Shown piece after piece: positions 1 through 64,000 of a DNA stretch of 64,000 nucleotides. The translations under genes were made by a program, and so were the position numbers. Numbering within the stretch: position 1 is the first letter of the stretch; each line of letters starts with the position of its first letter. A model generated the notes under the pieces. The model ran no database searches and had not been told where the DNA came from. It saw nothing but the letters and a program-made list of their open reading frames with translations. This stretch comes from an uncultured Candidatus Saccharibacteria bacterium (lineage in GTDB: Bacteria; Patescibacteriota; Saccharimonadia; Saccharimonadales; UBA4665): NCBI GenBank assembly GCA_903840315.1, contig CAIMFK010000012.1:80186-144185 (forward strand). Reading direction: 5' to 3'.

Positions 1-184
<184 letters not shown>

Positions 185-190
185 TTAATC

Positions 191-237
191 TATATCTAAT
201 CTAGATATATTGTAAAAGCATAAGCCTTAATGTACAA
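191..237 (-). promoter_or_regulatory. Promoter with overlapping operator-like palindrome upstream of gap
   Basis: On the minus strand a TTGTAC box (237..232) and a TACAAT box (214..209) are separated by 17 bp. Just downstream of the -10 box lies a palindrome with 8-bp arms, TATATCTA-GAT-TAGATATA (209..191). A repressor bound there would block the transcript start. This suggests a regulated gap promoter. The regulator is unknown. Confidence 0.5.
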
Positions 238-249
238 GGATTTTAGGAG

Positions 250-771
250 TTATTCTGCCTTAGAGATTGAATCTGATATAACTTTTTTGGCAGCAAGTTC
301 ATCACCCCACCCATTAAACTCAACTTTAGTTCCAGACCAGTCTTTTTTCCAGGCCTTATATTGTGAGTAAAAATGCTCAATCATGGGCTTAAAGTTAGAC
401 CCTAAATCATCAAGAGATTTAATATGACTCATAGTGACATCATCTTTAGCAACACAAATAAGTTTTTCATCTCCCTCACCATCGTCAACCATGTATAGTA
501 CTCCAATTGGTCTTGAGGGAACTACGACTCCGAGTGGAACTGATTCATCGATAATAAGGAGTGCATCTAATGGATCTCCGTCTTCACATAATGTTTCAGG
601 AACATACCCATAATCTGCAGGATAACCAAGCATAGTTCCGTTAACTCTATCGAGAGTTAGCATTCCAGTATCCTTATCCATTTCATATTTGTTACGAGAA
701 CCTTTTTGAATTTCAATAATTACATTGATTACTTCTGGGGCTTCTTTTCCGTAAGATACTTTGCTGCTCAT
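250..771 (-). CDS. ppa: Inorganic pyrophosphatase (family I)
   Basis: This soluble Mg-dependent enzyme of 173 residues hydrolyses pyrophosphate to phosphate and so pulls polymerisation and tRNA-charging reactions forward. The family I signature D-G-D-P-L-D lies at residues 64-69. The YPADYGYVPET strand before it (50-60) and the downstream DDVT/IKSLDDL segment also fit the family, as does the length. The start has a good ribosome binding site (AAGGAG). The gene lies directly upstream of gap on the same strand. Assignment is secure. Confidence 0.95.
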   Translation of the reverse strand: MSSKVSYGKEAPEVINVIIEIQKGSRNKYEMDKDTGMLTLDRVNGTMLGYPADYGYVPETLCEDGDPLDALLIIDESVPLGVVVPSRPIGVLYMVDDGEGDEKLICVAKDDVTMSHIKSLDDLGSNFKPMIEHFYSQYKAWKKDWSGTKVEFNGWGDELAAKKVISDSISKAE

Positions 772-858
772 CTAGACTCCTTATTTACATATATATTTAT
801 AATATTCTATCTTATTTTATCAACATCCAAAAACAACAAAGATTGTTATACTAGAAAT

Positions 859-1563
859 ATGATTTCGGCAAAACTTGACCATGTAGCTAAAGAAGCAAAA
901 AATATTTATTCTTTTTATTTCAAACCAGAGAAGAAAATTGATTTTACGGCAGGTCAATTTATTGAAGTTCATCTACACACTGATAATCCTGATAGCAGAG
1001 GAACAAAGAGATGGTTCACTATCAGTTCAGCGCCTGAACTGGAAGGCTTATTTTCCATAACAACAAGAATGGCCGAGAGTAGAGGTAGTAGCTTCAAAGA
1101 ATCACTTCGATTACTAAAGAAAGGACACGAAATTAAAATAAGTGAAGCCATGGGTGATTTTGTTTTACCTAGAAACGATAATATTCCGTTGGTATTTTTA
1201 GCTGGAGGTATTGGAATAACGCCATATCATTCAATCATCTCTCACTTATTAGCAATAAATCAAAAAAGAGACATTAAGTTATATTATGGTGCTAGGAACA
1301 TTGATGAACTAATTTTTAAAGATGAGCTATCATCTTATTTGGGTGATAATTTATTTCCAATTTTACAAAATGCACCGATAAATTACAGTGGTAAAATTGG
1401 TTACTTAAACACTAAAGATATTTTTGATGACTTAAAAGATTCTAATTGTATGATTTACATTTCGGGTCCAGAAGTAATGGTTGAAAAGTTTAAAAAAGAA
1501 TTTATAGAACTTGGAATATCTAGCAATAATCTTGTATGCGATTTTTTTCCAGGCTATAACTAG
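859..1563 (+). CDS. Ferredoxin-NADP reductase-like FAD/NAD(P)-binding oxidoreductase
   Basis: This 234-residue stand-alone flavoprotein reductase has an FAD-binding beta barrel with the RWFTISS motif (51-57), a variant of RxYS. A nucleotide-binding module follows, with AGGIGITPY (115-123), YYGARN and a C-terminal CDFFPGYN. It would transfer hydride between NAD(P)H and a one-electron partner, which is not identifiable here. The frame is open from 706, but I choose ATG 859. Homology begins there, and a -10-like TATACT (847..852) ends 6 nt before it, which suggests a leaderless mRNA. A second member of the family lies at 38203..39228, with an added membrane anchor. Confidence 0.82.
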   Translation: MISAKLDHVAKEAKNIYSFYFKPEKKIDFTAGQFIEVHLHTDNPDSRGTKRWFTISSAPELEGLFSITTRMAESRGSSFKESLRLLKKGHEIKISEAMGDFVLPRNDNIPLVFLAGGIGITPYHSIISHLLAINQKRDIKLYYGARNIDELIFKDELSSYLGDNLFPILQNAPINYSGKIGYLNTKDIFDDLKDSNCMIYISGPEVMVEKFKKEFIELGISSNNLVCDFFPGYN

Positions 1564-1568
1564 AATAC

Positions 1569-2522
1569 TTACTCGTTGATTACTTTATGGCCTTCTAAAT
1601 ATTCTCTTATCCTAAGCGCTACAGTTGCGCCCTCACCTGTTGCACTAGCAATCTGCATAGTAGCACCATGCCTAACGTCACCCGCAGCAAACACGCCTTT
1701 AATGTTTGTCATCAGATCATCATTAGTTTTTATAAGGCCTATAGCATCAAGATCGATACCTGTTCCATTCAAAAACTGAGTATTCGGATTTAACCCTGCA
1801 AAAATAAAGACTCCATCTGTTTCAAAATCTTTTTTCTCTCCAGAAACTTTATCGGTGCCAACAACCTTTACAACTTTTCCGTCTACACCGACGATTTCAT
1901 CAGTTGTTGTATTGAAGTGAACAGTTATTTTATCTTTATGTTTTGCAACCTCTTCCTGCAATACATCGGATGCTCGGAAATGATCAGCCCGAACTAGCAT
2001 GTCAATATGTGAAGCAAATCTCGTTAAGAAGACAGCCTCTTGAGCTGCAGAATTTCCACCGCCAACAACAACAATTTTTTTATCTCTATAAAATGCTCCG
2101 TCACAAGTTGCGCAGTAATGCACTCCCCTAGCGTAATACTCTTGCTCTCCAGGAACTCCGATTTTTTTATAATCACTACCTGTGGCAATCAGCAGTGCCT
2201 TACAGAACATGTCTCCGCTAGTCGTGGTTAACTTTATACCAGCCTTATCTTTTGCAATACCAGTGACCTCACCGAGCTCTATTTTTGCGCCAAATCTTTC
2301 TGCTTGCTTGCGCATCGAATCTGCAAGAACCAATCCATCTACTCCATCTGGAAAACCAGGATAATTATCTATGTGATCAGTAACAGCAGCTAATCCTCCG
2401 ATTGCTCCCCTCTCAAACAAGAGAGTCTCGATGTCTTCACGGGTGGTATAAATTGCAGCGGTCAATGCAGTAGGGCCTGCACCAATCATAATAACTTCGT
2501 GATTCTTACTAATCTCTTCCAT
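1569..2522 (-). CDS. trxB: Thioredoxin reductase (NADPH)
   Basis: This cytoplasmic flavoenzyme of 317 residues reduces thioredoxin- or glutaredoxin-like partners with NADPH. An N-terminal FAD Rossmann motif GAGPTALTAA (14-23) comes first. The redox-active CATC (137-140) is followed by the NADPH-binding GGGNSAAQ (about 154-161), and a C-terminal FAD motif, AAGDVRHG, closes the family pattern. Length and order match the low-molecular-weight E. coli type. Its ATG shares one base with the stop of the upstream glutaredoxin gene (TAATG), so the two are translationally coupled and probably form one redox unit. Confidence 0.95.
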   Translation of the reverse strand: MEEISKNHEVIMIGAGPTALTAAIYTTREDIETLLFERGAIGGLAAVTDHIDNYPGFPDGVDGLVLADSMRKQAERFGAKIELGEVTGIAKDKAGIKLTTTSGDMFCKALLIATGSDYKKIGVPGEQEYYARGVHYCATCDGAFYRDKKIVVVGGGNSAAQEAVFLTRFASHIDMLVRADHFRASDVLQEEVAKHKDKITVHFNTTTDEIVGVDGKVVKVVGTDKVSGEKKDFETDGVFIFAGLNPNTQFLNGTGIDLDAIGLIKTNDDLMTNIKGVFAAGDVRHGATMQIASATGEGATVALRIREYLEGHKVINE

Positions 2523-2770
2523 TAACTTACCGCAGGAGCCAATCTACCTAAATTAAATCCGACTATAACGTCTTGAGAATCATCTTGGTGCGTCACAACC
2601 GTAACAGGAACTGTTAAAGCACCGCTGAGTCTTTGAGCTTCAGCTTGTCTTTCGGGATTCTGGTCAAGGTTAACTTCTTCATATCCAATACCCTTATTAG
2701 TCAAATACTTTTTAACCATTACACAATATGCGCAGGTATTTGTAGTAAAGATAGTAATATTTTTGACCAT
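2522..2770 (-). CDS. Glutaredoxin-like thiol-disulfide protein
   Basis: This 82-residue thioredoxin-fold protein has the redox motif CAYC at residues 13-16 after the strand ITIFTT, then the VPVTVV cis-Pro segment. It lacks a signal peptide and would act in the cytoplasm. It overlaps trxB by one base, so thioredoxin reductase is the likely electron donor, as for NrdH-type redoxins. The C-terminal half (QDVIVGFNLGRLAPAV) resembles NrdH/mycoredoxin-like proteins. The exact subfamily is uncertain. Confidence 0.85.
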   Translation of the reverse strand: MVKNITIFTTNTCAYCVMVKKYLTNKGIGYEEVNLDQNPERQAEAQRLSGALTVPVTVVTHQDDSQDVIVGFNLGRLAPAVS

Positions 2771-2809
2771 TTTATTCCCTTTTGTTTAGATTTTTAATAA
2801 TGTATATAA

Positions 2810-2850
2810 ATTATATATAGTGGCTATATAATTAGCAATAGCACTATATA
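2810..2850 (-). promoter_or_regulatory. Promoter and operator-like inverted repeat of the glutaredoxin-trxB operon
   Basis: The minus strand shows TTGCTA (2838..2833), a 17-bp spacer and TATAAT (2815..2810). Over this lies a perfect 9-bp inverted repeat (TATATAGTG at 2814..2822, CACTATATA at 2842..2850), with a nested GCTA/TAGC pair. The placement fits a repressor or redox-sensor operator. No candidate regulator is encoded nearby. Confidence 0.5.
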
Positions 2851-2875
2851 TTGTGTTTTTTACAAGATTTTGTAA

Positions 2876-3433
2876 TTATTTTACGCTTTTAAGAGTTACA
2901 TCAAATACTAGATCTGAATTGGGACTTATCCCTGATCCGCTTGGTGGGTTCGCTCCATAAGCTAGTGCTGCTGGAATCAATAATCTTCTAGTTCCCCCTA
3001 CTTTCATTCCAGGAATGCCGTCTGTCCAACCCTTGATGACTTGGTTTAGTCCAAATGTAGCAGGTTGCCCACTATCGAGTGAACTTTGAAAAATAACTCC
3101 AGTAGCAGCAACTGCACCAGTATAGTCAACCGTTACTGTGCTTGAAGCTGTTGCTGCTTGGCCCGTTCCAACTGTGGTATCTATTGTTTGCAAGCTCGGT
3201 ATTGATGAGGTTGCAGTAAAATTAGCTAATTTAGTACCTTGAAGTTTATTACTATTTTGACTCACTTTATTTGCTCCTTGATTAGTTGACTGTGTTGATG
3301 CTGCAGCTTTGTCTGCATTGCTTTGTTGATGCATTTGCCAAAGTATTAAAAATGTAAACCCAAAACTTGTTACAAAAAAGAGTACAGCTAGAGTTAGTGC
3401 GAATATCCTGTGTGATGTCTTAGTTTTGCCCAT
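2876..3433 (-). CDS. Membrane-anchored FKBP-type peptidyl-prolyl isomerase
   Basis: This 185-residue protein has one N-terminal transmembrane segment (about 10-34), a Ser/Thr/Gln/Asn-rich linker (about 40-80) and a C-terminal FKBP domain (about 95-185). The domain is marked by VDYTGAV, FGLNQVIKGWTDGIPGMKVGG, LAYG and LVFDVTL. The FKBP domain should lie outside the membrane and catalyse prolyl isomerisation of exported proteins. The start overlaps the Nudix gene end by 14 nt, so the two are co-transcribed. Fold assignment is strong; activity is inferred. Confidence 0.88.
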   Translation of the reverse strand: MGKTKTSHRIFALTLAVLFFVTSFGFTFLILWQMHQQSNADKAAASTQSTNQGANKVSQNSNKLQGTKLANFTATSSIPSLQTIDTTVGTGQAATASSTVTVDYTGAVAATGVIFQSSLDSGQPATFGLNQVIKGWTDGIPGMKVGGTRRLLIPAALAYGANPPSGSGISPNSDLVFDVTLKSVK

Positions 3434-3917
3434 GATTTTCTCCGTTTAATTCATTTGATTCTTCATAATCTGCACTAGAACTAAACTTTATTGGCTTATC
3501 AGGAAAACCATTTTTTAAGTCATTAATCAGCATATTTTTCAACTCTGTACTCAAAAAAGGCACATTTGGTAATTTTTCTATATCTAGCCATACAGGCTTA
3601 TATAAATTACTTCCCATGTTATGGATTTTAGCCTCATCCGAATCAGGAGAAAGAACTGGCTCACCGCTCACATAATCAGCAGTGTAAATATACTGGGTTC
3701 CGTATGGCTTTCCGGCTTCTTCTACATATACAAGCCTAGGATTGGCAATCATAAGTCCTGTCTCTTCTCGAACCTCTCTTGAAAGAGCATGCATAGGATC
3801 TTCTCCAGCATCAACACCACCACCAATTAGCGCATAATATTCACTGCCGAATTTATTACGATCCATTACAAGTATTTGGCCATTCCTAACCATTATAAGT
3901 CTTGAAGCTATCCTCAT
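3420..3917 (-). CDS. Nudix hydrolase
   Basis: This 165-residue protein carries a complete Nudix box at residues 33-55 (GGVDAGED, then REVREETGL), with the catalytic Glu cluster intact. Nudix enzymes hydrolyse nucleoside diphosphates linked to another moiety; the substrate cannot be read from the sequence. A -10 TATAAT (3930..3925) ends 7 nt before the ATG, so the mRNA is probably leaderless. It overlaps the FKBP gene by 14 nt. One of five Nudix genes in the window. Confidence 0.88.
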   Translation of the reverse strand: MRIASRLIMVRNGQILVMDRNKFGSEYYALIGGGVDAGEDPMHALSREVREETGLMIANPRLVYVEEAGKPYGTQYIYTADYVSGEPVLSPDSDEAKIHNMGSNLYKPVWLDIEKLPNVPFLSTELKNMLINDLKNGFPDKPIKFSSSADYEESNELNGENHGQN

Positions 3918-3924
3918 TGAATAT

Positions 3925-3954
3925 ATTATAGACTAGGCATTTATTTCTGCCTAG
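3925..3954 (-). promoter_or_regulatory. -10 box with adjacent inverted repeat upstream of the Nudix-FKBP operon
   Basis: The minus-strand TATAAT (3930..3925) is preceded by a 7-bp inverted repeat, CTAGGCA / TGCCTAG (3933..3939 and 3948..3954), in the spacer region. That is a plausible operator position. The core TAGGCA recurs at 4075, 4368 and 4414 nearby. Confidence 0.4.
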
Positions 3955-4074
3955 AAATACTTTCAACACATAAAAAATTCATTTTTATCTGGTAAAAGGA
4001 CAAGGAGTAGTAGAAGATTTTAGATAGGTTAGACCTAAATAATCGACGACCATCGATGTCCAATTACCACCTGT

Positions 4075-4260
4075 CTAGGCAGTTCCAGTTCCGAAGCAAC
4101 GAGCACACTTGCGCTTCGTTCCCCACGATCCTTCACTACCAATACCACGACAGGCGTCACAGGGTGCAACCCTGGTCTTGCCACGGCAAGAAGGACAGAC
4201 AAGACCGAAAGCTCCGATCTTACCGGTTCCCTTGCACTTACTGCAGGTGACATTGGGCAT
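4075..4260 (-). CDS. Stand-alone DnaJ-type cysteine-rich zinc-binding mini-protein
   Basis: This 61-residue protein is built almost wholly of four CxxC knuckles: Cys6/9 (CSKCKGTG), Cys22/25 (CPSCRGK), Cys34/37 (CDACRGIG) and Cys52/55 (CARCFGTG). The pattern matches the zinc-binding CxxCxGxG region of DnaJ without a J domain. Two zinc ions would fit. The reading frame is clearly richer in G+C (above half, by eye) than its neighbours, with different codon choice, which suggests recent acquisition or unusual selection. The overlapping longer minus frame at 4035..4271 lacks any motif. It is flanked by non-coding stretches of about 110-260 bp. Function unknown; binding of RNA or protein is possible. 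Confidence 0.7.
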   Translation of the reverse strand: MPNVTCSKCKGTGKIGAFGLVCPSCRGKTRVAPCDACRGIGSEGSWGTKRKCARCFGTGTA

Positions 4261-4367
4261 TGAATGCTCAACTTTCTGTTGTTGGGTTTGGATGGGTTGG
4301 ATATAGAATTGAATTTTTCAAATATAAAATATTTGGAAAGATAAATTGTCTTAAATCGATGATCTAA

Positions 4368-4423
4368 TTAGGCAGTTATATCAGAAAAATATTAGAATGT
4401 ATCTTTTAGATAAAACTGCCTAA
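4368..4423. repeat. 10-bp inverted repeat in the gap before pheT
   Basis: TTAGGCAGTT (4368..4377) and AACTGCCTAA (4414..4423) form a perfect inverted repeat around a 36-nt A+T-rich loop. The 9-mer TAGGCAGTT also occurs at 4076, across the stop codon of the zinc mini-gene, as a direct repeat. The rest of 4261-4520 shows nothing I recognise. Confidence 0.5.
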
Positions 4424-4520
4424 CACTACTCACTTGTCAATGTGCATATTTTGAGGGAATTAAAACTCAACCTCAAAAAGCTAGGATATAATATAACTTT
4501 ATACAAATTATATCAATGAA

Positions 4521-7049
4521 TTAAATGCGGCTTGAGCTTATTTCTTTTTCGAGGGTCGATGCGACTCCATCTAATAATTCATTGACCGATTCAGTGGTTA
4601 AAGTTCGATCGTATGCACTAATTGTAAGCCTAAAGGTAATTTGCTTATTATCTAAGTCGTCTTCTTTTTGAAATATATCTACAAGCCTTAAGTCAAAAGA
4701 GGTTTTATCCGGTTTAGAAGCCTCAATTTTATCCCATATAAGATTAAAGAGATTATCATAGGTAATTTTAGCATCAACTTTTAAGCAAATATCCTGATGA
4801 ATTTTAGGAAACTTAGGTAATGGTAGGTATGTTGTTTCTGAATTAACATTATCTAGAGCTGAAAGCTTTAGTTCAAAACCAGCAGTAAAATCTGGAAGCT
4901 TCAATGAAGTTTTTACGCTATTCTTAAACTCACCTACTACTCCTACGGGTTCTTTTCCTATAACTAGTAAGGCGCTTCTTTTGTCCTCATATGGTTCTAC
5001 TAATTGCTTAAACCAAATGTCATCTTTTAAATAATCCTTGGAATTATTGAGTGGCAGAAACTGTAGTGGAAGACCCAGTTTTTCAAGTAAATAAGATAAG
5101 TACTCTTTAGCCTGGTAATAGGCAGCGCCCTCAAAATGCCTCTTGGCCGTCTTGGAATCTGCTGCGAATACTAGGCCTAGGGTTATGTTCTCTAATGGTA
5201 GATTATCCTCATCCTTATCTTGATTGTTGTGACTTTTTCCAATCTCAAAAAGTGCAAAAGATTTATTGTCAGAATCAGAATAGTCAGATCTTAGATTGGG
5301 ATATATTAACTCTAGTATACTTGGGGTAATACTGAGACGATAATATTGCAAATCAGGACTAATTGCATTATTTATTTCAATAGCTAAACTTGAATCTTGA
5401 TGAGATTTTTTAAGCAAATCTCCATGAACGAAACTATGGCACAAAACTTCATTAGCTCCTGCAGCTGAAAGTAAGTCTCTAATTCTTGAAGCTGTTTGTA
5501 GCTGTTCACCAACCATAGCTGGTTTGATTTGCCTATAAGGTAGATCTTGAGGAAGCTTAAAGTATCCGTTCAATCTTCCTACTTCTTCTACGATATCTTC
5601 TTTAATTTCAATATCGGTTCTCCAGAACGATTCTCCAATACTAAAGTTGTCATTTTCTTTTTCAACAATCAACTCGACATTACCGAGCAGTCTCTGGATT
5701 TCTTCAGACGTTAATTTCATGCCAAGTCTAGAATTAATGAAGTCAGTTGAAATAGAAACTCTTGATATTTTCTGGGCAGTATAATTATTGTCTATTATTT
5801 CTGAGGCCAGTTGTCCGCCGCTAAGCTCCCGAATCATCTCTAAAGTCTTTAGGGCTACTGCTAAATTCTGTCTTTTGCTTTGGCCCTTAGTGAACCTAGT
5901 TACGGCATCAGTAAATAAACCATAGTCCATTGATGTTCTGCGAATTGTATACATGTTAAAATTGGCACATTCAAGAATAATATTTCTAGTATTTTCATCT
6001 ACTTCAGTTGTTGCTCCACCCATAACTCCAGCCAATCCTATCGCTTCGTCATCTATGGCAATAACTATGTCACTTTCTTTAAGTGCTATTTCTTTACCAC
6101 TTAAAAGAGTTAGTTTTTCATCATTAATACCTCTTCTGACTATAATTTCTGCACGACCATCATTTTTCGAGGTGACCTTGTCATAATCATAGGCATGCAA
6201 TGGCTGACCAGTTAGAGTCATCATATAGTTGGTTATGTCGACAATGTTATTTATTGGCCTTATGCCGATTCTACTTAACATCGATTGCATAAATAATGGG
6301 CTGGGTTTAATCTCAACACCAGAAACTGAATAAGCAACGAATCGTGGAGCCAATTCAGGAGCCTGATTATTAACTTCAAGAGCTAGAGTTCCGTTGCCGA
6401 TTGGGCTTTCAATATTTTCTTTATACCACTTGGGGGAAACGAATTGTATATCTTGGATTCCGCTAATTTCACGTGCTATACCTAAAATACCAAAGCAGTC
6501 TGGTCGGTGTGTAAACATTTTATTCTCTAAATCAATTACATAGTCATCTAATTTATATGCATCAATTAGAGTTGTGCCTGGCTTAATATCTGTATCTATT
6601 TCTAAAAGCCCTTCGTGTGAGTCTCCAAATGCTAATTCTTTAGGGCTAGCGAGCATACCATTACTTACAATTCCTCTAAGCTCTCTGGCCTCTAAAACAA
6701 TCTTATCTTTATTGAAAGTAGATGGCACTGTAGCCTTTGGAGGAATCCAAACAGCCAGCATTCCCGCTCTAACATTTGGAGCGCCACACACTACCTGGAT
6801 TAAGCCTTGGTCATCTCTTTGAACATCCTTAATATATCCACCGTCATCAACCCTACAAACGTTGAGTTTGTCAGCTTGCTGGTGTTTAATGCATTCTTTA
6901 ACCTCAACGATAACTATGCCTTTGTATTTATCGCCAATATATTCATACTCCTCAACGGCACCTAATTGTGTACCGATTTTAGAAATTAATTCATCGATAG
7001 ATAAATCAACATCAGTAAATTCCTTAATCCAATTCAAGCTTATCTTCAT
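4521..7049 (-). CDS. pheT: Phenylalanine--tRNA ligase beta subunit
   Basis: This 842-residue beta subunit works with PheS to charge tRNA-Phe. An N-terminal EMAP/OB-type tRNA-binding domain spans about 40-150 (KGIVIVEVKECIKH). The B3/B4 editing region lies about 215-390, then B5, the class II-like catalytic-fold region (about 480-690), and a C-terminal ferredoxin-fold anticodon-binding domain of about 95 residues (LPKFPKIHQDICLKV). Full length for a bacterial PheT. Its ATG overlaps the pheS stop by one base (TAATG). Confidence 0.95.
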   Translation of the reverse strand: MKISLNWIKEFTDVDLSIDELISKIGTQLGAVEEYEYIGDKYKGIVIVEVKECIKHQQADKLNVCRVDDGGYIKDVQRDDQGLIQVVCGAPNVRAGMLAVWIPPKATVPSTFNKDKIVLEARELRGIVSNGMLASPKELAFGDSHEGLLEIDTDIKPGTTLIDAYKLDDYVIDLENKMFTHRPDCFGILGIAREISGIQDIQFVSPKWYKENIESPIGNGTLALEVNNQAPELAPRFVAYSVSGVEIKPSPLFMQSMLSRIGIRPINNIVDITNYMMTLTGQPLHAYDYDKVTSKNDGRAEIIVRRGINDEKLTLLSGKEIALKESDIVIAIDDEAIGLAGVMGGATTEVDENTRNIILECANFNMYTIRRTSMDYGLFTDAVTRFTKGQSKRQNLAVALKTLEMIRELSGGQLASEIIDNNYTAQKISRVSISTDFINSRLGMKLTSEEIQRLLGNVELIVEKENDNFSIGESFWRTDIEIKEDIVEEVGRLNGYFKLPQDLPYRQIKPAMVGEQLQTASRIRDLLSAAGANEVLCHSFVHGDLLKKSHQDSSLAIEINNAISPDLQYYRLSITPSILELIYPNLRSDYSDSDNKSFALFEIGKSHNNQDKDEDNLPLENITLGLVFAADSKTAKRHFEGAAYYQAKEYLSYLLEKLGLPLQFLPLNNSKDYLKDDIWFKQLVEPYEDKRSALLVIGKEPVGVVGEFKNSVKTSLKLPDFTAGFELKLSALDNVNSETTYLPLPKFPKIHQDICLKVDAKITYDNLFNLIWDKIEASKPDKTSFDLRLVDIFQKEDDLDNKQITFRLTISAYDRTLTTESVNELLDGVASTLEKEISSSRI

Positions 7050-8083
7050 TAAAACTGCCTCAAAAATTCAATTTTTCCGCTCATGAAATGCCTAATATCT
7101 TCAATCCCGTATTTCATCATCACCAATCTATCAATTCCAAATCCCCAGGCAAAACCTGTATATTCTTCAGAATCAATACCTGCCATTTTAAGAACATTCG
7201 GGTGAATCATTCCACACCCACCAAGTTCTATCCAGCCAGTTTGGCTACATACGTTACATCCTTTTTTCTGACAAAAAGGACAAGACAAAACAAACTCAAA
7301 ACTTGGCTCAGTGAAAGGGAAATAAAATGGCTGAAGTATTAGCTCCATTTTTTGGCCATAATACTCTTCTAGAAATGTCTTGAATGTAGATATTAGATGC
7401 CCCGTATTAACACCTTTATTTACATAAATACCCTCAAGCTGATAAAAAGTATGGCCATGCCGGGCATCAACATCTTCGTTTCGGAATACTCGCCCAGGAA
7501 CTACAACTGCAATCGGATTTCCTTTTTCTAGATCTTCTTTTCCGGCTTTTAGTATTCTGTTTTGCATAGTTGAGGTCTGTGCAGGAGCAATCAAACCGTC
7601 TTTGGTCATAAAAGTATCAAAGTCATCTCTCGCTGGATGGCCTTCAGGAAAGTTGAGACTTTCAAACATATGATAGTCATCATCAATCTGTCTGGACTCA
7701 ACAGCAGTAAAACCCATTCTATAAAAAATACCGAGCACTTTATCAAGTTCCACCATTAAAGGATGCTTACTTCCATAAATAGATGACAGAAGTTTGGGGT
7801 GCTTTTCTGGCGAAACATTGATATCTGTTGGTGCGCTGATATCAATTTGCTCTACATCAGAAGAACTGTTGGCAATATCTTCGAGGATTACTTCTAATTC
7901 ATTCTTCAAATCGTTTATTTCTTTACCAAATTTCCCCCTGTTTTCAGAATCCATTTCCTTGAGTTTTGAAAAAAGTGAGTTGAATTCAGGAGCACGCAAT
8001 ATAGCCTTACCGTCTTTAGTAATTCTTTCTTTGTCTTTTAATTTAGACGCAACATCTTGAATTTCTGGATATGAGTAGTTCAT
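7049..8083 (-). CDS. pheS: Phenylalanine--tRNA ligase alpha subunit
   Basis: This 344-residue class II catalytic subunit has an N-terminal coiled coil (about 1-85). Motif 2 is GRVFRNEDVDARHGHTFYQ. Motif 3 is GFGIDRLVMMKYGIEDIRHF near the C terminus. Between them lies a Cys-rich insert (CPFCQKKGCNVC) that could bind zinc, as in some bacterial PheS. It forms an operon with pheT. A TATACT box ends 13 nt before the ATG, leaving a very short leader. Confidence 0.95.
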   Translation of the reverse strand: MNYSYPEIQDVASKLKDKERITKDGKAILRAPEFNSLFSKLKEMDSENRGKFGKEINDLKNELEVILEDIANSSSDVEQIDISAPTDINVSPEKHPKLLSSIYGSKHPLMVELDKVLGIFYRMGFTAVESRQIDDDYHMFESLNFPEGHPARDDFDTFMTKDGLIAPAQTSTMQNRILKAGKEDLEKGNPIAVVVPGRVFRNEDVDARHGHTFYQLEGIYVNKGVNTGHLISTFKTFLEEYYGQKMELILQPFYFPFTEPSFEFVLSCPFCQKKGCNVCSQTGWIELGGCGMIHPNVLKMAGIDSEEYTGFAWGFGIDRLVMMKYGIEDIRHFMSGKIEFLRQF

Positions 8084-8179
8084 AACTTATGGATAAAGTA
8101 TACCAGTAAAAGAAACAGCTAAAAATCTTTTATTTGGCAAAATTACATTAGTTTTTAGTTTATAATAAGAATAATCAGT

Positions 8180-9520
8180 ATGTTTGATATTAAATACGAA
8201 AAAATAAAAAATCAACTAATCGAAGAAGCTACAGAAATTTTGGCTTCTAATTACAAAAATAATATTACCGTGCCCTCGAATATTCTATATCCACACCAAT
8301 GGTTTTGGGATAGTTGTTTTATAGCAATTGGACTTAGACATATTGACATCGAAAAAGCCAAGTCTGAACTCACTAACTTAGTTAAAGGACAATGGAAGAA
8401 CGGCATGATTCCCAATATTGTATTTGGAAATAACAATGGTGGTAGAAAAATTTCCAACATTTGGCGTTCCCAAGTGAGTCCATTTTCACCAGATAATGTA
8501 TTTACGAGCGGAATTACTCAACCTCCTATGCTTGCTGAAGCAGTGTATAAAGTAGGCGAAATGTTAGACAAAAAAGAAAGAAAATTATGGTTTGGTATGA
8601 TGATCAATCATATTATTGACTATCATCAATGGCTTTACTTAGACAGAGATCCACATTCTGAGGGCTTAGTGCTATTACTACATCCATATGAATCTGGCAT
8701 GGATAATTCTCCACCTTGGATGGGTGAGCTTCATAAAAGTTTCACCCCAAAATGGATTAAGTACACAGAGAAATTACACCTTGATTTTATCTATAATTTT
8801 TTCAGACTTGATACCAAATTCGTTAATAAATTCGAACGTATGAGTAATGTTGATGCTATGAGTCTATACAGTCTTCAGATAAATATGAGAAAAAAGCAAT
8901 ACAATACGGAGAAAATTTTAGGACATAACTCTTTTGCAATTGAAGATTTAGCATTTAATTCAGTATTAATTAGAGCTAATGATTATTTGGAAAAAATTTC
9001 AGACTTCATAGACAAAGAAATTCCCAAAAATCTAAAAAATAATATTAAAAAATCAAGAAGCGCCATAGATAATCTATGGGACAATGAAAATGCTGAATAT
9101 TTTTCGCGAAATTTCGAAACTCATAAGTTTATAAAAATATCATCTATCTCGTCTTTGCTCCCTCTATATAGTGGGGCAATAACTCAAGAGAGAGCTAATC
9201 ATTTAGTAAAAACTCTTGAGTCACATGATAAATTCAGTGTACCTTTTCCAATACCTACCGTTCCAGTTAGCTCTGAATGGTTTAGTCCTATGAACTATTG
9301 GCAAGGTCCTACGTGGATAAATATGAATTGGCTTATAATTGAAGGCCTAAAAAATTACGGATTTGACGACCATGCAGATATTTTAATAAAAAAGACGCTG
9401 GAGCTTGTTGAAGCTGGTGGTTTCTCAGAATATTTTGATCCAATCGATGGGCGACCGCTGGGTATTGATAATTTTTCCTGGACTGCGGCCCTAACTATAG
9501 ACCTACTATCTAGTGACTAA
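8180..9520 (+). CDS. Six-hairpin (MGH1/trehalase-like, GH63-type) glycoside hydrolase
   Basis: This 446-residue protein has no signal peptide and an (alpha/alpha)6-barrel pattern. Recognisable pieces are QWFWDSCFIAIG (about 40-51), GMIPNIVF, the Asp-rich GMDNSPPW, NYWQGPTWINMNWLI near the C terminus, and the final GGFSEYFDP and FSWTAAL. These match MGH1-like and trehalase/glucosidase clan members such as mannosylglycerate hydrolase. The substrate is not determinable; an alpha-linked cytoplasmic oligosaccharide is likely. It converges on rmuC with a 4-nt overlap of 3' ends. A TATAAT box (8161..8166) lies 13 nt before the ATG. Confidence 0.75.
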   Translation: MFDIKYEKIKNQLIEEATEILASNYKNNITVPSNILYPHQWFWDSCFIAIGLRHIDIEKAKSELTNLVKGQWKNGMIPNIVFGNNNGGRKISNIWRSQVSPFSPDNVFTSGITQPPMLAEAVYKVGEMLDKKERKLWFGMMINHIIDYHQWLYLDRDPHSEGLVLLLHPYESGMDNSPPWMGELHKSFTPKWIKYTEKLHLDFIYNFFRLDTKFVNKFERMSNVDAMSLYSLQINMRKKQYNTEKILGHNSFAIEDLAFNSVLIRANDYLEKISDFIDKEIPKNLKNNIKKSRSAIDNLWDNENAEYFSRNFETHKFIKISSISSLLPLYSGAITQERANHLVKTLESHDKFSVPFPIPTVPVSSEWFSPMNYWQGPTWINMNWLIIEGLKNYGFDDHADILIKKTLELVEAGGFSEYFDPIDGRPLGIDNFSWTAALTIDLLSSD

Positions 9521-10593
9521 TCTTCTTCTAAACTAGGCTTATCTAGAAAAATTGGATCAACAGATTTTTCACCACCACTGATTTTGACAATATCTTTATC
9601 TATTTTACCAAGCTCATGATGAGCCTTATTGTAGTGATTGACTGTGGTTTTAAGGCTGCCTCCAAGACTTTGCATAAAACCTTCGTAGGCAACTAAATGT
9701 CGACCTAGTTGACCAACTCTTTCCTGTATTTCCTTTGCCTGCTCTTCAATTTCAAGTCCTCTAAGTCCCTGAAGTACTGTTTGAAGATACGCCATAAATG
9801 TTGTTGGACTAACAATAATTACATTTTTCTGCCTAAATGCATATTCGATTAAATCACTAGCATTTGCGCCAGAGCTACCAACTTTATTTATTAATAGATC
9901 GTAGTATATAGCCTCACTTGGAATGAACATAAATGCATAGTCCATAGTGCCTTCGCTAGGTCTAATATATTTCGAAGTCTCATCAATTCTCTTTTTTAGA
10001 TCTGACCTAAACGATGCATTAAATGTACTTTTATTATCTTTATCTTTTTCATCAATTAGTCGATTATAGTTTTCAAGACTGAATTTGCTATCTACAGGTA
10101 GCAATTTGCCTTTATCCAAAACCACAACAGCATCAACGGTTTCACCGTCTTTGAATTTATACTGAAGCTTAAAACCTCCGGGAGGTAAAACATTTTCTAA
10201 AACTGATGATAAGTAATACTCACCTAATACTCCGCGTTGTTTAGGGTTTTGGAGTACATTTTGGAGCGTTTTAAGATCATCCGCAACACCAACTACTCTT
10301 TTATTCGTTTCATCTAATCGGGTGAGTCTTTCGGTAACATCTGCAATTAATTTTGAGCTCTCCGAAAACTGCTTTTGTATTGAACTACTCATTAGTGCAT
10401 GGTTTTTGTCAAATCTCTCAGCTAGCTGAATCTCTAAATTTTCTTTTAATTTAGTTACATTTTCGCTAAGAATGTTTAAATCTTGTTTAAGCATTAAGCT
10501 TGAATCACCGACATTTTGGTTTTTGAGCTTAAATATAATATATAGGGTTAGAAATATACAAAACCCTCCGAGCAATATAACCACAATATTCAT
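9517..10593 (-). CDS. rmuC: RmuC-family DNA recombination protein
   Basis: This 358-residue protein has an N-terminal transmembrane helix (about 3-23), a long coiled coil (about 30-115) and the RmuC nuclease-like domain. The domain carries VDAVVVLDKGKLLPVDSKF, FIPSEAIYYDLL and the VSPTTFMAYLQTV segment. RmuC proteins limit inversions at short repeats in E. coli and have been linked to phage defence; the biochemical role is unclear. TATAAT (605..600 within 10600s) ends 6 nt before the ATG, so the mRNA is probably leaderless. Confidence 0.9.
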   Translation of the reverse strand: MNIVVILLGGFCIFLTLYIIFKLKNQNVGDSSLMLKQDLNILSENVTKLKENLEIQLAERFDKNHALMSSSIQKQFSESSKLIADVTERLTRLDETNKRVVGVADDLKTLQNVLQNPKQRGVLGEYYLSSVLENVLPPGGFKLQYKFKDGETVDAVVVLDKGKLLPVDSKFSLENYNRLIDEKDKDNKSTFNASFRSDLKKRIDETSKYIRPSEGTMDYAFMFIPSEAIYYDLLINKVGSSGANASDLIEYAFRQKNVIIVSPTTFMAYLQTVLQGLRGLEIEEQAKEIQERVGQLGRHLVAYEGFMQSLGGSLKTTVNHYNKAHHELGKIDKDIVKISGGEKSVDPIFLDKPSLEED

Positions 10594-10615
10594 AAGCTAA
10601 TTATACCAGTTAACT

Positions 10616-10644
10616 AAAAAAGACCCGAGCTTTCTGCCCGAGTC
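10616..10644 (-). terminator. Intrinsic terminator of metK
   Basis: On the minus strand a 9-bp stem with two G-U pairs (GACTCGGGC / GCTCGGGTC, loop AGAAA, 10644..10622) is followed by six T. It lies about 45 nt after the metK stop. Read on the plus strand the stem has A-C mismatches, so the minus-strand use is favoured. Confidence 0.8.
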
Positions 10645-10691
10645 TTATTTTTTTTGGGGAAGCCTCACACTTCCTACTTATAGCTTATGCT

Positions 10692-11825
10692 TTAGTCATT
10701 TTTTGTCAATATTTTTGACACTTTTTCCCATGGAAAATCTTTCTTACCAAAATGACCGTTTCTAGCAGTCTCCTTATATATAGGTCTTTTCAAATTGAGA
10801 CTGTCAACAATATTTTTGACCGATGGGGATAGTAGTTGAGCGGCAATCTTATTAAGCTTTTCAATATCTATCTTCTCAGTTCCAAAAGTATTGATTTCAG
10901 ATAGCACCGGATACTTTGCGCCAATGTAGTAAGCAAGACTCACTTCTACTCTATCGGCAAGCTTGTTAGCTACTATATTCTTAGCAATATATCTGGCAGC
11001 ATAGGCACCAGATCTATCCACCTTACTTGGATCTTTACCAGAGAATGCCCCGCCACCGACTCTTGAATACCCTCCATAGCCATCAACAACAATCTTTCTT
11101 CCAGTGAGGCCACAATCTGAGCTTGGTCCAGGAGTATTCCAGACACCAGTACCATTTATGACAATTTTATCGCTAGATATCGTATAGCCATATTTATCCA
11201 GTATCGGATTTATGACCTTATCAGTAATATCTTCTCTAACTTGATTAAGTTTTATATTCTCATCATGAGGAACGGCTATGGTTACGTGCTCAATTCCTAT
11301 TGGGTTATCATTCTCATCATATTTAACAACCACCTGGGCTTTCCCATCTGGTCTTAAATATTTTATGCTGTTATTCTCACGAAATTCGTCAATCAGGGCC
11401 GTTAACTCATGCGCAATCGTGATTGGAAGTGGCATAAATTCTTCAGATTCATTAACTGCGAATCCAAACATCATGCCTTGATCTCCCGCACCGTCATTGT
11501 CTACTCCTACCGCAATCTCGATTGACTGAGTGTGTATATAGTTTTCGATTGGAGATTTATAGCTAAAGCCCCATTCAGGGTGAATATACCCAAGTTCTTT
11601 GATTGTTTGGCTGGCAATCTTTTCAAAATCTACTTTTGCGAATGATGACACCTCTCCTGCGAGAACTATATGATCATTGGCAACAAGAGCCTCAACAGCT
11701 ACTCGACCATTTGGATCTTTAGCTAGTACCGCATCAAGAATCGAATCACTTATCTGATCACAAACCTTATCTGGATGCCCCGAACAAACTGACTCGCTTG
11801 CAAAATATTTTACCTTTTTTGACAT
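10692..11825 (-). CDS. metK: S-adenosylmethionine synthetase
   Basis: This 377-residue enzyme makes S-adenosylmethionine from methionine and ATP. Signatures are the N-terminal ESVCSGHPDKVCDQISD, the hexapeptide region GAGDQGMMFGFA (about 114-125), and the glycine-rich phosphate loop GGGAFSGKDPSKVDRSGAY. It is slightly shorter than the E. coli enzyme (384), with no key motif missing. Transcription and translation start are controlled by the adjacent SAM-I riboswitch: the terminator stem ends 8 nt from the ATG and covers the ribosome binding site. A terminator follows the gene. Confidence 0.96.
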   Translation of the reverse strand: MSKKVKYFASESVCSGHPDKVCDQISDSILDAVLAKDPNGRVAVEALVANDHIVLAGEVSSFAKVDFEKIASQTIKELGYIHPEWGFSYKSPIENYIHTQSIEIAVGVDNDGAGDQGMMFGFAVNESEEFMPLPITIAHELTALIDEFRENNSIKYLRPDGKAQVVVKYDENDNPIGIEHVTIAVPHDENIKLNQVREDITDKVINPILDKYGYTISSDKIVINGTGVWNTPGPSSDCGLTGRKIVVDGYGGYSRVGGGAFSGKDPSKVDRSGAYAARYIAKNIVANKLADRVEVSLAYYIGAKYPVLSEINTFGTEKIDIEKLNKIAAQLLSPSVKNIVDSLNLKRPIYKETARNGHFGKKDFPWEKVSKILTKND

Positions 11826-11860
11826 AAAAAAACCTTTCTGTCCGAATTAGACGAGAAAGG
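11826..11860 (-). terminator. Riboswitch terminator, also covering the metK ribosome binding site
   Basis: The minus strand reads CCTTTCTCGTC, a 7-nt loop, then GACAGAAAGG (11860..11833, one bulged base), followed by TTTTTTT (11832..11826) and directly the metK ATG. The 3' arm AGAAAGG is also the only Shine-Dalgarno-like sequence. One hairpin could therefore stop transcription and block ribosome entry. Confidence 0.8.
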
Positions 11861-11873
11861 AGTCTGCATTTGC

Positions 11874-11982
11874 AAATATCTTCCCCGTCTTCATGGACGG
11901 GCTAGATGGAGCACCAACACTTTATTAAAGCAGGTTGCCGGTAGATCGATGAGCTAGAACTCTCCCTACACTCTATATATTT
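11874..11982 (-). promoter_or_regulatory. SAM-I (S-box) riboswitch aptamer
   Basis: The helices can be drawn from sequence. P1 pairs AAATAT (11982..11977) with ATATTT (11879..11874). P2 is GTAG/CTAC, with a GGA...GAT kink-turn and an inner GAG/CTC hairpin. P3 follows the conserved CCGGCAACC and closes at TTGGTGC. P4 is a perfect CCCGTC/GACGGG, then GAAGAT. The P2 loop CTAG can pair with CTAG between P3 and P4, giving the diagnostic pseudoknot. It sits directly upstream of metK, so high SAM should switch the gene off. Confidence 0.9.
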
Positions 11983-12064
11983 TTAAATTATTAAAGTATT
12001 ACCATTATAGCATAAATAAAATCTATGATAAATCTTAAAATTTAGGTATAATACCATCTGTTAA

Positions 12065-12138
12065 TGGGAATTGGCCAAGCGGTAAGGCACTGGGTTCTGG
12101 TCCCAGGATCGGGGGTTCGAATCCCTCATTCCCAGCCA
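12065..12138 (+). tRNA. tRNA-Gln (anticodon CTG)
   Basis: A full 74-nt cloverleaf is encoded, including CCA. The acceptor stem is TGGGAAT / ATTCCCA (7 bp), with discriminator G. The anticodon stem CTGGG/CCCAG closes the loop TTCTGGT, so the anticodon is CTG, reading CAG. The T arm is GGGGG-TTCGAAT-CCCTC. Its 3' end is repeated at 12758 and 13516, and the following terminator is repeated with the third copy. Confidence 0.93.
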
Positions 12139-12147
12139 CGATTTTTA

Positions 12148-12178
12148 AATACTACGATATTGTTTCGTAGTATTTTTT
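12148..12178 (+). terminator. Terminator of tRNA-Gln
   Basis: A perfect 10-bp stem, AATACTACGA (12148..12157) and TCGTAGTATT (12165..12174), is followed by a T run. The stop codon of the convergent toxin gene lies inside the T run. A near copy occurs at 13549..13580. Confidence 0.85.
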
Positions 12179-12440
12179 ATTTGCGGTAAATATCTTTTCT
12201 ATGCTGCACCAGTAGGATAATTATTTGCTTATCCTCAACATCAAAAAGTACGCGATAATTTCCAATACGATACCTGTACTGTGCATCGGCAGGCCGTGTT
12301 AAAGCCTTAGCTAATGAAAGAGGATCTTCCAAGCTTATAAAATATTCAAATTTTAAACGAAGTCTTTTTCTTATTTGTGGTGTTAATTTTTGGATAGATT
12401 TAACTGCCGTCTTTGTGTAGACAATGGTATAGCTTGCCAT
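12177..12440 (-). CDS. RelE/ParE-family toxin (module 1)
   Basis: This 87-residue protein has a RelE/ParE fold pattern: YTIVYTKTAVKSIQKL at the start, ALTRPADAQYRYRIGNYRVLFDV in the core, and a basic end HRKDIYRK. Such toxins usually cut mRNA on the ribosome (RelE) or poison gyrase (ParE). The RIGNYRV strand and the C-terminal HRK...Y favour the RelE/YoeB side. Its ATG overlaps the antitoxin stop by one base (TAATG). It is a paralogue of the toxin at 12878..13138 although the antitoxins are unrelated. Confidence 0.87.
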   Translation of the reverse strand: MASYTIVYTKTAVKSIQKLTPQIRKRLRLKFEYFISLEDPLSLAKALTRPADAQYRYRIGNYRVLFDVEDKQIIILLVQHRKDIYRK

Positions 12441-12682
12441 TATATGTCTCCAAAAACCTCATCATGACTAAAGTAATCCTTGCTTTCCCGAGCTTCTTTT
12501 ATGAGCTTGAGGTAAGCGGGATCGGAAGCTGCCAATAGGTCTTCGAGCTTATCTAAATCTATGATAGCTTTTTCTTTCTTACCTCTTCGTGTAACTATTA
12601 AAACCTCATCATTCTTAATAGAATCGAGTGAATCAGCTAGATTAGTTCTTAGTTCTGAAACGGTCAATGTCTTGTTGCCCAT
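12440..12682 (-). CDS. Phd/YefM-family antitoxin (module 1)
   Basis: This 80-residue protein has an N-terminal Phd/YefM DNA-binding domain (LTVSELRTNLADSLDSI, VLIVTRRGKKEKAIIDLDKLEDL). A charged C-terminal tail (about 52-80) would wrap and neutralise the toxin. It precedes the toxin in the operon. A ribosome binding site AGAAAGG lies 9 nt before the ATG. The family autorepresses its promoter; the promoter upstream (12744..12716) contains AATTGTAC repeats fitting such an operator. Confidence 0.87.
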   Translation of the reverse strand: MGNKTLTVSELRTNLADSLDSIKNDEVLIVTRRGKKEKAIIDLDKLEDLLAASDPAYLKLIKEARESKDYFSHDEVFGDI

Positions 12683-12715
12683 CCTGTTACCTTTCTGTTA
12701 GTTTATTACGTTTGA

Positions 12716-12744
12716 ATTGTACGTTTTAATTGTACAAATGTCAA
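12716..12744 (-). promoter_or_regulatory. Promoter/operator of toxin-antitoxin module 1
   Basis: Minus strand TTGACA (12744..12739), a 17-bp spacer and TACAAT (12721..12716) make a near-consensus promoter. AATTGTAC occurs twice (12715..12722 and 12728..12735), 13 bp apart, and TTGTACAA (12730..12737) is a palindrome. These are likely binding sites of the antitoxin. Confidence 0.75.
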
Positions 12745-12757
12745 GTAGCTTATGTTA

Positions 12758-12781
12758 GTTTGAATCCCTTATCCCCAGCCA
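12758..12781 (+). repeat. Second copy of the tRNA-Gln 3' end
   Basis: This 24-nt piece matches the T-loop-to-CCA end of tRNA-Gln with three differences. It separates the two toxin-antitoxin modules and is not followed by a terminator copy. An 8-bp inverted repeat (12796..12803 and 12862..12869) lies between it and the second toxin gene; the rest of 12782-12877 shows nothing. Confidence 0.75.
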
Positions 12782-12877
12782 GATGCAGCACAACAGTAGT
12801 AGACCTATATACCTCATAATATTTTATAAACTCTGTAACTATAATCGAATCCTAATTGCCCTCTACTACAGCTACGC

Positions 12878-13138
12878 TTACTTTCTATATATTTCTTTGC
12901 GATGCCCAACCCGGATAACTTGTACAAGAAGTTGTTTGTTGTGAATCTCATAGATCACTCTGTAATCGCCAATACGTTTCCTATATGCCCTTTGCCCTGT
13001 TAGGTGGTCAACGCCTTTGGGATATGGATCATCGCCAAGCAAATAGATCTTTACCAAGATTCTCTCGGCCTGCTTTTTATCGAGATTTCTTAATTGTTTT
13101 TTGACGCTCGACTTGAGCTTTACTTCGTATTTCATCAA
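12878..13138 (-). CDS. RelE/ParE-family toxin (module 2)
   Basis: This 86-residue protein has the pattern YEVKLKSSVKKQLRNLDKKQAERI, then GQRAYRKRIGDYRVIYEI and the basic end HRKEIYRK, matching the module 1 toxin closely in the last 35 residues. Translation could start at Met1 or Met2. The start lies about 60 nt inside the antitoxin gene, an unusually long overlap that may couple or limit toxin synthesis. An mRNA-cleaving RelE-type activity is likely but unproven. Confidence 0.86.
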   Translation of the reverse strand: MMKYEVKLKSSVKKQLRNLDKKQAERILVKIYLLGDDPYPKGVDHLTGQRAYRKRIGDYRVIYEIHNKQLLVQVIRVGHRKEIYRK

Positions 13139-13364
13139 CGTTTAATCCCAAATCCTCAACGAATTTTTCAAACATTACAAATTCGTCCTTACTATTACGA
13201 GCGTCTTGTAGGGCAGTAATATCTGCCATATCTTCAAGATACTCAAGTAGCCTTTCGTTAATAAGGGCAGATAGGCTGCGGTCATCACGCAGTGCATAGT
13301 ATTGAACACTTTTCTTGATTTTAGGATCAAGGTATATTGTCGTCTTTTCATTACTTACTTTCAT
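13077..13364 (-). CDS. Ribbon-helix-helix antitoxin (module 2)
   Basis: This 95-residue protein has an N-terminal ribbon-helix-helix domain (TTIYLDPKIKKSVQYYALRDDRSLSALINERLLEYLEDM, cited as residues 8-46). A helical tail contains the LQDARNSKDEF segment, similar in style to the ARESKDYF tail of antitoxin 1. A TACAAT box ends 6 nt before the ATG, so the mRNA is probably leaderless. Its last 62 nt overlap the toxin gene. Confidence 0.83.
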   Translation of the reverse strand: MKVSNEKTTIYLDPKIKKSVQYYALRDDRSLSALINERLLEYLEDMADITALQDARNSKDEFVMFEKFVEDLGLNVDEIRSKAQVERQKTIKKSR

Positions 13365-13370
13365 ACATAC

Positions 13371-13399
13371 ATTGTACCTTTATGACGTCATAACGTCAA
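13371..13399 (-). promoter_or_regulatory. Promoter/operator of toxin-antitoxin module 2
   Basis: Minus strand TTGACG (13399..13394), a 17-bp spacer and TACAAT (13376..13371). The spacer contains a perfect 14-bp palindrome, TTATGACGTCATAA (13380..13393), the expected kind of site for a ribbon-helix-helix repressor. Transcription would begin at or next to the ATG. Confidence 0.8.
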
Positions 13400-13515
13400 T
13401 AATAATTTTAATTGCAATAATGTCTATTATGGCTCGCTAATACTGATTTCGGCAGAAGTGGATAGTAAGCTAGTAAGAAGCGAGTCCGAAAGACCGGATG
13501 GTAATACTATGGAAG

Positions 13516-13580
13516 GTTCGAGTCCCTCATCCCCAGCCACGATTTGTAAATACTACGACATTGTTCCGTAGTATTTTTTT
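13516..13580 (+). repeat. Third copy of the tRNA-Gln 3' end with its terminator
   Basis: Positions 13516..13539 match the tRNA 3' end (2 differences in 24). The match continues through the spacer and a terminator hairpin (13549..13557 / 13567..13575, then seven T). Upstream, 13440-13515 does not fold into an intact tRNA. This is probably the original downstream junction, displaced by insertion. The 295-bp gap 13365-13659 otherwise holds only the module 2 promoter and the heliorhodopsin -10 box. Confidence 0.78.
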
Positions 13581-13659
13581 ATTTAACTTTAATTTTATTA
13601 AAATGATCTGCTGGACTACGAGGTATATATTAAATTAATGCTTATGATATAATTTTAGT

Positions 13660-14442
13660 ATGAATAAGACTAAAAATACAAGTGACATAGAATATAAAAA
13701 ACTTAGAAAATGGAACATTCGAGCAGGTAGCCTTCACTTCCTTTCGTTAATTGGGGTGGTTTTACTTGCAAATAAATTTTCACTTCCTGTAGTAGCTACC
13801 TACATGACAGGCCCTCCGGGATCGAACCTATCAACTGGGCCGATAACTTTGTTTTCAGTTAGAATGGCATATACGATTGGTCTGTTCTTGGGATTATCGG
13901 CCTTCTTTCACTTTTTGATAGCATCAAAATATGTTTTTCCAAGATACATTGAAGGATTAAAGAATAAACGAAATTATTTCAGATGGGTTGAATATTCTTT
14001 AAGTTCTACGATCATGATATTCGCTATTGCTCAGCTCAATGGCATCAGTAATTACGCTACCCTCCTCGCCATCTGTGGAGTAAATGTTTCAATGATACTT
14101 TTTGGGTGGTTACAAGAAAGATATGCAAAGCCGGGTGATAAGCAGTGGTTACCCTTTATATTTGGTTGTATTGCAGGCATCATTCCCTGGATAATATTCA
14201 CCGTTCAGCTAATTACTCCGATGAACACCTCGAGTACTCGAGCACCAGGATTCGTTTACGGAATAGTAATTTCCCTCTTCCTACTATTTAACTGTTTTGC
14301 GATTGTCCAGTTCTTACAATATCGGGCAAAAGGAAAATGGGCTAACTACCTTCGTGGTGAAAAGGCATACATTATCCTAAGTTTTGTAGCTAAATCTCTT
14401 CTTGCTTGGCAAATCTTTGCAGGCACTCTTGCTGCTAAATAA
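13660..14442 (+). CDS. Heliorhodopsin
   Basis: This 260-residue protein has seven transmembrane segments and no signal peptide. The C-terminal helix SFVAKSLLAWQIFAGTL carries the retinal Schiff-base lysine (Lys245). Helix 3 carries the heliorhodopsin counterion in RWVEYSLSS (Glu111). His26 and His84 correspond to the conserved pocket histidines. This pattern separates it from proton-pumping type I rhodopsins. Heliorhodopsins place their N terminus in the cytoplasm and do not appear to pump ions; proposed roles are light sensing or enzyme control. No carotenoid or retinal synthesis gene lies in the window, so retinal would be imported or made elsewhere. TATAAT (13648..13653) ends 6 nt before the ATG. 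Confidence 0.92.
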   Translation: MNKTKNTSDIEYKKLRKWNIRAGSLHFLSLIGVVLLANKFSLPVVATYMTGPPGSNLSTGPITLFSVRMAYTIGLFLGLSAFFHFLIASKYVFPRYIEGLKNKRNYFRWVEYSLSSTIMIFAIAQLNGISNYATLLAICGVNVSMILFGWLQERYAKPGDKQWLPFIFGCIAGIIPWIIFTVQLITPMNTSSTRAPGFVYGIVISLFLLFNCFAIVQFLQYRAKGKWANYLRGEKAYIILSFVAKSLLAWQIFAGTLAAK

Positions 14443-14461
14443 TACTTCAATAGATCGTTAA

Positions 14462-15709
14462 CTATTCGTTTGTGTACCGTTTAGGTTTAAATATAATCCA
14501 GAATAATAATCCAGATAATCCTATGAGCAGACTAGCAGTAATCACCGTAGCAGATGTATTAATAGTTGCTACGTAGCCGGCTATAATTGCTGGTATAGCC
14601 TGTGCCAAAGCACTGACACTAGTATTGATTCCAAGAGATTCACCCTGGATTTCTTTAGGCGTAACTCGGCTAACAATTGTAGGAAGAAATGCGTTAGATA
14701 GACCTATAAATAGGGCTAAGATCGGAGGGATTACGAATAGCCATTTATGCTGACCGTTCGGTATTAAAAGATATGAAAGTAACGTTATCCCTGCGCCAAA
14801 AAAACTGTACCTAAGAACCTGATAATCTTTGAATCTTTTAGATATTATGCCTATTAATCCGCCCTGTACCAATGCAGTCCATACGCCGAAATAAGCAAAA
14901 TAGTCACCGGTGTTCCCCTGCGTAAAGCCAAATCTTACGGCCAGAAAGATTGCGAAGAAAGTAGTGAAAAATGTGAAGCCAGCATTGAATAGAAATGTAG
15001 ATGGAGTAATGTTCCTAAGACCAGAATTCGTAAAGGCTTTTATAACGTTAGTGAATGACTCTAAAATATGAATCTTAAACTTAGTGGTTTTCTTCTTGAT
15101 AGTTTCTGGCAAGAACTTAATGACAACTAATGCATTTATTGCAGACAGGATAGCTGTGAACCAAAAAGCTGTTGAAGCGCTAAACCAACTAACAACATGA
15201 GGATCAGCTAATTTACCACCAACATAAGGGCCAAAAATAAACCCAAGACCAAATGCTGCACCAACCAGTCCAAAGTTTCGTGCCCTATTTTTCGGATTAC
15301 TTATATCTGATATTACCGCCTGCGCAACGGAAATATTTCCTCCGGTAATACCATCGACTATTCTACTGGCAAACATGAGTGGTATATTTTTAGTAGCAAC
15401 ACCTATTGCAAATAACATATAAGATACCGAAGTTCCTATAATTGAAACTGTAAGCACAATCTTGCGACCATATCTATCTGATAGTTGCCCGAGAATAGGA
15501 GCCGCAAAAAACTGAGCAAGCGGATAAGCAGCGCTCAACCAGCCAAGTAAAATAAAACCATCCGCTATACTCCAGCCAGATGGGGTTATGCGGTATGGGC
15601 TATGCGGTAATACAAGTAAGGGAAAAACAGGTATAAGAATACCTACTCCTAGCATGTCTATGAATATTGTCGAAAATACCGCGAGTAAAGGATTACCTTT
15701 TTTATTCAT
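14462..15709 (-). CDS. MFS transporter, DHA1/TetA-like
   Basis: This 415-residue, 12-helix major facilitator has motif A GQLSDRYGRK after helix 2, the FIDMLGVGILIPVFPLLV first helix and a GLGFIFGPYVGG helix-5 motif, features of DHA1 drug:H+ antiporters including TetA. The substrate cannot be predicted. It converges on the heliorhodopsin gene with 19 nt between stops. TACAAT (15721..15716) ends 6 nt before the ATG, so the mRNA is probably leaderless. Confidence 0.86.
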   Translation of the reverse strand: MNKKGNPLLAVFSTIFIDMLGVGILIPVFPLLVLPHSPYRITPSGWSIADGFILLGWLSAAYPLAQFFAAPILGQLSDRYGRKIVLTVSIIGTSVSYMLFAIGVATKNIPLMFASRIVDGITGGNISVAQAVISDISNPKNRARNFGLVGAAFGLGFIFGPYVGGKLADPHVVSWFSASTAFWFTAILSAINALVVIKFLPETIKKKTTKFKIHILESFTNVIKAFTNSGLRNITPSTFLFNAGFTFFTTFFAIFLAVRFGFTQGNTGDYFAYFGVWTALVQGGLIGIISKRFKDYQVLRYSFFGAGITLLSYLLIPNGQHKWLFVIPPILALFIGLSNAFLPTIVSRVTPKEIQGESLGINTSVSALAQAIPAIIAGYVATINTSATVITASLLIGLSGLLFWIIFKPKRYTNE

Positions 15710-15812
15710 AAACTTATTGTACTTCAGTGAAAGCCTATATTGTAGTTATTTATTAAGTACGTAATATAAAGCTTAACCTTGCGATAAATTTATTATGTAA
15801 TATTATTATTTG

Positions 15813-16289
15813 ATGCAAAACGAATCCATTCCATTTATTTCTAATGGATTAGACAGAATAAAGATAGGCATCGCAGATGTAGGTGCTCCTTTATTTAATG
15901 ATGTTATCCAGATACATGCTACTGAACAAAATGACAAAACTAGATTGCTGGTAAGCAGAGACAAATCTGATGTTATTGAAGTATGTCGTCAAGATGGGCA
16001 GTTAATGCAGGCCGAGATTAATGAAGTATTTCAATCAGATTTGGGAGTCTTAGAAAATAGACGAAAAAAAGTTTTTGAAGATCCGATTAGTAAGCTATTT
16101 TTTATGAATATAGCATCGTCAGAATATAGTAATTTTTGGGTTGCTACTGCTCCAGGTTTATTGATACCAAATATTGAATTGCTTCAAACTTTTGCGGCAG
16201 TCATTGGAGAAAATGCTAGGAACAAGCAAAATAAACAAGCTCTGGATTTAAAAAGATCATTGGGTTCAATTTCTAAAAACTACAATTGA
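15813..16289 (+). CDS. Hypothetical protein
   Basis: A 158-residue soluble protein that I do not recognise. It has no signal peptide, membrane helix or cysteine pair of note. The middle is charged (DKTRLLVSRDKSDVIEVCRQ), and a hydrophobic patch NFWVATAPGLLIPNIELLQTF lies at about 108-128. A TTG three bases upstream is also open, but TATTAT (15801..15806) ends 6 nt before ATG 15813, which favours that start. It stands alone between divergent and convergent neighbours. Confidence 0.6.
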   Translation: MQNESIPFISNGLDRIKIGIADVGAPLFNDVIQIHATEQNDKTRLLVSRDKSDVIEVCRQDGQLMQAEINEVFQSDLGVLENRRKKVFEDPISKLFFMNIASSEYSNFWVATAPGLLIPNIELLQTFAAVIGENARNKQNKQALDLKRSLGSISKNYN

Positions 16290-16347
16290 ATATTTTTCTT
16301 CCATGAGACTTTAATAGTAAAGTAATTTGTTGAATTCGGTGATATTT

Positions 16348-16917
16348 TTAACTATTCACTATGAAGCTAATTTCATTTCTTCTTAAAAAACCAGGTGTCC
16401 AAGGTGGGTTATATCTAGATACTGTTGGCTCTCCGGATAGTTTAACTTTATTTTCAGCTGCCCAATCTTTCAATTTAATTATTATCGAATTTATCTTGGC
16501 TTCGGCCGTATAGCCAGAAAAACTTATTGCTATTACTTCATGAGCTGGGACTTGTTTAATAATCACAGATTCGTTATTCGGGTTTGGTAAATTTTTTAAT
16601 GAGTATTTTGAGGGCATTGTGAAAGATGTGACAAATGAATGATTGTCAATTTTGGTCGATGCGACTGGAACCGTCATAGCTATCTTTTCGGATAATTGCT
16701 TTTTTTCACTTATCACGGGTGCTGTCATTGCTATCTTTGCCTGAGTGGTATTATTTCCAAAAATATAGTCTGCAAGTAAACCGAATGCATCACTACCTGC
16801 TGAATTATAGCCAGTTGCTTCAAGCTCTACACTTGCAGTGATATAAGGCTCATAATTTCTGAGCTCAATGCGGCCATCTTTTTTAAGTACTTTGTATTTC
16901 GGTGTTTCAACTGCCAT
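16348..16917 (-). CDS. SOUL-family haem-binding protein
   Basis: This 189-residue protein matches the SOUL/HBP fold: a YKVLKKDGRIELRNYEPY start, two repeated KIAMTAPV / KIAMTVPV strands (about 62-88), FTMPSKYSLKNLPNP, and a C-terminal YNPPWTPGFLRRNEI. Family members bind haem or other tetrapyrroles; the role in bacteria is not settled. No signal peptide, so cytoplasmic. It is near-leaderless: TATGAT (16929..16924) ends 6 nt before the ATG. A haem-binding function fits the ferric-reductase-like membrane protein at 40141. Confidence 0.88.
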   Translation of the reverse strand: MAVETPKYKVLKKDGRIELRNYEPYITASVELEATGYNSAGSDAFGLLADYIFGNNTTQAKIAMTAPVISEKKQLSEKIAMTVPVASTKIDNHSFVTSFTMPSKYSLKNLPNPNNESVIIKQVPAHEVIAISFSGYTAEAKINSIIIKLKDWAAENKVKLSGEPTVSRYNPPWTPGFLRRNEISFIVNS

Positions 16918-16951
16918 ACAATCATCATAGCAGTATCATAGAGTAAAGGAG

Positions 16952-17725
16952 CTATTTTCTATGGTTTCTCTTAATTAGACTTGCACCAACACCGATTGCT
17001 ACCGCAGAAAATGCTACTAGAGACGGGTATCTCAATCGAGCTTCAAGTTGTTTTCTTTCGTTATTAAGTGGGCCAACAACATGTTTTGACTCTTCATCCC
17101 TCAAAGCAGAAATCCTACATCTTGTAGTGTGAATATTCATAGCAAGAATTGATGCACCTAAAACGCGCGACACGCTCTTATTTTGACCAAAAGCAATATT
17201 AATTCCAATTAAGGCTGAGCGAACAGGCCTAGTTCCAAGTCCATTCTCTTTCACGACTATGTTATTAGATTCTGCTTTTGCCCTTACAGTAGCTGGTAGA
17301 GCGGAGGTAATACCTGCAAGAATATTTATTGCTGCTCCTAGTTTGTCACCGTTTTCCATTGACCTACTAGCAACTCTGAAACAATCATATGTCTCGACTG
17401 TTTTATCCGAAAGCGTATCATATAAATTACCACGGAGATTAGTTGGCTCTCCAACCTCTGCAGCTCTAATATTTGCTAGATTACCATCAACTCCATCGGC
17501 CAATTCAAATGCAGTATAGCCCAAAATACCAGCAATTTTATTTAATGGCTGTCCCTCTGACTTAATTATTGCTTCAGTTGAAGCAATCGAAGCTACAGCT
17601 CTAAAGATTGTCAGTTGATTTGCCGTAAGATCCGGGAAGCGACTATGGATCACTTCAGCTGTTTTGTAAAAATAATCCTTTGTCGCTTCTCTAAGCTGGC
17701 TATTTTTTGGATCGGCTTCAGGCAT
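16952..17725 (-). CDS. CDP-alcohol phosphatidyltransferase-like protein
   Basis: This 257-residue protein contains a variant CDP-alcohol phosphatidyltransferase motif: DGNLAN, then GNLYDTLSDK (about 80-110). It keeps D-G-x2-A and G-x3-D-x3-D but has Asn where Arg normally follows Ala, and five more residues than usual before the second half. Membrane helices are weak compared with PgsA, with one clear helix near the C terminus. It may make a phospholipid head group or be a diverged relative. A GGAG site precedes the ATG. Confidence 0.6.
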   Translation of the reverse strand: MPEADPKNSQLREATKDYFYKTAEVIHSRFPDLTANQLTIFRAVASIASTEAIIKSEGQPLNKIAGILGYTAFELADGVDGNLANIRAAEVGEPTNLRGNLYDTLSDKTVETYDCFRVASRSMENGDKLGAAINILAGITSALPATVRAKAESNNIVVKENGLGTRPVRSALIGINIAFGQNKSVSRVLGASILAMNIHTTRCRISALRDEESKHVVGPLNNERKQLEARLRYPSLVAFSAVAIGVGASLIKRNHRK

Positions 17726-17858
17726 CGATACATACTCCGCTAATAATTGACTTTATATTTATAATACACTGATTTGGACTTTTTAGATATTTTGTATCTT
17801 AAATATGTTATATGAATTATAGTTTGGTTATAGCGCAATAGAATACTAAAATAGACTC

Positions 17859-18629
17859 ATGCAAGAAGATTTTGTTCTACCGACCAATGAATACAAACTA
17901 CCTGAGTATGATGATCAAGATAAAAAACTTGGCCCTAATCAATTAGAGATAGTTAAGACGCAGCTAAATGATTTCGAAACAGTGTCTGCCTTAAGCATCA
18001 CCAGCGAGCTTAAATCATCGCTTAGCAGTGGAAATGCTACCTTACCTGCCGGCACCCTGGTTCATGGCACAACAATTGATAGCATTGCTAGTATTGCTAA
18101 GCATGGTGTTATGAGTGGTGAATTCTTTGGTAAACCGGAAGATGGTGAAACTCATTACTGTGCAGATTTTTATAAAGTCCGTGAAGATTCAGCTATTGCA
18201 TCATATACAGAATTTATTAGTAGGCCCGAGGAGTCATCAAGCCTAAAAATGCAATCTGCGGAATCAAAAAAACTACCATCGGATAAAAGAGGCGGTGATT
18301 ATATCTCTATAATTGTTGACCCTAAGATTCCAGAAGTTCAGGGACTAATTGAAGCTGATCCATATAAGTCCGATACTGATGCATTATTTGAAGGAATAGT
18401 TAACCTCGAATCCCTGCCTGCAGAAAAAGGATCAAAAAAAGCCGAGCGCTTATCGTCAATTCTCGTTGGCATGCCTGCAAATACAATTGCTGGTATTATT
18501 GTTGGTAATAATATAGCTGTCGACCTTGAAAGGATTGAATTAATTAAGAATTCTTTTAACAACGGCGTCGCCATCTATGATATTCAAGGTAACCCAATCT
18601 TTCTACCTGAAAATACTGAATCTAACTAA
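17859..18629 (+). CDS. Hypothetical protein, possibly ADP-ribosyltransferase-like
   Basis: A 256-residue soluble protein. The segment LVHGTTIDSIASIAKHGVMSGEFFG (residues 67-91) has the H-G-T...I..I...G pattern seen at the start of ADP-ribosyltransferase-like folds (KptA/DarT style). I see no other diagnostic residue, so this is only a suggestion. The rest is mixed alpha/beta with a Ser/Lys-rich stretch near 120-140. TAAAAT (17847..17852) ends 6 nt before the ATG. Its stop overlaps the convergent ABC-F gene by 4 nt. Confidence 0.55.
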   Translation: MQEDFVLPTNEYKLPEYDDQDKKLGPNQLEIVKTQLNDFETVSALSITSELKSSLSSGNATLPAGTLVHGTTIDSIASIAKHGVMSGEFFGKPEDGETHYCADFYKVREDSAIASYTEFISRPEESSSLKMQSAESKKLPSDKRGGDYISIIVDPKIPEVQGLIEADPYKSDTDALFEGIVNLESLPAEKGSKKAERLSSILVGMPANTIAGIIVGNNIAVDLERIELIKNSFNNGVAIYDIQGNPIFLPENTESN

Positions 18630-20284
18630 GCAACATTTACAGTCTCACCGCCCATTTTATTGGCAAAGAAACTGTCGTGTGAAATATATATCACTGCGCC
18701 ATGATAAGTCTTCATGGCATTTTCAAGTTCTTCAATACTTGGTAGATCAAGGTGATTTGTTGGCTCATCCAAAATAAGTATCTGCGGGTCATTAATTAGC
18801 ATCGAGATGAGCTGGATTCGAGCCTTCTGGCCACCACTCAATCTACTGACTGTCATTTTTCCATCAGTAGCTGGATTGAATAAATAGTCACTCATAAGTT
18901 GCTTAACTTTTTGTTGGCTTATTGGTTGTTTCTTATCTCTAAGGATTTGCTCTAGTGCATCTTCGAGTGTTAATTCTAAATATTGATGATTAATTTCTTG
19001 TTCGTATAGTCCAATCTTAATTTCTTTCTCAACTTCAATTACACCGGCAAAACAGTCTGAACTGAGGTTTTCAGAATTTGCTGTGGCCATAATCGCCTGA
19101 ACCAACGTAGATTTACCTGCACCATTTCTACCATTCAGCCTGAGCCTTTCACCTTCATGCATCATGAAACTTATATCTGAAAACAAAGGCGTACCATTAT
19201 ATCCAAGACTAATTTTATCTACTTTAAGCAATCGACGCCCATCTACAACTGCATCTTTCTTACGCGCAGTAACTTTAATATTCTTGGCTTTATGTTTTTC
19301 GTAAGATGCAGCAAGCTTTGTGCTCATATTGCTTGCAGACTCTTGGTCAATCCAGAAAGATGGCTTCTTAGTATTCTTAAGTGAATTAAGCTCAGTTATT
19401 GCTTTTTGTTCCTGAGATTTAAATCGCTTAATAGTTCCTGGATTCCTAGCTTTCTCTTTCAATCTCCTAAAGCGAATGATGTCATCTTCTAGATTTAAAA
19501 TTCTTTTTTGGGTTATATCATATTCATTAACCTGATTGGTGATCTGACTAGTATTAGATTTTAGATAACTCTCGTAATTACCTTTATAACTGAAGCATTT
19601 ACCGTCACGGATCTCTATTATCCTGTCAACAACGCTAAGAACATCTCGGTCATGCGAAATAACCAAAATTGATTCTTCTGCCCCTCTCATCCACTTAACG
19701 AATGAGGCCTTAGCAATATAGTCCATGTGGTTTGTAGGCTCGTCAATTAGGGCTATATCTCCCCTACTACGCTGAACTTTGATTAGCTCAACCATTCTTT
19801 TCTGACCACCACTTAAAGACCCAACTTTTTGGTGCATTTTATCGGCATCTATTTGGTAATTATCAAATGCCTGTTTAATCTCATCCTCAATTTCGTAATA
19901 ATCCAGTTGCCCAAATCTTTCAAGCGCATCAGAAAATACAGCTAGTTTTTTAGAATCATCTCCCATGATGTCTGGATAGGTATCAATAATATGAGTGAGT
20001 CTAGCGTATTCTGGTAAGTCACCCTGGATGTACTCTAGAACTGTTTTATCATCGAAGGCATGATGCTCCTGACGGGATCCAATGAGAACTGTATCTTTCT
20101 TTATTTTTATATGTCCTGAGAAATCCTTATCTTCACCCATCATAATATTGAAAAGCGTACTCTTTCCAGTACCGTTTCTACCTATTACTCCGACTTTTTC
20201 ATTTTCTTGGACTTCAAAAGAAAGATCCTTATATAGAATCTTGTTTCCGAAAGATTTTTCATTTATTTCAACGGACATTATCAT
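18626..20284 (-). CDS. ABC-F family ATPase
   Basis: This 552-residue soluble protein has two ABC domains in tandem and no membrane part. Domain 1 has Walker A GRNGTGKST (about 36-44), signature LSGGQKRMVEL and Walker B ALIDEPTNHMD. A charged helical linker follows (about 245-330). Domain 2 has GRNGAGKST, LSGGQKARIQL and ILILDEPTNHLD. ABC-F proteins act on the ribosome, either resolving stalled translation or giving antibiotic protection; which applies is unknown. TATAAT ends 7 nt before the first ATG. Confidence 0.93.
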   Translation of the reverse strand: MIMSVEINEKSFGNKILYKDLSFEVQENEKVGVIGRNGTGKSTLFNIMMGEDKDFSGHIKIKKDTVLIGSRQEHHAFDDKTVLEYIQGDLPEYARLTHIIDTYPDIMGDDSKKLAVFSDALERFGQLDYYEIEDEIKQAFDNYQIDADKMHQKVGSLSGGQKRMVELIKVQRSRGDIALIDEPTNHMDYIAKASFVKWMRGAEESILVISHDRDVLSVVDRIIEIRDGKCFSYKGNYESYLKSNTSQITNQVNEYDITQKRILNLEDDIIRFRRLKEKARNPGTIKRFKSQEQKAITELNSLKNTKKPSFWIDQESASNMSTKLAASYEKHKAKNIKVTARKKDAVVDGRRLLKVDKISLGYNGTPLFSDISFMMHEGERLRLNGRNGAGKSTLVQAIMATANSENLSSDCFAGVIEVEKEIKIGLYEQEINHQYLELTLEDALEQILRDKKQPISQQKVKQLMSDYLFNPATDGKMTVSRLSGGQKARIQLISMLINDPQILILDEPTNHLDLPSIEELENAMKTYHGAVIYISHDSFFANKMGGETVNVA

Positions 20285-20400
20285 AGTAGCTATTATATGC
20301 GACCTCTAGAAGAATACCTAGTAATGAAATAAAACTAACTAATTGTAAATTGTATATAATAGTTATAGAGCGCGAGTATAAAAGTAAATAAGGAGATGTA

Positions 20401-21456
20401 TTGAATAGCGAATCATTAAGATCAAAGATGCATATACAACATTCAGCACTTAGCAATATGGTTTCTGCTGGAACTATAGCTGTGGAACTATCTAAAGAAA
20501 CTACCCCAAAGATTGATGAGCAATTCTTGAGTATTGCTGAGAGAGTTTCAGCTGCTGATGGGTCACTATTTAGCGTTATTGGCAAAGAAGCTCTAATTGG
20601 ATCTATGCGTCCAGATGGAATTAAACATAATCTTACCTATTTAAAGCCAAATCCCATCTCAGATGAAGAAGTAAGGAATGTTATTAGCCTTGAAGATCTA
20701 ATGCTTGGACAACAAATCCCGGGACTTAAGGATAAGTTTGCTGATTACATCGATAGGCACGATATCTTCAGCCAATTGCAACCGAATAAAGATAAGCCTG
20801 GCAAAAAGTTTCTTATAGTTAGTAATCATCTACAGCTACCAGATCAAGGATTCACTCTAGGTTTTTTCCATAAAGTAGCTAGAGATCAAGGTATAGATAG
20901 ACTAGAAAATTTTTCAACAGCAGTAATCGGAAGAGTGATAGGTTATTTTCAATTTGGTGGACTAAATGTTATAGATGACGTTCTTAGAAAAGTTGGAAGC
21001 GTACTTAAAACATTTCCTAGTGGTGGCAGTGAAGCACTGAGCACTGAACAAGAAAAGCTCATGATCTTTAGAGGAATATGTAATCATCACACCAAACAAG
21101 CATTCCATGAAATTATTAATTCACGACAAGGTCAGCTAATATTCATGGCTCCAAGTGGAGAACAAGACAAATATTCTAAAGAAAATAATGTAGTTACAAT
21201 GTCGGCTTTTTCAAAATCGACAAGTCAGCTCATGATTGATGCCTGTAATGACGGTGCAATAGTGATGCCAGTCTTCGTAGATTATGGTGCTGATGCAAGC
21301 ATTGTAGAGTTCATAGAGCCCAGACAGGTCAAAAATATGGATGACTGTAGGGAAGTTGGTAAAGAGATTGCGAGAACCGGCTCAATTCAAAGAGGTATTG
21401 CTAGTGTAAAGTTTCCAGATATCAAAAGATTCAAAGTCCCAATTGAATATTCATAG
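20401..21456 (+). CDS. Acyltransferase of the glycerol-3-phosphate acyltransferase/PlsC type
   Basis: This 351-residue protein lacks clear membrane helices. It has the acyltransferase H-x4-D motif in SNHLQLPDQGF (about 141-151) and the later block FMAPSGEQD (about 246-254). The latter resembles the APSGGRD block of soluble plant-type glycerol-3-phosphate acyltransferases more than the FPEGTRS of PlsC. It would transfer an acyl chain to glycerol 3-phosphate or a related acceptor at the membrane surface. It starts at TTG with AAGGAGA upstream and a TATAAT further upstream (20355..20360). Confidence 0.68.
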   Translation: MNSESLRSKMHIQHSALSNMVSAGTIAVELSKETTPKIDEQFLSIAERVSAADGSLFSVIGKEALIGSMRPDGIKHNLTYLKPNPISDEEVRNVISLEDLMLGQQIPGLKDKFADYIDRHDIFSQLQPNKDKPGKKFLIVSNHLQLPDQGFTLGFFHKVARDQGIDRLENFSTAVIGRVIGYFQFGGLNVIDDVLRKVGSVLKTFPSGGSEALSTEQEKLMIFRGICNHHTKQAFHEIINSRQGQLIFMAPSGEQDKYSKENNVVTMSAFSKSTSQLMIDACNDGAIVMPVFVDYGADASIVEFIEPRQVKNMDDCREVGKEIARTGSIQRGIASVKFPDIKRFKVPIEYS

Positions 21457-21503
21457 ATAATATAATCTGGTAGTATAATTATTACTATAGAACGGAGAGT
21501 AAC

Positions 21504-22085
21504 TTGATTAACTTTACAAAAAGATTAGATAAGGCTATTAGAATTTCAGCCTGGTGTCATGAACAAGCCCACGGTCACCGCAAAGGTGGAGATATACCGT
21601 ATATTATTCACCCATACGGAGTGATGCTTATTGCTAGCAATGTCACCGATAACGAAGATACCTTAATAGCGTGTCTTCTACATGATGTACTAGAAGATGT
21701 ACCGAATAGCATATACGATGAAAACAAAATGAGGGCAGACTTTGGAGATAATGTAACTAAAATCGTAATGGATGTGACAAAAGATTCTACGCTGAATAAC
21801 TGGTATGGTACTTCTAAGGCTTATCTACATCATCTTGAATTTGAGGCCTGTGATGAGGCAATAGTAGTCAGTGCTTCAGATAAGATTCATAATCTAGAAT
21901 CTACTCTTTTTGACTATGAGGATATTGGAGATAAGCTCTGGGACAGGTTTACTACTAAGAATTTGTCCGATCAGATTTGGTGGTATGAATCAGTATATAA
22001 AGTAGTAAGTAATCGAGATGTGCCTAACCATTTATTAGATAAATTAGCTGAAGACATCAAAGTTCTTATACGAATTGAACAATAG
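21504..22085 (+). CDS. HD-domain hydrolase, RelA/SpoT N-terminal-like
   Basis: This 193-residue single HD domain carries HRKGGDIPYIIHP (about 25-37), LLHDVLEDV with the HD pair (about 59-67) and SASDKIHNLEST. This order matches the (p)ppGpp hydrolase half of RelA/SpoT and stand-alone MESH1-like hydrolases; no synthetase domain is present. It may degrade an alarmone or another nucleotide. It starts at TTG 21504 with GGAGAG 8 nt upstream. It lies 47 nt after the acyltransferase gene and may share its transcript. Confidence 0.8.
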   Translation: MINFTKRLDKAIRISAWCHEQAHGHRKGGDIPYIIHPYGVMLIASNVTDNEDTLIACLLHDVLEDVPNSIYDENKMRADFGDNVTKIVMDVTKDSTLNNWYGTSKAYLHHLEFEACDEAIVVSASDKIHNLESTLFDYEDIGDKLWDRFTTKNLSDQIWWYESVYKVVSNRDVPNHLLDKLAEDIKVLIRIEQ

Positions 22086-22100
22086 AAAGCTTCCTAAATA

Positions 22101-22320
22101 TTATAGCCCCATGTAACCTTTCATTATGTCGCCAACGACGCAATCAAGCTGTCCATTTGCTCCCATTGGGAATTGGCCTTTTTGTAGACCATTACCATAG
22201 ACCTTTAATTAAATAACCGCATTACATGTAGCTTGACCAAATGATCCGTCTACCCACAGATTAGGATTAATTGGTGTAGAATTTAATTTATTAGCGATTT
22301 TCATATTTCGTAAATTATCT
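22101..22320 (-). pseudogene. Broken peptidoglycan-binding tail of the upstream surface protein
   Basis: Just past the stop of the lectin protein (22321), the next frame encodes KLNSTPINPNLWVDGSFGQA followed by TCNAVI, a clear peptidoglycan-binding-1 signature (VDGxFGxxT). It then hits TAA (22211..22209) and continues in the same frame as LKVYGNGLQKGQFPMGANGQ, then LDCVVGDIMKGYMGL, to a final TAA (22103..22101). One frameshift and one in-frame stop thus separate this domain from the protein, unless the sequence contains errors. A short start at 22391 is not credible as a separate gene. Confidence 0.7.
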
Positions 22321-24546
22321 CTACCACCATGGGAATGTACGTCCTTGGGCTGGATCATACCTAGGTGGTGGAGTTTGATAGTTTTGGCCATTCCATTGGA
22401 AATGATCTATAGGTTCATTTAGTCCTTGACTTCTTACAAAATAATTAACGTCTACTGTTTCATATTCATGTTGACAATCGTTGAAAGTAAACCTTCCTCC
22501 GTATCCATTTGGTGTAGTTGCCTCCCAGCTTGTGCCAGAACCATTTGTTGGTCTATACCATATCATGCAACTTGCGAATACCACATTACTTAGTGGAGGA
22601 GTAGTTACTATAACACCTCCGCCACCAGAGCCACTACTATCACCGCCGCCATAGCTTCCACCGATTCCGTACCCGCCGCCGTAGTCTATGGGGCTAGGGG
22701 CTGGAGGGTACATAGGCCATATTTGAGTATTTGATGAGGTTTTTATAGTAATTACTCCTGATGAATCAATTGACATAGTATCCCCAGGATTACCATTCGT
22801 ACCCGTAGACCACAGTACTTGGTTGGTAGAAGAGTAAACTACGAAATTCCCATCACTTTGGAATATTGCATATGCACCTGGATTATTGTCGGTACCAGTT
22901 GACCAGTATGAAACGCCATTTGATCCGTATTCCACTAGGTTACCATCAGTTTGCATAACTAGGTTATAACTGTTGTCAGGTGTTTGTAGGAGCACGCTAT
23001 TACCCTTATATTGTGCGTCTTTTGGACTTATATTATTCGTTACTTGGCGAGCGGGAGCAGGAGGAGGTGGAGGAGGTGCAGTTGTCCAAACTTTATGATT
23101 CTTATTTCCTAGAATTATATATCCCGCATTACTTAGGGTCATAATATCATTTTGAAAACCAATAGTATTTGTCTGCCATATTAACTTTGCGTTCTGATTA
23201 TATATAACAAGATTTCCATCATTTCTTAATGTTGCGTAAGCACCTGCATGGCCACTAGTACCAGACTCCCACTTTGAGTGATTACTTTTAATGTTGTAGA
23301 CTACTAAATTTCCATCTGACTGCATTACCATTTTGTATTTATTGTTTGATGAAATTAGCTGGTCATTGCTCGTAAGTTCTTGACCGCTCAGTAGATATGC
23401 TACGGTTGCGCCTTTTGAAGTAGGGGTATTAGCGTTAGCAACTGAACACTCAGGTATTGAACTAATATCTACTGTGGTAGATCCTAGATCATTCTTAATT
23501 TTAGCGAATGCATTACTTGTTGAAATTCCGAATGTTACATTCATGTTTTTACTAGGGATGATACTAAGTGCAGCTGACGTACCGTTTACCCACTCAGTCG
23601 TACCTCCAGTCGAGCTATCCTTTGATCCAGCTACAACTTTCCCTGACTCAATATAGTATGTTGATATACTACCATCAAAACCTGTCGCAACATTTAGCGG
23701 ACTTAGATAAGAAGCTACAGTATCAATTTTCGTAACTTTACCATTTGTTTTTTCACTACAGCCGATTATTACAAAGTCATACGCATACTTAGTTTTAATT
23801 GTAGTAATAACCTTACTGCCTCCAGGTGCAGTAGGCAAACTCTTAGCACCATATATAGGAGCTGGGGTTGTTGACTTAGAGCTCACAGTCTTAGAATCAG
23901 CAGCACTTGGAGTAGTTCCACTGCCTGGAGTGGCAGTATTTCCAGGTGTTGGAGTAGTTCCACTGCTACTTACAGTAGTAGTACATGGAACAATAGTGCC
24001 AACATTTATTGCTGGTGAGAAATACAAAGTGTCATGTACTTTTGGTGTAGAAAATGCATTAGAGTATGAAATGCTAAGGTATATTTTAGAGCCAGCTGCA
24101 ACAGGTGTAGATAAATGTGTTGTGACCTTATTGAACCAAGTTTCAGTTGAGCTGTAGCTATCTGCAGTACCACCAATTACGTATGTAGGATTATTATAAT
24201 CTGGCAATGTTCGTCCATGGTCAAAGCCCGCCTTAAGTAGTTGACTTGGATCTTTAGTAGTAGACACAAAGAACGAGCTTACTCCACCATCAAAACCTTG
24301 ATTTACACCAGAAGAAGTAATACTAGCAGTTGATGTTAATGAAGTTGGGGTCGCCATACAACCAGTTATATTATATGAGCCTAAATATGGCGTATCTATT
24401 GTAGCAAGCACCTGATTTCCAGCATGAGCCGTCTTAGTTGATTTTGTAAATACATAGTAACCAACTCCAGAGATTGAAGCGATTACTAGAACTAACAGGA
24501 ACATTTCTATGTGAGAAAAGCCTCTGTTGTTTAGTTTTTTGATCAT
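22321..24546 (-). CDS. Pilin-like surface protein with two bulb-type lectin domains
   Basis: A 741-residue exported protein. It opens with a type IV prepilin-like leader, RGFSHIEMFLLVLVIASISG: cleavage after Gly9, Glu at +5, then one hydrophobic helix. Two related extracellular modules follow (about 45-190 and 247-370), each around GFDGG/GFDGS. Two bulb-lectin domains (about 386-490 and 505-612) carry repeats such as MQSDGNLVVYN, LRNDGNLVIYN, MQTDGNLVEYG and FQSDGNFVVYS, matching the mannose-binding QxDxNxVxY motif. Pro- and Gly-rich linkers (490-500, 615-650) precede a small end domain. A role as a sugar-binding adhesin is likely. The C-terminal wall-binding domain seems to be lost (22101..22320). 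Confidence 0.85.
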   Translation of the reverse strand: MIKKLNNRGFSHIEMFLLVLVIASISGVGYYVFTKSTKTAHAGNQVLATIDTPYLGSYNITGCMATPTSLTSTASITSSGVNQGFDGGVSSFFVSTTKDPSQLLKAGFDHGRTLPDYNNPTYVIGGTADSYSSTETWFNKVTTHLSTPVAAGSKIYLSISYSNAFSTPKVHDTLYFSPAINVGTIVPCTTTVSSSGTTPTPGNTATPGSGTTPSAADSKTVSSKSTTPAPIYGAKSLPTAPGGSKVITTIKTKYAYDFVIIGCSEKTNGKVTKIDTVASYLSPLNVATGFDGSISTYYIESGKVVAGSKDSSTGGTTEWVNGTSAALSIIPSKNMNVTFGISTSNAFAKIKNDLGSTTVDISSIPECSVANANTPTSKGATVAYLLSGQELTSNDQLISSNNKYKMVMQSDGNLVVYNIKSNHSKWESGTSGHAGAYATLRNDGNLVIYNQNAKLIWQTNTIGFQNDIMTLSNAGYIILGNKNHKVWTTAPPPPPPAPARQVTNNISPKDAQYKGNSVLLQTPDNSYNLVMQTDGNLVEYGSNGVSYWSTGTDNNPGAYAIFQSDGNFVVYSSTNQVLWSTGTNGNPGDTMSIDSSGVITIKTSSNTQIWPMYPPAPSPIDYGGGYGIGGSYGGGDSSGSGGGGVIVTTPPLSNVVFASCMIWYRPTNGSGTSWEATTPNGYGGRFTFNDCQHEYETVDVNYFVRSQGLNEPIDHFQWNGQNYQTPPPRYDPAQGRTFPWW

Positions 24547-24630
24547 TATTTTGTTTTTCTTTTAATTTTAGTATATGTGAACATATTAATTCATTGGTAT
24601 TTATAATGCAAGTGCTTACTCAGGTTGGTA

Positions 24631-26565
24631 TTAGCTCGAGAGACTTAAATCTAAAATTGTGTTTATGAGTTCTGCGTGACTCCAGACTAGTGGTGCTACT
24701 GAAATAGGCTTTCCATCATTTGGGTTAAATTGTTCACTCAAAACACCGCTCAAAAGACTATATTTTAGCGACAAATCAATCAGATCCACTCCTTTGTCTA
24801 CAGACCCCATACCAATGTAGTATTGAGCTATCCATAGAGTGGTAACGTGCCACGGGTTACCTAGTATCGGTGGCTTAGATTCAAAGTAATGATCATTCTC
24901 ATACCTCACAGCTCCACCAATAGGTGTTTTCTTGATAAGCTTTGTGTTTATAGACTCTAGGGTTTTATGGATTTTTTCGGGGGGTATTATATTTTGCCCG
25001 AACATCATTCCTCCATAAAAGCTCGAAACATCTAGAACTTTATCCATATCTAGGGAGTTATTTTCATTAAGATAGAAACCTTTAACAAAATAGCCAAGTT
25101 TTTCATCATAAAGTTTTTCTATATTGTTAGCGATTCTCCTTGCTGCACTTTTCCAGCTTAAAGCATCGTCGGGATACTCGAACTTCTCGGCAAACTGTAC
25201 AGCCACATTTAATGCCTGATATGTAAGCGCTACTGTATAGGTGGATGTTAGAAATTTTTCTTCCCATAGATCATAGCTGGCATGTGGAAGATTTGTTGCA
25301 TCATCAAAATAAGAAGCCATAAAATTAGCTGCTGGCTTAATTAGGGTTTCGTACAGTTTGTATATGTAGTCCTTATCGTCTGTATAGTAATAGAACTGTC
25401 CAAGCATATATATGACAAGTGCGGTTTCGTCTTCTTGAATTGCCAGCTCCTTACGCTTGCCGTGTATCAAAGGGTGCCAGGTGCTGCCTATGGCTTTATC
25501 TGGCTGGTATTTATGCATCATAAAGCCATCTGGGCTTAGTGTATCTCTACAAAAATCGAAGAAAGCTTTTGGCTCTTCAGTAAAACCCATCCTAATTAGT
25601 GGCCACATTGCATATGCACCATCTCTCGGCCAGACATAGCTATAGTAATCTTTATTGTAGTTATAAATTGTTGAGTCGCACGATGCTATAATTCCACCTC
25701 TTTTATCAGTATGAGCCTTAATTATCATCATAGACTTCTTAACAATTGGAAGATATTTTTTGTCTATTTTAGAAAGCTTTGAGTCTGCAATCTTGAACCA
25801 GTCATGCCAAGAATTTCTAGTTTTATCTAAGTGCTTTTGTAGCGAATCTAGTTTTATTCGGTTATGGATTTTTTCAGCATTGAACTGATTATCTGATGCA
25901 ATAATCCAATAATCGACAAAATCGCTGGCTTTAGAGTCTAGGCTTATTGTAAATCCAAGCACTGAATCTATAGCTCCATGCTCTACAGGGTTATTAGAAA
26001 GTACCCCGTCTTCAGCATCCTTGAACGTTCCATTGTTGCTTGCTAAATCGTAGTTTCCGATGGCGTACTGATCAAAAGCTTTACCGTCAGATGTTTGACC
26101 ATAAATAAGTAAGTTATACCTACCTTTGTAATCTAGAATATAGTTATCATCCGGGACAAAGAATGCAGTATCTGCCCTACCTAAGCTAGATATTTCGAAC
26201 ATTTGGTGCATAAAAAATTTAATTGTTCTAGGCTTATCAGAAAGATTAGTAATCTTAATTCTTCTACCAAATACATTGAATTCACTATCTACAAAATCTT
26301 CACAAAGCAGTTCAACCTGCATCTCTTTGTTAGTAAGACTAATGCTGCTTATTAGAGCATCAGGATAAAAATCGACTTTGTTTTCCCAGCTATCATCAAC
26401 CCAAGAAAATTTAGAATCTACCCAAATTCCAATCTTATGACCTAAACCCTTAGAAGAACTTAAGTTTTCAAGACCTACATATGGATAGTAGAAATCCTTA
26501 ACTAGCCCCTGCTCGTCTAGTCCAACTGTAAGCTGACTATTGCCAAGAATTACTGGTCTGGCCAT
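24631..26565 (-). CDS. Glycoside hydrolase family 15 (glucoamylase/glucodextranase-like)
   Basis: A 644-residue cytoplasmic enzyme with an N-terminal beta-sandwich (about 1-260) and a C-terminal (alpha/alpha)6 barrel. Barrel signatures are YSYVWPRDGAYAMW, IQEDETALVIY, SYDLWEE, which holds the likely general acid Glu, and LSEQFNPNDGKP, which holds the likely general base Glu. It would release glucose from alpha-glucans or cleave a related alpha-linked glucoside. It lies 2 nt after the GH57 gene in a GT4-GH57-GH15 operon, so it likely works on the glucan handled by these partners. Confidence 0.92.
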   Translation of the reverse strand: MARPVILGNSQLTVGLDEQGLVKDFYYPYVGLENLSSSKGLGHKIGIWVDSKFSWVDDSWENKVDFYPDALISSISLTNKEMQVELLCEDFVDSEFNVFGRRIKITNLSDKPRTIKFFMHQMFEISSLGRADTAFFVPDDNYILDYKGRYNLLIYGQTSDGKAFDQYAIGNYDLASNNGTFKDAEDGVLSNNPVEHGAIDSVLGFTISLDSKASDFVDYWIIASDNQFNAEKIHNRIKLDSLQKHLDKTRNSWHDWFKIADSKLSKIDKKYLPIVKKSMMIIKAHTDKRGGIIASCDSTIYNYNKDYYSYVWPRDGAYAMWPLIRMGFTEEPKAFFDFCRDTLSPDGFMMHKYQPDKAIGSTWHPLIHGKRKELAIQEDETALVIYMLGQFYYYTDDKDYIYKLYETLIKPAANFMASYFDDATNLPHASYDLWEEKFLTSTYTVALTYQALNVAVQFAEKFEYPDDALSWKSAARRIANNIEKLYDEKLGYFVKGFYLNENNSLDMDKVLDVSSFYGGMMFGQNIIPPEKIHKTLESINTKLIKKTPIGGAVRYENDHYFESKPPILGNPWHVTTLWIAQYYIGMGSVDKGVDLIDLSLKYSLLSGVLSEQFNPNDGKPISVAPLVWSHAELINTILDLSLSS

Positions 26566-26567
26566 GA

Positions 26568-27776
26568 CTAAATCTCAATTCCTTTTTCATTTAGTCGGAA
26601 TCTTAAATCATGCCATGCATTCATAAAGTTTATTGTTGCGTCGTATGGCGTTTTATATGGACTAAAATAAGCGTGAATATCCCCATCATTGAAATATTTA
26701 GTACACATATAGTAAAAGTGATCGGAGGTTTGAAGTCTCCGCCAGTCCTCAATTAAACTCCAGTCATCTGTTCCAAGTATTTTTGAAGACAGACTGTATA
26801 TCGCCTTAATTGCTTGTTGTTGCATGGCATTTCCGAGCCAGGCAGATAGGTCTCTTTCGGTATCTGCCCAGGTTAGTGTTTCTGGAACATCAATAGTGTC
26901 CACTACTTTATAGCTATCAATTGCGTCAGATACAGTCATGAAAGTATTATTTTCATCCTTGAGCCAAATCGGGACCATATTTTCCAAGAAATCGAATATT
27001 CCAGTATCTTCCCATTGATGCTCGCCAAAGGTTTCATAATCCATGAATAAATTAAAGATTTCCGAGTCCTGGGAATCGTTAATCCAATTTATATACTTAT
27101 CTGCAGTAAGTGGCCACTCATTCCAGTTCCTATTACCGAATCTAAAAGCAATATCATCAGAAAGCTTATAGTTTTTCATTAGTAGTTTAATATTTTGGGT
27201 GTTTATTGGCTTATATAGGTGATTTGAATTTCTCCAGCCAAGCACTTTATCCCAACCTTCGGCCAGAATTCCTTTGTATCCAGATTTATCTGCCCACATA
27301 GCAAGATCATTATTGTATGCCAGTTCAGTGTTTCTAAAGACTTTAGGTGTTTGACCAAATACAGACTCTATCTTTTCCCGGTGCATTCTTACCTGAATTT
27401 CGAACTCTTGCAAGGAATAGAAAAAAGCTAAGCTATGGTGGTATGTTTCTGCAACTATTTCTACTTTTCCAGTTTCAACAAGATCGACAAATGACTGCAA
27501 AACTTCTGGTGCCCACTTTTCTAATTCAGTAATTAAAGTACCAGTAATAGACAAGCTTAGCTTGAAATCGGGATAGATTTTCAGTAAATGTATTAATTTC
27601 TTGTTGGTTGGGATATATGATTTCTCGGATACTTTATCTATTATCTTCTGATTACCATTAGGATCTGAATCATCCCAGGAAAAATAGTCATGATTTTTTC
27701 CAACTTCAAAAACGGAATAATCCTTAACTCTGTATGGCTGATGGGCATGCAAATATAGGACTATAGATTTTTTCAT
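26568..27776 (-). CDS. Glycoside hydrolase family 57 (alpha-amylase/4-alpha-glucanotransferase type)
   Basis: A 402-residue enzyme with the GH57 set: HAHQPYR near the N terminus, HHSLAFF, RNTELAYN holding the likely nucleophile Glu, and FMDYETFGEHQ holding the likely acid Asp. No signal peptide, so it acts inside the cell. Typical activities are alpha-amylase or glucan transferase. Its start overlaps the glycosyltransferase stop by 4 nt (ATGA) and GH15 follows after 2 nt, indicating coordinated glucan turnover. Confidence 0.92.
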   Translation of the reverse strand: MKKSIVLYLHAHQPYRVKDYSVFEVGKNHDYFSWDDSDPNGNQKIIDKVSEKSYIPTNKKLIHLLKIYPDFKLSLSITGTLITELEKWAPEVLQSFVDLVETGKVEIVAETYHHSLAFFYSLQEFEIQVRMHREKIESVFGQTPKVFRNTELAYNNDLAMWADKSGYKGILAEGWDKVLGWRNSNHLYKPINTQNIKLLMKNYKLSDDIAFRFGNRNWNEWPLTADKYINWINDSQDSEIFNLFMDYETFGEHQWEDTGIFDFLENMVPIWLKDENNTFMTVSDAIDSYKVVDTIDVPETLTWADTERDLSAWLGNAMQQQAIKAIYSLSSKILGTDDWSLIEDWRRLQTSDHFYYMCTKYFNDGDIHAYFSPYKTPYDATINFMNAWHDLRFRLNEKGIEI

Positions 27777-28957
27777 GCCAGCACCTTTTTATGTTTGGAG
27801 TATTCCTTAATTGTAGCTTTTGCAGATTTATCCCAAGTCATAGACATAATTTCTTCTGTGGCCATTTGTCGCATAGTCTTTGCAAGTCCTTCATTTCTCA
27901 GGAACCCAACGATTTTGTTGACCATTTCATCCTTATCCCAAAAGTCGACCTTCAGGCAGTTTTTATAGATCTCACTAACTCCAGACTGATAAGAGATTAA
28001 AGAAGGTGTTCCGTAGTTTATGGCTTCAAGCGGTGTTATTCCAAAAGGCTCAGATACTGATGGCATCACAAATAGATCAGCAATACCGAAGGCATCTCGC
28101 CACTTTTTGCCTCGCTGAAATCCTGCAAATATTACATTCTGCAGTATTCCGAGTTCGGCACTTAATGAAATCAGCTCATGGTACTGGTCACCATCGCCGA
28201 CTATTAGAAATAAAGTCTTGGGCAAAATATCTACTACATCTTTTGCTGCATAAAGTAGACCTGTAATATTCTTTTGGATAGTTAGTCTGCCCACGTTGGT
28301 TACAACTTTATAGCCATTCGATTTTAATAACTCGATGTACTCATATACATTGTCGTTATCAAGCTCACCCAATTCATCAACATCGATACTGTTATGAACG
28401 ACACTTATTTTTTCTAAAGGAATGTCGTACTCTCGAGCAATAGATTCTTTGGTCATTTGACTAACTGCTATGACCTTATCTGCCATCATCAGTCCAAGGC
28501 GCTCAATATCTCGTATCATAGGGTTGCCAGATTCACCACCAGATCTATCTGATTCTATCGAATGAACATGAACTATTAATGGTAGGTTGGTTGCTTGCTT
28601 GGCCTTCATAGCTGCCCTAAATGTTAGCCAATCATGGGCATGAATTATATCGTACTCTTTTTCTTGGGCCTTACTGGCAACATAATTTTCATAATTTAAT
28701 TGCTCACTAGTAACAGCGTGTGTAGAAAGATAATTAGCTCCGTCATAGACATTGAGGTGATGTTTTAGTTTGGTGTAGTTCATCGGAGTCGTGGAATGGA
28801 TCTTCATAAAATCATTCTCTTGATCAGTTTTATAAGGAAGAACAAACTCAATATCTACATTGTTTTTTGCAAGAGACTTACAAAGCTGAAAACAGGCAAC
28901 ACCTAACCCACCACTGTTGTGTGGAGGTAATTCCCAACCTAACATCAATACCCTCAT
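27773..28957 (-). CDS. Glycosyltransferase family 4 (glycogen synthase-like)
   Basis: A 394-residue GT-B enzyme. The N-terminal domain opens with MLGWELPPHNSGGLGVACF, the glycine-rich sugar-nucleotide start, then HAHDWLTF. The C-terminal domain has VVTNVGRLTIQKNITGLL, LFVMPSVSEPFGITPLEAI and the E-x7-E pair inside that block. It most resembles ADP/UDP-glucose-dependent alpha-glucan synthases of the GT4 group. First gene of the GT4-GH57-GH15 operon. A -10-like TAATAC lies about 11 nt before the ATG. Confidence 0.9.
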   Translation of the reverse strand: MRVLMLGWELPPHNSGGLGVACFQLCKSLAKNNVDIEFVLPYKTDQENDFMKIHSTTPMNYTKLKHHLNVYDGANYLSTHAVTSEQLNYENYVASKAQEKEYDIIHAHDWLTFRAAMKAKQATNLPLIVHVHSIESDRSGGESGNPMIRDIERLGLMMADKVIAVSQMTKESIAREYDIPLEKISVVHNSIDVDELGELDNDNVYEYIELLKSNGYKVVTNVGRLTIQKNITGLLYAAKDVVDILPKTLFLIVGDGDQYHELISLSAELGILQNVIFAGFQRGKKWRDAFGIADLFVMPSVSEPFGITPLEAINYGTPSLISYQSGVSEIYKNCLKVDFWDKDEMVNKIVGFLRNEGLAKTMRQMATEEIMSMTWDKSAKATIKEYSKHKKVLA

Positions 28958-29070
28958 AGTCGATTTTTGTATTATTGCACCTATTTAATTACTTAAAGTT
29001 TACCCAAATAACATAACCTTTTTTACACTTATAATCATATCAAAGAGTGATGGCCATGACTAAATAAAAA

Positions 29071-29547
29071 CTATAAAATATTGTTGTTATTTTTAATTAT
29101 TTCCCATTCTTTCAATAAGATATCTACATCAGATTTAGAGAATCTGTCTTTTCTTAATTTTTGAATCATTTGTTTTTCGTCCAACCAAATATAGCTAGAA
29201 AGTTCATTGTTATCCAGCTCTATTTCTCCATTCTTAAAATTTACCCAGTAACTTTTCCTATCTTGGCCTCTGTATTTAAACTTATCTACAAGTTTTTTAG
29301 GCCATTTATATATAAGTCTAATGGTGCTTTTATTAATAATCTCATAATCTAAATTTCCACCAATTTCTTCTCTGATTTCCCGAACTAAAGCTTCTTTTTC
29401 GGTCTCTTCAGCTTCAACTCCTCCTTTTACAAAATCAAGTTGACCATCAGGATCAACAACTTTTTGGACCATTAGAAACCTTTTATGAGAATCAAAAATA
29501 ATGGCAGACACATTGGACCTGTATCCATAATCTTTCATCGCTGACAT
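29071..29547 (-). CDS. Nudix hydrolase
   Basis: A 158-residue protein with a complete Nudix box, KGGVEAEETEKEALVREIREE followed by IGG (residues about 41-64, quoted in two pieces). The LDFVKGGVE lead-in resembles diadenosine-polyphosphate and RNA-pyrophosphohydrolase types. It begins at the last base of the next Nudix gene, so the three genes 30871-29071 form one operon with trhO first. Substrate unknown. Confidence 0.87.
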   Translation of the reverse strand: MSAMKDYGYRSNVSAIIFDSHKRFLMVQKVVDPDGQLDFVKGGVEAEETEKEALVREIREEIGGNLDYEIINKSTIRLIYKWPKKLVDKFKYRGQDRKSYWVNFKNGEIELDNNELSSYIWLDEKQMIQKLRKDRFSKSDVDILLKEWEIIKNNNNIL

Positions 29548-29990
29548 TATTTAATAAAACCAGCTTTTTTTGCAGCTTGGAGTGATTCGTTAATCTTTGA
29601 ATGCAAAGGTGAGGGTAGTTTATCTAATGTAAACCAATCTATTTCATCTATCTTGTGAGGTTCATTTATTCTAACCTTGCCTGGATCTACTTTGACTGCG
29701 TGGACTAAAGCAACCCAGTGAGTATCTTTTCCTTTGTGTTTTCTTAAAGCATTGAAGGCTTCTAGAAAATTAATATTTATCGGTTTTACGCCTAACTCTT
29801 CCTCAACTTCGCGAATTACTGCGTCATTCCAATCTTCGCCAAACTCTAGCGCACCTCCACCAACATCCCATCTTCCCTGCTCATCTCGTGTATTCTGGCT
29901 TCTTTTTTGAAGTAAAAAGTTCCCTTCCCCATCATGAACGACAAAAGTTACAGTAACTCCAATAAAGTCTATTCCTCGATGCTGATTCAT
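29547..29990 (-). CDS. Nudix hydrolase
   Basis: A 147-residue protein: [20 protein letters not shown] strand, then the Nudix box [20 protein letters not shown] with LGV (about 46-68, in two pieces). A C-terminal [10 protein letters not shown] is typical of MutT/NudG-like enzymes. It overlaps trhO by 4 nt and the next Nudix gene by 1 nt. Two unrelated Nudix boxes side by side suggest different substrates rather than a recent duplication. Confidence 0.87.
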
Positions 29991-30871
29991 GCCAGACTCA
30001 TTACTCTCTCACATGCATTAGAGCACGTATTATTTGAATAGCATTTTTGACAAATTAGTATCAATTTATTGCATGACTTGTTGGCACAATTTTCAAAATT
30101 ACTTGTTTTACCTTTGCAATGAATACACTCACCAATGTCTTTAGCTTTATTCGAAAACTTAGTACCCATTCGCTTATCGAAAACATACAGCGAGCCGTCC
30201 CAATATCCGTTATCGCCATATTTCTCGCCATACTTAACAATTCCACCATCTATTTGATAAACATCCTTAAAGCCTCTATTTTTCATAAGAACGCTAAGTA
30301 CCTCACAACGAATTCCACCGGTACAGTAGGTTATAACTTTTTTCTTTTTTATTTCATCATACTTGGGGTCATTGAGCTCTTCTTTGAAATCTCTGGTGGT
30401 ATCAACATCAGGAATTACGGCGTCTTTAAATTTACCTACAGCAGCTTCATACGCATTTCGGCCATCGAAAAATACCACTTCATCACCATGCTTTTCGACT
30501 AGATCATTTACTGCTTGAGGACTTAGGTGCTTGCCACCACCAACAATTCCGTTCTCATCAACCTTAATTTCATCAACTGCTTTGAAAGTCACAATTTCAT
30601 CCCTAACCTTAACCGATAATTTTGGAAAGTCATCTCCTGCACCTTCAGACCATTTGAACAAAGTACCCTTAAACGAAGGGAAAGTTTTTGTTTCTTTGAC
30701 GTATTCTTTAAGGTCTTTCATGTCCCCTCCTAGAGTACCGTTAATTCCGTGCTTTGAAATAATAATTCTGCCCTTAAGAGATAGTCTTTGGCAAAGATTT
30801 TTCTGCCATAGCCTAACCGCATCAGGGTCGCTAATTGGTGCAAATTTGTAATAAAGAATTATTTTTTCCAT
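29987..30871 (-). CDS. trhO: tRNA uridine(34) hydroxylase, rhodanese-type
   Basis: A 294-residue TrhO/YceA protein. The N-terminal acylphosphatase-like domain has [14 protein letters not shown] central rhodanese domain carries the active-site loop [11 protein letters not shown]-terminal Cys-rich zinc-like region follows ([20 protein letters not shown], then [14 protein letters not shown]). TrhO makes 5-hydroxyuridine at tRNA position 34. First gene of an operon with two Nudix genes. Length and domain order match the longer bacterial form. Confidence 0.9.
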
Positions 30872-30939
30872 GTCTAAGTTTCATTTTAACAGATAAGAGG
30901 TCATTTTTTCAAAAGTTCATCCTGTGTTATAACTACTAT

Positions 30940-32529
30940 ATGAACAAATGGAAAACAGTTGCTTTACTTGGACTAGCTCAATTTGTAATGGTTCTGGATT
31001 CAACTGTTATGAATGTTTCCATTTCTAAAGTTGTCGAAGATCTTCATTCTAGTGTTACTGCAATGCAAGGAGCGATTACTTTCTACACCCTTACGATGGC
31101 AGCACTTATGCTAATAGGCGCTAAGCTTGGTGATATTTGGGGAAGGAAAAAAGCTTTTCTTGTAGGCGCAGTAGTTTATGCCACGGGATCGTTAATAACT
31201 GGGCTTAGTCCAAACATGGCAACTTTGTTTTTGGGATGGTCAGTTATCGAGGGGCTTGGAGCAGTTCTTGTCATACCTGCGATTGCGGCTTTAGTTGCCA
31301 ATAACTATTCCGGCAAGGATAGAGTTACGGCATTCGCAATAATCGGAGCCGTTTCTGGTGCCGCAGTTGCCGCAGGACCATTAATAGGTGGTTTTGTGAC
31401 AACCTACTTTTCATGGAGGTATGTATTTTTCTCTGAAGTAGCGATTATGGCTTTAGTGATTATGTTCAGTAAGGCAATTAAGGATTCAGTGAAAAAAGTA
31501 AATTCTAAAATCGATATTTTAAGTGCTTTATTATCGGCTACTGGACTTGTTTTAATTGTATTTGGAATGCTTCAAAGCAAAACTTGGGGCTGGATAATCC
31601 CTCATAATTCACCATCATTGAATGGACACAACATCAATCCACTTGGCATTTCTATAGTTGTTTATCTGATTATTGCCGGGTCAATTCTACTTAGACTTTT
31701 TTATTCACGACAGAAAAAACTCGAAGATGGCAATGAGAACCCATTAATAAAAGTATCGCTACTCAAGGTGATTCAATTAAGGTCAGGCTTGGGTGTACTA
31801 ATGGGGCAATTTATTGTAACCGCAGGACTATTTTTCGCAATTCCGGTATATCTACAAATGACTCTAGGTTACGATGCTCTAACAACTGGAATTAGAATAT
31901 TTCCACTATCAATTGGACTGATTGCATTTTCAGTAATTGGCACAAAATTAACTAGCAAGTGGTCCCCGAGAAAAATAATAAGACTGGGACAAATAATACT
32001 AATATTGAGCGTTTTAATATTATTAAGTTCAGTTTCTGTTGAGCTAAAAAGTAAAGTATTTTTAGTAGCAATGTTTTTTGCTGGTGCGGCATTAGGATTA
32101 CTATCATCACAAGTAGGCAATGTAAACATGTCTGCGGTTGACAAAAAAGAATCAAGCGAAATTGGTGGTCTTCAGGGCTTATTTCAGAATCTAGGATCAT
32201 CACTTGGAACCGCACTTATCGGCTCTATTTTTATTGCGTTTCTGACGTCATCATTTATTAATAATGTCCAATCAAGTAGCAACCTATCTAGTCAAATAAA
32301 ATCTAGCGTTAGTGAAAAGTCTAAATCGGGCATTTCGATTATTCCAGTTTCTGATGTTAATTATATAGCTCAGAAAAAAGCCGTCTCAGCTTCAGATGGT
32401 CAACTACTTACCCAAATCTATGCTGAGTCACAAGTTAACGCTATGAGAGAAGCTCTTGTGGGGCTAATTATTGTATCGCTGATTTCTTTACTTCTTTCAA
32501 AAAATATACCCAATAAGATTATTAAGTAA
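30940..32529 (+). CDS. MFS transporter, DHA2 (14-helix) type
   Basis: A 529-residue multidrug-type exporter with 14 predicted helices. Hallmarks are LAQFVMVLDSTVMNVSI in helix 1, LGDIWGRKK (motif A) and the helix-5 GAVAAGPLIGGFV antiporter-type motif. The substrate is unknown. The frame is open from 30835, but helix 1 begins at ATG 30940, and TATAAC (30928..30933) ends 6 nt before it. The K+ channel gene starts 1 nt after the stop, so the two are co-transcribed. Confidence 0.88.
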   Translation: MNKWKTVALLGLAQFVMVLDSTVMNVSISKVVEDLHSSVTAMQGAITFYTLTMAALMLIGAKLGDIWGRKKAFLVGAVVYATGSLITGLSPNMATLFLGWSVIEGLGAVLVIPAIAALVANNYSGKDRVTAFAIIGAVSGAAVAAGPLIGGFVTTYFSWRYVFFSEVAIMALVIMFSKAIKDSVKKVNSKIDILSALLSATGLVLIVFGMLQSKTWGWIIPHNSPSLNGHNINPLGISIVVYLIIAGSILLRLFYSRQKKLEDGNENPLIKVSLLKVIQLRSGLGVLMGQFIVTAGLFFAIPVYLQMTLGYDALTTGIRIFPLSIGLIAFSVIGTKLTSKWSPRKIIRLGQIILILSVLILLSSVSVELKSKVFLVAMFFAGAALGLLSSQVGNVNMSAVDKKESSEIGGLQGLFQNLGSSLGTALIGSIFIAFLTSSFINNVQSSSNLSSQIKSSVSEKSKSGISIIPVSDVNYIAQKKAVSASDGQLLTQIYAESQVNAMREALVGLIIVSLISLLLSKNIPNKIIK

Positions 32530-32530
32530 T

Positions 32531-32845
32531 ATGAATGCTTACGATAAACATGCATATAAAATAATTCTAAGTGCAGCTTTGATTACTCTGGCAACGGGCA
32601 CACTTTTTTATCATATATTCGAGAAGTTATCCTGGGTAAACGCTTATTATTTCAGTGTCATAACGCTAACTACTGTAGGTTATGGTGACATAGTCCCCAA
32701 GACTGCAGGGCAGAAAATATTCACGACTTTCTATATTTTCGTTGGAGTTGGTATCATTACAGCCTTCATAACTGCAACCATGAAAAGGCGCGGTCAAAAA
32801 ATAGAAAAAAATTATATTGCTAAATCGGGTAGTAAGAAAGATTAA
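32531..32845 (+). CDS. Two-helix potassium channel
   Basis: A 104-residue KcsA-like minimal channel: helix 1 (about 10-30), pore helix and selectivity filter TVGYGD (48-53), helix 2 (about 64-84), then a short basic C-terminal tail with no RCK or voltage-sensor domain. It should form a tetrameric K+ pore. It lies 1 nt downstream of the MFS gene, which suggests coupling of export to membrane potential control, although that is inference. It converges on the next gene with a 4-nt overlap. Confidence 0.9.
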   Translation: MNAYDKHAYKIILSAALITLATGTLFYHIFEKLSWVNAYYFSVITLTTVGYGDIVPKTAGQKIFTTFYIFVGVGIITAFITATMKRRGQKIEKNYIAKSGSKKD

Positions 32846-33141
32846 TCTTGTTCGTACTTGCCAGTCCTAAATAATTTCCATGCAACTTTTGGAAATTTTC
32901 TGAATTTAGTATGCTTCATATTTTCCATTAACGTTTTGCCGAGTAAAATTGCTCCAATAATTCCCAGAATAGACTGAACGATTATTATAGTTATTAGAAT
33001 GTGTCGTCTCTTAGAGGCTGAATGAACATCATCCGCAGTATCCACAATTCCAGCTATGAGCCAAAATGGTAACCACCACAAAAATATCAACAAAACACCA
33101 AGCTGAATCTTCAATTTTACTAATTTAATTTTTCTATCCAT
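32842..33141 (-). CDS. Small membrane protein of unknown function
   Basis: A 99-residue protein with two transmembrane segments (about 12-32 and 48-68), a loop with DTADDVHSASKRRH and a basic C-terminal tail. I do not recognise a family. TATACT (33154..33149) ends 7 nt before the ATG. The gene lies 21 nt downstream of the PafA/Dop-family gene but has its own promoter. Confidence 0.65.
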   Translation of the reverse strand: MDRKIKLVKLKIQLGVLLIFLWWLPFWLIAGIVDTADDVHSASKRRHILITIIIVQSILGIIGAILLGKTLMENMKHTKFRKFPKVAWKLFRTGKYEQD

Positions 33142-33162
33142 TAGGCATAGTATAGAACATTA

Positions 33163-34632
33163 TTAAATTTCTTCAGTGGAAAATATTTTTTCTAAGTCGC
33201 TTTCAGTGAAAGCTGTATCTCTAGGGCCAAATGTAATAACTTTATTTTTATCTAATGCAGACATGAAAGAAACAGAAGACCAATAGCAATCTTTTACTTT
33301 TATGTCTTCAAGAATTTGAGCTCTCAATACTGCCCGCGTATCTGAGGGAGGTGTGGCCTGAATAGAGTGAATTAATTTTTCGTTAATACTCACTTTAAAT
33401 TTTCCCCTTTCTCTCAGTTTTAATCCATTGCCCACTTTTCTAGAAATAATATTGCCACCCTCGCCAGATATTTCCTTATAGTCATACCTAAGATCAGTGG
33501 CTTGAGATTTAATGTCTGCGAAATTTCTTGTGATTCCAAAATCCCGATCAGCCTCAATACCATCTCTTATTTGAGTAAATTTTGCAGCCCAATCTGCCCT
33601 GTCGGAAAGAATTTTTATGTCAGCTTGACCACGAATAACTTTCTTCATATCATCACAATAATCATATATTTCACTTGCTACACGACGGTAATTGTGTGGC
33701 AAATCAATGTATAAATTAATATTCTTCAAAGCCAGCTCGGCAACTCTTTGCTGATAATCTAGGCCCCTTAATTGAGATTTTGACATTGATATCTGGCCAT
33801 CGGAACTTAATTCCATACGATTTAGATTTTTAGCTGTAGAAATATATTCGTAATCATTCAAATTATCTGTAAAGTTATCAAGCCTATCTAATTCTCCTAG
33901 CTCATTTAGTGCTAGCATCAAGCCCATGCCGCCAAGTCTTACTTGGGTTGCCCAATCAGAAATATTTATGTCATTGCAGCGTATTTCTAGCCTCATAGTG
34001 TCAACGTCTTGGACTATTCTACCTACAGTTCCTCTATAGCCATAACCATTTACCTCATCTAGTCCACCGATTTTTTGCGAATAGAAAACTCCTTCATCTT
34101 CAGTGAAATATCCAGCCCCAGTTATGAAATTTCTTGTCGCTATAAATTGTTTCAAATGTGGAACTAATTCTAAGGACTCGCCAATTTCTGAATCATTTTC
34201 TATGCAAAAATTATCATGGCAGCCTTTTCTGTTTCCATAACTATCAACAACTCTTCTCTGGAGCCTTACAGTAACAATATCTTCGGTATCCATTGAGGTT
34301 TCTTTGATGTAATTCTCCACCACCTGATCCATAATAATTTCACCCACCCTAATATATTTGTTCAAATCTTCAGGCAAAATACATTCAGGAGTAGATCTTT
34401 CAATATTTGTAGCCCTTCCAAAATCCTCACTTCCACCAACATAAATCCTAAAACCATTTGTTAGATATTCATCGTGTGATCCTAGTAGGTGCTGAGGAAT
34501 ATATCTAGATAAATTCTCGGCAATTTCGTAAGGCTCATCATACTGGCCATCAAGCTTGACTATCATTCCAGTTTCTTCTTCATTTCCAATTACTAGTGGT
34601 AATGGGGATTCAACGGACTCATTATTTAACAT
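33163..34632 (-). CDS. PafA/Dop-family (Pup ligase/deamidase-like) protein
   Basis: A 489-residue protein matching the glutamine-synthetase-like fold of Pup ligase PafA and depupylase Dop. Evidence is GNEEETG (16-22, ATP/Mg), NGFRIYVGG, ERSTPEC (78-84), GCHDNF (137-142), FIATRNFITGAGYF, and the MRLEIRCNDINISDWATQ block with LGGMGLML. These are the positions conserved between Dop and PafA. PafA joins Pup to lysines and Dop removes it or deamidates its C terminus. No Pup, Mpa or proteasome gene lies in the window, so the partner is unknown. An AAGAGG site precedes the ATG. Confidence 0.85.
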   Translation of the reverse strand: MLNNESVESPLPLVIGNEEETGMIVKLDGQYDEPYEIAENLSRYIPQHLLGSHDEYLTNGFRIYVGGSEDFGRATNIERSTPECILPEDLNKYIRVGEIIMDQVVENYIKETSMDTEDIVTVRLQRRVVDSYGNRKGCHDNFCIENDSEIGESLELVPHLKQFIATRNFITGAGYFTEDEGVFYSQKIGGLDEVNGYGYRGTVGRIVQDVDTMRLEIRCNDINISDWATQVRLGGMGLMLALNELGELDRLDNFTDNLNDYEYISTAKNLNRMELSSDGQISMSKSQLRGLDYQQRVAELALKNINLYIDLPHNYRRVASEIYDYCDDMKKVIRGQADIKILSDRADWAAKFTQIRDGIEADRDFGITRNFADIKSQATDLRYDYKEISGEGGNIISRKVGNGLKLRERGKFKVSINEKLIHSIQATPPSDTRAVLRAQILEDIKVKDCYWSSVSFMSALDKNKVITFGPRDTAFTESDLEKIFSTEEI

Positions 34633-34731
34633 TTTTTAACCTCTTAAAGATGTTTGAAACAGATAATAGTTCAATGAGAGAATAAATACAATACCGGGAC
34701 ATGTATCCAGATTTTAGGTTATATTAAGATT

Positions 34732-35133
34732 ATGAGAAAAAGTGCAAAAATAATTGTCATGGATAGAAATAGCAATATCCTAATTTTAAGACGAAGCGAC
34801 ACTCATCCATATTGGCCGAAACATTACGATTTTCCAGGGGGGATTATAGAAGCAAATGAGACATCAGAAGAAGGCATAGAAAGAGAACTTTTAGAGGAAA
34901 CTGGACTTGAAGCTGAAAATATTTCGTTAATCTATGAAAAGAAGCATCTATTGGGATTTCATAGATTTGTTTATATAGCCAGACTTAAAACTATTAAACC
35001 GAAGATATTAATCAGTTGGGAGCATGACCAAGCAAAATGGATGACTAAATCTGAATTATTAAAGCTCAAAATGCCCATTGGAGTGGATATCTTTTACAAG
35101 AAAACTATTGAGCTAATTAAGGACATTATTTAA
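34732..35133 (+). CDS. Nudix hydrolase
   Basis: A 133-residue MutT-like protein with the full Nudix box GGIIEANETSEEGIERELLE followed by ETGL (about 37-60). The preceding WPKHYDFPGG is typical of nucleoside triphosphate clean-up enzymes. TATATT (34720..34725) ends 6 nt before the ATG. Its stop shares a base with the yaaA start (TAATG), so the two are coupled, pointing to an oxidative damage unit. Confidence 0.88.
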   Translation: MRKSAKIIVMDRNSNILILRRSDTHPYWPKHYDFPGGIIEANETSEEGIERELLEETGLEAENISLIYEKKHLLGFHRFVYIARLKTIKPKILISWEHDQAKWMTKSELLKLKMPIGVDIFYKKTIELIKDII

Positions 35134-35921
35134 TGCATATTCTTCTACACTCTTCGAAAACTATGATAAAAAGCACTGCACATTCCCTTGAATTAACCAG
35201 ACCAATCTTTATAGAAGAAGCTACAGAACTTAATCAACATCTAAGAAAAGTTGAGAAGGAAGTCATAGAAGCAAAAATGAAAATTTCATCCAAGCTAGCA
35301 GATGGAGTAATGCTACAGATAAATCAATGGTCAGACATGCCTCAATTTCAAACTGCTGCTACAGATGCTTTTGTTGGAGACATATATTCAGGTCTACAAT
35401 TTAACACTATGACCATTGCTGATAAAAAAGTAGCCCAAGATAGACTAAGAATAATTTCAGGTTTATATGGAATTCTTAGGCCATTGGATGGGGTAAGCAC
35501 TTACAGATTAGAAATGGCATACAACTTAGCACCAAAACCATATTCTAATCTTTATGATTTTTGGGGTGATAAATTAGCTAAACAATTAGATAAGGAGCAA
35601 GAAACCATAAATTTAACGTCTTTAGAATATGGTAAAGCCATAATCCCCTACCTAGATAAAAATATTATTATTAGTCCTGTTTTTCTTACTAAGAACCCGA
35701 ATAATGGCAAATATGTTAATGTAGCGGTACATTCTAAAATCGCTAGAGGCGCCATGGCATCTTGGCTCATAAGAAACAAAATCGAAAAAAGTAATGATCT
35801 TATTAACTTTGATAGACTTGGATATAGATATGATGACAAAGAAAGCTCATTTAATATCCCCGTTTTTAAAACTGATTCTTTTGGGGGATTAGGACTAAGC
35901 ATTCGGCTAAAAAAAGAATAG
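35133..35921 (+). CDS. yaaA: YaaA-family peroxide stress protein
   Basis: A 262-residue protein of the YaaA/DUF328 family. Evidence is the N-terminal ILLHSSKTM, the RLRIISGLYGILRPLDGVSTYRLEM block in the middle (about 109-133), YDFWGDKLAKQL, and a C-terminal SKIARGAMASWLIRN. In E. coli YaaA lowers free iron and limits damage by hydrogen peroxide; the fold binds DNA. Coupled to the upstream Nudix gene by a 1-nt overlap. Confidence 0.9.
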   Translation: MHILLHSSKTMIKSTAHSLELTRPIFIEEATELNQHLRKVEKEVIEAKMKISSKLADGVMLQINQWSDMPQFQTAATDAFVGDIYSGLQFNTMTIADKKVAQDRLRIISGLYGILRPLDGVSTYRLEMAYNLAPKPYSNLYDFWGDKLAKQLDKEQETINLTSLEYGKAIIPYLDKNIIISPVFLTKNPNNGKYVNVAVHSKIARGAMASWLIRNKIEKSNDLINFDRLGYRYDDKESSFNIPVFKTDSFGGLGLSIRLKKE

Positions 35922-35974
35922 TAAAATTTAATCTCTTATGTTATAATTTTAACAATGTAGAGGCGGTGCCATAA

Positions 35975-37816
35975 ATGCATCGTATTTTTTTTATGAAACT
36001 AGACCCAAATCACATTCGAAACATAGCAATCATTGCACACGTTGACCACGGCAAAACAACCCTTGTTGATGGCTTGCTTAAGCAATCCAATATTTTCAGA
36101 AGCAATCAGTCAGAAATGTCACAAGAGCTCATCATGGACAGTGGCGATCAAGAACGAGAAAGAGGAATTACGATTACAGCTAAAGTAACTGCCGTAGAAC
36201 ACGATGATTACCGAATTAATATTATTGATACTCCCGGACACGCAGATTTTAGTGGTGAAGTTGAAAGAACTATTAATATGGCAGATGGTTGCATCCTAAT
36301 TGTCGATGCACAAGAAGGCCCTATGCCTCAAACTAAATTCGTATTAGGTAAAGCCTTAGCTAACGAGCTTAGCCCTATTGTTATTATTAACAAAATTGAT
36401 AAGCCCGGATCTAGAATAAGTGAAGTTGAAGATGAATTAGCAGATCTTTTTTTAGAGCTTGCTGTACACGAAGACCAGCTACACTACCCAACATACTACG
36501 CAATTGGACGAGAAGGTAAGGCATGGGAAAAACCTCCTGTAGACCCTACTGAAGACACTGATCTAAGTGTAATTTTTGACGCAATAGTCAAGGATATACC
36601 CGCTCCAAAAGTAGAAGTAGATAAGCCATTTCAGATGCAGGTTTCAGCACTTGCCTGGGATGCTTTCAAGGGTAAATATGCCATTGGAAGGATTACTAGG
36701 GGAAGAATTAAGACTGGTGGAAAAATTTGTTTAGTTGGTGGAGGCGATCAAGTCACTAAAGGACAAGTTGATGGCCTCTTCAAAAGTTCAGGTGTTGGAA
36801 AATTAGCTGTTGACGAAGCAATTGCTGGAGAAATTATTCAACTTACAGGCCTGTCTAATGTAAAAATTGGTGACACAATTTGTGATATCGATACACCAGA
36901 AGCCCTACCAAACCTTGAAGTTGAAGCGCCAACGTTAAAGATTTATTTAGGACCAAATACTAGCCCGTTTAAGGGTCAAGAAGCAGAATTTTCAACTGGT
37001 AGACAAATTGGAGATAGATTACAGAAAGAGCTAGAAACAAATATTGGACTACGGGTTGAAGAAGAAGGAATTGGCTACTTAGTAAGCGGACGTGGAGAAC
37101 TTCACCTTAGTGTTCTAATTGAAACTATACGAAGAGAGGGCTTCGAATTTGAAGTACGAAGACCTCAAGTTGTGACAAAAGAAGAAGAAGGCAAAACACT
37201 TGAACCTATTGAAGAATTAATAATTGAAGTTCCTGCTGAATATGTTGGTGCAGTTCAGATGGAACTTGGTGCAAGAAGGGCTACTCTTAAAGAGCAATTC
37301 GCTACACCAAAAGGTGTTACAAAATTAATATATGAACTTCCTACTCGTGCGCTTCTAGGTCTTAGAAACATTTTAACAACAAACACCAAGGGTACTATTA
37401 TCATGAACAGCCTTATGGTTGGATATGAAAAGATGGGTGCTCCGTTACAAAAGCTCAGAAATGGTGTAATTGTTGCTTACGAAAACGGCACGACCACTCC
37501 ATATGCTCTTGAAATGCTTGAAGAACGAGGAACCTGTTTTATTAAGCCGGCAGAAAAAGTTTACGCAGGTCAAATTGTTGGATTAAACAAAAGAAATGAT
37601 GATATCGAAATGAATGTTTGTAAGGCAAAACACCTGACTAACATGAGAAGCTCCTCATCTGATGGCACAGTTCAGTTAACTCCTCCCACTATTTTAAGCC
37701 TAGAAGAGTGTTTGGATTTTCTAGAGAATGATGAACTTTTAGAAGTAACTCCTCAATCTCTAAGACTAAGAAAGATTGAATTAGATCACAACAAGCGAAG
37801 ACGTAGTAATAAATAA
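35975..37816 (+). CDS. typA: GTP-binding protein TypA/BipA
   Basis: A 613-residue translational GTPase: G1 [10 protein letters not shown]2 region RGITITAK, G3 DTPGHADF, G4 NKIDKPGS, then EF-G-like domains II, III and V and the BipA-specific C-terminal domain ending in basic residues (HNKRRRSNK). It binds the ribosome and aids assembly and stress adaptation. The start could be ATG 35975, with AGAGG upstream, or ATG 35993 ([10 protein letters not shown]), where homology begins. TATAAT lies at about 35942. Confidence 0.95.
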
Positions 37817-37859
37817 TTATTACTAGGAAATTAAAATTAATTAAGCTAATATATTCTTT

Positions 37860-38159
37860 ATGAGAAATAAAGAAAGTTTTCAGCCTGAGTTAGAATTAAT
37901 CCACAAAGATCCTAGATCGCAATATGGAGTAGTGAGCCGTCTAGTCGGTAGACTAGCAGTTGATGCCATAGGAGCAATTGCAAGCGCCGTTAAGAAAAGA
38001 CAGCCGATTGAAGGATCATCACTTCCCCATCCAGAACGATTAGTCGTTGATTTTATCGAAGATGATATGGTTTATGCCGAAGTAGAGAGGCCCAATGGTA
38101 ATATAAATCAATTGGTTCTTCCTTTCAAAGACCTTAGTTTTCTTCGCTCAATAGAATAA
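37860..38159 (+). CDS. Hypothetical protein
   Basis: A 99-residue soluble basic/acidic protein with no recognised domain. A central helix VSRLVGRLAVDAIGAIASAV (about 25-44) is followed by strands RLVVDFIEDDMVYAEVERP. TAATAT (37847..37852) ends exactly 7 nt before the ATG, supporting it as a real leaderless gene. It lies between typA and the flavin-haem operon. Confidence 0.6.
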   Translation: MRNKESFQPELELIHKDPRSQYGVVSRLVGRLAVDAIGAIASAVKKRQPIEGSSLPHPERLVVDFIEDDMVYAEVERPNGNINQLVLPFKDLSFLRSIE

Positions 38160-38202
38160 TCTTCTCAGCTCTATCTAAGAAAAAAACATATAATAAAAAG
38201 TG

Positions 38203-39228
38203 ATGAATGATTACGTACTGAAAAATATTGATTGGATGACGAAAGATTCAGTTAAGATGGTCTTATCTCCTAAAGACCCATCCTATAAGATGATTTTTTT
38301 TCCTGGTCAATATTTTGCTTTAGGATTTAAAAAATCTGGACGTCCATCTCCAGTTAGATGTTTTTCTATTGCAAGCTCTCCAAACAGTAGCGAAATAACT
38401 GTTGGGATGAGAGTATCTGGATCTTTTACCAAAACAATCTCTAAACTTACAAATGGGGATGCAATTTTTGTTTATGGGCCATTCGGCAACTTTGTTATTG
38501 ATGAGGAAGTTGATAATAACATTATCATGTTTGCTGGTGGTATAGGAATTACGCCATACATTAGTATGATTAATTATCTTTCAGAAGAAGGATTAAAAGT
38601 TCCGGTTACTTTAATATTTGGTGTTCGAAGTACGGATAATATACCTTTCTATAAGGACTTATCTGAATTAGAGGCCAAAAACAAATTCTTAAGAATATTT
38701 TATGTTGTAGCAGACAATATTGCACCAAACATGAATCCAAATAAGTTTATAAAAGGTTTTGTGAGTGGTGAGTTAATCGATTCAATTACCGCAAAAAATT
38801 ATAACCCTTATACATATTTTATTTGTGGACCCAAAGGCTTCAAAGATAACATCATAAATCTATTAGAAAAACGAAATGTACCAACTGGAAATATCATAAC
38901 TGAAGAATTTACTCCTTCGACACAATTAGGTACAGATGCCGAACAAGAAAAAAAACTTATTCCAAAATACACCTATTTGGCTTCAGCCCTTACCTTTGGA
39001 CTAGGTACACTTTTTTTTATGGCTATAGATCTAGTTAGATATGTTCCTAAAATTACAAACGCTCAAACTACGAGCACTCCTGTAACTCAAACAGATAATT
39101 CGAGCTCAACAACTACGGTTACACCTAGCACAGACAACTCTTCGACTTCCCAACCCGCTCAACAAAATACAACAACTACAACTCCTCAACAGACCTACTA
39201 TCAAGCACCAACAACTCGCGCATCGTAA
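38203..39228 (+). CDS. Membrane-anchored ferredoxin-reductase-like flavoprotein
   Basis: A 341-residue protein in three parts. An FAD-binding domain has RCFSIASSP (about 52-60). An NAD(P)-binding domain has FAGGIGITPYIS and ICGPKGF, ending in EEF. After it come one membrane helix (about 250-270) and a Ser/Thr/Gln-rich tail of about 70 residues that should lie outside the cell. The reductase half would be cytoplasmic. Its neighbours ApbE (1-nt overlap) and a four-His membrane protein suggest that it feeds NAD(P)H electrons to membrane haem. TATAAT (38189..38194) ends 8 nt before the ATG; a GTG 3 nt upstream is also open. Confidence 0.85.
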   Translation: MNDYVLKNIDWMTKDSVKMVLSPKDPSYKMIFFPGQYFALGFKKSGRPSPVRCFSIASSPNSSEITVGMRVSGSFTKTISKLTNGDAIFVYGPFGNFVIDEEVDNNIIMFAGGIGITPYISMINYLSEEGLKVPVTLIFGVRSTDNIPFYKDLSELEAKNKFLRIFYVVADNIAPNMNPNKFIKGFVSGELIDSITAKNYNPYTYFICGPKGFKDNIINLLEKRNVPTGNIITEEFTPSTQLGTDAEQEKKLIPKYTYLASALTFGLGTLFFMAIDLVRYVPKITNAQTTSTPVTQTDNSSSTTTVTPSTDNSSTSQPAQQNTTTTTPQQTYYQAPTTRAS

Positions 39229-40136
39229 TGATAAGAATCCAAAAAGAATTAGATTGCCTAGGCTCAACAGCTCTTATTACAATCGTACATGATAAAGACA
39301 ATCCTAAGGCTCATCGTATCATTGCGGAAATTATTATTATGATTGAAAAATTTGAGAATAGTTTTTCAAGATTTAAGTATGATAGTGAACTGGTTAATTT
39401 CAATAAAAATGCCGGACAAAAGACTATCATTTCCAAAGAATTTATTAATATATTGAAGAAATGTAAACAATTATCCAAGGATTCAGATTTAGCATTCAAC
39501 CCTTTTATACTCCCTACCCTTCAAAAAGTTGGCTACAGCAAATCATGGAAAAATTCTGAAATAGTATCAGATCAATTTAAAGAAGCGGGTTTTGCCGATG
39601 TTTCTAAAATTGAGATCGGTAGTGATTGGTCAAGAATACCATTTAATACAGCTATAGACTTTGGAGGTATAGGCAAAGGTTATATGCTAGATAAAATATC
39701 TGGCTTCATGAAAGCAAACTCAATAGAAAACTACTGGATTTCATTGGGTGGAGATTTAATCTGTAGAGGAGTGGATATCAACACTAAACCATGGAGTGTT
39801 TCAGTTGCCGATGCTCTCAACGATAATGGAGTAATAGATAGCTTTACAGTTGAACCAAATAAAATAACTGCAATTGCAACTTCATCAATCGTTAAAAGAA
39901 AAGGCTATTCGAATAACAAATCCTGGAATCACATAATAAACCCAAAAACCTTAGAACCTATAAATTCAAAAATATTATCTGCAACAGTGGTTGCAGATTC
40001 AGGAGTGGTTGCAGATGTTATGGCTAAATCCATCATAATAAATGGTGAAGATTTTGCGATAAAGATAAGAGAAAATGGCGAAATTAAAGCTTTCTTACTG
40101 CAAAATAATGATAAAACCATTAGAATAGAGAAATAG
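39228..40136 (+). CDS. apbE: FAD:protein FMN transferase (ApbE family)
   Basis: A 302-residue protein with the ApbE signatures SRFKYDSELVNFN, DFGGIGKGYMLD (about 144-155), SLGGDL and NHIINPKT near the C terminus. ApbE attaches FMN through a phosphodiester bond to a Ser/Thr of a target protein. Oddly there is no signal peptide or lipobox, whereas most ApbE proteins are exported, and no FMN_bind-type target is encoded beside it. The gene overlaps the reductase gene by 1 nt. Confidence 0.9.
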   Translation: MIRIQKELDCLGSTALITIVHDKDNPKAHRIIAEIIIMIEKFENSFSRFKYDSELVNFNKNAGQKTIISKEFINILKKCKQLSKDSDLAFNPFILPTLQKVGYSKSWKNSEIVSDQFKEAGFADVSKIEIGSDWSRIPFNTAIDFGGIGKGYMLDKISGFMKANSIENYWISLGGDLICRGVDINTKPWSVSVADALNDNGVIDSFTVEPNKITAIATSSIVKRKGYSNNKSWNHIINPKTLEPINSKILSATVVADSGVVADVMAKSIIINGEDFAIKIRENGEIKAFLLQNNDKTIRIEK

Positions 40137-40140
40137 CATT

Positions 40141-40773
40141 ATGATACATATAAATGAGTTAAACATCATAAGTTCAGTATTTGAAACGGTTCAATCCAGA
40201 GTCTCTAGTTCTTGGCCATGGTATATTATCCGAGCTTCAGGTTTTACTGCAGTTGCACTTTTGATTCTTCTTACAATCTCCGGAATTGGTCAGGTCACTG
40301 GTTTTGTATTCAGATTTATCGAACCCATTAAGGCTTGGGCTATACACAAAACAATTGCTTTTGCGCTTTGTGCTGCAGTAATTGTCCATGGCGGCTTTCT
40401 GTTAATAGATCATTATGTTAAGTTTTCGCTACCACAGATTCTAGTACCATTCCTAAACAGATACAGTAATGGTAGTTCATTGCTTGGTATAAATTTATCA
40501 TGGTTTGCTATAGCATCAGGAATTATTGCTGCATACGGAATAATAATTGTAGTTGTTAGCTCCTTAACTATGATAGACAAAAACAAAAAAACCTGGAAAT
40601 TACTCCACTATTTAAGTTATGGTGTCGCAATTTTAGTATTCTTTCATGCACTCTCATCTGGTAGTGATTTAAGATATGGAATATTCAGACTAGGCTTCAT
40701 TGCATTGTGGTTGGCTATAATTGCCGCAATAATATCCAGAATTTATAGAGCAGGTATTATCAAAAACGAATAA
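40141..40773 (+). CDS. Ferric-reductase-like transmembrane haem protein
   Basis: A 210-residue protein with about six helices. His69 (AIHK) and His83 (VHGG) on one helix pair, and His156 (LLHYLSY) and His169 (FFHAL) on another, could bind two b haems, as in the ferric reductase/YedZ/NOX membrane domain. It lies 4 nt after apbE and completes a reductase-ApbE-haem operon that would move electrons outward to iron, oxygen or a flavinylated protein. The acceptor is unknown. Confidence 0.82.
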   Translation: MIHINELNIISSVFETVQSRVSSSWPWYIIRASGFTAVALLILLTISGIGQVTGFVFRFIEPIKAWAIHKTIAFALCAAVIVHGGFLLIDHYVKFSLPQILVPFLNRYSNGSSLLGINLSWFAIASGIIAAYGIIIVVVSSLTMIDKNKKTWKLLHYLSYGVAILVFFHALSSGSDLRYGIFRLGFIALWLAIIAAIISRIYRAGIIKNE

Positions 40774-40785
40774 CAATACTAATGT

Positions 40786-40910
40786 TTGCTAAATTTTGTT
40801 ATTTATGCTAAAATTGTAATATTGTTTAAATGAATCCTCGGAAGTAGTGTTACTCGATTTTCATTAGAACAATCGACTAATACAACTTAAATATAAAGGA
40901 TTCATTTTTT
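40786..40910 (+). promoter_or_regulatory. Promoter and highly structured 5' leader of the DEAD-box helicase gene
   Basis: TTGCTA (40786..40791), 17 bp and TAAAAT (40809..40814) form a promoter with a TG extension. The leader of about 90 nt folds into an outer perfect 11-bp stem (40828..40838 with 40897..40907). An inner 16-nt arm pair (40844..40859 with 40871..40886) gives 14 pairs and two mismatches around an 11-nt loop. The outer 3' arm contains the AAAGGA ribosome binding site and runs into six T just before the ATG, so it could work as a translation block or a terminator. Confidence 0.65.
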
Positions 40911-40911
40911 A

Positions 40912-42111
40912 ATGTCTTATTATCAATCAAATCAAAATAATCGATTCAGTAATAGAAATCGAAACAACAACTACGGCTCAAGAAAAAAACGAAGCTTTGG
41001 GCAATATATAGATCCAAGTAAGTTCATAAGAGTTGCAAAACCAGTTAAAAACGAAGAGTATGTACCTGAAAATAATTTTTCAGACTTTGAAGTTAACGTT
41101 CTAATTTCAAATAACCTTCAAAAAATGGGATATGTAAGCCCTTCTCCAATTCAAGATAAAACTATTCCAGTAGCTTTGACTGGCAAGGATGTAGTTGGAA
41201 TAGCCAACACGGGAACCGGGAAAACCGCTGCCTTCTTAATACCAGTTATTAACAAACTAATGAATGACCGTTCATCTAGAGCGTTAATACTTGCACCGAC
41301 TCGTGAGCTTGCAGAACAAATCGAAGAACAAACCCGAGATATCGCCAAAGGAAGTGGCTTACTGGGTGCACTCCTTATAGGTGGTGTTTCAATGCAGCCT
41401 CAACTTCGAGATTTACGTTCTAATCCACAAATTATTATCGGAACACCTGGAAGAGTTAAGGATCACATCGAAAGAAGAACTTTGAAGATTAATGATACTA
41501 ACGTTGTCGTTCTAGATGAGGTAGATCGAATGCTGGACATGGGGTTCATAGATGACATTACCGAAATTCTAAACCAAACATCTAGCGATAGGCAGTCATT
41601 CTTCTTTTCAGCCACTATGGAAGGTAAAGTTAAAACTCACATAGATAACTTTTCCAACAATCCAGTTAATATTATGGTTAAAACTGGTGACACAAGTGAA
41701 AATGTTCACCAGAATGTTGTTCACTACATCACAAAAGATGAAAAGCTAGAAAAATTACACGACATACTAACAAGCGAAGATACTGCCAAAACTCTAATTT
41801 TTGACGATACACATAGGAATGTTGAAAAATTAAATGACGAGTTAATAAACCGTGGCTTCAAATCTGATGCTATTCACGGCGGTAAATCTCAAGCTCAAAG
41901 ACAAAGAGCATTAAAAAAGTTTAAAGACTCGCATGTTAAAGTTCTTGTTGCTACAGATGTTGCAGCACGAGGAATCGATGTGTCTGACATTACGCACGTA
42001 GTGAACTTTTCTGTACCTCAATCATATGATGACTACGTACATAGAATTGGACGTGCAGGACGAGCCGGTAGGGTTGGACACGCTCTTACCTTTATCGAAA
42101 AAAGGTACTAA
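40912..42111 (+). CDS. DEAD-box RNA helicase
   Basis: A 399-residue helicase with an Asn/Arg-rich N-terminal tail (about 1-30), a Q motif before PSPIQDKTIP, Walker A ANTGTGKTAAF, motif Ia PTRELAEQ, motif II DEVD in place of DEAD (VVLDEVDRMLDMGF), motif III SAT, and the C-terminal motifs VATDVAARGID and HRIGRAGRAGR. It would unwind RNA in ribosome assembly or mRNA turnover. No C-terminal extension. The structured leader suggests control by its own activity or by temperature. Confidence 0.94.
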   Translation: MSYYQSNQNNRFSNRNRNNNYGSRKKRSFGQYIDPSKFIRVAKPVKNEEYVPENNFSDFEVNVLISNNLQKMGYVSPSPIQDKTIPVALTGKDVVGIANTGTGKTAAFLIPVINKLMNDRSSRALILAPTRELAEQIEEQTRDIAKGSGLLGALLIGGVSMQPQLRDLRSNPQIIIGTPGRVKDHIERRTLKINDTNVVVLDEVDRMLDMGFIDDITEILNQTSSDRQSFFFSATMEGKVKTHIDNFSNNPVNIMVKTGDTSENVHQNVVHYITKDEKLEKLHDILTSEDTAKTLIFDDTHRNVEKLNDELINRGFKSDAIHGGKSQAQRQRALKKFKDSHVKVLVATDVAARGIDVSDITHVVNFSVPQSYDDYVHRIGRAGRAGRVGHALTFIEKRY

Positions 42112-42121
42112 GCTTACTGGC

Positions 42122-42150
42122 TTGACGCTTAGTTTGAGTTAGTTTAATAT
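42122..42150 (+). promoter_or_regulatory. Promoter of the attenuator unit
   Basis: TTGACG (42122..42127), 17-bp spacer, TAATAT (42145..42150). The ATG of a 20-codon reading frame lies 7 nt after the -10 box, the same spacing as many leaderless genes in this window. Confidence 0.7.
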
Positions 42151-42157
42151 AACAGAC

Positions 42158-42220
42158 ATGGTTTCTATGAATCTCAAGTCAGTGATTATTGTCTATCCTA
42201 CTTGTGTTAGAGCCTGTTAA
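42158..42220 (+). CDS. Putative leader peptide (20 codons)
   Basis: The frame encodes MVSMNLKSVIIVYPTCVRAC and a TAA. It has no ribosome binding site, but the predicted transcript start is at its ATG. Its last codons (Arg-Ala-Cys-stop) lie on region 1 of the attenuator (42210..42217), so ribosome position there would decide which hairpin forms. I see no run of a single amino acid, so the signal may be a stalling peptide or general translation rate. Confidence 0.5.
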   Translation: MVSMNLKSVIIVYPTCVRAC

Positions 42221-42274
42221 AAAATCTTAAATAGCAAACAAAAAGACAGGCTCAATCAAGAGCCTGTCTTTTTT
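42210..42274 (+). terminator. Attenuator: mutually exclusive hairpins with intrinsic terminator
   Basis: Region 2 (AAAGACAGGCTC, 42242..42253) pairs perfectly over 12 bp with region 3 (GAGCCTGTCTTT, 42260..42271), followed by a T run: a strong terminator. Region 1 (GAGCCTGT, 42210..42217) has the same sequence as the core of region 3 and so can pair with region 2 instead, forming an antiterminator. Directly after the T run comes AAGAGGAGA and the ATG of a 53-residue protein. Confidence 0.7.
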
Positions 42275-42287
42275 AAGAGGAGAAGTT

Positions 42288-42449
42288 ATGAGTCAAGAAA
42301 TATTTAATGAGAGTGATTCCCAATCATTTTTAGACAGGAATGCGACAACTGAGGATATTCAACGTAGATTAATGCTTATGTCTATGGATTGGGACAGTCT
42401 AACCGATGATGAAAAATTAGAAGCCTTTCCTGGACTAGGCTACAACTAG
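42288..42449 (+). CDS. Small acidic protein of unknown function
   Basis: A 53-residue protein: MSQEIFNESDSQSFLDRNAT at the start, a helix with IQRRLMLMSMDWDSLTDDEK, and the end LEAFPGLGYN. It has an excellent ribosome binding site (AAGAGGAGA, 42275..42283), placed immediately after a terminator, which argues that it is real and regulated by attenuation. No family recognised. It lacks the C-terminal Gly-Gly-Glu/Gln of Pup. Confidence 0.6.
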   Translation: MSQEIFNESDSQSFLDRNATTEDIQRRLMLMSMDWDSLTDDEKLEAFPGLGYN

Positions 42450-42496
42450 ATAATCTTATAAAAAATTCCGATTTTCTGATAAACTAGCATTTAGTT

Positions 42497-43321
42497 ATGT
42501 CGTCAAAAAAGCCCAAATACAGTATTGTTATTCCATGTTATAACGAAGAAAAATTTATTGGAGCAACACTTGAATCTCTAAAGAACCAATCATATAAAGG
42601 ACAAACTGAAATTATTGTTGTAGACAATAACTGCTCGGATAAAACTGCAGATATTGCCAGATCATACGGCGTGAAAGTAATAACAGAAAAAACACCTGGA
42701 GTCTGTCATGCAAGACAAGCTGGTACCATTGCATCAATTGGGGAAATAGTAATATCAACCGATGCAGACACGATTTACGCTCCTGGATGGCTCGATAAAT
42801 TAGACAAAGAGTTCTCTAAAAACATATCTATAGTTGCAGTTTCTGGGCCTTGCGTTTACAGAGATGGACCTTGGTGGAGTAATCCTTATACTAATTTGCT
42901 ATTCGGTTCTTCCTATATTTATTCTAAGTTATTTAAACATCCGTATTATATTAGTGCTACAAATTTTGCCTTTAAACGTTCTGCCTGGGAAGGATATGAT
43001 GTAAATCTATCTCAGGGGGGAGATGAGATAGCTATGATAAGAAAGATGAAAAATAAAGGGACAATTCCATTTCTAATAAATAACCCTACCCTTACATCAT
43101 CTAGACGCCTCCGAAAAGGTCTGGTGTATAACTTTTTCGTAACTTTTATTTATTATTATATTTTAGGCTATCAAGTTAATCGAATATTCAAAAAAGAAAT
43201 AATCAAGCCAGCTCCGGCATACAGAGAAGATGAGTTAAGACAAAATATCTACAAAAAAATAGTTTCACTTTTTGGTATGCCCCTTAATTCATACCAAAAA
43301 TATAATAAAACTAGAAAGTAA
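42497..43321 (+). CDS. Family 2 glycosyltransferase
   Basis: A 274-residue GT-A enzyme: YSIVIPCYNEEKFIGATLES at the N terminus, VVDNNCSDKTADIA, and STDADTIYAPGW with the metal-binding DAD. A region with GGDEIAMIRKMK (about 175-187) may hold the ED-type base. A hydrophobic stretch (about 213-235) could anchor it to the membrane. It would add a sugar to a lipid or cell-surface polymer. The polysaccharide deacetylase gene follows after 5 nt. Confidence 0.88.
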   Translation: MSSKKPKYSIVIPCYNEEKFIGATLESLKNQSYKGQTEIIVVDNNCSDKTADIARSYGVKVITEKTPGVCHARQAGTIASIGEIVISTDADTIYAPGWLDKLDKEFSKNISIVAVSGPCVYRDGPWWSNPYTNLLFGSSYIYSKLFKHPYYISATNFAFKRSAWEGYDVNLSQGGDEIAMIRKMKNKGTIPFLINNPTLTSSRRLRKGLVYNFFVTFIYYYILGYQVNRIFKKEIIKPAPAYREDELRQNIYKKIVSLFGMPLNSYQKYNKTRK

Positions 43322-43326
43322 ATTAA

Positions 43327-44043
43327 GTGTTTTATTTAATTGTTTTATTGATACTTACTGGATCCATTAGTGTGCTTTACTATCTTTTCATGTCATCATA
43401 TTCCCAGGTTTTTGGAAAATTTATCTGGCATGGTGATAGAAGCATAAAAAAGATAGCAATAACATTTGACGATGGCCCAAACAATCCTTATACAGAGGAA
43501 ATATTAGATATTCTCAAACAAGAGCGGGTCAAGGCTACATTCTTTATGGTTGGAAAATGCATACTGAGAGATCCAGATACCGCAAAAAAGATACTCAATG
43601 ATGGGCATGTGATAGGTAATCATTCCCTTTCCCATAGTTTTAGTAATTATTTAAAAAGTTTAAGTTTCAAAGAAGAGATAACGGCTAATCAAAAAATTAT
43701 AGAAAGTACGCTTGGTGTTATTCCAGCTCTTTATCGATCACCCTGGCTATTTAGACAGCCAATCTTGCTTAGAACATTAGAGAAATTAAATCTATCGCCA
43801 ATTTCTGGACAGTTTTGCCACCCCTTAGAAGTTAGCCTGATTGATTCTAAAAAAATTGCAAATCATGTTCTTAAAATTGCCAAAAATGGTTCTATAATTA
43901 TCTTTCATGACGGAAAAGAGTCGGTGGGTGGCAATAGATTAGAAACAGTTAACGCGCTGAGAATAGTGATACCAGCTTTGAAGAGGCAAGGTTATAAATT
44001 AGTTACTGTCTCGGAATTACTAAATATTCAAGCCTACAACTAA
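43327..44043 (+). CDS. Polysaccharide deacetylase (NodB domain)
   Basis: A 238-residue protein with one N-terminal membrane helix (about 1-20) and a NodB homology domain: TFDDGPN (the DD pair), GNHSLSHS (metal His residues), LYRSPW and IIIFHDG. It would remove N- or O-acetyl groups from a surface glycan outside the membrane. The start is GTG 43327. It likely forms an operon with the glycosyltransferase and overlaps the next convergent gene by 4 nt. Confidence 0.9.
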   Translation: MFYLIVLLILTGSISVLYYLFMSSYSQVFGKFIWHGDRSIKKIAITFDDGPNNPYTEEILDILKQERVKATFFMVGKCILRDPDTAKKILNDGHVIGNHSLSHSFSNYLKSLSFKEEITANQKIIESTLGVIPALYRSPWLFRQPILLRTLEKLNLSPISGQFCHPLEVSLIDSKKIANHVLKIAKNGSIIIFHDGKESVGGNRLETVNALRIVIPALKRQGYKLVTVSELLNIQAYN

Positions 44044-44591
44044 TCAGTTCTTCTAGTAAAGAAATTGAATATAATTTCTAGCGCTAGCCCCAGTGCGAAT
44101 CCCGCTAAAAATAATAGTATAGCTGTGTAGAAATTATACTCATAATTGTTATTGTGGGTTAGGTAAAGATAATAAATGCTGCCCAATAAAGTAACTACTG
44201 CACCAGACAAAATCCCCGATGGCCTAACAATAGTTTTTCCAGCAACTTCGCTAACATTTTCAACAACACTACTATGCATAAATTTACTGAATTTTTTCTG
44301 GCTTCCAGTTAGCCTATGTCTAATATTTGCCATGTATGCACTTTTAACAGAGTTTTTTGAAGAGTTATCTACAAAGACGCTTTTGATTGATTTGTCATCA
44401 TCACCATCAAAACTATCCTTTAATCTATTTGTCTCATTAGAATTGCTGGATTCGTGTACTTTTTTTAAAGCTGAATCAACTTTTTCATGATTAGACTCGA
44501 TATTTGTTTCTTTGGAGTTTTCTTTTAATTCAAAACTTTCAATTTCTTCAAATTTATTTTGATGTTCGCTTGATCTTAGTTTTTCGCTCAC
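44040..44591 (-). CDS. Membrane protein with charged disordered N-terminal half
   Basis: A 183-residue protein. Residues 1-90 are Glu/Lys/Ser/Asn-rich and look disordered; two transmembrane helices lie near 126-146 and 155-176. No recognised domain. It starts 2 nt after the stop of the LPxTG-like surface protein gene, so the two are an operon and may act together at the envelope. Confidence 0.62.
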   Translation of the reverse strand: MSEKLRSSEHQNKFEEIESFELKENSKETNIESNHEKVDSALKKVHESSNSNETNRLKDSFDGDDDKSIKSVFVDNSSKNSVKSAYMANIRHRLTGSQKKFSKFMHSSVVENVSEVAGKTIVRPSGILSGAVVTLLGSIYYLYLTHNNNYEYNFYTAILLFLAGFALGLALEIIFNFFTRRTD

Positions 44592-44593
44592 GA

Positions 44594-45868
44594 CTAATTG
44601 CCCCCATTAGTTAAGTCATCGAGAATTACAGCCTCTCGAGTTAGTAATTTACTTCTGTAGTAAAAATATCCTGCCAAAGTCGTAACAATAAAGAGAAACA
44701 ATATATTAGTGCCAGGTCCAGTGTTGGGTAGAGTTTTTGCAGCCTGAACGACGACTACACCTGGATCAGCCTTCAAATTAATATTTACTGTGTTGCCATA
44801 TACATCAGTCATAACCATATTGAATCCGCTAGGGTCATCTTTGCCTGCAGCCGTTTTCGGAATAGGGTTCTTAATTTTCGTAGTAAAGGTTTTACTGATT
44901 GAACCCTGTGCGGGTATCTTTGATGATGGCCAGCTTAATATTCCAGTTTTCGCATTATATGTCGCGCCGTTTACATTCTGAAGATCTGCATAATCTAATA
45001 TGTCTGCCACACTCTCTTGCACAACGTATCCCGATACAGCTAACTTGCCGCTATTTTTTACAGTCAACGTGTAAGATATGACGTCCCCAGCTTTTGCAGT
45101 GGTTCCATTTGCATTCGCTATTGATTGAGTTATATTAGAGGCCAATTTTGAGTACGTTAAGCAATTAATGGCGTCACTTACTGACTGCGATGCCGCACAT
45201 GGCCTGCATGCTGGGTCTTTATTGGTTATAAGAGAATTATATGGACATGGTGCTGGCTTCGGCTGTGGTGGCACTGGAGTTGGTGTCGGTGGAGTATATG
45301 GCACTGGGAAGCCAATAGATACAAGATTTCCACAAGAGAATAATATGAAATATGTATGGCCGTTATCTGCTGTAACTTTTAGGGCTGTGTAATTAGATGA
45401 GCCATTTGTATCCCAATTGTGCAGCATTCTCCAGTATAAAGTTGACCCCCAAACTGTTTGAGGTGTTTCGCTCGGTAAGCCATATGGTAGATGACCTACC
45501 GACCATAGACTGCCATTGTAGTCTGTTGAGTTTAAGGTAACTACCACAGAACTTGCTGTCGCTATGTCCTTACAGCTAACTCCATACCAGCCATAAATTA
45601 GTCCAACGTAATGAAAATCGTTATTACAATCATCGACTATCTGCTGTTTAGAATTTACTCCCCCTGTAATGAGATCATTTGGACTTGGCGCAGCATTAGA
45701 TTTTGGAGGAAAAACTAGGGCAAATAACTGCACTACAAGAGCTAGAGTAATCAATGCAAAACCAAGTTGCCTGAATCGACTTTCCTTGGCTTCATTCTTA
45801 ATGTAGTAGCGAAGCTTCTGTTTATATATGTGATGAAATTGTATGTTTTCTAATATTTTGCTGAACAT
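44594..45868 (-). CDS. LPxTG-like surface protein with DUF11-type repeat
   Basis: A 424-residue exported protein. A basic start is followed by a signal/anchor helix (about 35-55) ending near SNAAPSP. A Cys-containing ectodomain follows, then a Pro-rich hinge (about 195-212) and one DUF11-like beta-sandwich (ISYTLTVKNSG, about 265-375). The C terminus has LPNTG at 380-384, a hydrophobic helix and basic RSK. The 18-residue tail after the helix is longer than in classic sortase substrates. It may be wall-linked by a sortase encoded elsewhere. Confidence 0.78.
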   Translation of the reverse strand: MFSKILENIQFHHIYKQKLRYYIKNEAKESRFRQLGFALITLALVVQLFALVFPPKSNAAPSPNDLITGGVNSKQQIVDDCNNDFHYVGLIYGWYGVSCKDIATASSVVVTLNSTDYNGSLWSVGHLPYGLPSETPQTVWGSTLYWRMLHNWDTNGSSNYTALKVTADNGHTYFILFSCGNLVSIGFPVPYTPPTPTPVPPQPKPAPCPYNSLITNKDPACRPCAASQSVSDAINCLTYSKLASNITQSIANANGTTAKAGDVISYTLTVKNSGKLAVSGYVVQESVADILDYADLQNVNGATYNAKTGILSWPSSKIPAQGSISKTFTTKIKNPIPKTAAGKDDPSGFNMVMTDVYGNTVNINLKADPGVVVVQAAKTLPNTGPGTNILFLFIVTTLAGYFYYRSKLLTREAVILDDLTNGGN

Positions 45869-45939
45869 TTTTATTTTTTTTCTTTAATTAGCATAATCAT
45901 TTATACAAGCTATAAGATAAAAATGCAATATTGCTATCT

Positions 45940-46356
45940 TTAAGCCTTAAAATCCAATTTACTAATTATGCCAAGAGCCACTGAAGCAGAAATTAAAGCA
46001 AGGGGAAATTCAAAAATTAGTGCTTCAGAAATAGCCCAAGCTAAAGGTTTTCCGGCCTTGGAACTCATAACATCAAACCATGCATCAAGAATTAATAAGT
46101 TAGAGGTAGTTATTAAAGTAATAACTAAGAATTTACTTCTATAAACCGCAAAAACAGCATTAGCAATCAAACTTGTAATCAAAAAAATGTCTAATCCTAC
46201 CCAAGCAATATCCCAGTGCCTGGCTAGAGTCCTAGTTGGCAATGAATACGCAAGATTTATTGTCCAAGGTATTAATATAACTGCGAGCAATCCGTATGAC
46301 CAAATTACCCACTTAGCAGCATATGGAAATAATTTATACTGTGTGCTTTTTTTCAT
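45940..46356 (-). CDS. Four-helix membrane protein of unknown function
   Basis: A 138-residue protein with four transmembrane helices and short loops (SYGLLAVILIPWTINLAYSL, DIFLITSLIANAVFAVY, and others). It resembles small uncharacterised membrane proteins of the DUF5360 kind, which is a weak match. GATAAT (46368..46363) ends 6 nt before the ATG, and it diverges from the aldo-keto reductase gene. Confidence 0.6.
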   Translation of the reverse strand: MKKSTQYKLFPYAAKWVIWSYGLLAVILIPWTINLAYSLPTRTLARHWDIAWVGLDIFLITSLIANAVFAVYRSKFLVITLITTSNLLILDAWFDVMSSKAGKPLAWAISEALIFEFPLALISASVALGIISKLDFKA

Positions 46357-46421
46357 ATCTACATTATCTTAAATTAAATAATTTTATACAAATAGAATAT
46401 TCATTTGCTATTATAAACCTA

Positions 46422-47228
46422 ATGAGCAGTATTAAATTAAATAATGGTGAAAAAATTCCTAGTCTAGGTTTTGGGACATGGCAGCTCAAACCAATGGGAG
46501 AAACATATAACGCAGTAAAAAGTGCACTTGATGTAGGATATCGACACATAGATACAGCACATATTTATTTAAATGAAGGGTCTGTCGGAAAAGCAATCAA
46601 AGACAGTGGGATTAATCGTAATGAAATTTACGTTGCAACAAAGCTGTGGAACTGGGATCACAAAAAAGCAGAAAAGGCATACGACAAAAGTCTCAAGAAA
46701 TTAAAACTAGATTACGTAGACTTATACCTTATTCATTATCCGGTTACAAAAACTAGGATTGGTGCGTGGAAAACACTAGAAAAAATGTACAGTGAGAAAA
46801 AGATCAAATCTATTGGTGTAAGCAATTTTACAGTTCGACATCTAGAAGAATTAATGTCTAAGACTTCAATAATACCTGCAATTAATCAAGTAGAGTTTCA
46901 TCCTTTTCTTTTTCAAAAAGAATTACTAGATTTTTGCAAGAAACACGGTATCGTCCTTGAGGCTTATTCTCCTCTAGCGCATGGCAAGAAGCTGGGAGAC
47001 GAAACACTAAGCGCAATAGCCCAATCTCACAATAAATCGGTTCCACAAGTAATGATTAGATGGAGCCTGCAGCATGGAAATGTTGTTATTCCGAAATCTA
47101 AAAATCCAGATAGAATTAAACAAAATATAGATGTATTTGATTTTGAGCTAAGTGAAAATGAAATGTCATTGATCGATTCTTTAAACGAAAATCTACACAC
47201 TTGTTGGAACCCAGAAAAAACTGCATAA
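46422..47228 (+). CDS. Aldo-keto reductase
   Basis: A 268-residue TIM-barrel NADPH-dependent reductase. The catalytic tetrad is readable as Asp44, Tyr49, Lys74 and His105. Other signatures are GYRHIDTAHIY, SIGVSNFTVRHLEEL and VVIPKSKNPDRIKQN. It reduces aldehydes or ketones, as in the 2,5-diketo-D-gluconate reductase group. The frame is open from 46323, but TATTAT (46409..46414) ends 7 nt before ATG 46422, where the family start lies. Confidence 0.93.
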   Translation: MSSIKLNNGEKIPSLGFGTWQLKPMGETYNAVKSALDVGYRHIDTAHIYLNEGSVGKAIKDSGINRNEIYVATKLWNWDHKKAEKAYDKSLKKLKLDYVDLYLIHYPVTKTRIGAWKTLEKMYSEKKIKSIGVSNFTVRHLEELMSKTSIIPAINQVEFHPFLFQKELLDFCKKHGIVLEAYSPLAHGKKLGDETLSAIAQSHNKSVPQVMIRWSLQHGNVVIPKSKNPDRIKQNIDVFDFELSENEMSLIDSLNENLHTCWNPEKTA

Positions 47229-47273
47229 CAGATAGACGTGGTATAATCCTCTGAATTAACCAGGATAAAAATT

Positions 47274-48431
47274 ATGGCAAAAAAAACTAATAACAAAATT
47301 AAAAACGGTACATTTATAAATTTAATTCTTGGCCTTATATTAGGTATTGCGGGTGGAATTCTCCTAAGTGGAAATCTACTTTTTTGGGCTGGCAATAATA
47401 TCGTAGATAATAATAAATTTACAGCTATTACAGCTCCTTTAATCAAGCAGCCCGACATACAAAAATCTATAGCAAAGTATGGCACGGACCAGTTATTTAG
47501 TAGTGTAGATGTGCAAGGATACATTGGAAGTGTACTCCCTCCAAAAGCATCGTTTCTTGCCCCAACATTGGCAGATCAATTAAAAACTCTAGTAGATCAA
47601 CAACTTCAAAAATCACTTAGCAATCCAAAAGTGCAAGAAATTTGGGATAACTCTCTATCGAAAACTCATAACCTAGTTATAAAGGCAGCTACAAACTACA
47701 AAGGAAATGGAACAATAGATCTTGGCCAACTTTTCTCCTTTGCAACCAGTAATCTTAAAGATACAAAGTTAAGTTTTTTGAGCGACAAAAAACTTCCATC
47801 TAATGTCGGACAAATAGAATTAATCAATGCATCGTGGCTACCAATAGTTCACAACATTGTTGTTAATATAGATCCTTTCGAATATTTAATGACAGTGTTA
47901 TTCATTGGATTAACTTCAGTAGCCATCTTTATATCTAAGAATCGAAGAACGATTATTATTAAAATTGGCCTACTCTATTCAGGAATCATGCTAGTCACAG
48001 TAATTGGGCTAAGATTTATTAAAATGTTAATTACAAACAATACTTCATCAGATTACAGTAGCGCAGCCACAACAGCTTATTCAATTGTTACAAAATCTTT
48101 CTATATTCAGTCAATTACGATTTTAGTACTAGGCCTAATTATCGCTCTGGTTGCATGGATTAGCGGAGAATATAAATCCGCAAAAAGAGTTAAGGAAATA
48201 AGCAATAAATTATTATCTGGAAATATTCATAAGGCTATTTTTAAACATGAAAACAGTTATACGAAATTTATTGGTAAAAATAGGAAGATAATAAACTGGG
48301 CTTCAGTAGTTATTGCAGCTATTCTACTCTGTTTTGTGGGAATAAGTCTGACTGTTTTGGTGACATATTTCATTGTTATTATTTTAGTAATCTTTGTTGT
48401 CGAAATATCTTCAGCAAGCCCAAAGAGTTGA
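47274..48431 (+). CDS. Multi-helix membrane protein with extracytoplasmic domain
   Basis: A 385-residue protein: helix 1 (about 15-40), an extracytoplasmic domain of about 160 residues with alternating Gln/Lys-rich helices (TLADQLKTLVDQQLQKSLSN), then three or four helices between about 205 and 375. The layout resembles uncharacterised Gram-positive-type membrane proteins. Function unknown. A TATAAT and an AGGATAA site precede the ATG. Confidence 0.65.
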   Translation: MAKKTNNKIKNGTFINLILGLILGIAGGILLSGNLLFWAGNNIVDNNKFTAITAPLIKQPDIQKSIAKYGTDQLFSSVDVQGYIGSVLPPKASFLAPTLADQLKTLVDQQLQKSLSNPKVQEIWDNSLSKTHNLVIKAATNYKGNGTIDLGQLFSFATSNLKDTKLSFLSDKKLPSNVGQIELINASWLPIVHNIVVNIDPFEYLMTVLFIGLTSVAIFISKNRRTIIIKIGLLYSGIMLVTVIGLRFIKMLITNNTSSDYSSAATTAYSIVTKSFYIQSITILVLGLIIALVAWISGEYKSAKRVKEISNKLLSGNIHKAIFKHENSYTKFIGKNRKIINWASVVIAAILLCFVGISLTVLVTYFIVIILVIFVVEISSASPKS

Positions 48432-48489
48432 CAATTATTCAACAAAAGAGCATAAATTATGGCATAAAAACTTTAATCGGAGGGTTATT

Positions 48490-49023
48490 ATGTTAGATCA
48501 AGGAACAAAAAATTTGATGGTCTTTGAAGGAATTGCTTCAATTCTTTTCGGAGTGTCAGCAGTATTTTGGCCAGGACTTACCATCCGGACTTTGCTATAT
48601 TTATTTGCATCGTTCGTATTGGTTGTTGGCCTTATCAATATGATGAGTGGAATCTTTTCAATAAAGACTAACCCATCATCATGGTATCTTAAATTACTAG
48701 TTGGAGCTCTAGAATTAGGCGTTGGAGTATATCTACTTAGGCACCCAAGAGTAACTTTTGCTACATTCATACTATTAATTGGATTTTCATTAATTGTGAA
48801 TGGGCTATTCAGAATTGTAATTTCGCTTTCTGAAAAGCTTCCAGCAACTTTAAAGACAATGCTTTTGGTAGCTGGACTATTAAGTCTAGTTGTTGGAGTA
48901 GTTGTACTATTCCAGCCAGTAGCAAGCGGTGTAGCATTTGTATGGTTACTAGGATTATTTGCACTATTAAGCGGACCAGTAATTCTGGCAGCAGCTTTAG
49001 AGCAGTCACCTGCTAAAAAATAG
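48490..49023 (+). CDS. HdeD/DUF308-family membrane protein
   Basis: A 177-residue protein with about six short helices in three related pairs: ILFGVSAVFWPGLTIRTLLY, VGVYLLRHPRVTFATF, VGVVVLFQPVASGVAFVWLL. The W/R/P-G-x-T repeat is typical of DUF308/HdeD proteins, linked to acid resistance in E. coli. The frame is open from 48394, but GGAGGG sits 6 nt before ATG 48490. A bidirectional terminator follows. Confidence 0.82.
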   Translation: MLDQGTKNLMVFEGIASILFGVSAVFWPGLTIRTLLYLFASFVLVVGLINMMSGIFSIKTNPSSWYLKLLVGALELGVGVYLLRHPRVTFATFILLIGFSLIVNGLFRIVISLSEKLPATLKTMLLVAGLLSLVVGVVVLFQPVASGVAFVWLLGLFALLSGPVILAAALEQSPAKK

Positions 49024-49043
49024 ATATAGCATTTATATCAATA

Positions 49044-49074
49044 AAAAACAGCTCAGCAAATGAGCTGTTTTTAT
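49044..49074. terminator. Bidirectional intrinsic terminator
   Basis: A perfect 12-bp stem AAAAACAGCTCA / TGAGCTGTTTTT (49044..49055, 49061..49072) with loop GCAAA is flanked by A and T runs on both sides. It serves the DUF308 gene on the plus strand and the small minus-strand gene, whose stop lies in the T run. Confidence 0.9.
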
Positions 49075-49292
49075 TTGTTCCGATGATATGCAGAAGGATG
49101 ATGAGAAGTCTTTAATAAAGCGGCTTTGCCAATTACATGAATATGGCGAACTGCTTCACCGCTCTCTACTTCTTCGTTCAATTCATCTTCTAGCTTCAAG
49201 GCTTCACCCTGAGGTGCATTTATGATTACAGTCATTGGAAAAGTGACTATGTTGTCAGGATTCTGTTGTGATTTATCTGAATTAATGCTCAT
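49071..49292 (-). CDS. Hypothetical small protein
   Basis: A 73-residue soluble acidic protein with a His-rich end (HHPSAYHRNK) and a strand TFPMTVIINAPQG. No family recognised. TATAAT (49304..49299) ends 6 nt before the ATG and an AAGG lies in between. It ends in the shared terminator. Confidence 0.6.
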   Translation of the reverse strand: MSINSDKSQQNPDNIVTFPMTVIINAPQGEALKLEDELNEEVESGEAVRHIHVIGKAALLKTSHHPSAYHRNK

Positions 49293-49354
49293 CCTTATAT
49301 TATACCATTAATGTAAATACTTATGATATAATATATTTCTTAAAAGTAAAGTAT

Positions 49355-49771
49355 ATGGAAAAATTATATAGTTCAGTTGCGGATAAGATTATACTTAGTT
49401 CTGATTCATTACCAGATCAAACTAAGCTATTAGACATATCTATAAGCTTAACAAGTAGTCACACTCCAAGGTACAGATTAAATGACGATTGGACATCTTT
49501 TACCAATAACTTAAATCGAAAAGAAAAGACAATCATAAAAAGCTCCTTGTCTATTGCGAGGAATGATTTAAAAATTCCGACCTTAAAATACTTAAGAAGA
49601 ACTCCCGAATCAGAATTAATAAGAGCTCCGAAAATAGGGCTAGGTAGAATTGCCATACTCAAGGCATTCGGTGAAAATACAGATAGTAGCTTAACCCTAG
49701 AGTATTTTAAGGACAACATCGAAGATATTTTTATGGAAACTTACATGTTTAAGGATATACAGCTTAGCTAG
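49355..49771 (+). CDS. Hypothetical protein
   Basis: A 138-residue soluble protein. The middle is basic (NRKEKTIIKSSLSIARNDLK), then a helical ILKAFGENTDSSLTLEYFKD. The RAPKIGLGRIAILKAF part has a helix-turn-helix flavour, but no family is recognised. A TATAAT (49332..49337) and a weak purine site precede the ATG. Confidence 0.55.
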   Translation: MEKLYSSVADKIILSSDSLPDQTKLLDISISLTSSHTPRYRLNDDWTSFTNNLNRKEKTIIKSSLSIARNDLKIPTLKYLRRTPESELIRAPKIGLGRIAILKAFGENTDSSLTLEYFKDNIEDIFMETYMFKDIQLS

Positions 49772-49774
49772 GAA

Positions 49775-50500
49775 TTAGAGACTCATGTCTAGCCTAACAA
49801 AAGCTTCTGCGTACCTTACGCCGTATTTAGAGCCTATATTAGACATCCAATCACGTAACATGTTACTTCTTTGCTCAATGTCAGGAATTTGGCTCGCGTG
49901 AGCCGCCAGCGCCTTTAGCTTAATTTCTACATAATCAGTTATGTCTTCTCCGTAATTATGATTTTCGAAATTTGTCATAAGTAAAGTACTGACTTTGTGG
50001 GGCTCTAAATGTTCATCAGCCAATAATTCTGGAAAGCTCAGATGATCTCTTGCCAGTGGATATACTGCATCCATGGTTGCCATTGCGCCTGCCCTATGAT
50101 CAGTATGATTTATCATTCCTCTTTCTGATGAATAAATAAAGGTTGGATCCATACACATAACTGTGTCAGGCTTAACCATTCTTATTATTCTAGAAATTGC
50201 TTTCTTCACTTCAAGACTATTCTCCAGAGTTCCGTCCTCAAAGTCTTCGAAAAATACATCACTAAGACCTATTATTTTACCCGCATCCCTCTGCTCCTGA
50301 CGACGAACTTTGGTCATTACTTTAGGATCAGCGTTTCGGTCTTCGGTTCCCTTACTACCATCAGTAAGAATTAAATAGTAAGCTTTGGCTCCTTGAGAAG
50401 TCCATTTTGCAATACTACCTGCAATTGAGAATTCTAGATCATCAGGATGTGCTGCCACTCCAAGAATTACTTTTGGTTTAAGTGGTTGAAAAGTTTTCAT
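49775..50500 (-). CDS. LmbE/PIG-L family N-acetylglucosamine deacetylase
   Basis: A 241-residue enzyme with the zinc motif GVAAHPDDLEF (about 14-24) and a later His in MINHTDHRAGAM, diagnostic for LmbE/PIG-L deacetylases. Substrates include N-acetylglucosaminyl lipids and thiols. The start overlaps the sodX end by 23 nt, so it is in the Ni-SOD operon, which is an unexplained association. Confidence 0.9.
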   Translation of the reverse strand: MKTFQPLKPKVILGVAAHPDDLEFSIAGSIAKWTSQGAKAYYLILTDGSKGTEDRNADPKVMTKVRRQEQRDAGKIIGLSDVFFEDFEDGTLENSLEVKKAISRIIRMVKPDTVMCMDPTFIYSSERGMINHTDHRAGAMATMDAVYPLARDHLSFPELLADEHLEPHKVSTLLMTNFENHNYGEDITDYVEIKLKALAAHASQIPDIEQRSNMLRDWMSNIGSKYGVRYAEAFVRLDMSL

Positions 50501-50786
50501 AATTCTCCTTATTTTTATTTATTGGCCATATTACTCTGCCGATAATATCTGGCCTATTAATGCTACCAAAATTTCTAGAATCGGTACTATGTTTGGGATT
50601 ATCACCAATTACTTGAAAACTATCTCCACTTATTGAAGTTATCCTCTTAATTATATCTAGACTGTTATGAGTAAAAATTATTATGTCACCAACTTGATAT
50701 TTTTTAGTTCTCAATGCAATTACAAGATTACCTTGATTTAATGTTGGCATCATTGAAATACCCGAAACTCTGCGAATAGCAATCAT
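50478..50786 (-). CDS. sodX: Nickel-type superoxide dismutase maturation protease (S26-like)
   Basis: A 102-residue protein with the signal-peptidase-like Ser/Lys dyad: Ser11 in SGISMMPTL and Lys47 in IIKRI, then SGDSFQVIGDNPKHSTDSR. It lacks the membrane helix of ordinary leader peptidases, which fits the small S26/S24-like SodX proteases. It lies 5 nt downstream of the Ni-SOD gene. Its role would be to remove the SOD propeptide and expose His1. Confidence 0.87.
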   Translation of the reverse strand: MIAIRRVSGISMMPTLNQGNLVIALRTKKYQVGDIIIFTHNSLDIIKRITSISGDSFQVIGDNPKHSTDSRNFGSINRPDIIGRVIWPINKNKENYENFSTT

Positions 50787-50791
50787 GCTAT

Positions 50792-51172
50792 TTAGACTTT
50801 TTTTGTGTCTACAAATATTTCAGTAATCTCATCAATCATAGATAATAGCTTTTCACCGCTAGATGGATCTACAGATTTTTTTACTGCTCCAGCTTGTTTC
50901 GTAGTTTGCCATAAAAGCTCATGTATATTTGGATGTTTTTCTAGATGCTCAGGCTTGAAATAATCAGTCCATAGAATCCAAAGATGCTGTTTTACTAAAT
51001 CTGCTCTTTGTTCTTTTATAAATATAGATCTGATCTTATCCTCATCATGGAGGTCAGAATATTTTTTTTGAATATTTAGCACGGATTCTGCTTCAATTCT
51101 TGCTTGAATTGGATCATAAACTCCGCAAGGCAAATCACAATGTGCATATACTGGCTTAATAAAATTGAACAT
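50792..51172 (-). CDS. sodN: Nickel superoxide dismutase
   Basis: A 126-residue protein. After a 10-residue propeptide (MFNFIKPVYA) comes the nickel hook HCDLPCGVYDP: His11, Cys12, Cys16 and Tyr19 equal mature His1, Cys2, Cys6 and Tyr9. The rest is the expected four-helix bundle of about 115 residues. It converts superoxide to oxygen and hydrogen peroxide. An ideal ribosome binding site (AAGGAGGTG) precedes the ATG. The partner protease follows directly. Confidence 0.95.
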   Translation of the reverse strand: MFNFIKPVYAHCDLPCGVYDPIQARIEAESVLNIQKKYSDLHDEDKIRSIFIKEQRADLVKQHLWILWTDYFKPEHLEKHPNIHELLWQTTKQAGAVKKSVDPSSGEKLLSMIDEITEIFVDTKKV

Positions 51173-51210
51173 TACACCTCCTTATTATTTTATATAATTA
51201 TACAGCTAAA

Positions 51211-51861
51211 CTAATTTTGGTGTCTGTAGTTTTCATTCTGCCATTTTTCTATTTCTGCATGATGACCACTAACAAGAACAGATGGAACCTCCATGCCTCT
51301 AAACTCTCTGGGTTTTGTATATTGAGGATACTCAATTATTCCATCCTGACTAAAGCTTTCTATTTCAGCACTTTTTTCTCCACCAAGAACTCCGGGTAAT
51401 AATCTAACAATTGTATCCACTAAAACTAATGCCGGTAGCTCCCCTCCCGTCAATACATAATTACCGATAGATATTTTCTTATCTATAATAGACAATATTC
51501 TCTCATCATAGCCTTCGTAGTGGGCACAAAAAATAATAAGATCTTTGTTCGAACTTGCAAAATCTCTTGCCATTGATTGATTGAGAGTATCGCCAGCTGG
51601 AGTCATGAGAATAACTTCTGCTTCTGGAGACAACTTTTTTGAATGTTCAATTGCTCCAAATATAGGCTCTATCATCATAAGCATACCATCTCCGCCTCCA
51701 TAGGGGGTGTCATCAACTTGCTTTCTTGGACCAAGACCAAATTGTCTAAGATCAATGACTTCGAAATTAACAATTTCGTTCTTAGAAGCCTTGAACATCA
51801 TGCTACTATTGAGAGTTTCTTTTATCATGGCCGGAAAAAGGGTTATAATTTGGATTTTCAT
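51211..51861 (-). CDS. trmD: tRNA (guanine-37-N1)-methyltransferase
   Basis: A 216-residue SPOUT enzyme: start MKIQIITLFP, DDTPYGGGDGMLM, the SAM trefoil-knot region CAHYEGYDERIL followed by SIGNYVLTGGELPALVL, and the PREFRGMEVPSVLVSG end. It methylates G37 of tRNAs reading CNN codons. The frame also opens at GTG 51879, but the family start is at ATG 51861, with TAAAAT (51875..51870) 8 nt before it. A structured RNA with a terminator lies upstream. Confidence 0.95.
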   Translation of the reverse strand: MKIQIITLFPAMIKETLNSSMMFKASKNEIVNFEVIDLRQFGLGPRKQVDDTPYGGGDGMLMMIEPIFGAIEHSKKLSPEAEVILMTPAGDTLNQSMARDFASSNKDLIIFCAHYEGYDERILSIIDKKISIGNYVLTGGELPALVLVDTIVRLLPGVLGGEKSAEIESFSQDGIIEYPQYTKPREFRGMEVPSVLVSGHHAEIEKWQNENYRHQN

Positions 51862-51885
51862 AGGTATATATTTTATCACAGAAAC

Positions 51886-51963
51886 AAAAAGAACCCCTTA
51901 TAGAGGTTCCGTTTGTCACATAAAGCTCCCATAACTTATTTTGGTCATGGCTCGCATCGAGCT
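51886..51963 (-). promoter_or_regulatory. Structured RNA with terminator between the KH gene and trmD
   Basis: Minus-strand elements in order: hairpin GCTCG-ATG-CGAGC (51962..51950), hairpin CCATGAC / GTTATGG with an 8-nt loop (51950..51929), then a terminator GAACCTC...GGGGTTC with TTTTT (51909..51886). AGCTC (51928..51924 region) can also pair with an arm of the first hairpin, giving an alternative fold. It may be the KH gene terminator plus a cis-regulator of trmD, or a small RNA. Confidence 0.5.
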
Positions 51964-51999
51964 AGTTTTTATTTAATGTGCCTTTGTTAGACTATTTAA

Positions 52000-52473
52000 T
52001 TATACATCAAGGTCGTCTAGCTCAGCAAGTTCTTTGCGGGTCTTGCTTACCATATCGTCATGCTCGTCGATTTCTTCTTTTGGAGCTTCTTCCTTAGCCC
52101 AAACGTCATCAGATTCTGTACTTGCGGGGGCTTCTTCAGTAGCTGCAGATACTTCCACAGCCTGTGGAGCCGCATATTCCTCTGTTGGTCTTGGATCTCT
52201 TCTTGGACGTTCTTCACCTTCAGGTCGATCGCTATCTACAATTTTAAGATTGTATCGAGCATCATTCTTTGTTCCTAAAGCCCTAAGCAGAGTTCTTAGG
52301 CTTTGAGCTGTTGCACCATGCTTACCGATTACTCGGCCAAGATCTTCTGGATCAACTGTTAACTCTAGCAAAACTCCTCTTTCGTCAATTCTTCGCTCAA
52401 TTGATACGGCTTCTGGCTTAGTAACAAGTGATTTGGCTATAAATTCTACAAATTGCTGGTCAATACTACTCAT
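52000..52473 (-). CDS. KH-domain RNA-binding protein (KhpA-like) with acidic tail
   Basis: A 157-residue protein. Residues 1-80 match KhpA/YlqC: a KH domain with DLGRVIGKHGATAQSLRTLL, containing GxxG as GKHG. Residues 80-157 form an acidic, Pro/Ala/Glu-rich tail absent from the usual 76-80-residue protein. KhpA binds RNA and is linked to cell elongation in Gram-positives. It lies in the rpsP-khpA-trmD order common in bacteria, with rimM absent and mntP inserted on the other strand. Confidence 0.88.
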   Translation of the reverse strand: MSSIDQQFVEFIAKSLVTKPEAVSIERRIDERGVLLELTVDPEDLGRVIGKHGATAQSLRTLLRALGTKNDARYNLKIVDSDRPEGEERPRRDPRPTEEYAAPQAVEVSAATEEAPASTESDDVWAKEEAPKEEIDEHDDMVSKTRKELAELDDLDV

Positions 52474-52588
52474 TCTGATATGCTCCTATTTATTACTGTA
52501 ATAATAATATTATATCCTATTTTCAATAAATTGTTTCAACAATAAAATTCCCTATTTTAAAGAATAGTTTCATGTTAGCATTAGTGAA

Positions 52589-53140
52589 ATGGATAAAGTA
52601 TTAGCAATTATACTTTTAGCACTATCAACAGGAATAGATAATTTTGCCGTATCAGCTGCAATCGGTCTCAATGGGGTTAAATCTAGTAACAGGATTAGGT
52701 TAGCGCTCACAATAGGGATATTCGAAACAGGTATGACAATACTTGGTATTTTTATTGGAAGCAAGTCAGCAAGCCTTTTCGGCAGCTACACTAACTGGCT
52801 AGGTGGAGGCTTATTAATAGCCACTGCTATATATATTATTTATAAAGCTATTAAAAATAAGGATGTCGATAAACCTGAGTCTAAAGATAAAATTACTCAG
52901 CAAATAATAACTGCAGCCTCTTTAAGTGTAGATAACCTAATAGTTGGCTTTAGTCTTGGATCACAGAATATACCTATCAATGAGGCGATAATAATAATTG
53001 CTTTGATTAGTATAAGCTTAGCTCTTCTAGGTATGGAGCTTGGTAGCAGATTAAGTACCAAGGTAGAGGAATACAGTGAAATAATTAGTGGTCTAATTAT
53101 TGGTATTGTGGGTATTCTAATTTGTACTAAGATTCTTTAG
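52589..53140 (+). CDS. mntP: Manganese efflux pump, MntP family
   Basis: A 183-residue protein with six helices in two inverted halves. The repeated STGIDNFAVS (about 14-23) and SLSVDNLIVGFSLG carry the conserved Asp residues of MntP. It exports Mn2+. It lies on the opposite strand within the rpsP-khpA-trmD block, and its 3' end overlaps the rpsP end by 14 nt. Confidence 0.87.
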   Translation: MDKVLAIILLALSTGIDNFAVSAAIGLNGVKSSNRIRLALTIGIFETGMTILGIFIGSKSASLFGSYTNWLGGGLLIATAIYIIYKAIKNKDVDKPESKDKITQQIITAASLSVDNLIVGFSLGSQNIPINEAIIIIALISISLALLGMELGSRLSTKVEEYSEIISGLIIGIVGILICTKIL

Positions 53141-53570
53141 TTTCAGCAGCTTCAACGGCTTCTACACCAGCTTCTTCAACAATCTTTTCAGCTTCTTCTG
53201 TTACTATCTCTTCAGTAGCTTCAGTTATTGCTGGCTCTTCAACAGGAGCTTCTTCTTTTGGCTGATTTCTTCTAAGCTTTTCAGAGTTCTTGACTGAACC
53301 AGTTTTCTTAGTTGGAACCTCTACCCAAGTAGGTAGTTCAATTTTTTCAGAACGGAATAGACTTGCAACTCGAGGTGAAGGCTGTGAACCATTGCTCATG
53401 TAAAGCTTGGCTTTTTCAACGTCAATATTTACAGTCTTGTTGTGTGGATCGTAGTTACCAATATGGGCAACGATTTTACCACTAGTTGGGGTGCGGCGTG
53501 AGTCCTGAACAACAATACGAAACATAGCGTGTGCTTTTCGTCCGGTTCTTTGTAGTCTAATTACGAGCAT
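53127..53570 (-). CDS. rpsP: 30S ribosomal protein bS16 with long acidic C-terminal extension
   Basis: A 147-residue protein. Residues 1-80 are canonical bS16 (MLVIRLQRTGRKAHAMFRIV, IGNYDPHNKTVNID, SNGSQPSPRVASLF). The remaining 65 residues form a Glu/Ala/Val-rich extension (EEIVTEEAEKIVEEAGVEAV) not found in the usual protein of about 80-90 residues. Its likely location is the outside of the 30S body. An acidic tail also occurs on the neighbouring KH protein. Confidence 0.94.
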   Translation of the reverse strand: MLVIRLQRTGRKAHAMFRIVVQDSRRTPTSGKIVAHIGNYDPHNKTVNIDVEKAKLYMSNGSQPSPRVASLFRSEKIELPTWVEVPTKKTGSVKNSEKLRRNQPKEEAPVEEPAITEATEEIVTEEAEKIVEEAGVEAVEAAETKES

Positions 53571-53647
53571 AAATCTATAGTCACTTCTTTCTCTAAATTA
53601 TTTAACTAATACAATTTTAGTTATTTTACAGATATAACGCAGAAATG

Positions 53648-54361
53648 TCAATCAGATTGACCATCTTTTAACTTCTTGAGTGCCATGTCGGCTGCCTTTT
53701 GCTGACCAATCTGCTTACTAGCTCCACTTCCCTGACCCAAAAGCTTACCATTCACAAAAACACCTATGTTAAAAGTCTTATCATGATCTGGCCCTTCTTC
53801 ACTCATAACCCTGTAGCTAGGAGTTTGACCCTCTAAACTTTGCACTAGTTCCTGGAGATGAGATTTTGAATCCATCCATGATCCAGTTGCTAATATTTCT
53901 TCAAATGTTACAAGTAAACTCTTTTTAATAAACTCTCTTGATGCCTCATAGCCTTGATCTAGGTAAATTGCACCAATTACTGCCTCATAAGTGTTTGCAA
54001 GTATCTGAGCTCTGGCTCTATCTGTACCGCGTCTTTCGCCCTTGCTTAGTCTTAGCATTGATTCAAAATCTAATCTTGCGGCAGCGGCTGAAATGCTTTC
54101 GGTGCGGACAAGAGAGCTTCTCCAGTTTGTTAAAATTCCTTCTTGTTCAGTGTAATTATTGTATAAAAATTCAGTAGCAACTAACTCAAGGACAGCATCG
54201 CCCAAGAATTCAAGGCGTTCATTGTGCTGTTTAACAGTTTTCTTATGCTCATTTAAGTAAGATCTATGAGTAAAGGCCTGTAAAAGTAGCTCTATATTAA
54301 CAAAAGTTACTCCTAAGATTTCTGAGGCAAATTTCTGGTATTTTATATTATCTTGATTCAC
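53648..54361 (-). CDS. rnc: Ribonuclease III
   Basis: A 237-residue enzyme: the RNase III signature NERLEFLGDAVLEL (about 43-56), the second acidic site EAVIGAIYLDQGY, and a C-terminal double-stranded RNA binding domain (KSHLQELVQ, SGASKQIGQQKAADMALKKL). It cuts double-stranded RNA in rRNA and mRNA maturation. It overlaps the upstream Nudix gene by 14 nt, and rpsP follows 77 nt downstream. Confidence 0.96.
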   Translation of the reverse strand: MNQDNIKYQKFASEILGVTFVNIELLLQAFTHRSYLNEHKKTVKQHNERLEFLGDAVLELVATEFLYNNYTEQEGILTNWRSSLVRTESISAAAARLDFESMLRLSKGERRGTDRARAQILANTYEAVIGAIYLDQGYEASREFIKKSLLVTFEEILATGSWMDSKSHLQELVQSLEGQTPSYRVMSEEGPDHDKTFNIGVFVNGKLLGQGSGASKQIGQQKAADMALKKLKDGQSD

Positions 54362-54842
54362 GTATTTTTTTCAGCCCTAGTAACATTAATTTTCCAATAT
54401 CTTCGTATTCCATTTTATCAATTGCTTCATTAACTGGAAACCACTTTATTCCAGTTAACCATTCCTCTGGATTCAATTCATTTGTGTCGCCTTTAGCACG
54501 AACTAAATAAATGTGCATAGTCATTAAAACTAAAGTGCTGACTCTTTTGTATCTAAAATTGACCTTGCCGAGCCAACTTAGTACGTCCATCTCTTGCAGC
54601 CCAGTCTCTTCTTGTATTTCTCTCTTAGCTGTATCGCGAGACTCTTCACCCGGCTCGACATGCCCCTTAGGAATTGTCCATCTTTTTTTGGCATCTTGAA
54701 TAAGCAAGATTTCAATCTTGCCTTCATTATCTAATCTATAGACAATTCCTCCGGAAGTCGTTTCATGAACTACTTCCTTAATGGCTGCGTTTCGATTAGT
54801 TACGAAATGTTTGATTCCTTTTAAAGGATCTGGTCTTTTCAT
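54348..54842 (-). CDS. Nudix hydrolase
   Basis: A 164-residue protein with RWTIPKGHVEPGEESRDTAK, then REIQEETGL, a complete Nudix box (about 53-75). The IPKGHVEPGE lead-in is typical of diadenosine polyphosphate (Ap4A) hydrolases. It overlaps rnc by 14 nt and lies between nusB and rnc, an RNA-processing context, so an RNA-linked substrate is also possible. Confidence 0.88.
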   Translation of the reverse strand: MKRPDPLKGIKHFVTNRNAAIKEVVHETTSGGIVYRLDNEGKIEILLIQDAKKRWTIPKGHVEPGEESRDTAKREIQEETGLQEMDVLSWLGKVNFRYKRVSTLVLMTMHIYLVRAKGDTNELNPEEWLTGIKWFPVNEAIDKMEYEDIGKLMLLGLKKIRESR

Positions 54843-54868
54843 AATTTAGCCTTTACTAGATTAGGGAA

Positions 54869-55309
54869 TTATTTGGCTTTTGGATCTTCGATGCTTCTTA
54901 AGACTGTACCAAGTACACCATTAATAAATTTTGAAGAATTGTCTCCACCGAATGACTTTGCAAGCTCCACGGCTTCATTAATAACTACTTTAGGTGGAGT
55001 ATCCTTCTCGTACAATAGCTCATACATTCCAATGTGAAGTATGATCCTATCCATGCGAGCAATCTGATCTATTGGCCAGTCAGGAGCAATTGGAGTCAAT
55101 TGCTTATCCAGGTCTGATTCTTGATCGGTTATGCCATTAACTAGACGCACAACAAAATCTTTGTCATCCATCATCTTCTTGTATCTCTCAATATTTCTAT
55201 CAAGAACTTCATCTAAATTAAAACTAGAATCGTTAGATGCTCTTCTAAAGTCTTGCTCATAAAGAGTTTGTAAAACAATGATACGACCAAGGTGACGATT
55301 AGATGCCAT
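54869..55309 (-). CDS. nusB: Transcription antitermination factor NusB
   Basis: A 146-residue all-helical protein: [17 protein letters not shown] at the start, [20 protein letters not shown] in the middle and [20 protein letters not shown] near the end, the classic NusB blocks. With NusE (S10) it binds boxA RNA for rRNA antitermination. It follows rpmF in the same direction. Confidence 0.95.
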
Positions 55310-55353
55310 AGTAGTTTACTCGCTTAGATTGATTTAAAGGTGCTATTTAGTTC

Positions 55354-55497
55354 TTAGACTTTTTTACCAGATTCGCGAACTGTAGTTCGGACTTTAATAG
55401 GGCTCTTAGCATTTACTGCTCGAGCTAATTTCAAAGCCAAATGACTTCTTCTGGTACCAGTTTTACGTGGACTGGTGCGCTTCTTAGGTTTACCCAT
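55354..55497 (-). CDS. rpmF: 50S ribosomal protein bL32
   Basis: A 47-residue basic protein: MGKPKKRTSPRKTGTRRSHL, then ALKLARAVNAKSPIKVRTTV and RESGKKV. The PKKRTSPRKTGTRRSHLAL block is the bL32 N-terminal signature. The zinc-binding Cys pairs found in some bL32 are absent. AAGGAG precedes the ATG. It starts an operon with nusB. Confidence 0.9.
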   Translation of the reverse strand: MGKPKKRTSPRKTGTRRSHLALKLARAVNAKSPIKVRTTVRESGKKV

Positions 55498-55588
55498 ATA
55501 TGAAGGGACTCCTTATTATTGATTGAACTATAGGTTAATTATAGCGAAAAATGGCTCATAACTCAAGTAATTTGCCTGTCAGATTTTA

Positions 55589-58015
55589 CTAACCAACAAC
55601 CAAACTAACTAGTTTGCCTTTAATGTATATCTTTTTGTGTATGGTTTTTTGATCTATTAATTCAACTATTCTTTCGTTCTTTAGAGCAGCGTCAATAACA
55701 ATCTCTTCCGAAGAGTCTACAGGTAATGATAATTTTGCCCTAACTTTTCCGTTAACCTGTATTACTATTTCCATTACTTCCGAAGTAAGGTATTTTTCGT
55801 CATAATTTGGCCAAGAATCATCTTCCGATTTTAATTGGCTACTCAATTCATTGGCAATGTGAGGCGCAAATGGTGATAGAAGTTTTAGCAATGTACGAAT
55901 TGCAAAGCCCCATGATTCTGACTTCATCGATGAATTAACTTTGAGTTTGTATAGTTCGTTTACCATTTCCATGATTGCAGAAATAGCAGTATTAAAACTC
56001 ATATTATCTAGGTCGTGAGTGACTTTTTTGATAGTTTGATGCGTAATTCTTAGAACTTCGGTTGAATCATTTTCTGAATCATTTTTACTGCTTTCCATGA
56101 ACTCATTGGTTATATTCCAAACTCTATTTAAGAATCTGTACATACCAGTAACACTTTCTGGGCTCCATGGAGTTGTTTGGTCATAAGGGGCTAAGAATGC
56201 GATAGTAAGCCTGACTGAGTCAGCTCCGTAGCCCTGTTCTATGATTTCCATGGGGTTTACAACATTACCCTTGCTCTTACTCATCTTTGTTCCATCTGTA
56301 GCCAAAATAATCCCTTGTCCACGTCTAGCTTTATATGGCTCCTTTGTTGGGACTAAACCTTTATCATAAAAGAATTGATGCCAAAATCTAGAATATAAAA
56401 GGTGCATAGTTGTGTGCTCCATGCCACCCAAATACAAGTCAACATCAGCCCAATAAGCTAATTTATCTTTCGCTGCAAATTCCTTATCATTATGTGCATC
56501 ATAATATCTGAGATAGTACCAGCTACTGCCTGCCCAGTTTGGCATCGTATCAGTCTCACGTTTTGCAGGCTTTCCACACATTGGGCATGTTGTATTGACC
56601 CATTCATCAATTTTAGATAAAGGACTTTCTCCTGTATCGGTTGGCTCGTAGTGTTCAACCTCGGGTAGAGTTACTGGCAACTGATCTTCTGGAACAGCAA
56701 CAGCACCATGTTTTTCACAGTGGATAATTGGGATTGGCTCACCCCAGTAATGTTGCCTGGAGAAAATCCAATCTCTCAATCTGTAGTTAATCTTCTCTTC
56801 ACCCAAGCCAAGATCTTTTAATTCAGAAACAATCTTCTCTCTTGCCTCATCACTTTTGAGAGAATCAAACTTACCCGAGTTAATCATAATCCCCTCATCG
56901 GCCGTACAATCATCGTCACTTGCATCATTCTTGACTACTCTCTTGATTGGCAAATCAAACTTCTTAGCAAATTCCCAGTCGCGCATATCGTGTGCTGGTA
57001 CTGCCATAATTGCTCCGGTTCCATAGCCCATAAGAACATAGTCAGCAATCCAAACAGGAACCTTCTCACCGTTAACTGGATTGATCGCATACGCACCTGT
57101 AAATACACCGGTTTTTTCACGATTATCGTCCTGGCGCTCGAGATCTGACTTAGACTGAACTGATTTCAAATAACTGTCTACGCTAGATTTGTGATCTTGT
57201 GTTATCAAATCTTGAACTAATGGATGCTCAGGGGCAATTACCAAGAATGTTGCTCCAAAAAGTGTGTCTGGACGAGTTGTGAAAACTTTTAAATCCTCAT
57301 TAGAATTTTCAGTTTTGAAAATGACTTCTGCGCCGACAGATTTACCGATCCAATTAATTTGTTGGTCAGCAACTCGAGATGGATAGTCTACGTCGCCTAG
57401 ACCTTCAATTAGTCTATCGGCATACTTAGTTATCTTAAGTAGCCATTGTTTCAAAAACTTCTTCTCAACCAAGTTTTCACAGCGCTCATGACGGCCATTA
57501 ACGACTTCTTCATTTGCTAGACCAGTTTTACAGAAAGGACACCAGTTTATAGACACTTCCTTTTGGTAAGCCAATCCCTCTTTGAAGAACTGTAAGAAAA
57601 GCCACTGAGTCCACCTGTAGTAACTAGGATCGGTAGTGTTCACAGATCTTGACCAATCCATACTAAAGCCTAGGCTCTGGAACTGTTTCTGAAAATTACC
57701 AACATTAGTTGCAGTAGCAACCTGTGGGGCAATCTTATTCTTAATTGCATAATTTTCTGTAGGTAGACCAAAAGCATCATATCCCATTGGATAAAGCACA
57801 TTCATGCCCTGATGCCTCTTATATCTAGCAATAATGTCACCTAATGTATATTCCCGAACATGTCCCATGTGTAGCCCATCGCCTGAAGGATAGGGAAATT
57901 CGGTAAGCATTACGAATTTTTGACGATCATCAAAATCAATGGCTTTGAAAGATTCTTCATCCTGCCATTTCTTCTGCCATTTAGGCTCAAATTCTTTAGG
58001 GCTATATCTTTTCAT
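55589..58015 (-). CDS. leuS: Leucine--tRNA ligase
   Basis: An 808-residue class I synthetase. HMGH (HIGH motif) lies at about residue 52, the CP1 editing domain at about 225-410 (TTRPDTLFGATF), and TKMSKSKGN (KMSKS) near 580. An anticodon-binding helical domain and a short C-terminal domain ending SLVVG follow. A zinc knuckle CPFC...C lies in the ZN-1 region. The frame extends to 58078, but the family start is ATG 58015, with TATAAT (58032..58027) 11 nt upstream. Confidence 0.96.
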   Translation of the reverse strand: MKRYSPKEFEPKWQKKWQDEESFKAIDFDDRQKFVMLTEFPYPSGDGLHMGHVREYTLGDIIARYKRHQGMNVLYPMGYDAFGLPTENYAIKNKIAPQVATATNVGNFQKQFQSLGFSMDWSRSVNTTDPSYYRWTQWLFLQFFKEGLAYQKEVSINWCPFCKTGLANEEVVNGRHERCENLVEKKFLKQWLLKITKYADRLIEGLGDVDYPSRVADQQINWIGKSVGAEVIFKTENSNEDLKVFTTRPDTLFGATFLVIAPEHPLVQDLITQDHKSSVDSYLKSVQSKSDLERQDDNREKTGVFTGAYAINPVNGEKVPVWIADYVLMGYGTGAIMAVPAHDMRDWEFAKKFDLPIKRVVKNDASDDDCTADEGIMINSGKFDSLKSDEAREKIVSELKDLGLGEEKINYRLRDWIFSRQHYWGEPIPIIHCEKHGAVAVPEDQLPVTLPEVEHYEPTDTGESPLSKIDEWVNTTCPMCGKPAKRETDTMPNWAGSSWYYLRYYDAHNDKEFAAKDKLAYWADVDLYLGGMEHTTMHLLYSRFWHQFFYDKGLVPTKEPYKARRGQGIILATDGTKMSKSKGNVVNPMEIIEQGYGADSVRLTIAFLAPYDQTTPWSPESVTGMYRFLNRVWNITNEFMESSKNDSENDSTEVLRITHQTIKKVTHDLDNMSFNTAISAIMEMVNELYKLKVNSSMKSESWGFAIRTLLKLLSPFAPHIANELSSQLKSEDDSWPNYDEKYLTSEVMEIVIQVNGKVRAKLSLPVDSSEEIVIDAALKNERIVELIDQKTIHKKIYIKGKLVSLVVG

Positions 58016-58098
58016 AATAGAGACATTATATGGTATTAGCCGAATATCTGCCAGATTAGAGAGAAAAGTCGAAAACATTTGCTTTTGCGGTTATGTAT

Positions 58099-58116
58099 TA
58101 TACAATATCTATACAA
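58099..58116 (+). promoter_or_regulatory. Operator-like direct repeats of the RHH/PIN module
   Basis: TATACAA occurs at 58099..58105 and 58110..58116, 11 bp apart, one helical turn, upstream of the ribbon-helix-helix antitoxin gene. This is the usual layout for cooperative autorepression by such antitoxins. Confidence 0.5.
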
Positions 58117-58137
58117 CATTAATATAAGGATAATATA

Positions 58138-58365
58138 ATGCCTATTAAAACATTCAACATAGCTATGGATGATGATCTACTCAAAAAAATTGATTCTGCC
58201 GCAAAAAGTGAGCTTTCAAGTAGAAGTGAGTACTTTAGAAGACTTGCACTTAATGATTTAGATAAAAGACTTAGATGGCAAGAACTTACTAATGCTGGAA
58301 AAAAAGCCGGCATTAATATGGGTATAGATAGTGAAGATCAGGTTTATAGAATAATAAATAGTTAA
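58138..58365 (+). CDS. Ribbon-helix-helix antitoxin
   Basis: A 75-residue protein with a CopG-type domain (KTFNIAMDDDLLKKIDSAAK, SRSEYFRRLAL) and a C-terminal tail that probably contacts the toxin. An AAGGA site precedes the ATG. The PIN toxin gene starts 7 nt downstream. Confidence 0.87.
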   Translation: MPIKTFNIAMDDDLLKKIDSAAKSELSSRSEYFRRLALNDLDKRLRWQELTNAGKKAGINMGIDSEDQVYRIINS

Positions 58366-58372
58366 AATCGAT

Positions 58373-58780
58373 ATGAATCAACATACTGTAATAGTTATTG
58401 ACTCAAATGTATGGATATCTGCTTTAATTTTCGGTGGTAATCCAGGAAAAATACTAAAGCTGTTCGTAGACAATAAAGTGGAAGTTGTTATGAGCGAAGA
58501 GATAATAACTGAACTTAGAAGAATCATAATCAACAAATTCCCGCTATTTGTAAATAGTCTTAATCTGCTCGAAGCTTCACTTAGAAAAGATACTGTCTTT
58601 GTACAACTTGGGAGCATTACAATAGATGCAAGCCGTGATGTAGACGATAATAGAATTCTTGAAACTGCATATATAGGTAAAGCTAAATATATTATATCTG
58701 GGGATAAGGACCTGCTGGTTCTAAAAAAATATGAAGATATAAAGATATTAAGCCCTGTTGATTTCTTAAAAACATTCTAA
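58373..58780 (+). CDS. PIN-domain toxin
   Basis: A 135-residue PIN-domain protein of the COG1569 type: VIDSNVWISALIFGGNPGKI with the first Asp, EEIITELRRI, SRDVDDNRILETA and YIISGDKDLL, giving four acidic positions for metal. Such toxins are ribonucleases, often acting on tRNA or rRNA. It pairs with the upstream ribbon-helix-helix antitoxin. No tRNA remnant flanks this third module. Confidence 0.88.
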   Translation: MNQHTVIVIDSNVWISALIFGGNPGKILKLFVDNKVEVVMSEEIITELRRIIINKFPLFVNSLNLLEASLRKDTVFVQLGSITIDASRDVDDNRILETAYIGKAKYIISGDKDLLVLKKYEDIKILSPVDFLKTF

Positions 58781-58842
58781 TTTACTATAACCCACCTACC
58801 GTAAGCTAAAAGTGTTAACCACTAATTTTATGAATTCTTAAA

Positions 58843-60006
58843 TTATTTAAATTGGGATAAGTAATTCGTACTAAAAACAGTTTCAATAGATTTTTTTGTA
58901 GCGTACAGTTCAATTGCGAGATCAATAAGTCTAGTTACGAGCTCGACATTATTAATGCCGGCTTTGTTCCAGTTATGAGAATAAAGTCCTCCAGGTAGAG
59001 GGTTAACTTCATTGAAATATACCTTATTGGTTTTAGTATCAATCAGCATGTCTACTCGAGCTATTCCACTACATCCTATTGCCCTATAAACCGCTAGGCC
59101 TGTAGCTTCAGCCTTAGAATATAAATCTTTCGGTAATTTGGCAGGTATGGTTGAATATCCCTGACTTCCGCTAGACCCCTTGTTCTTGCCTTTTTTACCA
59201 CCTTGCAGATACTTAGTTTCAAAGTCAAAAAAGTCTTCTGAGTGGAGTACTGGTTGCTCTAGGAGGGCTGGAGTTAATTCCTCATTGCCAAGAATCGGTA
59301 ATGTAACTTCGATGAGATTATTTACGCCCTCTTCGACAAGCACTTTATCATCATAGTGAAGAGAAACCTCAATGGCATTTTGGAGCTCATCAAAACTTGT
59401 AACTCTAGAAATTCCTATTGACGAACCGAGATGAGATGGCTTTACAAATAGTGGGAGATTTAAATTATTCTTGATTTCATTGATATATTTTGTTGGATCT
59501 TTAGAAAACTCATACTTTGAGAAATGAATAAATTTAGCTATATCTATGCCTGAACTTGCAGCGATTTGCTTGGCTGCAACTTTATCCATAGCGATTGAGC
59601 TGGCAGATACATTACAACCAACATAAGCGACACCTGCCATTTCACATATTGCCATTAGCTCACCATCTTCACCATGTGTTCCATGGGTTGCCGGGAATAC
59701 AACATCAATATTGATGACTTTATTTTTCAAGCCAGGCTTAATTATATTTAAGCCTGAATTAAAACTTATTGAGACAGGTTTTAGTTTTGAAAGATGATCT
59801 TGAAATTTACCATTCGAGTATTTATTAATATCTTTAAGGGATTCATCGCTATACCATTTACCGTCTTTAGCAATATACACTGGAATAACATTATATTCGC
59901 CCGACAGTTCCAGTGGTTTTATGATGCTTGCTACTGCAGTAATAATCGAGACATCGTGTTCGGTTGATCTAGATCCGAAGATTACAGCAATATTATTTTT
60001 AGACAT
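58843..60006 (-). CDS. ddl: D-alanine--D-alanine ligase
   Basis: A 387-residue ATP-grasp enzyme: VIFGSRSTEHDVSIITA at the N terminus, THGTHGEDGEL, VKPSHLGSSIGISR, EVTLPILG and the metal-binding end EVNPLPGGLYSHNW. A 20-residue Gly/Lys/Ser insert near 275-295 makes it a little longer than usual. It makes the D-Ala-D-Ala end of peptidoglycan precursors. TATACT (60018..60013) ends 6 nt before the ATG. Next to murF, its product's user. Confidence 0.94.
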   Translation of the reverse strand: MSKNNIAVIFGSRSTEHDVSIITAVASIIKPLELSGEYNVIPVYIAKDGKWYSDESLKDINKYSNGKFQDHLSKLKPVSISFNSGLNIIKPGLKNKVINIDVVFPATHGTHGEDGELMAICEMAGVAYVGCNVSASSIAMDKVAAKQIAASSGIDIAKFIHFSKYEFSKDPTKYINEIKNNLNLPLFVKPSHLGSSIGISRVTSFDELQNAIEVSLHYDDKVLVEEGVNNLIEVTLPILGNEELTPALLEQPVLHSEDFFDFETKYLQGGKKGKNKGSSGSQGYSTIPAKLPKDLYSKAEATGLAVYRAIGCSGIARVDMLIDTKTNKVYFNEVNPLPGGLYSHNWNKAGINNVELVTRLIDLAIELYATKKSIETVFSTNYLSQFK

Positions 60007-60025
60007 AAGAATAGTATATCAGAAG

Positions 60026-61465
60026 TTATTTATACTGATCAGGCCAATCGTTCTGCATCATAACAATATCTCCAGAAGCCACAAATTGATCAAGATTTTT
60101 ATAAAACTTTAAGGGATTTTTTTCTATGATAACTTTTTTATCAAAGCCACCTTTTTTGAGTCCATCTTCAATAAAATGTGTTACTGAATTTTTCATCAAA
60201 ATAACCGTATCGGCATCCGATTTAGCGATTAGTTCTCCCATTTTTTCATGAACTGATTTTGTTTCCTTGCCCTGATCTACTAAACCTGGGGTTACATAAA
60301 ATTTCTTTTTTGCATCTAATTCAGACAAGAGCTCAGTTCCGGCTTTGATACCCTCAATATTACCGTTGTATGTATCATCAATAATTATTGCGCCATTAAG
60401 CTTATATGGCTGCATTCTGTGCTCATAAGGCTTCGTATTCTTAATTCCATCAACAACTTGATCTTCGCTTAAGCCTAGCTCTAATGCTAGAGACGCAACC
60501 AATACAAGTGCACCAATATGATGCCTACCAACGAGATGACTACTTAACTTAAGAGTTGTCTTTTTATTGCTCATCTCAAAAGAAATACCTTCGAGACTAT
60601 TTTTTATATTAGCCACTTTCCAAGAGCCAATCCCTGAACGATTATATAGATTAAATTTAGGCTTCAAAAAACTAACAACATCCCTAGATTCTTGATTAAC
60701 ATAAACTTTATCTTCATTTAAGAAATTACCCACCGAGAAAATATCCTCTCCTGCAGCCTTCAAAGTTTTGTATTTATCTAAATGTGCTGGTGCAAGACCA
60801 GTTATGATTGCACGAGTTGGATGAGTTATTCTTGCAAAAAGCTCAACATCTTTTGGTGCCCCCTCACCATACTCAATAAGTAGGATTTCTTCGTTCCCTT
60901 TAAGATTAAGTGCAAAATTTGCATGTGATATAGCTACATTCTTATTTCCTGGTGTAAATGCTATTTTTTTATAATCTCCTAGAACTGCAACAAGGAGTTC
61001 CTTCATTGAGGTTTTACCAAAACTACCAACAATTGCAATTTTTTCACCCTTAAAATCTTTAAAAATTTTCTCAGATTTAAGAATTTTTCTGTTATTTGAT
61101 GGAGAAACCAGTAGAATTCTAGCTAAAAACAATGGAACAACAATTAAATTAGCAATAATTATTGGGTAGCCAAGTATTAGAGCTAAACCGAAAGTCCAAC
61201 CACCAAATAGTTGGTGGTTCGTCCATAAATAAATAAAACGAACACCAATTAATATCATAAATAAAGCTAGAGCCCACGAAGTAAATAAAAGAAATTTTGC
61301 TGCGGTTGTTTTCTTCAAATTGCCCCTTACTCTGACTTTGGAAAAATCTTGGGTAGTCCAATACCATGATAAATATTTAATTACATCATACTCACTAGAT
61401 TGCAGCATATAAATAATAGTTGAAAAATAGCTTGGTCTGTAAATGCTAAAAAATGATTTGATCAT
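60026..61465 (-). CDS. murF: Membrane-anchored MurF-like Mur ligase
   Basis: A 479-residue protein. Residues 1-125 hold about two or three transmembrane helices and replace the usual MurF N-terminal domain. Then come the Mur ligase P-loop GSFGKTSMKELL, HLDKYKT, the HRM site (EHRMQPY) and the MurF-type DDTYNGN. It would add D-Ala-D-Ala to the UDP-MurNAc-tripeptide, here at the membrane. The link to ddl supports MurF over other Mur ligases. Confidence 0.85.
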   Translation of the reverse strand: MIKSFFSIYRPSYFSTIIYMLQSSEYDVIKYLSWYWTTQDFSKVRVRGNLKKTTAAKFLLFTSWALALFMILIGVRFIYLWTNHQLFGGWTFGLALILGYPIIIANLIVVPLFLARILLVSPSNNRKILKSEKIFKDFKGEKIAIVGSFGKTSMKELLVAVLGDYKKIAFTPGNKNVAISHANFALNLKGNEEILLIEYGEGAPKDVELFARITHPTRAIITGLAPAHLDKYKTLKAAGEDIFSVGNFLNEDKVYVNQESRDVVSFLKPKFNLYNRSGIGSWKVANIKNSLEGISFEMSNKKTTLKLSSHLVGRHHIGALVLVASLALELGLSEDQVVDGIKNTKPYEHRMQPYKLNGAIIIDDTYNGNIEGIKAGTELLSELDAKKKFYVTPGLVDQGKETKSVHEKMGELIAKSDADTVILMKNSVTHFIEDGLKKGGFDKKVIIEKNPLKFYKNLDQFVASGDIVMMQNDWPDQYK

Positions 61466-62217
61466 GAAATAAACTTTCTTATTATGTCGCCTACTATTTG
61501 AGACTGATCTAATTGAACAAAATGACCAGCATTACCAACAATTTCTATATCCGAACCTTGAATAAGTTCATGATATTTCAATCCAATAGTTGGTGGCGTT
61601 TGATCATCCTGTTGACCATATATTAGTAGTGTCGGGATAGTAATGTTTTTAGCGTCATCCGATACATCTTCAGATACAATATTTTTAAAAGTTTCCTGCA
61701 TATTTTCAGCTATTAAATAATCCGATCCTATAGTTTTATATGCTTTGTATCGAATTTGCTTCTTTATTGATGCCGGAAGAGGAGATGTAATAATTTTTCC
61801 TGCCTTAGCAACAATCGAGACAGCAATTTTTTTGCTAGTTTTCCCATTCCTTATACCTGAAGCACCTATTAGGATTAATTTTTTAGGGCTAAGCAGATTC
61901 ATCGAAACTAGCTTTATGGCTATTGCCCCTCCGTTACTATGCCCAATAATATAATCAATATTTTTTAATTGAGTTTTGTTGCAAAAATCTCTCACAAATT
62001 TCGCGTAATCGATTAAACTAAAAGCTCTTCCCGGAACTTGAGTTGATCCAAATCCTGGAAGATCTAAAGCTATTACATTAGCAAAATTAGACAGATTTTC
62101 AATAAAAGACTTTTGGCCGGAAATGCTATCTGCCCAACCATGAAGAAACAAAACATTGAGTTTCTTGCCATTAGTTTTTTGATAATTCGTCAGTAGATCA
62201 TCTACGATTACTTGCAT
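61462..62217 (-). CDS. Alpha/beta hydrolase
   Basis: A 251-residue hydrolase. The oxyanion part is LHGWAD (25-30), the nucleophile Ser94 lies in GHSNGG, the acid Asp in GQQDDQTPP, and the base His in GNAGHFVQLD. A lid region spans about 130-175. The substrate is an unknown ester or amide. It overlaps murF by 4 nt. TATAAT (62230..62225) ends 7 nt before the ATG, so this is the first gene of the hydrolase-murF-ddl run. Confidence 0.87.
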   Translation of the reverse strand: MQVIVDDLLTNYQKTNGKKLNVLFLHGWADSISGQKSFIENLSNFANVIALDLPGFGSTQVPGRAFSLIDYAKFVRDFCNKTQLKNIDYIIGHSNGGAIAIKLVSMNLLSPKKLILIGASGIRNGKTSKKIAVSIVAKAGKIITSPLPASIKKQIRYKAYKTIGSDYLIAENMQETFKNIVSEDVSDDAKNITIPTLLIYGQQDDQTPPTIGLKYHELIQGSDIEIVGNAGHFVQLDQSQIVGDIIRKFIS

Positions 62218-62239
62218 AAGCTCAATTATATATTTTTTA

Positions 62240-63133
62240 TTACTTTATTGCTTGAACCTTTTTCTCGAGTTCAGTCAGACTAATTTTATCCTTGGGAAGT
62301 GATATCATTGGATCTGCGCCAAAACCAGAATATTGACTCTTACCTGTGGAAGTTCCATTATCTATTTGAACAAGATTTCTTGATATAGGTTCAATACTAA
62401 TTTTTACAGGAACAGGTTTCTGAGAAGAATATTGACTAGGATCGATTCCATCTAAGCCCTTAAATCCAACATATTCAGCAAGCGCCTTCATTAACTTAAT
62501 ATAGCCTTGTAGGTTAACGTTAACTTTTAAAGTGTCTACTTTCTTGCCCTTAATGGTCTCGTGGACTACTTCTTTGGAATTAATGGAGTAAACCTTTTGC
62601 TGCTTTGCAATATTCAACATCTTATCTCTTTGTTCTGGAGTTAAATTTCCAAAAGGTAAGATGCCAAATATTGTCTGATAAAAAGTCCTTGTTGATTGAG
62701 CACCAGAATCCCTTGTGCTATTTTGATAGCCCCATAAATTAAGTACTGGAGCATAAGTTTTACTGTCTTTATTATTCGAAGCAATATTAAGGTATCTTAC
62801 ATACTCGCTTTCTGGGCTATTTATTTCTTCTGTTACCACAGTAGTGCCAGATTGGGTTAATGTTGTGATTGAATGGGCATAACTAGTGCCACTAAATACA
62901 ATCTGCACAGCTTGTTTAACACTAGTTTGACTTGTTGAATTATTAATTTCTTTTGTAAATCCTACTGTAGACAGATCATTTGAAAAGGAATCCCAAAATA
63001 TATTGGTAGGGCTTAAATATATGCTATTAAACCAAAGGCCAATTCCTACGGCTAGAAGTATTATCCCTCCGATTATAAATAATCTATTATTGGATGAATT
63101 ATTATCCAATTTTTTAATTAGCTTATTTGTCAT
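62240..63133 (-). CDS. Membrane-anchored protein of unknown function
   Basis: A 297-residue protein with one N-terminal membrane helix (about 17-37) and an extracytoplasmic beta-rich domain. The pattern of repeated strands (VVTEEINSPESEYVRYL, VDTLKVNVNLQGYIKLM) recalls LolA/LppX-like carriers, but this is weak. TATAAT ends 8 nt before the ATG. It lies between a pilin-like gene and the hydrolase operon. Confidence 0.6.
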   Translation of the reverse strand: MTNKLIKKLDNNSSNNRLFIIGGIILLAVGIGLWFNSIYLSPTNIFWDSFSNDLSTVGFTKEINNSTSQTSVKQAVQIVFSGTSYAHSITTLTQSGTTVVTEEINSPESEYVRYLNIASNNKDSKTYAPVLNLWGYQNSTRDSGAQSTRTFYQTIFGILPFGNLTPEQRDKMLNIAKQQKVYSINSKEVVHETIKGKKVDTLKVNVNLQGYIKLMKALAEYVGFKGLDGIDPSQYSSQKPVPVKISIEPISRNLVQIDNGTSTGKSQYSGFGADPMISLPKDKISLTELEKKVQAIK

Positions 63134-63154
63134 TGATATTAATTATAGCAAATA

Positions 63155-63222
63155 ATTTAATATCAATACTTAGTCGATTGAAGAATTAATTTAATATCAA
63201 TACTTAGCCGATTGAAGAATTA
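63155..63222. repeat. Tandem 34-bp duplication
   Basis: Two copies (63155..63188 and 63189..63222) differ at one base (T/C at 63173/63207), with a partial third start after them. The second copy contains the last codons of the pilin-like gene, so the first is a duplicated non-coding remnant of that 3' end. Confidence 0.85.
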
Positions 63223-63889
63223 ATTTAAAATCTTTGACTTCGCTATTTGTTTTAGCAGCTGCAAGATTAGCTAGGGACATCCCGGCAGCAAAACTCATAT
63301 TAATATTGAAGGCAGTTTCAGTTCCCATGCTTTGAGAATTAGTTAGATTATTCTTAGCAACTGGAAGCTTGTATGGCTGATCTGGAGTTGTCGATAGAGT
63401 TACAGTATCAATAGTAGTATTGTAAGTACCATCAGGCTTCATGTTAGAACGGTACTGCATATAAGCAGGCTTACCGCTAAAGCTGATTGGGTCATTGCCA
63501 ACAATCTTGGATTCATCACCACCGAAGCCTGCATTATCTACAGCTCCTATACTCAGGCTTGTGCCTGCGGGAGATGTCAAAACAAAATCATCCATATTGG
63601 TAATATTAGGGTCGTTTTGTGCTTTAAGCTGCCAATCTGAAGGATACATAAAACTGACTTTCTCTGACGGCATAACGTAAGTTTTCCAGCCTGCATATGG
63701 GTCAGCAGGTGCTGGGGTATTATTTGTTGTTTTTGACATAGATGTAGCAGAAACAGTTGATGAAGTGGTTTTATTTTGACCTTTTTGATATACCAAAAAT
63801 CCTACGGCTCCTATAAGACCAACTATAACTATTACCACTACTATCTCTACTGCACTAAACCCTGATTCGTTGTTTTTAATTCTGTTCAT
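63197..63889 (-). CDS. Type IV pilin-like surface protein
   Basis: A 230-residue protein with a prepilin leader ESGFSAVEIVVVIVIVGLIG: cleavage after Gly, Glu at +5, one helix. A Ser/Thr-rich linker then leads to a globular domain of about 160 residues (KVSFMYPSDWQLKAQ, TSPAGTSLSIGAVDN) resembling PsbP-like or lipoprotein folds. It may be a minor pilin or a pseudopilin. The frame also opens at TTG 63895; ATG 63889 is preferred. Stop TGA. Confidence 0.78.
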   Translation of the reverse strand: MNRIKNNESGFSAVEIVVVIVIVGLIGAVGFLVYQKGQNKTTSSTVSATSMSKTTNNTPAPADPYAGWKTYVMPSEKVSFMYPSDWQLKAQNDPNITNMDDFVLTSPAGTSLSIGAVDNAGFGGDESKIVGNDPISFSGKPAYMQYRSNMKPDGTYNTTIDTVTLSTTPDQPYKLPVAKNNLTNSQSMGTETAFNINMSFAAGMSLANLAAAKTNSEVKDFKLILQSAKY

Positions 63890-63963
63890 GAACAAAGCAT
63901 AAGCTAGATAATAGTAAATGTAAATAAAAAATCTGCAGGCTTACTGCAGATATTTAATTATCT

Positions 63964-64000
63964 TGGTGGAGCTACAGGGACTTGAACCCTGGACCTCTTC
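63964..64000 (-). tRNA. tRNA, 3' part only (window edge)
   Basis: The minus strand shows a T arm CAGGG-TTCAAGT-CCCTG, the 3' acceptor strand TAGCTCC, discriminator A and encoded CCA ending at 63964. The anticodon lies beyond the window, so the amino acid cannot be named. Confidence 0.85.

Follow-up and report, generated by a model that had tools for sequence, protein, structure and literature searches.

A probable leaderless ribosome-dependent attenuator ahead of an orphan small-protein gene in Saccharibacteria

Known attenuators and the Saccharibacterial locus

Transcription attenuators of the trp/ilv type combine a short leader ORF with mutually exclusive antiterminator and terminator hairpins and with a region 1 that is masked by the translating ribosome, and in Sinorhizobium meliloti trpL the attenuator RNA starts directly at the leader ATG, making the leader itself leaderless (PMC7298713). 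In the B. subtilis vmlR leader, which follows an anti-antiterminator/antiterminator/terminator logic, a uORF is located inside the first hairpin and hold-up of the ribosome leads to readthrough (PMC9226507), while in S. meliloti a uORF attenuator relieved by tetracycline controls a small DUF1127 gene (PMC12218461). Neither an attenuator leader that is itself leaderless nor uORF attenuation of a small-protein gene is therefore without precedent (PMC7298713, PMC12218461). Little is known of gene regulation in Patescibacteria; according to a 2024 perspective, how their growth states are controlled is not known at all, and a key part is expected of translation control (PMC11665869). In the literature searched, we found no report of transcription attenuation or of leader peptides in Patescibacteria or CPR.

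Here we analyzed a 64,000-nucleotide stretch of DNA (the window) from an ultrasmall Saccharibacterium of the Patescibacteria/CPR, whose genome (G000) comprises 751,496 bases in 15 contigs. It was compared with two other genomes of the same genus (G001 and G002, both uncultured Candidatus Saccharibacteria), 90 further genomes of the family, 391 genomes of the class, genome contigs and viral contigs. Every element named in the first-pass annotation was found in the window sequence at 42122–42449, and the proposal that this locus has the full logic of an attenuator is supported by the elements present, the way they are arranged, their retention in three species and their competing in silico foldings. 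Judged from sequence comparison and folding, the unit is probably a transcription attenuator in which ribosomes on a leaderless leader peptide control a small-protein gene.

The closest known systems include the trp/ilv attenuators, and trpL in particular, with which the locus shares the short leader ORF, the exclusive hairpins and the masking of region 1. Unlike them, it precedes an orphan 53-residue product rather than an enzyme, lacks a long run of a single codon, resides in a Saccharibacterial host and has a region 1 that directly repeats the terminator's 3' arm. With vmlR it has in common the three-element logic, the uORF within the first hairpin and readthrough upon ribosome hold-up, whereas the vmlR uORF has only three codons and a Shine-Dalgarno sequence, is accompanied by a pause hairpin and precedes a resistance ATPase. 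The DUF1127 system likewise involves translation-dependent attenuation before a small-protein gene, but is presumed to be Rho-dependent, whereas the window unit has a canonical intrinsic terminator. What would be new here is attenuation in Patescibacteria, the orphan product and the recurrence of the design before threonine-dehydratase-like genes. The unit may offer a concrete, testable amino-acid or ribosome sensor in these epibionts, with an orphan small protein as its output.

Promoter, leader peptide and target gene

The putative promoter (42122–42150, forward strand) consists of a -35 box, TTGACG (42122–42127), and a -10 box, TAATAT (42145–42150), separated by a spacer of 17 nt. Both boxes are indeed present and kept in the relatives as TTGACS-N17-TAATAT (TTGACC in G001 and G002, with the ATG 6 nt after the -10 box), but the earlier description of the promoter as near-consensus was overstated, as it scores 9/12 and matches this good are no rarer than in shuffled sequence. 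The argument for a promoter therefore rests on comparison, and its conservation in two relatives is better evidence than its match to the consensus. The leader ATG is located at 42158, 7 nt after the -10 box, and the RNA start is inferred to lie at or next to it, so that the leader is probably leaderless. Genome-wide, -10 boxes are strongly enriched 6, 7 and 8 nt before the ATG (65, 45 and 31 of 727 long ORFs, vs. mostly 4–20 at other distances) and a Shine-Dalgarno-like motif precedes only 200 of these 727 ORFs; leaderless starts are therefore normal in this Saccharibacterium. Inspection by eye revealed no plausible -35/-10 pair for a second promoter inside the hairpin. Since all potential promoters lie before the terminator and the ribosome binding site directly after it, expression of the downstream gene needs readthrough.

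The leader ORF (42158–42220, forward strand) encodes MVSMNLKSVIIVYPTCVRAC in 20 codons and ends with TAA at 42218–42220, in agreement with the earlier notion of a 20-codon frame whose last codons and stop cover region 1. The corresponding peptides of the two relatives, G001 and G002, are MVKIYKSVVIIALPCIRAC and MVLNTYKTVMIIRLTCVRAC. Conservation of this frame, on which the first-pass annotation had staked its reading, was found in all three species: the leaderless ATG and the frame are kept, the length stays at 19–20 codons and the leaders differ by a single codon-sized (3-nt) indel. The C[VI]RAC-stop end and a V[IVM][IV][IV] block are retained while the codons between them vary, and the block stays at a constant distance from region 1. 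In the window the block corresponds to codons 9–12 (Val-Ile-Ile-Val, 42182–42193), which we propose as the sensing, or stall, site based on the geometry considered below. The enrichment of the leader in Ile and Val is weak (P from 0.01 to 0.15 per species). Cys accounts for 0.6% of codons genome-wide, yet two Cys residues are invariant at the leader end. The linker that follows the stop codon (AAAAAAT..TTAAATA, 42221–42232 in the window) is also kept in all three species and has no obvious pairing role.

As described previously, a strong ribosome binding site, AAGAGGAG (42275–42282), and a small acidic protein follow at once, the 53-codon ORF (42288–42449, forward strand) encoding 12 D/E vs. 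4 K/R residues. Orthologues with a third-position excess of substitutions and a conserved C-terminus (SMDWDxLxDxEKxxAxPGLGYN) occur only in G001 and G002; no further homologues were detected in the 90 further family genomes, the 391 class genomes, other genome contigs or viral contigs. The protein had no match in Pfam, NCBIfam, PHROGs or PDB, and its AlphaFold model, composed of helices only, was weak (mean pLDDT 70, pTM 0.40) and gave no confident fold.

In both congeners the full unit is present in the same order: promoter, leaderless leader, regions 1–3, ribosome binding site and protein. The leader is followed there by AGAGCCTGCTAAAAAAT, a terminator with a long T-run, the ribosome binding site ATAGGAGG and the small gene. 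The core AGAGCCTGYTAAAAAAT is invariant in the three species, and elsewhere in the family genomes it was found only as two one-mismatch matches (L012 and L013); both lie inside unrelated coding sequence and were rejected as wider occurrences of the leader core. The comparative alignment called for earlier thus showed that the leader peptide and regions 1–3 are kept, but no strong covariation emerged, since the three species belong to one genus and the core is nearly invariant. The gene upstream of the unit in G001 and G002 is divergent and is not the helicase gene, so that the unit is found independently of the latter. Downstream, G001 has glycosyltransferase and deacetylase genes as in the window, whereas the next gene in G002 is convergent; the common target is therefore the small gene alone. 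In G002 (L005, 1–1492), glycosyltransferase-like and polysaccharide-deacetylase-like parts are joined in the one ORF convergent to the small gene, while in the window and G001 similar genes are separate and lie downstream of it.

Competing hairpins, proposed switch and alternative explanations

Region 1 (GAGCCTGTT, 42210–42218), which lies over the last leader codons and the stop, would serve as the 5' strand of the antiterminator; region 2 (AAAAAGACAGGCTC, 42240–42253) is the shared strand, as indicated by sequence, conservation and folding; and region 3 (GAGCCTGTC; GAGCCTGTCTTTTTT with the T6 run included, 42260–42274) forms the 3' arm of the intrinsic terminator. The terminator hairpin had been presented as a perfect 12-bp stem of regions 2 and 3, and perfect it is, but the stem, AAAAAGACAGGCTC-AATCAA-GAGCCTGTCTTTTT followed by T6, extends over 14 bp. 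It is kept in the relatives, with the arms CAGGCTC/GAGCCTG in G001 and AGGCTCA/TGAGCCT in G002, where the core comprises only 7 bp before a mismatch. Intrinsic terminators are a real feature of this genome, in which 33 sites with a hairpin and T-run were counted vs. 2 in the reversed genome.

The earlier assertion that region 1 can pair with region 2 was confirmed by in silico folding and by comparison with dinucleotide-shuffled leaders, only 0.6, 0.2 and 0.25% of which matched the pairing in the window, G001 and G002, respectively. RNA truncated before region 3 folds with regions 1 and 2 paired (local pairing of -13.4, -10.4 and -8.6 kcal/mol in the same order), whereas the complete RNA folds with regions 2 and 3 paired (-19.6, -15.5 and -10.9 kcal/mol). 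In each of the three species, antiterminator and terminator exclude each other in silico by competing for a common strand, the other antiterminator strand lies under the leader ribosome, and a short leader ORF with a conserved frame occupies the space between promoter and terminator. Because the 2:3 stem is always the more stable at equilibrium, the switch must be kinetic. Kinetic switching is usual for attenuators. A further pairing, of the first leader codons (region 0, GGTTTCTA, 42160–42167) with region 1, was significant against shuffles in G002 (0.6%), marginal in G001 (5.7%) and not significant in the window (18%). In G002 the first codons (GGTTCTA) pair with region 1 and leave the 1:2 pairing at about half occupancy only. 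Tentatively, this leader hairpin may be a weaker fourth element: it would act as an anti-antiterminator and be opened when a ribosome occupies the first codons.

From this arrangement we infer that transcription terminates or reads through at the hairpin and that the signal lies in Val/Ile. The transcript would begin with the leader ATG or right beside it, and its 5' end would be bound directly by a ribosome. Upon reaching the stop codon it would cover region 1 but not region 2, allowing the 2:3 terminator to form just before the ribosome binding site (OFF state). If, on the other hand, the ribosome were held at codon 12 or so, or earlier, region 1 would be free to pair with region 2 while region 3 was still untranscribed; no terminator could then form and readthrough would yield the 53-residue protein (ON state). 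Without a loaded ribosome, region 1 may be sequestered by the first codons and the terminator may form again, a route that is clear in one relative only. The limit for sensing follows from the toeprint distance, according to which a ribosome with its P site on a given codon reaches about 16 nt downstream (PMC9226507): region 1 starts at leader nucleotide 53 and so is free only with the P site no further along than about codon 12. The Val/Ile block at codons 9–12 fits this limit, while both Cys codons are too late. The block would be the likeliest site of hold-up, the cause being either a lack of charged Ile or Val tRNA or an inhibitor whose action depends on the peptide context there.

The same geometry bears on the nature of the signal. 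That the trigger is not Ile/Val supply but, as in vmlR, an antibiotic that targets the ribosome or translation stress in general is a real possibility, if somewhat short of an even chance: any hold-up before codon 13 or so frees region 1, the vmlR leader works by the same logic and the DUF1127 attenuator responds to tetracycline, and the leader is only weakly enriched in Ile and Val, although the product matched no resistance-like entry in Pfam, NCBIfam, PHROGs or PDB and the V[IVM][IV][IV] block has a counterpart in the Ile runs of the threonine-dehydratase-type leaders described below. A cysteine- or thiol-responsive attenuator with the invariant C[VI]RAC end as its sensor, an idea drawing on the rarity of Cys codons in the genome, we regard as very unlikely. 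With the ribosome paused at codon 16 or 20, region 1 would lie beneath the ribosome itself and termination would be favoured, and Cys20 follows from the base sequence of region 1, while the leader hairpin has Cys16 within its 3' arm; on this geometry, Cys was rejected as the signal.

A 5' UTR that binds a ligand or protein (a riboswitch, a T-box or autoregulation by the small protein) through the same hairpins, with the leader ORF incidental, seems unlikely. Riboswitches do use 1:2/2:3 alternatives and the post-stop linker is conserved for no clear reason, yet the leader retains its start, frame and stop and sits precisely over region 1, and a comparison of the window with Rfam at gathering score gave no match at the locus, its matches being a tRNA gene (12065–12135) and an adjoining SAM riboswitch (RF00162; 11873–11983, reverse strand) elsewhere in the window. 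That the hairpin serves only the DEAD-box helicase gene, as its bidirectional terminator, and that the likeness of region 1 to region 3 is fortuitous, is very unlikely. It is true that no other terminator lies between the end of the helicase gene, at 42111, and the leader, and that the hairpin carries a T-run on the opposite strand too. In both relatives, however, a divergent gene other than the helicase stands upstream and nevertheless the promoter, leader, hairpin and small gene remain; the small gene starts 13 nt after the T-run, too close to fit its own promoter in between; and the pairing of region 1 is significant in all three species. By the first-pass annotation, finding the hairpin in relatives only as the helicase terminator, without the small gene, would have counted against the attenuator; instead, the small gene follows the hairpin in 3/3 species and the helicase is absent upstream in G001 and G002, a synteny by which the plain helicase terminator was rejected.

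Similar units ahead of threonine-dehydratase-like genes

The whole 751,496-base genome was scanned for a terminator below -10 kcal/mol, a -35 box with 5/6 matches at a spacing of 17, a leaderless short ORF, pairing of regions 1 and 2 and a gene right behind. Two units passed, one being the window element and the other located on contig C14, vs. none in the reversed-genome control; an earlier scan without the pairing criterion gave 2 vs. 2 in the reversed control and hence is not used as evidence. The second unit (C14, about 6740–6890; L045/L059), with the leader MANYRIIEGMIIIPAAG, region 1 CTGGGTAGT and the terminator GACTCCCGG..AGGAGTC followed by T8, carries an isoleucine run in its leader and precedes a 340-aa threonine-dehydratase-like gene, a name that is approximate as the matches fall below curated cut-offs.

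Homologues of this gene in G007 (L070, reverse strand; leader MLVMNSHLIPAIIIPRSLRRTI) and in G084 and G100 (L072 and L073; leader MSNSIIMSEMIMTPRRGCL) are preceded by units of the same design, each with a terminator and with the final leader codons containing region 1. These three genomes belong to two genera other than the source genus. Like the window unit, the Ile-leader units (L045/L059, L070, L072 and L073) have a leaderless leader, region 1 in its last codons or stop, an intrinsic terminator 20–60 nt after the leader and a gene directly behind; they differ in their Ile-rich leader and enzyme product and show no sequence homology with the window element. Their pairing is weaker against shuffles (0.02–0.05). 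Cumulatively, that leaderless leaders rich in Ile, together with terminators, recur at this gene across three genera provides good evidence, at the level of sequence, that Saccharibacteria use leaderless ribosome-dependent attenuation. More speculatively, such attenuators may form a class across Saccharibacteria that acts as a cheap ribosome or amino-acid sensor, driving in the present case a genus-specific microprotein which adjusts translation or the growth state of the epibiont once amino acids from the host are exhausted; in this full form we consider the idea rather doubtful. As a separate observation, the enrichment of -10 boxes shortly before the ATG points to widespread leaderless mRNAs across the source genome.
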